From an uncultured Rivibacter sp. (GTDB lineage Bacteria; Pseudomonadota; Gammaproteobacteria; Burkholderiales; Burkholderiaceae), in the NCBI GenBank assembly GCA_946481025.1, contig CAMLNA010000056.1, positions 1-25,506 on the forward strand: a stretch of DNA of 25,506 nucleotides. The letters are read 5' to 3'. Of this stretch, positions 1-25,506 are shown piece after piece (positions within the stretch are counted from its first letter, which is position 1; each line of letters starts with the position of its first letter). A model generated the notes under the pieces. The model did no database searches, had not been told where the DNA came from, and was given only the letters and a program-made list of their open reading frames with translations. The position numbers were made by a program, and so were the translations under genes.

Positions 1-54
1 CTCCCCCGAGGGGAGGCGGGCCTTGCTTGGGGCGGCCCGGCGCGGCGGCCCGAA

Positions 55-71
55 GTGACGCCCGGCGTCAC
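55..71. repeat. Perfect 7-bp inverted repeat upstream of the FtsH-like gene
   Basis: The arms GTGACGC (55-61) and GCGTCAC (65-71) are perfect inverted copies around a CCG centre. A shorter one, CTCCCC/GGGGAG, lies at 1-15, and GGCGGCCC is directly repeated at 31-38 and 44-51. The gene that precedes the window is not visible. These could be its terminator or part of the upstream region of the protease gene. No T tract follows either hairpin. Confidence 0.4.
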
Positions 72-94
72 CTCTGTAACCCGGGTGCGCGAGC

Positions 95-122
95 AGGTGT
101 AAACAGCGTGGCGTTTGCACCT
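95..122. promoter_or_regulatory. Operator-like dyad upstream of the FtsH-like gene
   Basis: AGGTGTAAAC (95-104) pairs with GTTTGCACCT (113-122) over ten positions with one G-T wobble, around an 8-nt centre. It lies about 65 bp before the start codon, where a promoter would be expected. The TGTAAAC...GTTTGCA half-sites resemble a generic helix-turn-helix operator. No regulator gene lies next to it, and no convincing -35/-10 pair could be placed, so the function is inferred from position only. Confidence 0.35.
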
Positions 123-185
123 TTCCTGGAGCCCTTACACGCGGCGTACTTGTAGTCTCATCAGCGGTCTCTACATTGGACCGCG

Positions 186-2108
186 ATGAAGTACCTCTCC
201 AACTGGCCCCGCTGGGCCCTCTACCTGGCCGGTTCGCTGGCCTCCCTCCTGGTTCTGGCTGCCGCGGTGGCGTTCGAATACCGCGGCACGCTCCCCGCGC
301 ATGAAGGCAAGACGGCGCTGGCCCGGCAGTTCGAAGCCGATCCGCGCGCCTGGCTCGACCAGCCGCGCGACGTGTCCGAGTTCGAGCGCACGCTGCGCGA
401 AGGGCAGGCGGCCGCCATCGGCGTGGACGGCCAGCATGTGCTGGTCACCACCCGCAATGGCCAGCGCTTCAGCACCGAGCTGCTGTCCAGCACCCGCGAG
501 GGCATGCACGGCCGGCTCGAGGCGCAAAGCCGCGAGCAGGGCTTCGCGCTCACGCAGGTCAAGGTGGACACGCGCACCGCGCGGCAGAAGCTCATGGCGA
601 GCATCGGCACGGTGATGGAGCGGCTGATGGCGGTGCTCACGCTCGCGGCCACGGTGCTCATCGGGGTGTACCTCGTGCGCCAGACGGGCGGCATGGGCGG
701 CGGGGCCAAGGCCAAGCTGGCCGAGAAGCCCGACACCGGCTTCGACGACGTGATCGGCTCCACCGAAGCCAAGGCCGCGCTGCAGCAGGTCACGGCCTTC
801 ATGCGCAACCCCGACAAGTACCTCGCGCTCGGCGCCAAGCCGCCGCGCGGCGTGTTGCTCGAAGGCCCTCCCGGCACCGGCAAGACCCTGTTGGCGCGCG
901 CCCTGGCGGGCGAGTGCGGCGCCAACTTCATCGCGGTGGACGGCTCGTACTTCTCGAGCATGTTCTACGGTGCCGGCATCACCAAGGTGCGCGAGCTGTT
1001 CGCCACCGCGCGCAAGCACGCGCCGTGCATCGTGTTCATCGACGAGTTCGACGGCATCGGCAAGCGCGCCAGCGGCGCCAAGGTGCAGGGCGGCCAGTCG
1101 GAGGAGAACCGCATCATCAACAAGCTGCTGGTCGAAATGGACGGCTTCTCCGCATCGGAGAACGTGGTCGTCATCGGCGCGACCAACCACGTGGGCAACG
1201 TGGACGACGCGCTCAAGCGCCCCGGCCGCTTCGACCTCGTGGCTCGCGTGCACCTGCCCACGCTGCCCGACCGGCGCGAGCTGTTCGCGCTGTGCCTGGC
1301 GCGGGTGAAGGCCGCGCCCGGCATCGACGCCGATGCGCTGGCGCGTGCCAGCAGCGGGCTGTCGCATGCCGACATCACCAACATCGTGAACCGCGCCGCG
1401 GTGCTGGCCGCCGAAGCCGGCGGGGCCCATGTGGAGCAGTCGCACATCGAGCGCGCGCTCGAAAGCCACCAGCTCGGCGGCGAGGTGTCCAACATGAAGG
1501 CGCTCATCACGCCGGCCCATCGCGAGCGCATCGCGGTGCACGAGAGCGGCCACGCGCTGGTGGCCCACGTGCTGAAGGCCGGCGTGGTGGAACGCATCAG
1601 CATCGAGCCGCGGGGCCAGGCCCTGGGCGTGACCTTCGTGACGCGCCACAACGAGGTGCCGCTGTACGGCGAAGCCGAACTGCAGGGCCGCCTGGGCATG
1701 CTGCTGGCGGGCCGCGAGGCCGAGCTCATGGTGTTCGGCAACACCACCTCCGGCGCTCAGGACGACCTCAAGCGCGCCTCCGAACTGGCCATCGAGATGG
1801 TGAGTTCGATGGGCTTTTCGAGCGAGTTCGGCCTGCTGAGCCTGAAGGGCGTGCCCGAGTCGCTGGTCGGCCCGCACATCCAGGAGCGCGTGCTGGCAGA
1901 GGCCCGGGCCATGCTCGACCGTGCGCAAGCTCTGTGCCGCGAAACCCTCACCCGCCATCGCGCCGTGCTGGAAGCGCTGACCGCCGACCTGCTGCGCGAC
2001 GAGAACGTGTCGGGCGCGCTCTTGCGCGACCGGCTGCCGCTTCACGTCGACGAGGAAGCCGCCAACGAGCCGTCGCTGCGGGTGGCGATGGCTCGCTCGG
2101 AGGTCTGA
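186..2108 (+). CDS. FtsH-family ATP-dependent membrane zinc metalloprotease (divergent paralogue)
   Basis: 640-residue membrane-anchored AAA+ protease, predicted to extract and degrade membrane or misfolded proteins as a hexamer. A transmembrane helix spans about residues 11-30, a periplasmic segment 31-138 and a second helix about 140-163. The AAA domain has Walker A GPPGTGKT (227-234), Walker B with D286/E287, and a pore loop MFYGAG. The peptidase has HESGH (His452, Glu453, His456) and a probable third zinc ligand, Asp527, in SGAQDDL. Length matches FtsH (about 640). It differs from the housekeeping enzyme: the second-region-of-homology sequence is RPGRFDL (345-351), so the second arginine finger (E. 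coli Arg315) is Leu, and the N-terminal and C-terminal tails are not FtsH-like. This suggests an accessory paralogue, not the main ftsH, which normally sits beside rlmE. The ATG at 186 precedes a good TM signal but has only a weak ribosome site. It stands alone, convergent with the next genes. Confidence 0.92.
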   Translation: MKYLSNWPRWALYLAGSLASLLVLAAAVAFEYRGTLPAHEGKTALARQFEADPRAWLDQPRDVSEFERTLREGQAAAIGVDGQHVLVTTRNGQRFSTELLSSTREGMHGRLEAQSREQGFALTQVKVDTRTARQKLMASIGTVMERLMAVLTLAATVLIGVYLVRQTGGMGGGAKAKLAEKPDTGFDDVIGSTEAKAALQQVTAFMRNPDKYLALGAKPPRGVLLEGPPGTGKTLLARALAGECGANFIAVDGSYFSSMFYGAGITKVRELFATARKHAPCIVFIDEFDGIGKRASGAKVQGGQSEENRIINKLLVEMDGFSASENVVVIGATNHVGNVDDALKRPGRFDLVARVHLPTLPDRRELFALCLARVKAAPGIDADALARASSGLSHADITNIVNRAAVLAAEAGGAHVEQSHIERALESHQLGGEVSNMKALITPAHRERIAVHESGHALVAHVLKAGVVERISIEPRGQALGVTFVTRHNEVPLYGEAELQGRLGMLLAGREAELMVFGNTTSGAQDDLKRASELAIEMVSSMGFSSEFGLLSLKGVPESLVGPHIQERVLAEARAMLDRAQALCRETLTRHRAVLEALTADLLRDENVSGALLRDRLPLHVDEEAANEPSLRVAMARSEV

Positions 2109-2110
2109 TC

Positions 2111-2176
2111 GGAGGCTCGCGGAGGGATGCAGGTCTCCTCCGCGGTCCTCCGCGTCATCCGCGCCTCCGCGGTGAA
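2111..2176. repeat. Degenerate CTCCGCG decamer repeat with hairpin between convergent genes
   Basis: Starting 3 nt after the protease stop codon, the sequence holds CGCGGAGG (2118-2125), which pairs perfectly with CCTCCGCG (2137-2144). It then runs through near-tandem units of about ten bases: TCCTCCGCGG, TCCTCCGCGT, CATCCGCGCC and TCCGCGGTGAA. The second copy of CCTCCGCG (2147-2154) could pair with the same arm. It lies between convergent genes and probably acts as a bidirectional terminator or is a dispersed intergenic repeat. A related tract is present at 4672-4700. Confidence 0.6.
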
Positions 2177-2191
2177 TGACTTGGGGGCGTG

Positions 2192-2557
2192 CTAACCGCC
2201 GAACTTGTCGACGGTCTTCAACGCCCACTCGTTGCCGACTTCGTCCTGGATGTCGTGCACGAGTTCGTCGATGACCGGCTCGGGCACGACGCCGTCGAAC
2301 TGCTCGTGCAGCACGCGGTCGGCGAGGTAGGGCCCGCCGTCGGTGTAGAGGTAGTCGCCGTCGTCGTCATGCGGCGTGGCGAACTTCGGGTCGTCGTAGC
2401 GGGTGGCGAACCAGCGCCACATCGCGGTCTGCTGCTGTTCGCGCGGGGCTTCGCGCAGCCACTCGACGTTGGGTTCGAAACGCACGGCGTTCACGTCGCC
2501 GGCCGCCGGCGGCAGCACCACGGTGCGGCCCTGGGCGATGCGATCGGGTACAGGCAT
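2192..2557 (-). CDS. Conserved-looking hypothetical protein, 121 aa
   Basis: Function not recognised. The product is small, soluble and acidic with no signal peptide or membrane segment. Visible features are an aromatic patch (MWRWFATRYDDP, about residues 45-56), a tract rich in Asp, Tyr and Gly (DDDGDYLYTDGGPY) and a C-terminal amphipathic region (VIDELVHDIQDEVGNEW). The start ATG at 2557 is well supported by an AAGGAG ribosome site 6-7 nt upstream. It begins 16 nt after the stop of the DUF502 membrane protein on the same strand, so the two are probably co-transcribed, with this gene second. The convergent neighbour is the FtsH-like protease, separated by the decamer-repeat hairpin. Confidence 0.8.
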   Translation of the reverse strand: MPVPDRIAQGRTVVLPPAAGDVNAVRFEPNVEWLREAPREQQQTAMWRWFATRYDDPKFATPHDDDGDYLYTDGGPYLADRVLHEQFDGVVPEPVIDELVHDIQDEVGNEWALKTVDKFGG

Positions 2558-2573
2558 GGCGTACTCCTTCAGT

Positions 2574-3266
2574 TCACGAGGGCGCCGTCGCTCCCTTCAC
2601 GTCTGCCGCCACGCTGCGGGGCGCGGCCGGCAGATGCTGGGGCGACGTGACCCCCATCGACACGTAGATGCTGGTGACGGCCTCCATCCCCAGGCTTGCA
2701 GGTGTGACCCAGTGTTCCGGCACGTAGACGAGCCCGCCGCCCACCGGCACCGGCGTGGTCGGCAGCACCACCGCGAGAAATGGCTTGCCTTCCACCAGCA
2801 CCGGCTCGGGTGACGACAGCAGCGCGAGCACCGCCGCGCCGCCCGGCCCGCCGAAGTGGCACCACACCGCGCTCATCGACTTGAGCCCTTCCTTGTCGCG
2901 CTGCGAGACCATGCCGACGAACTTCTCGATCACGTCGTACACGTGGCGCACCAGCGGGATGCGGCTCACCACCGCATTGACCGCGGTGGCGAGTCCGCGT
3001 TCCAGCCCGGACTCGACCAGGATGCCCAGCCCGAAGATGGCCGCCGCCAGAAGCCCCAGGCCGATGAGGTAGCCCAGCGCCTGGGTGCCCCCGAGCCCGA
3101 AGCCGATGGCCACGAGGCCGCTGCCGATCAGGCTTTCCGGGCCGAACCACTGGAACAGCAGCTGCCCGGTCCATACCAGGATCAGCACCGTGGCCATGAG
3201 CGGCAGCGCGGCCAGCAGGCCGGTCAGGAAGATGCGCGCGATGCGACGCAGGTTTCGATTCACCAC
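2574..3266 (-). CDS. DUF502 family inner-membrane protein
   Basis: 230-residue integral membrane protein of the DUF502 (COG2928) family, whose biochemical role is unknown. Two hydrophobic segments lie at about residues 10-32 and 50-78. They are followed by the family-typical RIPLVRHVYDVIEKF stretch and a conserved soluble part that includes FLAVVLPTTPVPVGGGLVYVP. The C-terminal 35 residues are low-complexity. The gene starts with GTG: 3266 is the first in-frame candidate, and a second GTG at 3263 is slightly better spaced from the GAGGAG ribosome site. It is followed after 16 nt by the 121-aa hypothetical gene, probably in one transcript. The family assignment rests on overall resemblance and length. 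Confidence 0.88.
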   Translation of the reverse strand: MVNRNLRRIARIFLTGLLAALPLMATVLILVWTGQLLFQWFGPESLIGSGLVAIGFGLGGTQALGYLIGLGLLAAAIFGLGILVESGLERGLATAVNAVVSRIPLVRHVYDVIEKFVGMVSQRDKEGLKSMSAVWCHFGGPGGAAVLALLSSPEPVLVEGKPFLAVVLPTTPVPVGGGLVYVPEHWVTPASLGMEAVTSIYVSMGVTSPQHLPAAPRSVAADVKGATAPS

Positions 3267-3317
3267 CTTCTCCTCAGCAAATGCCGCGCCCGGGTCATCG
3301 GGGCGCAGGCGGGGATT

Positions 3318-4583
3318 TCAGCGCATGTCGCTCAGGCGATCGCGGCGGGCCAGCTCGGGGAACAGCTTCATCCAGGCCAGCGCCACCAGCAGCGTGCCGA
3401 AGCCGCCCAGCAGCACCGAGCCTACCGGCCCCAGCAGGGCGGCCGTGGCGCCCGACTCGAATTCGCCCAGCTGGTTGCTCGCGCCGATGAAGATCGAGTT
3501 GACCGCGCTCACGCGGCCGCGCATCTCGTTGGGCGTGTCCAGTTGCACCAGCGACTGGCGGATGACGACGCTCACCATGTCGGCCGCGCCCGACACGAAC
3601 AGCGCGGCGAACGACAGCCAGAACAGCGTGGAGAGTGCAAAGCCCAGCGTCGCCACGCCGTACACCGAGACAGCGGCGAACAGCAGCTTGCCGACGCGGC
3701 GCTGCAGCGGCCAGCGCGTCATCGCGAGCGACATCAGCAAGGCGCCGGCCGCCGGCGCGCCGCGCAGCAGGCCCAACCCCCACGGCCCGACATGCAGGAT
3801 GTCCTTCGCGAACATGGGCAGCAGCGCGGTGGCGCCGCCCAGCAGCACGGCAAACAGGTCGAGGGAAATGGCTCCCAGCACCACCGGCCGCTGGCGGATG
3901 AAGCGCACGCCGGCCAGCAGCGTGTCGAGGCTCACCGGTGCCTTGGGCGGCGGCGCATGGTGGTGGCGCACGCCCAGCATCAGCAGGCAGGCGGCGCCGA
4001 ACAGCAGGGCGCACAGGGCATACACCACATCGGCGCCGGCCACGTAGACGAAACCACCCAGCGCCGGCCCGCCGATGATGGCCGCCTGCATGCCGGCCGA
4101 GCTGAACGCCAGCGCGCGCGGCAGCACCTCGGCCGGCACCAGCAACGGCGCCAGCGCCTGCTGCGTGGGCATCTGGAAGGCCTTGGTGGTGCCGAGCACC
4201 ACCGACAGCCCCAGCAACAGCTCGCGGCTGGCCCAGTGCTGGTGGGCAGCCGCGGCGAGCACGAGCCCGATGACGGCCTGCGCGGTGTAGCAAAGCGCCA
4301 GCACCCGGGCCCGGTCGTAGCGGTCGGCGACGTGGCCCGTCACGAGCGTGAGCGCAAGGGCCGGCGCGAACTGCAGCAGGCCCACGAGCCCGAGGTCCCA
4401 GGCACTGCTGGTGAGGTCGTACATCTGCCAGCCCACCGCCACCATCAGCATCTGGTTGCCCATGGTCGAGGCGAGACGACCGAACCAGAACCGCATGAAG
4501 GCGCGGAAGGTGAACAACGAAGGCTGGGAAGCGCTGGCGGGTGGGGGGCTGGCGGGAGGAAGAGGCGGGGGAGTCGGCGGCAT
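3318..4583 (-). CDS. MFS transporter, EntS/MFS_3-like exporter
   Basis: 421-residue major facilitator protein predicted to export a small molecule using the proton gradient. After a proline-rich cytoplasmic N-terminus (residues 1-22) come about 11-12 hydrophobic helices. The loop between helices 2 and 3 carries GHVADRYDRARVL, the MFS signature G-x-x-x-D-R-x-x-R. The sequence SSAGMQAAIIGGPALGGFVY and the later RQSLVQLDTPNEMRGRVSAVNS are typical of the MFS_3 (enterobactin-exporter-like) branch. There is no siderophore or drug-related gene nearby, so the substrate is unknown. It is separated from DUF502 by 51 nt on the same strand and may be transcribed separately. Confidence 0.88.
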   Translation of the reverse strand: MPPTPPPLPPASPPPASASQPSLFTFRAFMRFWFGRLASTMGNQMLMVAVGWQMYDLTSSAWDLGLVGLLQFAPALALTLVTGHVADRYDRARVLALCYTAQAVIGLVLAAAAHQHWASRELLLGLSVVLGTTKAFQMPTQQALAPLLVPAEVLPRALAFSSAGMQAAIIGGPALGGFVYVAGADVVYALCALLFGAACLLMLGVRHHHAPPPKAPVSLDTLLAGVRFIRQRPVVLGAISLDLFAVLLGGATALLPMFAKDILHVGPWGLGLLRGAPAAGALLMSLAMTRWPLQRRVGKLLFAAVSVYGVATLGFALSTLFWLSFAALFVSGAADMVSVVIRQSLVQLDTPNEMRGRVSAVNSIFIGASNQLGEFESGATAALLGPVGSVLLGGFGTLLVALAWMKLFPELARRDRLSDMR

Positions 4584-4671
4584 GGGCGGCCGTTAGCTTA
4601 AGCGATGCCTCCGGCCGGGCCCCTTCCCCTTATGCGCGCTTAACAAACCCCCACTAGGATGCAGCCTCGTC

Positions 4672-4700
4672 TCACTGCCTCTGCGCCTTCGCGTCTCTCG
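4672..4700. repeat. Second copy of a degenerate CTCTGCG/CTTCGCG repeat
   Basis: A tract reading CTGCCTCTGCG, CCTTCGCG and TCTCTCGG shows the same 8-10 base periodicity as the tract at 2136-2176. It lies directly before the ATG at 4704 of the small membrane protein. Two related copies within 2.5 kb, both intergenic, suggest a dispersed repeat family in this genome. The copy number elsewhere cannot be seen from this window. Confidence 0.45.
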
Positions 4701-4703
4701 GCC

Positions 4704-4976
4704 ATGAACTTCCTGTCCCGGGTCCTTTCCTTCCTGCTGCGTGTCGTCGTGCTGCTGGCAGGGCTGGTGTTCGCTGCCAGCATGCTGGTGGCCGGCGTGG
4801 TGGTGGCACTGGTGTTCGTGCTGCGCAGCCTGCTCGCCGGCAAGCGGCCCGCCTCGGTGCGGTGGCGCATGGCTTCCGGCTCACGCCACGCGGGCGCCCG
4901 CATGGGTGACGTGGTGGACGTGCAGGTGCGCGAGGTGCCTGCCACCGCGCAGCGGCGCCTGCCGCCCGAAGCCTAG
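4704..4976 (+). CDS. Small membrane protein, 90 aa, unknown function
   Basis: Function not recognised. The protein starts MNFLSRVLSFLLR and then has one or two closely spaced hydrophobic segments (about residues 10-40), followed by a basic, soluble tail with GDVVDVQVREVP. I chose the ATG at 4704 because it puts the hydrophobic segment at the N-terminus. An upstream in-frame ATG at 4659 would add 15 residues encoded by the repeat tract. No strong ribosome site is visible before either. The stop TAG (4974-4976) lies within a CTAG palindrome that also supplies the stop of the convergent diguanylate cyclase gene, giving a 4-nt overlap. Confidence 0.65.
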   Translation: MNFLSRVLSFLLRVVVLLAGLVFAASMLVAGVVVALVFVLRSLLAGKRPASVRWRMASGSRHAGARMGDVVDVQVREVPATAQRRLPPEA

Positions 4977-6844
4977 GCCGTACGCGCGACCACCCGGTTG
5001 CGGCCGGCGTGCTTGGCCTCGTAGAGGCCTTCATCGGCGCGCTTGAGCATGGTGCTGAGCGTGTCCGTCCCAGGTGTCGACACGGTGACGCCCAGGCTCA
5101 TGGTCAGGGCACGGTCGTTGAACCAGCGTGAGGTGTCGATGGCGGCAATGCCCTCGCGCAGCCGCTCGGCCACTTGTGCGGCGGCTTCCAGCCCGGTGTC
5201 GGGCAGCACCACCAGGAACTCCTCGCCGCCCAGGCGGCCCAGGCACACCGGCTCCCGCACCGCGGCCGAGAGCGAGGCTGCCACTTCACGCAGGATCGCG
5301 TCGCCGACCGGGTGGCCGTAGCGGTCGTTGATGGGCTTGAAGTGGTCGATGTCGCCGATCAGGACGGCACACGGCCTGGCGCCGGGCGCCGACAGCAGCT
5401 GCGACAGCCGCGCCAGCACGTTGCGGCGGTTGGCCAGGCCGGTGAGTTCGTCGGTGAGGGCCAGCGCCCGCATGCGCAGGCTGGTGCGGCGCTGCTGCAC
5501 CGCCCATGCCGCCAGCAGGAGCGCCAGCACGCTGCCCAGCGAAATGGCCAGCACCTGCAGCTGGTTGGCGCGCCGCTGTTGCTCCAGGGCCTGTTCGTTG
5601 GCCAGGTTCTCGCGCATGAGGGCGATGTTCTGGCGTTCCTTGGCCGCCGTGTCGAACTCCACCTTGAGGGTGGCGAAGCGCTGGTCGAGCTGCTGGTGCA
5701 GCAGCTTGTCGGAGGCCACCTTGAAGTCCACCTGGTGTGCATAGGCGGTTTTCCAGTCGCCGCTTTCAGCGTGGGCCTGCGCCAGCTCGTCGTGCGTGGC
5801 CGCCAGTTCTGCGAGCGAGTCGGCACGGGCGAACACCGCGCGCGCTTCCTCCAGGGCCTGGATGCTTTCGGCATACCGGCGCAGCCCCTGCAGGGCCTTG
5901 CCTCGCTCGAGCAGGATCTGCGCCTTCAGTCGGGCCTCGGGCATTTCGCCACCCACCAGCGCCTCGGCCTGCTGCAGCAGGTCCAGGGCCCCGGCGGCGT
6001 CGCCCGCGGCGTTGCGCACGCTGGCCAGCCCGCGCAGCGCGTGCGCCTGCCCGCGCGGGTAGGCGATCTCGCGGCTGGCCGCCAGGGCCTTTTCGAAGGC
6101 CTGCCGTGCGGCAGGCCAGTCGCCCAGCTTCTCGTGTGCGCGCCCGAGGTTGTGCACGGTCACCACCACCTCGCGCAGGGCGCCCGAGGCCTCCTGGGCC
6201 TTCAGTGTCTGCTCGTAGTAGCTGCGCGCCTGGGCGTAGTCGCCCATGCGGTTGTAGAGGATGGCAATGCCGTTGAGCGTGGTGAGCGCCTGTTGCGCGA
6301 GGCCGAGCTTCTCGTATTCGGTGCGGGCGCGCTGCAGGTCGGCCAGGCCGGTCGCGTAGTTGCCCAGCACGCCGCGCAGGTAGCCGCGCTGGAACAGCGA
6401 GTTCGCCAGCATCTCGACGTCGCGGGCGCCTTCGGCCACGCCGACAGCCTGCTCGTAATAGGCCATGGCCTGCGTGTTGTCGCCGGCGCTTTCGAGCATC
6501 TCGCCGCGGCACCCCAGGGCGCCGGCACGCAGTCCGGGGCGCGAGGCGCGCGGCAGTGCGGCGTCGATGGCCTCGATCTGCCGCTGCGCCAGTTCGCTGT
6601 CGCGCTCCGAGGCGTGATCGCAAAGCAGCAGGCGGGCCCTGATCTCCAGGTCGGCATCGGGCTGGCGGGCCAGCGCGGCGAGAGCCTTTTCGGCCAGTTG
6701 GCGGCCCTCGTCAGGGTGGCTGCGCAACGCGCGCGTGGCTTGCTCGACCAGGGCCTCGGCCGGATGCGGCGCCGCCTGGGCTCGCGGCAGCGCCGCCCCG
6801 CAGAGCAGCAGGACCAGGGCGATGGGGCGAAGTTGCAGGCTCAC
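4973..6844 (-). CDS. TPR-repeat membrane diguanylate cyclase (GGDEF domain)
   Basis: 623-residue sensor-type enzyme predicted to make cyclic di-GMP from two GTP. An N-terminal signal peptide (VSLQLRPIALVLLLCG..., cleavage near AQA, residue 24) leads into a periplasmic region of about six to eight tetratricopeptide repeats (residues 30-375). A short coiled coil (about 385-425), a transmembrane helix (about 429-449) and a cytoplasmic GGDEF domain (about 455-620) follow. The active-site loop is GGEEF (539-543), an active variant. The inhibitory I-site RxxD is RxxV (Arg530, Val533), so product feedback through this site is probably absent. The start is the GTG at 6844. The frame stays open further upstream, but that part lacks protein-like composition and overlaps the next gene antiparallel in reading frame. 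The periplasmic TPR domain may sense a peptide or partner protein. Confidence 0.9.
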   Translation of the reverse strand: MSLQLRPIALVLLLCGAALPRAQAAPHPAEALVEQATRALRSHPDEGRQLAEKALAALARQPDADLEIRARLLLCDHASERDSELAQRQIEAIDAALPRASRPGLRAGALGCRGEMLESAGDNTQAMAYYEQAVGVAEGARDVEMLANSLFQRGYLRGVLGNYATGLADLQRARTEYEKLGLAQQALTTLNGIAILYNRMGDYAQARSYYEQTLKAQEASGALREVVVTVHNLGRAHEKLGDWPAARQAFEKALAASREIAYPRGQAHALRGLASVRNAAGDAAGALDLLQQAEALVGGEMPEARLKAQILLERGKALQGLRRYAESIQALEEARAVFARADSLAELAATHDELAQAHAESGDWKTAYAHQVDFKVASDKLLHQQLDQRFATLKVEFDTAAKERQNIALMRENLANEQALEQQRRANQLQVLAISLGSVLALLLAAWAVQQRRTSLRMRALALTDELTGLANRRNVLARLSQLLSAPGARPCAVLIGDIDHFKPINDRYGHPVGDAILREVAASLSAAVREPVCLGRLGGEEFLVVLPDTGLEAAAQVAERLREGIAAIDTSRWFNDRALTMSLGVTVSTPGTDTLSTMLKRADEGLYEAKHAGRNRVVARTA

Positions 6845-6914
6845 GGTACGGCAGGCGGCACTGGGACGGGCGGCGCATTGTTGCAGAGTGCTACCGCCGG
6901 CCCGGGCCGGCCCG

Positions 6915-7418
6915 CTATTCAGCGCAGTTGCAGCCCTTGTCGAACACGATGCGCCAGACGCCCGGAGCCTCCAGCCGCCAGACCGACGTGAAGGTGGCGA
7001 ATTTCTTGCCCTGGGGGTCGAACACCGGGCCGGAGCTGATGGCCAGCGCGCCGGAGTCGAGCACCTGCACCTGTTCGGGCGCCCACGAGAAGGGGGCCTG
7101 GGCGGGCTCGTAGAAGCGCTTCCATGCGGCCGCCACGGCGGCCTTGCCCCGCAGCGGCTTCGGGCCGGTGAAGAACACCGTTTCCTCGGAGAGGAAGCGG
7201 GTGAAGCCCGCATGGTCGCGGTCGGCCATGGTCTTGGCGAATGCGCGTTCCGTGTCGGCCACCTGCCGTTCGAGTTGCAGCCGCTCGGGCTCGCCCAGGG
7301 TGACGGCCTGGCCCGGGCGGGTGGGTCCCGGGTGCCCGCAGGCCGCCAGCAACAAGCCCGCACCCAGGAGGGCGGCACGACGCAGCAGCGCCGCGAAGGG
7401 CGCAAGGGCAGTGGACAT
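6915..7418 (-). CDS. NTF2-like (DUF4440/SnoaL-type) lipoprotein
   Basis: 167-residue predicted lipoprotein. A signal sequence ends in the lipobox LLAAC with the lipidated cysteine at residue 27. The rest resembles a DUF4440/NTF2-like cone fold: ADTERAFAKTMADRDHAGFTRFLSEETVFF, then the typical LRGKAAVAAAWKRFY helix and a late SVWRLE...WRIVFDKG strand pair. Proteins of this family are often small-molecule binding or structural. No catalytic residue can be assigned. A GAGGAAAG ribosome site precedes the ATG. It lies 70 nt upstream of the diguanylate cyclase gene on the same strand and may be co-transcribed with it. The protein ends in GCNCAE, with two extra cysteines. Confidence 0.82.
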   Translation of the reverse strand: MSTALAPFAALLRRAALLGAGLLLAACGHPGPTRPGQAVTLGEPERLQLERQVADTERAFAKTMADRDHAGFTRFLSEETVFFTGPKPLRGKAAVAAAWKRFYEPAQAPFSWAPEQVQVLDSGALAISSGPVFDPQGKKFATFTSVWRLEAPGVWRIVFDKGCNCAE

Positions 7419-7475
7419 GGCTTTCCTCGCTCCAGGGGGAAGCCGGGGATGTTACGCGCCTGCCCGCAAATGCGA

Positions 7476-7503
7476 ACGGCGCAACGCGCAAGCGTTGCGC
7501 CGT
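7476..7503 (-). terminator. 12-bp hairpin downstream of the glycine-zipper lipoprotein gene
   Basis: ACGGCGCAACGC (7476-7487) and GCGTTGCGCCGT (7492-7503) form a perfect 12-bp stem around a 4-nt loop. It begins 25 nt after the lipoprotein stop codon on the minus strand and precedes the NTF2-like gene. There is no long T tract after it, so termination may be imperfect or Rho-assisted. On the plus strand the loop reads GCAA, a GNRA tetraloop. Confidence 0.65.
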
Positions 7504-7528
7504 CGCAAGGTGGAGGTGGGAAGCGGGC

Positions 7529-7756
7529 TCAGCGTTCCTTCTTCTTGCCGACCTGGTTGCCGACCACGCCGCCCACGGCGGCACCGCCCACCGTGCCTGC
7601 CACGCTGCCGTCGGTGAGCACGGAGCCGGCCACGCCGCCGATGGCGGCACCGGCCGCGGTGGCCTTGTCGCGTTCGCTCATGCCGGCGCAGCCGGCCAGC
7701 GCGGCCGACAGCGCCAGGGCAGGCAGCACGCCTGCAAATCTGCGCAGCTTGTTCAT
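7529..7756 (-). CDS. Glycine-zipper outer-membrane-type lipoprotein
   Basis: 75-residue lipoprotein. The signal peptide ends in LAGC with Cys23 as the lipidation site. Residues 35-70 form a glycine zipper (AAGAAIGGVAGSVLTDG, GTVGGAAVGGVVGNQVG), and the protein ends in KKKER. This resembles OsmB/YmgG/SlyB-type small lipoproteins of the cell envelope, often stress-induced. The start is the ATG at 7756, which has GGAGAGA upstream. An in-frame ATG 12 codons earlier has no ribosome site and would place charged residues before the signal peptide. The leader region upstream contains interleaved inverted repeats. Confidence 0.85.
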   Translation of the reverse strand: MNKLRRFAGVLPALALSAALAGCAGMSERDKATAAGAAIGGVAGSVLTDGSVAGTVGGAAVGGVVGNQVGKKKER

Positions 7757-7769
7757 GAAGTCTCTCCGT

Positions 7770-7801
7770 CGAATGGTTCGAGCCAGAGACATTCGTGGCT
7801 C
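7770..7801 (-). promoter_or_regulatory. Possible pseudoknot in the lipoprotein 5' leader
   Basis: Two perfect 6-bp inverted repeats are interleaved. On the minus strand, GAGCCA (7801-7796) can pair with TGGCTC (7785-7780), and CGAATG (7795-7790) with CATTCG (7775-7770), with 4-nt linkers. That is the topology of an H-type pseudoknot. It ends about 4 nt before the GGAGAGA ribosome site of the lipoprotein gene. Whether the transcript starts upstream of it is unknown. Alternatively the repeats may be protein-binding sites in the promoter. Confidence 0.35.
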
Positions 7802-7885
7802 AACACAACGGTAGAGGGTGCGCCCGCCGCCCTGTATCGGCCCAGGGGGCGGGGGCCTGTCGGCCCTGGCTGTCGGACGAGTCCG

Positions 7886-8644
7886 TCAGGCTTCGCGCAC
7901 GTCGGCCACCGGGTTGCTGCCGAAGTCCGCGCGGGCCAGGTAGGCCAGCACCTTGGCCGCGGCCTGTGCCGGGCTGCTCAGCTGGCCTTGCGCCTGCAGC
8001 TGCACGAAACGTTCGCGCTCGGGAAAGCGCGCCGCATCGGCGCTGCGCAGCTGCGTCTGCATGTCGGTGTCGATGACGCCGGGCGCCAGCGACACGATGC
8101 GCGCGCCGTTGGCACGCTGCGCCTCCTCCAGCGCCACCGCACGCGAGTAGTGGTCCATGCCCGCCTTGGCGGCGCAGTAGGCGGCGCTGCCGGCCATGGC
8201 GCGGCGGCCGAGGCCCGACGAGATGTTGAGCACGCGCCGGGGGCCCGCCCATGGCGACGTCGCGCGCAGGAAGGCTGCGGTCAGCAGCAGCGGCGCTTCG
8301 AGCCCCACGCGCAGGGCGTTCGACAGGTCGGTGGTGTCCGAATCGGCCAGCGCGCCGGGCGGTGGCACCACGCCGGCGTTGTTGATCAGCGTGGCGCCGG
8401 AAAAGGCACCCGCCGGCTGGGCCCGCAGCCAGGCGTCGAGCCGCGCGGCCGCTTCGACCGGCTGCGCCAGGTCCTGCTCCCATTGTTCGCAGGAGGCCTT
8501 GGCTGCCTGCGCGGCCTGCGCCAGCGGGTCGCTGGTGCGGCGCGCCAGGCACAGGAGCGCGTGCTGCGGCGACAGCAGTTGCAAGGCGATCGCGAGCCCC
8601 ATGCCGCGCGAGGCGCCGGTGACGATGTAGAGATGACGGTTCAT
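7886..8644 (-). CDS. SDR family NAD(P)-dependent oxidoreductase
   Basis: 252-residue classical short-chain dehydrogenase/reductase. The Rossmann fold begins TGASRGMG (9-16, TGxxxGxG dinucleotide motif). NNAG (88-91) stabilises the central sheet. The catalytic set is Ser142/143, Tyr156 and Lys160 (YCAAK), and the LAPGVIDTDM segment follows as expected. The cofactor preference is not clear; Arg13 after the Gly-rich turn favours NADPH. Substrate unknown; the size and pattern resemble sepiapterin or benzil reductase-type SDRs. The start ATG at 8644 overlaps the upstream stop codon by ATGA (8641-8644), so translation is coupled to the flavin-reductase-like gene. A joint role in reduction of a carbonyl or flavin-linked substrate is inference. 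Confidence 0.9.
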   Translation of the reverse strand: MNRHLYIVTGASRGMGLAIALQLLSPQHALLCLARRTSDPLAQAAQAAKASCEQWEQDLAQPVEAAARLDAWLRAQPAGAFSGATLINNAGVVPPPGALADSDTTDLSNALRVGLEAPLLLTAAFLRATSPWAGPRRVLNISSGLGRRAMAGSAAYCAAKAGMDHYSRAVALEEAQRANGARIVSLAPGVIDTDMQTQLRSADAARFPERERFVQLQAQGQLSSPAQAAAKVLAYLARADFGSNPVADVREA

Positions 8645-9273
8645 GTGTCCTCCGGGCGAGGGCCGGCGGGCACGGGTTCGAGTGCCGCCGTCTCGAATGC
8701 TTCGCCGATGGCGAAAAAATGGCCGCCGGCCACGTAGTGCAGGGTGTGCAAGGCCGGGTCGGTGCCGGGGCCGTACTGCCAATGGCCGTTCGAGAACACG
8801 CGCGTGTCGGCCTGGGCCGCCACCACTTCACCGATGAAGAGGTCGTAGCGCTGCTGGTTGTGCGGCTCGGGGATCAGGCGGCATTCGAGCCAGGCCACGC
8901 AACCTTCGAGCAGGGGTGCTTCGATGACGCTCGGCGCAAACGTGGCGAGGCCGTAGTGCGCGAACTTGTCGGTGCCGGCGCCTTCTCGCAGCGAGATCAG
9001 CTCGCGGGCCGAATGCTGGCCCACCGCGAGCGTGGCCGCGGCCAGTGCGCGGCACGGTACGTTGATCGCAAAGCTGCCGGAGGACTCGATGAGCTCCCGG
9101 GTGTAGGTGGCCTTGTCGATCACCACCGCGACCTTGGGCGGGTTGAAGTCCAGGGCCATGTTCCATGCGGCCGCCATCACGTTGCGCTGCCCGCCGTGGG
9201 CGGCGCTCACCAGCACCGTGGGGCCATGGTTGAGCAGGCGGTAGGACTTGGGCAGTTCGACGGGAGCGCGCAT
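8641..9273 (-). CDS. Flavin reductase-like FMN-binding split-barrel protein
   Basis: 210-residue protein of the flavin-reductase-like (FMN-binding split barrel) family. Family-like segments are the N-terminal PTVLVSAAHGGQRNVMAAAW, where the Asn/Met stretch usually contacts FMN, the strand PPKVAVVIDKATYT, ESSGSFAINVP and the late LFIGEVVAA. Such proteins reduce or bind FMN or supply reduced flavin to a partner. No oxygenase partner gene is present here. It is followed by an SDR with a 4-nt ATGA overlap, which argues for a joint function. No strong ribosome site precedes the ATG at 9273. Confidence 0.88.
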   Translation of the reverse strand: MRAPVELPKSYRLLNHGPTVLVSAAHGGQRNVMAAAWNMALDFNPPKVAVVIDKATYTRELIESSGSFAINVPCRALAAATLAVGQHSARELISLREGAGTDKFAHYGLATFAPSVIEAPLLEGCVAWLECRLIPEPHNQQRYDLFIGEVVAAQADTRVFSNGHWQYGPGTDPALHTLHYVAGGHFFAIGEAFETAALEPVPAGPRPEDT

Positions 9274-9334
9274 GGGGCGGGCGGTGGCGTGTGGCAGGAA
9301 AGCGGCAGTGTAGGCAGGGCGGCGGGCCCTTTCG

Positions 9335-9967
9335 TCAGAAGGGGGCGGGGCTTTCGAAGGTCAGCGCCTCGCCCGTCACCGGATGCGGCAGCCGCAGCAA
9401 CGAGGCGTGCAGCAGCAGGCGCGGTGCCATGGCCTGCACCGCCGGGCTGGCATAGAGCGTGTCGCCCAGGATGGGGTGGCCCAGCTCGGCCAGGTGAACC
9501 CGCAGCTGGTGCGAGCGGCCGGTCACCGGCTCGAGCTCGACACGCGTGGTGTCGTGCGTACGGTCATGTTGGAGCGCGCGGTACAGCGTGAGCGAGGGCT
9601 TGCCGAGAGCGTGGTCGACCTTCTGGCGCGGCCGGTTCGGCCAGTCGCAGATCAGCGGCAGTTCGATCCGGCCTTCGGCGTTCTCGATCGTGCCGGCCAC
9701 CACCGCGGTGTAGCGCTTGTGCACCCGGCGCTGCGCGAATGCGATGCTCAGGCTGCGCTGTGCCAGGGCGCCCCGGCCCAGCACCAGCAGCCCGGAGGTG
9801 GCCATGTCGAGGCGGTGGACGATTTGCGCGTCGGCATACCGTGCCTGCACCCGCGCGGCCAGGCAGTCCTGCTTGTCGGCGCCGCGGCCCGGCACGGCCA
9901 GCAGGCCGGCGGGCTTGTCTGCAACGATCAGCGTGTCGTCGGCAAAGACGATGTCGGGAGCGGTCAT
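9335..9967 (-). CDS. rluA: RluA-type dual-specificity pseudouridine synthase (23S rRNA/tRNA)
   Basis: 210-residue pseudouridine synthase. By family it isomerises U746 of 23S rRNA and U32 of several tRNAs. The catalytic Asp54 lies in HRLDMATSG (51-59). The segment LPLICDWPNRPRQKV, followed by GKP and the later VTGRSHQLRVHLAELGHPILGD and MAPRLLLHA, is specific for the RluA branch, not RluC/RluD. There is no N-terminal S4 domain, consistent with RluA. Length (210) is close to E. coli RluA (219). It stands as a probable single gene, 61 nt before the flavin-reductase gene on the same strand. Confidence 0.93.
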   Translation of the reverse strand: MTAPDIVFADDTLIVADKPAGLLAVPGRGADKQDCLAARVQARYADAQIVHRLDMATSGLLVLGRGALAQRSLSIAFAQRRVHKRYTAVVAGTIENAEGRIELPLICDWPNRPRQKVDHALGKPSLTLYRALQHDRTHDTTRVELEPVTGRSHQLRVHLAELGHPILGDTLYASPAVQAMAPRLLLHASLLRLPHPVTGEALTFESPAPF

Positions 9968-10006
9968 CGGCCGATGATCGCACCCGGGCCGGGCCGCGCT
10001 TCCTAC

Positions 10007-10750
10007 CTACCGCCGGGTGCCCCAGGTGAGCAGCGTGTTGCCGAGCATCATGCGTTCCTTCAGGCGCTCGATGGTGGCCTTTGGCACCACCTTGCCCAGC
10101 GCACCGTTGAGCTTCGGCGAGTTGACGATGCGCAGGAAGCCGCCATCGCCCACCGGGCACAACGAGGCGAGCCCCACGTCGCGGAAGCGCGGCGCCATCA
10201 GCGCGCGCAGCTCCTTCGCATTGACCCAGCGGCGCACCTGCGCAGGGTGGGCCGCAGCGACCGAGCGCCAGCGTTCGTAGATGGGGCGGTTCTGCGTGGC
10301 CAGCACCAGGCGCCCGCCCGGCTTCAGCAGGCTGGCCAGGCGCGACATGAACGACGGCTGGTCTTCGACGTGCGACAGCACCTCCAGCGACACGACCACG
10401 TCGAAGCCGCCCGCCGGAAGGTCGAGGTCGAAGATGTTGCCGCAGATGAAGCGCACGTGCGGCAAGCGGTGGCGGGCACGGTGGAGCACGGTCTCGACCA
10501 TGTCGGTGCCGACGACCGTGCCGTGGCGCGACAACCTTTCGCACAACCACCCCGTGCCACAGCCCACGTCGATGATGGAAAGGTCGTTGCGGCCCAGTTC
10601 GGCGACGAGGTCTTCGACCGCCTGTGCCTGCCGCAGCGAGGCTGCATTGAGCGTCCGGTCCTCGCGTGCCGCGGCGTTCCATTCGTCCCAGTAGCGGGCC
10701 TGGTCGGCGAGGGTGGGGACGACCGCCGGGTTGCCGTCGTTGAGCTGCAT
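10007..10750 (-). CDS. Class I SAM-dependent methyltransferase
   Basis: 247-residue methyltransferase with a Rossmann-like SAM fold. Motif I is DVGCGTGWL (61-69), an acidic residue after strand 2 lies in GTDM (Asp83), and motif III-like FDVVVSLEVLSHVED and motif LLKPGGRLVLATQNR follow. The arrangement resembles UbiG/UbiE-type small-molecule methyltransferases, but the long C-terminal part (RWVNAKELRALMAPRFRDVG...) does not identify a substrate. I place the start at the ATG at 10750, with GGAAGGG 5-6 nt before it; an earlier in-frame ATG at 10783 lacks such a site. It is followed by rluA after 39 nt and may share a transcript with it. Confidence 0.87.
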   Translation of the reverse strand: MQLNDGNPAVVPTLADQARYWDEWNAAAREDRTLNAASLRQAQAVEDLVAELGRNDLSIIDVGCGTGWLCERLSRHGTVVGTDMVETVLHRARHRLPHVRFICGNIFDLDLPAGGFDVVVSLEVLSHVEDQPSFMSRLASLLKPGGRLVLATQNRPIYERWRSVAAAHPAQVRRWVNAKELRALMAPRFRDVGLASLCPVGDGGFLRIVNSPKLNGALGKVVPKATIERLKERMMLGNTLLTWGTRR

Positions 10751-10797
10751 CGTTGCCCTTCCGAGTGTGTTGACCGTGCGCAAGGCCGCGCAGGTTA

Positions 10798-10812
10798 GCC
10801 GCCGCGGGCGGC
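10798..10812 (-). terminator. GC-rich hairpin after the intradiol dioxygenase gene
   Basis: GCCGCC (10798-10803) and GGCGGC (10807-10812) form a 6-bp stem with a 3-nt loop. It lies about 53 nt downstream of the dioxygenase stop and upstream of the methyltransferase start on the minus strand. There is no T tract. In GC-rich DNA such short stems also arise by chance. Confidence 0.35.
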
Positions 10813-10864
10813 GGTGCCACTCCCTAGGACACGACTGCTTACATTCGGTGCGCGACGCGCCTGA

Positions 10865-11521
10865 TCAGGCCGCGACCACGATCGGGAACCGCGCCAGCAG
10901 TCCGTCGCTCACCGGCTGGAAGGGCACCGTGAGTGCCACGCGGTCGGCTTCGTCACGGATCGAGCGCCACAGCATGTCGCGTTCGTTGCGCGGCTCGCCC
11001 TGCACGTACACCTGCGTGGTGAGCAGTTCGCGCGAACCCAGCTTCACCTTCAGGTGGATGTGGGGCGCCCGTCCGCCGTAGGTGACGGGGCGCAGCGTGC
11101 GGAATCGATAGCGCCCCTGCGCATCGACCGACACGCGGCCGAAGCCCTGGAAGTTCGGGTCGGCCTGGTTGCCGTCGCCGGGGTGGTGGTAGCGGCCGTT
11201 GTGGTCGCATTGCCAGATCTCCACCGCCGCGCCGCGCACCGGCTCGCCGGCCGGGTCGGTCACCTCTCCTTCGAGCCAGGTCGGCTGCCCCTGCTGGTAG
11301 CGGCGCGCACCGCTGCGCAACAGGTCTGCGTCATGGTCGTCCGGCAGCCGCACCGGGTAGTAGGGGCCTTCGGTCTGCGATGGCGTGAGGCGCTTGTGGG
11401 CAGGCTGCTGCGCCCGCGGACCGAGCCACAGCGCGGGCGCGGCGATCAGTGCGGTGGCGGCGAGGCCGTGCTGCAGGGCGCTGCGGCGTGCGTGGCTCGC
11501 GTGGGGGGCCGGCAGGGGCAT
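10865..11521 (-). CDS. Exported intradiol ring-cleavage dioxygenase-like protein
   Basis: 218-residue protein of the protocatechuate 3,4-dioxygenase/catechol 1,2-dioxygenase family, which cleave catechols between the hydroxyls using non-haem Fe(III). All four expected iron ligands can be placed: Tyr111 (NGRY), Tyr148 (PVTYGG), His154 and His156 (PHIH). The N-terminus has RR at 12-13 followed by a hydrophobic stretch (about 18-34), resembling a Tat signal. This fits an exported metalloenzyme folded in the cytoplasm. The core begins at LTPSQTEGPYYP, as in secreted intradiol dioxygenase homologues. No other catechol-pathway gene is nearby, so a role in extracytoplasmic aromatic or lignin-derived substrate attack is inference. 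Confidence 0.88.
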   Translation of the reverse strand: MPLPAPHASHARRSALQHGLAATALIAAPALWLGPRAQQPAHKRLTPSQTEGPYYPVRLPDDHDADLLRSGARRYQQGQPTWLEGEVTDPAGEPVRGAAVEIWQCDHNGRYHHPGDGNQADPNFQGFGRVSVDAQGRYRFRTLRPVTYGGRAPHIHLKVKLGSRELLTTQVYVQGEPRNERDMLWRSIRDEADRVALTVPFQPVSDGLLARFPIVVAA

Positions 11522-11605
11522 GACGAGGCTTTCGGGGGCGGGCGGTGTGTTGCAGGACCGCCGCGGCCTGCAAAGGTTCCGCGCGGTGCGAGCCGGCCGA
11601 GAGCC

Positions 11606-12082
11606 TCAGAACCAGTTCACCAGCCCCGACTGCAGCGCGTTCTCCGGGTTCGAGCCCGCGTCGCGGATGCGCTGCAGCGCTTCGTCGGCCGGCAGCCCGA
11701 GGTGCTTGAGCACGCAGGCCGCGGCGGTGCCGGTGCGGCCCATGCCGGCGGCGCAGTGCAGCAGCACCGAGTCGCCCGCGATCAGCGCCGCGCCCACCCG
11801 CTCGATGCCGGCGCGGAAGCCGCCCTGGCTGAGCGGCAGGCCGTAGTTGCGCATCGGCAGGTTGAACCAGGCGAACGGCAGCTGCCCCTGGGTGATGGCG
11901 CGGTGATAGCCCGGCGCCCCGCTGGCCACTTCTTCCATCGGCGTGAGGCACAGCACCAGCGAGAGCCTGGTGGTCCGCGCCTCGGCCAGGAAATCCGACC
12001 AGCTCTCGAAGCGCCCGGGCATCGAGGCGAGCCAGAGGCGGCCGGGTGTTTCAGGGGGCAGGTCGACGCGGCGGAAGGTCAT
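11606..12082 (-). CDS. Protein tyrosine/dual-specificity phosphatase-like protein
   Basis: 158-residue phosphatase with the cysteine-dependent signature HCAAGMGRTGT. The nucleophile is Cys110 and the phosphate-binding Arg is 116. Upstream of it, LPFAWFNLPMRNYGLP occupies the position where the general-acid loop lies in dual-specificity enzymes, but I cannot assign a clear catalytic Asp there. The C-terminal helix LKHLGLPADEALQRIRDAGSNPENALQSGLVNWF fits the DSP/PTP fold. There is no kinase next to it. It is separated by 84 nt from the dioxygenase gene on the same strand. Substrate unknown; lipid phosphate or inositol phosphate are alternatives. Confidence 0.85.
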   Translation of the reverse strand: MTFRRVDLPPETPGRLWLASMPGRFESWSDFLAEARTTRLSLVLCLTPMEEVASGAPGYHRAITQGQLPFAWFNLPMRNYGLPLSQGGFRAGIERVGAALIAGDSVLLHCAAGMGRTGTAAACVLKHLGLPADEALQRIRDAGSNPENALQSGLVNWF

Positions 12083-12136
12083 GGCGGCAGGCGGCGGAAG
12101 GCGCCGGCCATTCTGCCCTTGCCGCCGGGGGGCGGT

Positions 12137-12328
12137 TCAACGGCGGTAGTAGTAGCCGTCGCGCGGGTGATGGTGGTGATGGTGAGGACCACCGTAGCCC
12201 GGCTGAACGATCACCGCGCCGCGGTGCCGGTAGTAGGGGGCCGGCACCACCACGCAGGCGGTCAGCAACTGGGTGGTGATCAGCAGGCCGACCACAGCCA
12301 GGCTGCGGCGGTTCACGAAACGTCGCAT
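12137..12328 (-). CDS. Small His/Tyr-rich lipoprotein
   Basis: 63-residue predicted lipoprotein. Basic N-terminus (MRRFVNRR), a hydrophobic stretch, then lipobox LLTAC with Cys25. The mature part is only about 39 residues, rich in Tyr, Pro, Gly and His, with six consecutive histidines at 49-54, and it ends YYYRR. The start ATG at 12328 is 6 nt after GAGGAG; an ATG two codons earlier abuts the ribosome site and is less likely. The histidine run could bind Ni, Zn or Cu, but this is inference. Similar short lipoproteins with PYY and His-rich tails are common as hypothetical proteins in Burkholderiales. Confidence 0.75.
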   Translation of the reverse strand: MRRFVNRRSLAVVGLLITTQLLTACVVVPAPYYRHRGAVIVQPGYGGPHHHHHHPRDGYYYRR

Positions 12329-12350
12329 CGTCATCTCCTCGGACCTTGAT

Positions 12351-12386
12351 GGCCGTGGTTTGCCAACGGCCGGGCAAATGCCGTTG
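12351..12386 (-). promoter_or_regulatory. Overlapping alternative hairpins upstream of the His-rich lipoprotein
   Basis: Three mutually overlapping inverted repeats occur in 36 nt: GGCCGT (12351-12356) with ACGGCC (12366-12371); TTTGCC (12359-12364) with GGCAAA (12373-12378); and CAACGGC (12364-12370) with GCCGTTG (12380-12386). They cannot all form together. They lie 23-58 nt upstream of the lipoprotein start, between it and the cupin gene. They could be a terminator for the cupin gene, or a switching leader; neither is proven. Confidence 0.4.
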
Positions 12387-12438
12387 TTGACGCGGCTACG
12401 TTTCCGGCAGGTAAAGATCGAAGGCCGTGCGCTATCGG

Positions 12439-12909
12439 TCAGGCCCGATGGATCGGGTCGACCCACAACACCGTTTCCGGCTTCTCGACCGGCTCGATGT
12501 CGAGGTTGACGGCAACGGCCTGGCCGTCGCTGCGCACCAGCACGCACTCCAGGGCTTCGCTGGGGCTGGCGTTGATTTCCTGATGGGGCACGAAGGGCGG
12601 CACGTAGATGAAGTCGCCCGGCCCTGCCTCGGCGGTGAACTCGAGTTGTTCGCCCCAGCGCATGCGCGCGCGGCCCTTCACCACGTAGATCACGCTTTCG
12701 AGCGGGCCGTGGTGGTGTGCGCCGGTCTTGGCGTTGGGATGGATGTGCACGGTGCCGGCCCACAGCTTCTGGGCGCCGACCCGCGCGAACGTGATCGCGG
12801 CCTTGCGATCCATGCCCGGCGTCTGCGCGGTGTTGGGGTCGAGCTGGTCGCCCGGCACGACGCGCACGCCGTCGTGTTTCCACCGGGCTTCTTCGTCGTG
12901 GCGGCTCAT
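12439..12909 (-). CDS. Cupin domain protein
   Basis: 156-residue single-domain cupin, a beta-barrel metal-binding fold. Motif 1 is present in GAHHHGPLESVIYVVKGRARMRWGE with probable ligands His65, His67 and Glu71. Motif 2 is PGDFIYVPPFVPHQEIN with the fourth ligand His109. There is no signal peptide, so it is cytoplasmic. Enzyme activity cannot be inferred from the fold alone; sugar isomerase, dioxygenase and ligand-binding roles all occur. The start at 12909 lacks a clear ribosome site. It is 39 nt downstream of the lysine-rich 50-aa gene on the same strand and may be co-transcribed with it. Confidence 0.87.
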   Translation of the reverse strand: MSRHDEEARWKHDGVRVVPGDQLDPNTAQTPGMDRKAAITFARVGAQKLWAGTVHIHPNAKTGAHHHGPLESVIYVVKGRARMRWGEQLEFTAEAGPGDFIYVPPFVPHQEINASPSEALECVLVRSDGQAVAVNLDIEPVEKPETVLWVDPIHRA

Positions 12910-12948
12910 CGTGCGCTTGTCATCGGCTCGCTTCGGTGCTGCCCGGCT

Positions 12949-13101
12949 TCAGCCCTTGTTCTTCTTCTTGCCCTTGTCGGGCACCACGGTGGTGATGGCG
13001 TACGACACCCCCACCCCGAGAGGCGACACCGGCTTGCCGCCTTTCTTGTCCTGCTTGGGTTTCTTCGCTTCCTTTTTGCCGTGTTGTTCTCGCTGAGCCA
13101 T
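12949..13101 (-). CDS. Lysine-rich small protein, 50 aa
   Basis: Short, very basic protein. It begins MAQREQHGKKEAKKPKQDKK, has a central non-charged segment (PVSPLGVGVSYAITTVVP) and ends DKGKKKNKG. About a third of the residues are lysine. No fold is recognised; nucleic-acid or ribosome binding is plausible from composition alone. The start is supported by a GGAGG ribosome site 5-7 nt before the ATG at 13101. This frame has much higher lysine than expected for this GC-rich DNA, which argues for selection on the protein rather than a chance frame. Confidence 0.7.
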   Translation of the reverse strand: MAQREQHGKKEAKKPKQDKKGGKPVSPLGVGVSYAITTVVPDKGKKKNKG

Positions 13102-13205
13102 GGTGTCCTCCAGTTGTTGTGTCGAGACTCGCTGTCGTCGCAGTTGCCATGCGTGCGCGCGATGTTGTGCCGGGCCCGCAGCGAAGTCAATCGACACAAG
13201 CAGCA

Positions 13206-13225
13206 ACGGCGGCCGAAGCCGCCGT
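13206..13225 (-). terminator. Hairpin with UUCG tetraloop after the Tim44-domain gene
   Basis: On the minus strand, ACGGCGGC and GCCGCCGT form a perfect 8-bp stem closed by a C(UUCG)G loop, a very stable tetraloop. It starts about 34 nt after the stop codon of the Tim44-domain gene. The sequence after the stem is only moderately T-rich (TGCTGCTTGTG). Position and stability make it a likely terminator. Confidence 0.7.
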
Positions 13226-13259
13226 CGTGTTGCGTGCATGCGGAAGGCGCGTGAACGCG

Positions 13260-14201
13260 TCACTGCACCGGCGTGATGCCGGCGATCGCCCACTCGCGGC
13301 TGCCGTTCACCGGCTTGACCAGATGCCAGAGCTCGTCGAAGGCGGCCGCGCCTGAATCGGCCTGCTCGCGGATGAGGCCGGAGAACCGCACGCTGGCGAC
13401 CCACTGGTCGCCTTCCTGGGCGGTGTCGACCAGTTGCGCGTCGAGTTGCACCACGTCGGTCTGCTGCGCCTTGCCGCCGCGTTCCTGCAGGTCCACGCGC
13501 AGCGAGGCGAAAAGCTCCGGCGTGGTGAACTTGCGCAGGTCTTCCACCTCGCCGGCGTCATTGGCGGCCTGCAGGCGAATGAAGATCATCTTGGCGATGC
13601 GCTCGAACTCCTTCGCGTCGAAGCCGGCGGGCATGCTGGCGCCTGGGGCGGCGGCACCGCCCGTGCGTTGCAGCGGTGCCTCGACCGGCTGTGCCTGGTA
13701 GGGCGATCGCACAGGTCCGCCCGCTGCCGCGCCCCCGCCTGCACCGGCGCCCGCGTACTGCAGGCGCGAGCCGCCCGCCGCGCTGCCCGCCAGCCGGCGC
13801 AGCAGCCAGCGCACCACCACGAAAGCCACCACGGCCAGCAGCAGCAGGGTCACGAAGTTGGCGAAGGCGCCCCCCAGGCCGAAGTGGCTCAGCAGTGCGG
13901 CAATGCCGAGGCCCGCTGCAATGCCGGCCACCGGGCCGAGCCACGAACGCTTGCCGGCGTTGGCTGCCGCGCCCGCGGCCGCCGGCGCGGCACCTGCGGT
14001 GGGGGCCGTGGCGTTCTGTTGCGCGGGCTGCTGTTGCGCCGGGGCGTCTGCCTGCTTGTCCGCAGGCTTGGTGGGCGCGACCTGCCGCTGCATGCCGGCG
14101 GCCTTGCCTCGGCCCAGGCGCTGTGCATCGGCGTCGAAAGGCGTCAGCGTGAGCGTTGCACCTGCAAGGGCCAGCGAAAGTGCAAGGAGGAAGGTTCTCA
14201 A
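13260..14201 (-). CDS. Tim44-like domain membrane protein
   Basis: 313-residue protein of the bacterial Tim44/TimA (COG4395) type. A cleavable signal peptide (about 1-26, ending ADA-Q) is followed by a low-complexity Ala/Pro/Gln segment (about 40-85). Two close hydrophobic stretches (about 88-108 and 114-136) are followed by a Gly/Ala-rich linker. The C-terminal Tim44-like domain (about 195-313) includes FDAKEFERIAKMIFIRLQAANDAGEVEDLRKFTTPELF and ends in the WHLVKP...WAIAGI pattern. In mitochondria Tim44 tethers Hsp70 to the inner-membrane translocase; bacterial homologues are membrane proteins of uncertain role. A probable terminator follows. The gene is preceded by the S4-domain gene on the same strand (67-nt gap). 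Confidence 0.9.
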   Translation of the reverse strand: MRTFLLALSLALAGATLTLTPFDADAQRLGRGKAAGMQRQVAPTKPADKQADAPAQQQPAQQNATAPTAGAAPAAAGAAANAGKRSWLGPVAGIAAGLGIAALLSHFGLGGAFANFVTLLLLAVVAFVVVRWLLRRLAGSAAGGSRLQYAGAGAGGGAAAGGPVRSPYQAQPVEAPLQRTGGAAAPGASMPAGFDAKEFERIAKMIFIRLQAANDAGEVEDLRKFTTPELFASLRVDLQERGGKAQQTDVVQLDAQLVDTAQEGDQWVASVRFSGLIREQADSGAAAFDELWHLVKPVNGSREWAIAGITPVQ

Positions 14202-14268
14202 GAGGGTCTCCGGTGGGTTCAGTCGGCCGGAAGGCCGAGGCCGTTGGACGAAGCTTGGGCCGTTCGGT

Positions 14269-14502
14269 TCAGTTTCCAGCCCCGGGGTCCGCCAGCACGC
14301 GGATGCGCGTGCCGGCCACGCTGACCACCTGGGTCGCGCGCACCTTGCAGGTCTTGCGCAGCTCCTGCTGGCCGTTCACCTGCACCTTGCCGGCGGCCAC
14401 CATGGCCTTCGCGGCGCCGCCGTTGTCGGCGAGGCCGGTGGCCTTGAGCAGGGCATCGAGGGTGATGTATTCCCCCCGCAGTTCGAAGTCGATGAAGTTC
14501 AT
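14269..14502 (-). CDS. S4-domain RNA-binding protein (YbcJ-like)
   Basis: 77-residue protein consisting almost entirely of one S4 RNA-binding domain: FIDFELRGEYITLDALLKATGLADNGGAAKAMVAAGKVQVNG occupies residues 3-44 and is followed by the basic KTCKVRATQVVSVAG strand. The length and sequence resemble the E. coli YbcJ family, small cytoplasmic proteins probably linked to ribosome or RNA function. The start at 14502 lacks a strong ribosome site. It begins 28 nt after the stop of the sugar dehydrogenase gene, so partial read-through from that operon is possible, but functional linkage is unlikely. Confidence 0.88.
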   Translation of the reverse strand: MNFIDFELRGEYITLDALLKATGLADNGGAAKAMVAAGKVQVNGQQELRKTCKVRATQVVSVAGTRIRVLADPGAGN

Positions 14503-14530
14503 GCGGCGAGCATAGCCCGCGCGGCGTGCG

Positions 14531-15892
14531 CTACCGGCTGGCCGCGGAGGCCGCGGGCGGGGCGGCCTCCGCGGCCGGGTTGGCGGAGGTCACGCGCCAC
14601 ACCGTGTTGCCCACGTCGTCGGCCACCAGCAGGCCGCCGCGCTTGTCGATCGCCACGCCCACCGGCCGGCCGTAGGCGTCGCCGCCTTCGCTCACGAAGC
14701 CGGTCAGCACGTCCTCCGGCACGCCGCGGGGACGGCCGTTCTCGAAAGGCACGAACACCACCTTGTAGCCGCTGCGCGGCTTGCGGTTCCACGAGCCATG
14801 CTCGCCGATGAACATGCCGGCCGCGAAGCGCTGCGGCAGGGTGGCGCCTTCGGAGGTGGAAAGCCCGAGCGGGGCCACGTGCGAGCCGAGCGCGTAGTCG
14901 GGTTTCACCGCCTTGGCCACCAGTTCGGGACGCGGCGGCTTCACGCGCTCGTCGACGTTCTGCCCGAAGTAGCTGTACGGCCAGCCGTAGAAGGCGCCGT
15001 CGCGCACCGAGGTGAGGTAGTCGGGCACGAGGTCGCTGCCGATCTCGTCGCGCTCGTTCACCACCGTCCACAGCACGCCGGTCGAAGGCTCCCATGCAAG
15101 GCCGTTGGGGTTGCGAAGCCCGGTGGCGAAAAGGCGCTTGCTGCCGGCCTTCGGGTCCACCTCCCAGATGGCGGCACGGCCCTCCTCGATGTCCATGCCG
15201 TTCTCGCCGACGTTGCTGTTGCTGCCCACGGTGGCGTACAGCTTCGCGCCGTCGCGGCTGGCGATGAGGTTCTTGGTCCAGTGGTGGTTCAGCCCTGCAG
15301 GCAGGTCCACCACCTTGGTGCCGGCGGCGTCGATGCGCGTCGCGCCCGGCGTGTACGGAAAGCGCATCACCGCATCGGCATTCGCCACGTACAGATCGTT
15401 GCCCACCAGGGCCATGCCGAACGGCGAGAGCAGGCCTTCGAGGAAGGCGGTCTTCACTTCGGCCGTGCCGTCGCCGTCGGCGTCGCGCAGCAGCGTGATG
15501 CGGTTGGGGCTGGGCACGCCCGCGCCGGCCTTGGCCATCACCTTCTTCATGACCCAGCCCTTGATGCCGCCGCCGTCGCTGCCCTCGGGCTTGGGCGGGG
15601 CGTTCGACTCGGCCACCAGCACGTCGCCGTTGGGCAGCACGTGCAGCCAGCGCGGGTGCTGCAGGCCGGTGGCGAAGGCCGCCACCGCAAGGCCGGCGGC
15701 CGGCGCCGGCTTCTGTCCCGAAGGCCAGCCCTTGGCCGGCGCGATGTGCACGGTGGGGACAAGCGTCTTGTTCGGCTGCGGCAGCGTCGGATCCGGGCCG
15801 ATGCCTGCCGTGTCGGGCAGCTTTGCCGATTCGCCGCAGCCTGCGGCGGCCAGCACGGCGGCGGCCAGCACCAGTGAACGTCCTGTGTTCAT
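14531..15892 (-). CDS. Sorbosone/glucose dehydrogenase-type lipoprotein, likely PQQ-dependent
   Basis: 453-residue six-bladed beta-propeller of the glucose/sorbosone dehydrogenase family, where characterised members oxidise sugars or aldoses with PQQ. A signal peptide ends in LAAAGC, so Cys19 is probably lipidated and the protein faces the periplasm. The family pattern includes [59 protein letters not shown] and the late [19 protein letters not shown] repeat. The start ATG at 15892 has AAAGGA upstream. It follows the dihaem cytochrome c gene by 56 nt on the same strand, an arrangement that suggests the cytochrome is its electron acceptor. No pqq biosynthesis gene lies in the window. Substrate not determinable; sorbosone is only the family name. 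Confidence 0.88.
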
Positions 15893-15948
15893 CGTGCGTC
15901 CTTTCTTGTGGAGGGCCCTGTTGCGAAGTGCAATCGACATGCCCGGCG

Positions 15949-16779
15949 CTACTTCAGCGTGGCCAGGTAGGCGGCAATGTCGTGCGCGTCGCGTTCGCTC
16001 ACCGCGAGGGCCGGCATGGCCGTCTCGGGGTCGACCGCATGCGGCGCAAGGATCCATCGCGCCATCTGTGCCGGCGTGTTGGGCAGCGTGCCGGCGATGA
16101 GCTCCCGGCGGCCCATGCCCGACAGCGGCGGGCCCACGTGGACCTGCGCGCCCGTCACGCCCGGGATCACATGGCAGCCGTTGCAGCCGTTCTGGTTGAG
16201 CGCGGCGCGCCCGCGCGCTGCATCCGGCGGCTCGATGCGCGGCGCGCTGCCGGTGCATGGCTGCCGGGCCTGCACGGCCATGAGGTCGCGGTAGTCGCGT
16301 GCGGACAGGTTCGGCAGCTTGCGCATGAAGGCCACCAGCGACCACAGGTCCTCGTCGGGCAGGCGGTGCTGCCAGGCCGGCATGCCGCTCATCTTGATGC
16401 CGTGCCGCGTGATCCAGTAGAGCTCGCGCGCCTTCCACTTGTGCGCCGCGTCGACGAGCGGCCCCGGCAGCGGCTGCATGGCGAGCGCCATCTCGCGCGG
16501 CGCGACGCCCGGGCCGCCATGGCACTGCTCGCATTTGTCGCGAAAGCACGCGGCACCGCGCTGCACGCGCGCCGCGTCGGTGTCCAGCCCGGCCGGCGCC
16601 TCGATGTCTCGCGCACGCAGGCGCACCGACTGATGCATGGTCCGCTCGATCATCGAATACACCGGCTGCAGGTGCTGGCTGACCGCCGACACGTCATAGA
16701 GGCCGCTCCACACGAAGACCGCGGCACCCAGTGCCGCCAGCACTGCGGCAGTGGCCAGGGTCAGCAGCACGGTTTTCAT
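15949..16779 (-). CDS. Membrane-anchored dihaem cytochrome c
   Basis: 276-residue protein with an N-terminal hydrophobic anchor (about residues 5-25) and two periplasmic cytochrome c domains. The first haem site is CEQCH (83-87) with a likely distal Met at 130 or 133 ([10 protein letters not shown]). The second is CNGCH (199-203) with a distal Met at 255 (TAMPAL). The second domain, through [16 protein letters not shown], closely resembles the monohaem cytochrome encoded by the divergent gene. An extra Cys78 and Cys175 lie outside the haem motifs. It is first in a minus-strand operon with the sorbosone-type dehydrogenase, and probably carries electrons from it towards the oxidase. Confidence 0.92.
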
Positions 16780-16813
16780 GTGTCTTCGTAGCCTTTACAA
16801 GGTGTTGCGGCGA

Positions 16814-16837
16814 GGCCGGTGCATGGATGCACGGGCC
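16814..16837. promoter_or_regulatory. 24-bp dyad in the divergent cytochrome promoter region
   Basis: GTGCAT (16819-16824) and ATGCAC (16827-16832) are perfect inverted copies around GG. After one G/G mismatch the symmetry continues as GGCC (16814-16817) against GGCC (16834-16837). It sits between the divergent dihaem and monohaem cytochrome genes, 35-67 nt from the nearest start codons. A dyad of this size here suits a dimeric transcription regulator controlling both operons. A weaker dyad, GCCGGT/ACCGGC, is at 16864-16888. Confidence 0.55.
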
Positions 16838-16904
16838 TGCGGCTTGCCACGGGTGCGTCGAAGGCCGGTTGCTGCCCCACCGACCGGCAAACATCGCACC
16901 GCCC

Positions 16905-17279
16905 ATGGTTCCCCACCCCAACATCTCAAGGCTGGCCGCTGCCACAGCCTCGGCGCTGCTGGCGGCCTGCCTGCCGGCGCCGCAGGCGCGCCAGGGCCCC
17001 GGTGATGCGGAACGGGGGCGCCGGCTGATCGCCCAGTACCAATGCGGAGCGTGCCACTCGGTGCCCGGCGTCGAGGATGCGCAGGGCACCCGTGCGGTCA
17101 CCCTCGAGGCCTTCGGGCGGCGCAGCTACATCGCCGGGCGCGTGCCGCAGCAGCCCGAGCTGCTGGTGCGCTGGATCGTCGAGCCGGCTTCGTTGGTGCC
17201 CGGCACGACCATGCCCGCCATGGGCGTGGGCGAGCGCGACGCGCGCGACATCGCGGCCTACCTCGGGGGCCTGCGCTGA
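16905..17279 (+). CDS. Monohaem cytochrome c, probable lipoprotein
   Basis: 124-residue small cytochrome c. The N-terminus is a short signal ending in LLAAC, so Cys22 may be lipidated. The haem-binding motif is CGACH (47-51), and the distal ligand is Met103 or Met106 (TTMPAMGV). The start ATG at 16905 gives the best signal peptide, though the ribosome site is poor. It shares the pattern GRR-x-IAG, RWI-x-x-P, MPA, ERDA-DIAAYL with the second domain of the divergently encoded dihaem cytochrome, so the two are paralogues. Its stop codon overlaps the ATG of the oxidase subunit II gene by one base (TGATG), so it is the first gene of the oxidase operon and probably a direct electron donor or subunit. 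Confidence 0.87.
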   Translation: MVPHPNISRLAAATASALLAACLPAPQARQGPGDAERGRRLIAQYQCGACHSVPGVEDAQGTRAVTLEAFGRRSYIAGRVPQQPELLVRWIVEPASLVPGTTMPAMGVGERDARDIAAYLGGLR

Positions 17280-18208
17280 TGCTGTCGCCCGCTTCGGCAC
17301 ACCCGGCGCAAGGCCTGGCCGAAATGACCTTCGTGCTGATCGCGGGCGCGGCGCTCGTCTTCACCGGCGTGATGTGGCTGCTGGCCGTGGTCGTGTGGCG
17401 CCGCCGGGCTCGGCCGCTGACGCGGCGCCAGGCCGCGGCATGGGTGCTGGGCGGCGGCGTGCTGCTGCCGGCGCTGGTGCTGTCGGCGCTGCTCGCGTAT
17501 GCCACCGTGCGCAGCGGAGCGCTGGCCGATACGCAGCGGGCGCGGGGTGACATGGTCGTGGGGATCACCGCGCACATGTGGTGGTGGGAAGTGCGCTACC
17601 GCGAACGCGCATCGGGCCGCGAGGTGGTGCTGGCCAACGAGGTCCGCCTGCCGGTGGGCCGCGCGGCCAGCTTCGGCCTGTCGACCGCCGACGTGATCCA
17701 CAGCTTCTGGGTGCCGCAGCTGGCAGGCAAGGTGGACATGGTGCCCGGGCGCGTGCACCAGCTGCGCGTGCGTGTCGACGAAGCCGGCAGCTTCCGCGGC
17801 CAGTGCGCCGAGTACTGCGGCGAGCAGCATGCGCGCATGGCGCTGCAGGTCGTCGCCATGCCGCCCGACGAGTTCGATCGCTGGCTGCTCGCGCAGTCGC
17901 AGCCGGCGCAGTCGCCAAGGTCCGAGCGCGCGCGGCGCGGTCGCCAGCTGTTCGAGCAGCAGCGATGCAACGCCTGCCATGCGGTGCGAGGCCTCGTGGA
18001 AGCCGGGCCGGGGCAGGGCCCGGACCTCACCCATGTGGGCAGCCGGCTGGCGCTGGGTGCCGGCACGCTGGACCTGCGGCACGAGAACCTCGTGCGGTGG
18101 GTGGGCGACGTGCAGGCGGTGAAGCCCGGGGCACGCATGCCCTCGTTCGACCGGCTGGACCGCGAGTCTCTCGAGGCGCTTGCAGCGTTCCTGGGGGAGT
18201 TGCGATGA
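17279..18208 (+). CDS. coxB: Cytochrome c oxidase subunit II with C-terminal cytochrome c domain (caa3-type)
   Basis: 309-residue subunit that accepts electrons from cytochrome c and passes them through CuA to subunit I. Two transmembrane helices (about 15-40 and 53-76) anchor a periplasmic cupredoxin domain. The aromatic motif AHMWWWEVRY (98-107) is present. All CuA ligands are visible: His141 (HSFWVP), Cys176, Glu178, Cys180, His184 and Met187 (QCAEYCGEQHARM). A C-terminal cytochrome c domain carries CNACH (230-234) and a distal Met287, making this a caa3-type subunit. The start overlaps the preceding cytochrome stop by one base. The N-terminus is short before the first helix, with no obvious cleavable signal or lipobox. 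Confidence 0.93.
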   Translation: MLSPASAHPAQGLAEMTFVLIAGAALVFTGVMWLLAVVVWRRRARPLTRRQAAAWVLGGGVLLPALVLSALLAYATVRSGALADTQRARGDMVVGITAHMWWWEVRYRERASGREVVLANEVRLPVGRAASFGLSTADVIHSFWVPQLAGKVDMVPGRVHQLRVRVDEAGSFRGQCAEYCGEQHARMALQVVAMPPDEFDRWLLAQSQPAQSPRSERARRGRQLFEQQRCNACHAVRGLVEAGPGQGPDLTHVGSRLALGAGTLDLRHENLVRWVGDVQAVKPGARMPSFDRLDRESLEALAAFLGELR

Positions 18209-18255
18209 GCGGTCGTCGAGCGACCGCAACCCAGCCGCACCTGCGGGTGAAGTGA
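18205..18255 (+). CDS. Possible 16-codon translational-coupling ORF with internal hairpin
   Basis: An ATG at 18205 overlaps the subunit II stop codon (ATGA) and opens a 16-codon frame, MSGRRATATQPHLRVK, whose TGA directly abuts the ATG of the subunit I gene. A GGGGGAG ribosome site at 18193-18199 has ideal spacing. The frame encloses a perfect 7-bp hairpin, GCGGTCG (18209-18215) with CGACCGC (18221-18227). It could couple translation between two oxidase subunits across the 47-nt gap. There is no evidence the peptide itself has a function. Confidence 0.35.
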   Translation: MSGRRATATQPHLRVK

Positions 18256-20757
18256 ATGCGCTTTCCCCCCAGCAAGCTCCCGCGTCCGCCAGGAGAACTC
18301 GAGCGCCTCGAGCAGGCCTGGCGCACCCCGCAAGGCTGGCGCCTGCTCTCGACGGTCAACAACACGAAGGTCGGCGTCTTCTACATCGCGACCTCGCTGC
18401 TGTTCTTCGTGCTGGCCGGCGTGCTGGCGCTGCTGATGCGCGCGCAGCTCGCGGTGCCCGACAACGACCTCGTCAGCGCGCGCCTCTACAACCAGCTCTT
18501 CACGATGCACGGCACGGTGATGATGTTCCTGTTCGCAGTGCCGGTGGTGGAAGCGGTGGCGGTGTTCCTGCTGCCCGGCATGCTCGGCGCGCGCGACCTG
18601 CCGTTTCCCAGGCTGTCCGCCTATGCGTTCTGGGCCTATGCGATCGGCGGCCTGGCCTTCTTCTGCACGCTGTTCTTCGGCCTCGCACCGGATGGCGGCT
18701 GGTTCATGTACCCGCCGCTGGCCAGCGCCGCCTACTCGCCCGGGCTGGGCGCGGACTTCTGGCTGCTGGGCATCGGCTTCATCGAGATCTCGGCCATCGC
18801 CGGAGCCATCGAACTCATCGTGGGCATCCTGTTCACCCGCGCGCCAGGCATGACGCTGTCTCGCATGCCGGTGTTCGCGTGGGCCATGCTGGTGGTGGGG
18901 GTGATGATCGTGTTCGCGTTTCCGGCGGTGATCGCCGGCACCGCGTTGCTGGAACTGGAGCGCGCCTTCGGCTGGCCCTTCTTCATGGCCGAGCGCGGCG
19001 GCGACCCGGTGCTGTGGCAGCACCTGTTCTGGTTTTTCGGCCACCCGGAGGTCTACATCATCTTTCTCCCGGCGGCCGGGCTCGTCTCGATGATGCTGCC
19101 CACCCTCGCCGGCACGCCGCTCGTGGGGTATCGCGCGGTGGTGCTGGCGCTCGGGGCCACCGGTTTCTTCAGCTTTGCGCTATGGGCGCACCACATGTTC
19201 ACCGCGGGGCTGGGCGTGCTCACCAGCAGCCTCGTGTCGGCCGCCAGCATGGCGGTGGCGGTGCCGGCGGGCATGCAGGTGTTCGCCTGGCTGGCCACGC
19301 TGCGGCAGGGGCGGCTGCGGCTCACCGGCTCCGGCCTCTTCCTGCTCGGTTTCCTCTTCACCTTCGTGCTCGGCGGGCTGACCGGCGTGATGGTGGCGGC
19401 GCTGCCCTTCGACTGGCAGGCGCATGACAGCTACTTCGTCGTCGCGCACCTGCACTACGTGCTGATCGGCGGCATGGTGTTTCCGCTGTTCGCGGCGCTG
19501 TACCACTGGTCGCCGCTGCTCAACGGGCATGCCTTGAGCGAGCGTCTCGCGCGCTGGGTGTTCGGGCTCATGTTCGCGGGCTTCCACCTCGCGTTCTTTC
19601 CGATGCACATCTCCGGCCTGCTGGGCATGCCCCGGCGTGTCTACACCTATGCGGGCGACCTGGGCTGGAACGTCTGGAACCTGGTGTCCACCGCGGGGGC
19701 CTTCGTGCTGGCGGCCGGCGTGGTGCTGTTCTTCTTCGACGCGGTGCGCACCTGGCGGCGTGCGCACCGGGCTCACGGCGACCCATGGAACGCGGCCACG
19801 ATGGAGTGGCTGCCGCAAGGCGACTACGGCGCCCGCAGCATCCCGTGGGTGCGTTCACGCGAGCCGCTGTGGCGGCAGCCCGGGCTGGCCCGCGAGGTGG
19901 AAGCCGGCGCCCACTGGCTGCCCGGCACCGTGACCGGCCGGCGCGAGACGCTCGTCACCTCGCCTCGGCGCGCGCGGCTGTGCCACCTCATCGTGCTGCC
20001 GACCGACTCCTGGTGGCCGCTGGCCGCAGCAGCCGGCACGGCCGGGTTCTTCCTGCTGCTCACGGTCAAGCTGGTGTGGCTGGCCTGGTGCTGCGGCGCG
20101 GTGGCGGTGGCGGCGACGCTCGCCTGGCTGTGGCAGACCGATCGCCCCACGGTGGCGGCGGCGCAGGTGGGCGAGGGCGTGGTCCTGCCCGTGGGGGCCG
20201 CCGGGGCACGCTCGCACTCGTGGTGGGCCGCCGTGGTGTGGCTGGTGGTGGACGCGACGATCTTCGCCTCGCTGGTGTTCGCCCACCTGCATGTGTCGAT
20301 GCGGGCCGAGGTATGCCCGCCCGCGGGCGCCAGCCTGCCGCCGTGGTCGTCCGTCGCGGCGGGCGTGGTGCTGTGGGGCCTGAGCTCCGCGGGCGCGGCG
20401 GCGCTGCGGCGCGTGGCAACGCGCGCCAGGGTGGTGGTGGGCTGCCTGCTCGCAGCAGCGCTGCTGTGCGCGCTGGCCGCCACGGCCGCCTCGCTGGGCG
20501 GCCATGCGGTCGCGGGCCTGCAGCCGGTGGCCGACGCGTGGAGCGCCACGGTCGCGGCGCTGGCGGGCTACCAGGCACTGCACACGGCGCTGCTGGTGGT
20601 GATGGCGGGCTACCTGGGGGCACGCCTGCTGTGCGGGCACGTCACGCCGCGCAGCCGTGCCACGCTCGACAACACGGTGCTCGTGTGGCACGGCTGCGCG
20701 GCGCAAGGCGCGGTGTCGGCACTGGTGGTGCAAGTGCTGCCGTGGGTGATGCAATGA
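18256..20757 (+). CDS. ctaD: Cytochrome c oxidase subunit I-subunit III fusion
   Basis: 833-residue fused haem-copper oxidase subunit. Residues 1-500 are subunit I with 12 helices; after a linker (about 500-580) residues 580-833 resemble subunit III. Redox ligands are present: haem a His85 and His400, haem a3 His398, CuB His263, His312 and His313, and Tyr267 in HPEVY. Arg460/Arg461 hold haem propionates. D-channel acids Asp114 and Glu265 are kept. The K-channel residues are not: VPAGMQ replaces the usual VPTGIK, giving Ala338 for Thr and Gln341 for Lys, although Ser278 remains. In the subunit III part the conserved helix Glu is Asp667 (VVDATIFASLVFAHLHV). GGGTGA precedes the ATG. It belongs with subunit II and the small membrane protein in one operon. 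No assembly genes (Surf1, CtaG, haem O/A synthases) are present in the window. Confidence 0.92.
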   Translation: MRFPPSKLPRPPGELERLEQAWRTPQGWRLLSTVNNTKVGVFYIATSLLFFVLAGVLALLMRAQLAVPDNDLVSARLYNQLFTMHGTVMMFLFAVPVVEAVAVFLLPGMLGARDLPFPRLSAYAFWAYAIGGLAFFCTLFFGLAPDGGWFMYPPLASAAYSPGLGADFWLLGIGFIEISAIAGAIELIVGILFTRAPGMTLSRMPVFAWAMLVVGVMIVFAFPAVIAGTALLELERAFGWPFFMAERGGDPVLWQHLFWFFGHPEVYIIFLPAAGLVSMMLPTLAGTPLVGYRAVVLALGATGFFSFALWAHHMFTAGLGVLTSSLVSAASMAVAVPAGMQVFAWLATLRQGRLRLTGSGLFLLGFLFTFVLGGLTGVMVAALPFDWQAHDSYFVVAHLHYVLIGGMVFPLFAALYHWSPLLNGHALSERLARWVFGLMFAGFHLAFFPMHISGLLGMPRRVYTYAGDLGWNVWNLVSTAGAFVLAAGVVLFFFDAVRTWRRAHRAHGDPWNAATMEWLPQGDYGARSIPWVRSREPLWRQPGLAREVEAGAHWLPGTVTGRRETLVTSPRRARLCHLIVLPTDSWWPLAAAAGTAGFFLLLTVKLVWLAWCCGAVAVAATLAWLWQTDRPTVAAAQVGEGVVLPVGAAGARSHSWWAAVVWLVVDATIFASLVFAHLHVSMRAEVCPPAGASLPPWSSVAAGVVLWGLSSAGAAALRRVATRARVVVGCLLAAALLCALAATAASLGGHAVAGLQPVADAWSATVAALAGYQALHTALLVVMAGYLGARLLCGHVTPRSRATLDNTVLVWHGCAAQGAVSALVVQVLPWVMQ

Positions 20758-21215
20758 AAGGCGACCGCTTCGTGGCCCACGCGCGCCAGGCGGTGCTGCC
20801 GCTGCTGGCGTGGGCCTTGCACTTCGGCTTCTGCTACGTGTTCGTCGCCGCAGCCTGCAGGGCGCAATGGGAGGCGCCCCTCATCACCGGCACGCTCGTC
20901 GCAGCGTCGGCCCTGGCCGGCCTGTGGCTCGCGGGGCTGCTGGCCGCGGCGCTCAGGCACCGCCCCGGGCGGGCGGTGCGTGCAGGCGCTTCGGTGCTGG
21001 CCCTGCTGGGCGTGGCCTGGGCCGCGCTGCCCGTGCTGGTGCTGCCGCTGCCGCCGTGCAGCGACCCGGCAGCCTATTCCTGGCTGGCGGCCAGCAGGTC
21101 GAGCGCGGCGTTCACCGCCTGTGCCTCGCCCTTGAGCGCGACCGGCGCGCCGTTCAAGGCGGCCGAACCTTCCTTCTTGAAGCGGCTCACCCAGGCGCCC
21201 GCATCGCGCGGCTGA
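20754..21215 (+). CDS. Small three-helix membrane protein of the oxidase operon
   Basis: 153 residues as read, overlapping the fusion gene stop by ATGA (20754-20757). Three hydrophobic helices are seen at about 13-34, 44-66 and 78-98, followed by LPLPPCSDP. Its position suggests an accessory subunit or assembly factor of the oxidase, perhaps comparable to the fourth gene of coxMNOP-like clusters; that comparison is from gene order only. The membrane part ends near residue 100. From codon 107 the frame runs through 142 nt antisense to the end of trpS, and this tail lacks protein-like character. The original stop may have been lost, or the tail may simply be tolerated. Confidence 0.75.
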   Translation: MKGDRFVAHARQAVLPLLAWALHFGFCYVFVAAACRAQWEAPLITGTLVAASALAGLWLAGLLAAALRHRPGRAVRAGASVLALLGVAWAALPVLVLPLPPCSDPAAYSWLAASRSSAAFTACASPLSATGAPFKAAEPSFLKRLTQAPASRG

Positions 21216-22390
21216 TCGAATCCCTCGCTCTGCAGCAGCACCGCGCCGGCCGCGTCGGTGAGCTTGAAGAAGAACCGGCCGTCGGCTTCGCGGTACTGCT
21301 TGAACACCGGCAGCGCTGGCTTGCCGGTCGCCGCCGGCGCGGCCTTGCCGGCCGCGGCAGGCGAGGCCAGGGCATGCATCCTGCGCAGGCCCACCGCGTC
21401 GCGCAGTTGCGCGAGGAACGGCGTGGCCACGGCACGCGCCTTGCGCGCTCCTTCCTGCAGGGCTTCTTCCACCCGCTCGGGATGGGCCATCAGCTCCTCG
21501 TAGCGGGCGCGCAGCGGGCCGATGTCGCGTTCGATCAGCTCGGCCAGCCGCTTCTTGGCATCGCCCCAGCCGAGGCCGGCCTTCAGGTCCTGGCGGAAGG
21601 CCTCACGCTCCTCGGGTTTCGCAAACGCGTCGTGGATCATCACCAGCGCCGAGCCCTCGGCTTCCTTCGGCTCGCCGGGCAGCCGCGAGTCGGTCACGAT
21701 GCGCGCGATCGCATCGGCGAGCGCCTTCGTGCCGCCTTCGAACAGCGGGATCGTGTTGTCGTAGCTCTTGCTCATCTTGCGGCCGTCGAGGCCGGGCAGG
21801 GTGGCCACGTGTTCCTCGATCACCGCCTCGGGCAGCACGAAGTGCGGCTTGTCGGCCGAGCCGAACAGGTGGTTGAAGCGCTGGGCGATGTCGCGTGCCA
21901 TCTCGATGTGCTGCACCTGGTCGCGGCCGACCGGCACCTTGTGCGCGTTGAACAACAGGATGTCGGCCGCCATCAGGATGGGGTAGCAGAACAGGCCCAT
22001 CGACACGCCGTCGTCCGTCTCGGCACCGGCGGTCTCGTTCGCGTCGGTGGCCGCCTTGTAGGCATGGGCGCGGTTCATCTGGCCCTTGGCGGTGACGCAG
22101 GTGAGCAGCCAGGTCAGCTCGGTGATCTCGGGCACGTCGCTCTGGCGGTAGAAGGTCACCCGGGCCGGGTTCAGGCCGGCGGCGAGCCAGGTGGCGGCCA
22201 GTTCCATGCGCGAGCGCTCCACCCGCGCCGGCTCGTCGCACTTCACCAGCGCGTGGTAGTCGGCCAGGAACAGGAAGCTTTCAACGCCGGGCTCGCGGCT
22301 GGCCGCGATGGCCGGGCGGATGGCGCCCACGTAGTTGCCGAGGTGGGGGGTGCCGGTGGTGGTGATGCCGGTGAGAACGCGCTGGGTCAT
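21074..22390 (-). CDS. trpS: Tryptophan-tRNA ligase with C-terminal extension
   Basis: 438-residue class I aminoacyl-tRNA synthetase that charges tRNA-Trp. The HIGH-equivalent is in GTPHLGNYVG (13-22) and the second signature is GRKMSKSYDN (203-212). The central SMGLFCYPILMAADILLF and VPVGRDQVQHIEMARDIA segments are diagnostic for TrpS. The catalytic and helical domains end near residue 340, the usual length. An extra part follows: an Ala/Pro-rich linker (341-362) and a domain, FKQYREADGRFFFKLTD...LLQSEGF, resembling YegP/DUF1508. I choose the ATG at 22390; a TTG three codons earlier is possible. The last 142 nt overlap the convergent oxidase-operon gene. Confidence 0.95.
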   Translation of the reverse strand: MTQRVLTGITTTGTPHLGNYVGAIRPAIAASREPGVESFLFLADYHALVKCDEPARVERSRMELAATWLAAGLNPARVTFYRQSDVPEITELTWLLTCVTAKGQMNRAHAYKAATDANETAGAETDDGVSMGLFCYPILMAADILLFNAHKVPVGRDQVQHIEMARDIAQRFNHLFGSADKPHFVLPEAVIEEHVATLPGLDGRKMSKSYDNTIPLFEGGTKALADAIARIVTDSRLPGEPKEAEGSALVMIHDAFAKPEEREAFRQDLKAGLGWGDAKKRLAELIERDIGPLRARYEELMAHPERVEEALQEGARKARAVATPFLAQLRDAVGLRRMHALASPAAAGKAAPAATGKPALPVFKQYREADGRFFFKLTDAAGAVLLQSEGFDQPRDAGAWVSRFKKEGSAALNGAPVALKGEAQAVNAALDLLAASQE

Positions 22391-22592
22391 GGTCAGCAAA
22401 GGCGGTGGGTTTTCGGGGCGTGCAAGACCGATATGCTATTTGACCTCGCAGGGTACGCGCCCTTGACCCGGCCGGACACGTGTGGGGCATGCCGATCGGC
22501 TACGCTCACCGGCTTTCGCCGCGAGCCTTCCCTTCGGTGCACACCGCACCGCCCCTTCGATGGCTCGTGCGACACGAAACGACGGAGATCCC
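22391..22592. other. Divergent intergenic region, trpS / ABC exporter
   Basis: About 200 nt between divergent genes, expected to hold both promoters. Two TTGACC hexamers occur on the plus strand at 22440-22445 and 22463-22468, possible -35 elements, but no good -10 is seen at the right distance. A 10-bp palindrome, GCCGATCGGC, is at 22491-22500. No small gene or RNA was recognised. Confidence 0.4.
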
Positions 22593-24560
22593 GTGCTCAG
22601 CTGGTTCGAAAGACTCGTGCATCCCTACCCGGATGCCGCGCCCACGCCGCCGCCCAAAGGCTTCTTCCCGTTCATCTGGGCCTGTACCGCAGGCCTGCGC
22701 CCCTACCTGCTTGGCATGACGCTGTTCACCGCCGCGATCGGCGCGTTCGAGGCCTTGCTGTTCTCGATGCTCGGGCGCATCGTCGACTGGCTCGCCAACG
22801 TGAAGCCGGCGCAGCTGTGGGCCGAGCATGGCGGCACGCTGGCGCTCCTGGCGGCGGTGTTGGCGGGCAGCATCTTCCTGGTGGCGGTGCAGTCGGCCTT
22901 CCGGCAGCAGGCGCTGGCGGGCAACTTCCCGATGCTGCTGCGCTGGAACTTCCACCGCCTGATGCTGGCCCAGAGCATGGGCTTCTACCAGGACGAGTTC
23001 GCCGGCCGGGTGGCCACCAAGGTGATGCAGACGGCACTGGCGGTGCGCGACACCTGGATGGTGTTCGCCGAGCTGCTGGTGTTCGTGATCATCTACTTCG
23101 TCACGCTGCTGCTCGTGCTGGGCGACTTCAGCCTGCTGCTGCTGGTGCCCTTCCTCGGCTGGCTGGGCCTGTACGTCGGCGCGCTGTGGTACTTCGTGCC
23201 GCGCCTGGGCAAGGTGGCGCAGGCGCAGGCCGATGCCCGCTCGCTGATGACCGGCCGCATCACAGACGCCTACACCAACATCGCGACGGTGAAGCTGTTT
23301 TCGCATGCGGGCCGCGAGGCCGGCTATGCGCGCAGCGCGATGCAGGAGTTCCTGAGCACCGTGTATGCGCAGATGCGCCTGGTCACCGGCTTCGAGATCG
23401 TGAACCACACGCTGACCATGCTGCTCATCCTCGGCTCGGCCGGCGTCGCGCTGTGGGCCTGGATCCATGGCCAGGCCGGCGTGGGCGCGGTCGCCGCCGC
23501 CGGCGCGATGGCGCTGCGGCTCAACGGCATCTCGCACTGGGTGATGTGGGAAATGGCGTCGCTGTTCGAATACATCGGCACGGTGCAGGACGGCATCACC
23601 ACGCTGTCGAAGCCGCACACGGTGCTCGACAAGCCCGACGCCAGGCCGCTGGCCGTGACACGCGGCGAAGTGCGCTTCGAGCGGGTGAGCTTCGGCTACG
23701 GCGGCAGCAAGAAGGTGATCGACGACCTCACGCTCACCATCCGCCCCGGCGAGAAGATCGGCCTGGTGGGCCGCTCGGGGGCCGGCAAGAGCACGGTGGT
23801 GAACCTGCTGCTGCGCTTCTACGACGTGGAGTCGGGGCGCGTCCTCATCGACGGCCAGGACATCTCGCTGGTCACGCAGGACTCGCTGCGCGCCCAGGTC
23901 GGCATGGTCACGCAGGACACGTCGCTGCTGCACCGTTCGGTGCGCGACAACATCCTCTACGGCCGCCCGGACGCGAGCGACGAACGCATGATCGCCGCGG
24001 CCCTGCGCGCCGAGGCGCACGAGTTCATCTGCGGCCTCACCGACCCGAAGGGCCGTACCGCCTACGACGCCCACGTGGGCGAGCGCGGCGTCAAGCTGTC
24101 GGGCGGGCAGCGCCAGCGCATCGCGATCGCGCGGGTGATGCTGAAGGACGCGCCCATCCTGCTGCTCGACGAGGCCACCAGCGCGCTCGACTCGGAAGTG
24201 GAGGCGGCCATCCAGGCCAGCCTGTACCGCCTGATGGAAGGCAAGACGGTGGTGGCCATCGCCCACCGGCTGTCGACGATCGCGGCGATGGACCGGCTCA
24301 TCGTGCTCGACAAGGGCCGCATCGTCGAAGAAGGCGACCACCGCAGCCTGCTCGCCAAGGGCGGGCTCTATGCGCGGCTGTGGGCGCACCAGAGCGGCGG
24401 CTTCCTCGGCGAAACCGCGGACGACGACGAGTCGCCTGCCTCGCCGGACCGCGACAGCGCGGCCGTCGAAGCGGCCACCGCGCTGGGTCGAGCAGCCGCC
24501 GGCACCACGGCGCCAGCCATTGCCGAGCGGCCGGCCGACGGAGCGCCGCTGCATCCTTGA
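22593..24560 (+). CDS. ABC exporter half-transporter (ABCB/MsbA type)
   Basis: 655-residue fused membrane and ATPase protein that works as a homo- or heterodimer. Six helices span about residues 25-330, including the coupling-type TNIATVKLFSHAGREAGYARSAM region. The nucleotide-binding domain starts near 355 and shows Walker A GRSGAGKST (393-401, Lys399), a Q-loop in VTQDTSLL, signature LSGGQ (502-506), Walker B LLLDEATSALD with Glu527 as catalytic base, and the switch His558. A low-complexity acidic and Ala/Pro-rich tail of about 55 residues follows. The GTG at 22593 is chosen because GGAGAT lies 4 nt before it. Substrate unknown; lipid, peptide or drug export are usual for the family. Confidence 0.92.
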   Translation: MLSWFERLVHPYPDAAPTPPPKGFFPFIWACTAGLRPYLLGMTLFTAAIGAFEALLFSMLGRIVDWLANVKPAQLWAEHGGTLALLAAVLAGSIFLVAVQSAFRQQALAGNFPMLLRWNFHRLMLAQSMGFYQDEFAGRVATKVMQTALAVRDTWMVFAELLVFVIIYFVTLLLVLGDFSLLLLVPFLGWLGLYVGALWYFVPRLGKVAQAQADARSLMTGRITDAYTNIATVKLFSHAGREAGYARSAMQEFLSTVYAQMRLVTGFEIVNHTLTMLLILGSAGVALWAWIHGQAGVGAVAAAGAMALRLNGISHWVMWEMASLFEYIGTVQDGITTLSKPHTVLDKPDARPLAVTRGEVRFERVSFGYGGSKKVIDDLTLTIRPGEKIGLVGRSGAGKSTVVNLLLRFYDVESGRVLIDGQDISLVTQDSLRAQVGMVTQDTSLLHRSVRDNILYGRPDASDERMIAAALRAEAHEFICGLTDPKGRTAYDAHVGERGVKLSGGQRQRIAIARVMLKDAPILLLDEATSALDSEVEAAIQASLYRLMEGKTVVAIAHRLSTIAAMDRLIVLDKGRIVEEGDHRSLLAKGGLYARLWAHQSGGFLGETADDDESPASPDRDSAAVEAATALGRAAAGTTAPAIAERPADGAPLHP

Positions 24561-24568
24561 TTTCCGTC

Positions 24569-24667
24569 ATGTCAAGCTGGTGCGGGTTTTCACCGAAGCG
24601 CATAACCGGTGGTAACCAACCTGCACAAATGTGGTGTGGTTTTGCCGGTCCCTTGATGGTCCACTGA
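24569..24667 (+). CDS. Possible 32-aa peptide with duplicated WCGF motif
   Basis: A short open frame starts 9 nt after the ABC exporter stop. It reads MSSWCGFSPKR... and then QMWCGFAGPLMVH, so the tetrapeptide WCGF occurs twice. The repetition is also visible in the DNA (TGGTGCGGGTTTT and TGGTGTGGTTTTG). No ribosome site is evident before the ATG. It may be only a chance frame, or a leader peptide for the following gene. Confidence 0.2.
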   Translation: MSSWCGFSPKRITGGNQPAQMWCGFAGPLMVH

Positions 24668-24697
24668 CGGAAAGCCGGGCGCCAACGAGCGCCGGGC

Positions 24698-24715
24698 GTT
24701 GCCAGGGAGGGCAAC
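24698..24715. repeat. Inverted repeat upstream of the last gene
   Basis: GTTGCC (24698-24703) and GGCAAC (24710-24715) form a 6-bp stem with a 6-nt loop, 45 nt before the start codon of the last gene. Just before it, GCCGGGCG is directly repeated at 24674-24681 and 24691-24698. The region could be a terminator of the ABC exporter gene or a leader of the next. No T tract is present. Confidence 0.35.
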
Positions 24716-24760
24716 CCGCGGGGCCACGAGAAGTACCGGGCTCCGCACGCGTTTGTCCCC

Positions 24761-25506
24761 ATGCGCGACTTCGACGACTCCAGCCTTTGGCGCATCAGCG
24801 ACTACGAGCGCATGCGCATGAACACCGGCACCAGCGGCTACATGAAGCTGGAAGGGCCGACGGTGCTGCCCACCACCCTCATGGCCGAGCTGCACCGGCT
24901 CGACGAGCGCAACGCAGCCGACGATGCACTCGAGGTCATGGCCGCCTGCATGCGCCAGCGCGAGTCGGCCTTGCTCTACCTGCAGCACGGCCAGTACGTG
25001 TGGCCCGTCACGCTGTTCCCGCTGCAGATGCTCTACCACTCGCCGCGCGAGATGGCACCCACCACCGTGGAGCGGCTGGACGACCTGAAGCTCATCAACA
25101 TCGAACCGCCAGGCGTGCGTCCGCCGGGGCACTGGATGTACGAACGGGTCGGCCAGGCCGCTCACTACAGGCCGTTGCTGCCCCTGCTGTGGCTGGTGGC
25201 GCTTCGCGGCCCGCGGCGGGGCCTGCTGTCCGAGATCGGCGGCACGGCCGCCTATCGCGCCATCAAGGACCCGGCCACCGAGAACCTCATCGCACCCGGT
25301 GCGCTGGGCCCTTCGGTGCAACGGCTGCGCCGCGACGCGGCTTCGCTGCGCGACATCGCATCGTGGCCCGGCATGAGCGTCGAGCGTGCCAGCCGCCTCA
25401 TCAATGCGTTGTACCTAGCGCAGTGCCTGATGATGACCCGCACCAACCCGGCCGCGCGCAGCGCCACCGGGTTCGTGGGCCGGCTGCTCGGGCTGGGGCG
25501 TTCGCG
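24761..25506 (+). CDS. Unrecognised protein, 3' end outside the window
   Basis: Open from the ATG at 24761 to the window edge, at least 248 residues, with no stop. The family is not recognised. The N-terminus, MRDFDDSSLWRISDYERMRM, is charged and soluble. A compact central part includes LYLQHGQYVWPVTLFPLQMLYHSPREM and a short hydrophobic stretch, YRPLLPLLWLVALRG, too short to be a confident membrane helix. The C-terminal visible part, SLRDIASWPGMSVERASRLINALYLAQCLMMTR, resembles a winged-helix or small helical module. No strong ribosome site is seen. Codon use matches the neighbours, so it is probably a native gene. Confidence 0.7.
   Translation, partial: MRDFDDSSLWRISDYERMRMNTGTSGYMKLEGPTVLPTTLMAELHRLDERNAADDALEVMAACMRQRESALLYLQHGQYVWPVTLFPLQMLYHSPREMAPTTVERLDDLKLINIEPPGVRPPGHWMYERVGQAAHYRPLLPLLWLVALRGPRRGLLSEIGGTAAYRAIKDPATENLIAPGALGPSVQRLRRDAASLRDIASWPGMSVERASRLINALYLAQCLMMTRTNPAARSATGFVGRLLGLGRS

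Follow-up and report, generated by a model that had tools for sequence, protein, structure and literature searches.

Textbook A-family oxidases possess two proton channels. The window analysed here (the whole stretch of 25,506 nucleotides, contig CAMLNA010000056.1, from an uncultured Rivibacter sp.) encodes an oxidase subunit I with glutamine and alanine at the sites of the K-channel lysine and threonine. How would such an enzyme obtain its protons, and is the change a quirk of this gene or a property of a lineage?

Locus and Oxidase Genes

The oxidase genes lie side by side on the plus strand:

16905..17279, plus strand: small cytochrome c (Pfam Cytochrom_C; start inferred), directly upstream of subunit II
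17279..18208, plus strand: subunit II with fused cytochrome c domain (Pfam COX2 and Cytochrom_C; start inferred)
18256..20757, plus strand: COX1-COX3 fusion of 833 amino acids, subunit I plus III (open reading frame; Pfam COX1)
18256..19755, plus strand: COX1 portion of the fusion
20754..21215, plus strand: small membrane open reading frame overlapping the stop of the fusion

The reading frame of the fusion is intact across all 833 amino acids. Its COX1 portion matches the Pfam profile with 464 bits against a cut-off of 34.8; the COX3 portion gave no Pfam COX3 match and was identified from its similarity to other COX1-3 fusions. Together with the COX1 profile, the six His ligands and the active-site Tyr267 mark the protein as a heme-copper oxygen reductase subunit I. 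Its best homologue among the 120 matches listed, labelled Methylibium rhizosphaerae, is 92% identical.

For comparison between loci, a genome scan in which at least 593 of 594 stretches were confirmed provided the best 80 loci. Open reading frames resembling the small membrane one occur at only two of these; in the window it overlaps, in antisense, the 3' end of a class I tRNA synthetase-like gene (21074-22399, minus strand). On the other side the oxidase genes adjoin a divergent lipoprotein-like gene whose product contains a glucose/sorbosone dehydrogenase domain (14531-15892, minus strand; start inferred). A homologue is found close to four of the best 80 loci beyond the window, that is, within flanks of up to 6 kb, at 5/60 loci of the glutamine type (window counted) and 0/21 of the lysine type; it is therefore no general partner of the oxidase, and we rejected it as a functional one.

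Loss of K-Channel Residues in Subunits I and II

Four features of subunit I, all on the plus strand, frame the K-channel question, together with the start of a subunit II helix:

19261..19290, plus strand: K-channel segment VPAGMQVFAW, residues 336-345 (from alignments)
19267-19269, plus strand: Ala338, at Thr359 of Rhodobacter sphaeroides and Thr351 of Paracoccus
19276-19278, plus strand: Gln341, at Lys362 of R. sphaeroides and Lys354 of Paracoccus
19048..19056, plus strand: D-channel Glu265 and active-site Tyr267, in GHPEVY
17420..17449, plus strand: start of the second helix of subunit II, TRRQAAAWVL, the entry-glutamate site of lysine-type enzymes, here without an acid

Residues 336-345 align without gaps both to Bacillus subtilis aa3-600 and to R. 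sphaeroides, which fixes the equivalence of Ala338 and Gln341 with the A-type threonine and lysine and bears out the replacement claimed in the earlier note. The intact active site described there was likewise recovered in full: His85, His263, Glu265, Tyr267, His312/313, His398, His400, Asp114, and Ser278 are all present. That note had also named what would speak against it, a lysine one turn away in the same channel. We took helix limits from an AlphaFold2 model (mean pLDDT 74.9) and assigned residue faces by helical wheel. The sole Lys, Arg, His, Asp, or Glu of modelled helix VIII (323-351) is Arg350, at the helix end, and helix IX (358-382) of the window protein has none, so that no such lysine occurs in either helix and a substitute Lys or His by the K-channel was rejected. 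All solved chains in the alignments shown, four for the window, one for a Bradyrhizobium glutamine-type protein, and one for the actinobacterial locus L062 discussed below, carry Lys at this site. In model enzymes, a K-channel Lys-to-Met mutant stops heme a3 reduction (PMC12901375, excerpt).

The glutamine is no quirk of the window. In a set made of the window and the best 120 of 7999 homologues scored, Gln341 is present in 121/121, and chance or a private mutation was accordingly rejected as its source. Position 338, on the other hand, holds Thr in 66, Ser in 44, and Ala in 11 of these 121 proteins, a hydroxyl residue thus being present in 110, and position 278 is Ser in 115 and Thr in 6. As to how common the pair is in fused oxidases, on which the earlier note had professed ignorance, the answer differs between its two halves: judged from these sequences, Lys-to-Gln is a fixed trait of the lineage and Thr-to-Ala is sporadic.

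The same lineage lacks a second K-channel element. In R. sphaeroides the channel entry is Glu101 of subunit II (PMC10341450, excerpt). Subunit II was located at 76 of 81 loci (the best 80 plus the window), and the entry glutamate is present in 17/18 lysine-type rows (the remaining one has Gln) and in 0/58 of the glutamine type. Five further lysine-type loci also have it; another 15 were left uncounted, their stretches ending before the subunit II segment, and one has no subunit II. In 9/66 glutamine-type subunit II rows, the window not among them, an acid stands four columns earlier; the alignment there is uncertain by a few residues, so in those nine a shifted acid is possible. Loss of the subunit II glutamate together with the lysine counts as one event, in a single lineage, rather than as a correlation seen repeatedly.

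Given the absence of the lysine, the entry glutamate and, in the window, the threonine hydroxyl, the simplest interpretation would be a K-pathway that no longer conducts and a D side that supplies the substrate protons. The residues that stay behind nonetheless suggest that the K segment still has some role, as Gln341 never varies among the 121 proteins and Ser278 hardly does, and this counts against the D-side reading. A K-channel that works without its lysine is in fact the alternative we take most seriously, if as a doubtful one: Gln341, Ser278, any hydroxyl residue at 338, and Tyr267 would hold a proton-conducting water chain. The invariance of Gln341, the Ser (115) or Thr (6) at 278, and the 110 hydroxyl residues at 338, all within the 121 proteins above, are what such a chain would require, and B- and C-type enzymes possess an alternative K-channel with other residues at these sites (PMC3084760, excerpt; table in PMC12901375). 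Yet Ala occupies 338 in the window itself, the entry glutamate is absent from 58/58 subunit II rows, and the Thr/Ser/Tyr set published for B-type enzymes in place of Lys/Thr/Ser is not matched.

Distribution and Phylogeny

We compared 83 diverse COX1 rows (the best 80 loci, the window, R. sphaeroides, and B. subtilis aa3-600), of which 60 have Gln at the lysine position (Gln-type) and 23 Lys (Lys-type). Among the best 80 loci and the window, the Gln rows include both COX1-3 fusions of about 830-880 amino acids and COX1 proteins of about 615-655. Those of the best 80 loci are chiefly alpha-, beta-, and gammaproteobacterial; Bdellovibrionota, Gemmatimonadota, Rokuibacteriota, and Actinomycetota contribute one locus each. 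When 299 genomes drawn from the same phylum as a Variovorax genome were screened with a DNA pattern for the Gln motif, 25 matched; on reading the 29 matched strings, 17 genomes were accepted (the central Variovorax included) and 8 rejected, and the reversed-pattern control matched 3 of the 299-genome sample. The resulting figure of about 6% of genomes is rough, because the DNA pattern misses some codons.

Two unrooted trees place the Gln rows together. In the larger one (111 rows, 105 of them different, built with the channel columns, L105, and L021 excluded), 67/67 Gln rows lie on the same side of one branch (SH-aLRT 98). In the smaller one, with 64 chosen rows including 13 added actinobacterial proteins, the Gln/Lys split is supported at 100/99 and unites 39/39 Gln rows, 25 of a proteobacterial-type set and 14 of an actinobacterial set. 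Since Lys is spread across several phyla, it was presumably lost in the Gln lineage rather than gained elsewhere, a polarity read from unrooted trees.

A further residue, Pro410, follows the same division, being present in 60/60 Gln-type and 0/23 Lys-type rows (best 80 loci, window, and references) and, among the matches listed, in 121/121 actinobacterial Gln proteins and 120/120 proteins of the Trp/Ala group described below. It provides a second marker for the Lys-less group.

Might the enzyme simply be decaying, a weakly active oxidase in a minor role whose channel residues drift? All 21 Gln-type genomes searched gave several COX1-family matches each, and in 20 of the 21 a second oxidase with the Lys motif was found at a locus (19 aa3-like, one grouping with B. 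subtilis aa3-600), so a Lys-type gene is usually at hand. The coxMNOP promoter of Pseudomonas KF707, a cluster likened to ours by its arrangement and not by sequence, shows very low activity on both glucose and biphenyl (PMC5492768, excerpt). Against this stand Gln341 and three glutamates of the D side (Glu99, Glu177, and Glu186), each present in 121/121 (window plus best 120 of 7999), as well as the intact 833-residue frame and the retained metal ligands. Such conservation indicates constraint, not drift, and we consider decay very improbable.

Remodelling of the D-Channel

The D side of the window protein also departs in part from the A1 pattern. The sites concerned are:

18550..18552, plus strand: Glu99, helix II, one turn from the Asn121 site of R. 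sphaeroides
18562..18564, plus strand: Val103, at D-channel Asn121 of R. sphaeroides
18595..18597, plus strand: Asp114, at the D-channel entry Asp132 of R. sphaeroides
18616..18618, plus strand: Ser121, at D-channel Asn139 of R. sphaeroides
18784..18786, plus strand: Glu177, helix IV, at Gly198 of R. sphaeroides
18811..18813, plus strand: Glu186, helix IV, at D-channel Asn207 of R. sphaeroides

From the alignment with B. subtilis aa3-600 and a sequence motif, we take Tyr43 to be the counterpart of Paracoccus Tyr35. The A1 D-channel set comprises eight residues in Paracoccus numbering, Asp124, Asn199, Asn113, Asn131, Tyr35, Ser134, Ser193, and Glu278 (PMC3084760, excerpt), and the window protein retains three of them, as Asp114, Tyr43, and Glu265. 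The other five are altered: Asn113 to Val103, Asn131 to Ser121, Asn199 to Glu186, Ser134 to Ala124, and Ser193 to Ala180. Thus, the statement in the earlier note that the enzyme keeps its D-channel is right for the entry aspartate, the tyrosine and the glutamate, and wrong for the Asn and Ser lining.

The three glutamates are found in Gln-type rows only: Glu99 in 54/60, Glu177 in 59/60, and Glu186 in 54/60, each against 0/23 in the Lys-type, where the Glu177 site is Gly in 22/23 and the Glu186 site Asn in 23/23. By helical wheel, Glu99 shares a face with the D-channel residues listed in the excerpt of PMC10341450, and the Glu186 site is itself among those residues. Glu177, which varies least of the three, is predicted to sit off the channel face, at about 126 degrees from it, which counts against the D-side reading.

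Ser121 bears on pumping. The equivalent site is Asn in 23/23 Lys-type rows, and the 60 Gln-type rows have Ser (29), Asn (20), Gly (5), Thr (5), or Ala (1) there. Replacement of the bovine equivalent, Asn98, by Asp, Thr, or Ser leaves O2 reduction in place and abolishes pumping (PMC12901375, excerpt), and normal pumping by the window enzyme is therefore doubtful. The same paper, in the part available, itself favours the H-pathway as the route for pumping.

The entry aspartate is replaced in 16/60 Gln-type rows (Asn in 12, Ser in 4), again to the disadvantage of the D-side reading. These rows (L041, L042, L043, L045, L046, L048-L053, L055, L056, L057, L059, and L074) are mostly shorter enzymes, in which both channels lack a named residue. 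In an enlarged set of 68 Gln rows, duplicates included, 7 of the 21 rows without the entry Asp are also without Glu186.

Sister Groups

Two related groups delimit how far a D-side route could be generalized. The first comprises the L062 protein and the 120 matches listed for it, several named Gaiellaceae, with Gln at Lys362 in 121/121. Among these, Asn121, Asp132, Asn139, Asn207, and Glu286 (R. sphaeroides numbers) are each present in 121/121, a canonical D-channel; in L062 and its matches listed (P0127-P0246) the Ser299 site carries Thr and the Thr359 site Ser, and the subunit II at L062 is without the entry glutamate. Since this actinobacterial Gln group manages with a canonical D-channel, Glu99, Glu177, and Glu186 are no required compensation for the lost lysine.

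The second group is represented by L105 (1003-2985, minus strand), a COX1 from the Methylobacter genome that also carries L020; in the tree its single row joins the actinobacterial group (100/96). Its homologues listed (P0248-P0367) include the names Methylobacter, Methylomicrobium, Nitrosospira, and Caballeronia. Among these 120 matches the Glu286 site is Trp in 120/120, and the Lys362 site is Ala in 114, Ser in 3, Gly in 2, and Thr in 1; no departure from the canonical pattern appeared in the other D-channel residues and His ligands checked or in the Tyr, and Ser occupies both 338 and 278 in 120/120. This Trp/Ala group is thus without either key residue of the proton channels, Lys362 or Glu286, and a route by the D side only, as formulated above, fails in it. 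That Ser is kept at 338 and 278 in all 120 listed, despite the lost D-channel glutamate, is rather in favour of the Lys-less K-channel.

The Trp/Ala group also lends something to a third route, neither canonical D nor K, perhaps via Glu177, since its listed members keep all His ligands checked and the Tyr while lacking both Lys and the D-channel Glu. Glu177 itself is found in 59/60 Gln-type rows away from the D-channel face, and 16/60 have Asn or Ser for the entry Asp. The placement of Glu177, however, comes from a helical wheel and not from coordinates, the same wheel turns Glu186 and Glu99 to the D side, and Glu265 is present in the window; we regard a third route as improbable.

Proposed Proton Route

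Overall, we propose that the K-pathway was dismantled in one lineage by the change of Lys to Gln in subunit I and the loss of the entry Glu from subunit II, and that the proteobacterial branch remodelled its D-pathway, with much of the Asn/Ser lining replaced and Glu fixed at 99, 177, and 186. In model enzymes the D-channel serves the oxidative phase (PMC12901375, excerpt). Here all protons for O2 reduction, including those of the reductive phase that normally use the K-channel, would enter by the D side, running from Asp114 by way of Ser121 and Glu186/Glu99 to Glu265, and pumping would be lost or of different stoichiometry. Several observations support this D-side reading: Gln341 in 121/121 (best 120 of 7999 plus window) and the Gln rows on one side of a branch in the trees; the subunit II glutamate in 0/58 Gln-type against 17/18 Lys-type rows; the restriction of Glu99, Glu177, and Glu186 to the Gln-type, of which Glu186 takes the place of a D-channel Asn and Glu99 lies along the channel face; helices VIII and IX without a substitute lysine; and Ser121 at the site of the decoupled Ser, Thr, and Asp mutants (PMC12901375, excerpt). 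Besides the points already raised against it (Glu177, the entry Asp, and the shifted acid in 9/66 subunit II rows), the co-loss is a single event on unrooted trees. Weighing both sides, we give a dismantled K-pathway, substrate protons by a remodelled D side, and lost or altered pumping about an even chance of being correct. The earlier note had offered a different proton route, less efficient pumping, or slow turnover; the missing subunit II glutamate, the remodelled D-channel, and Ser121 fit this well, and sequence cannot choose among the three.

More broadly, and more tentatively, the lineage as a whole may have left the K-pathway once, its proteobacterial branch then relying on a D-side path rich in glutamate, with no conventional pumping or a different stoichiometry, and the sister clade with neither Lys nor the D-channel Glu having to use a route not yet described. 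In either case, a conserved natural lineage without the K-channel lysine and without its partner glutamate in subunit II makes the two-channel design directly testable. Together with its two sister groups, one combining Gln with a canonical D-channel and the other Ala with Trp, it forms a natural mutant series that bears on which channel carries which protons and on what pumping requires.

Comparison with Known Oxidases

Set against published classifications, the window enzyme is mixed. Of the A-type K-channel fingerprint (Lys354, Thr351, Ser291, and Tyr280; PMC3084760, excerpt) it lacks the first two and has the last two. Glu265 is present, in place of the Tyr by which the same excerpt defines A2 enzymes, and where B-type enzymes have Thr/Ser/Tyr for the K-channel Lys/Thr/Ser and no D-channel residues, the window has Gln/Ala/Ser with Asp114 and Glu265. 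The nitric oxide reductase motifs given there, H-X-(Arom)-X-E and H-H-X-(Arom)-(Arom)-X17-E, are replaced by HPEVY and HHMFT. Among solved structures, A-family aa3 enzymes score highest, at 430 bits, and B-type structures reach at most 44 bits; the NCBIfam CtaD_CoxA score, 662.3 bits, is slightly below its cut-off of 670.75, and our trees were built without a B or C outgroup. On sequence grounds, the enzyme departs from both the A-type K-channel and the A1 D-channel fingerprints, yet its nearest solved relatives are A-family, and we place it provisionally in that lineage. Some public labels in the family read "cbb3-type cytochrome c oxidase subunit I" (e.g. P0003), a label that does not suit it.

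A literature search found no account that combines Gln at the lysine site, absence of the subunit II glutamate, and Glu in place of a D-channel Asn, and no biochemistry for any purified Gln-type member; the supplementary variant classification of PMC8239418, or Degli Esposti 2020, may cover the lineage. Under one hypothesis of PMC8239418 (excerpt), the K-channel was lost repeatedly in archaeal family A, so that loss of the canonical K-channel is common to both cases; the lineages there are archaeal, and not that of the window. B- and C-type oxidases also lack Lys at this position (PMC3084760 and PMC12901375, excerpts), but they have no D-channel residues, whereas the window has the Asp, Tyr, and Glu and not the B-type Thr/Ser/Tyr set.

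The architecture itself is already in the literature, under the names COX operon types a and a-II or "A1 oxidases, subtype a" (PMC4013037 and PMC6431628, excerpts), and the window has the corresponding COX1-3 fusion beside a cytochrome c-fused subunit II. Both fusions and the A1-type Glu are common to it and to types a and a-II, A1 subtype a, and coxMNOP, and the alpha-, beta-, and gammaproteobacterial spread of types a and a-II is that of the Gln-type. In the parts available, these sources cover architecture and phylogeny, and the likeness of the window rests on architecture and not on channel residues. With the canonical A1 aa3 enzymes of R. sphaeroides, P. denitrificans, and mitochondria, a class to which both channels are assigned for A types (PMC3084760, excerpt), the window enzyme has in common the Pfam COX1 match, the His ligands, the Tyr, Glu265, Asp114, and Ser278; it differs from them in having Gln for Lys, Ala for Thr, and no subunit II glutamate, in altering five of the eight D-channel residues, and in adding three glutamates.
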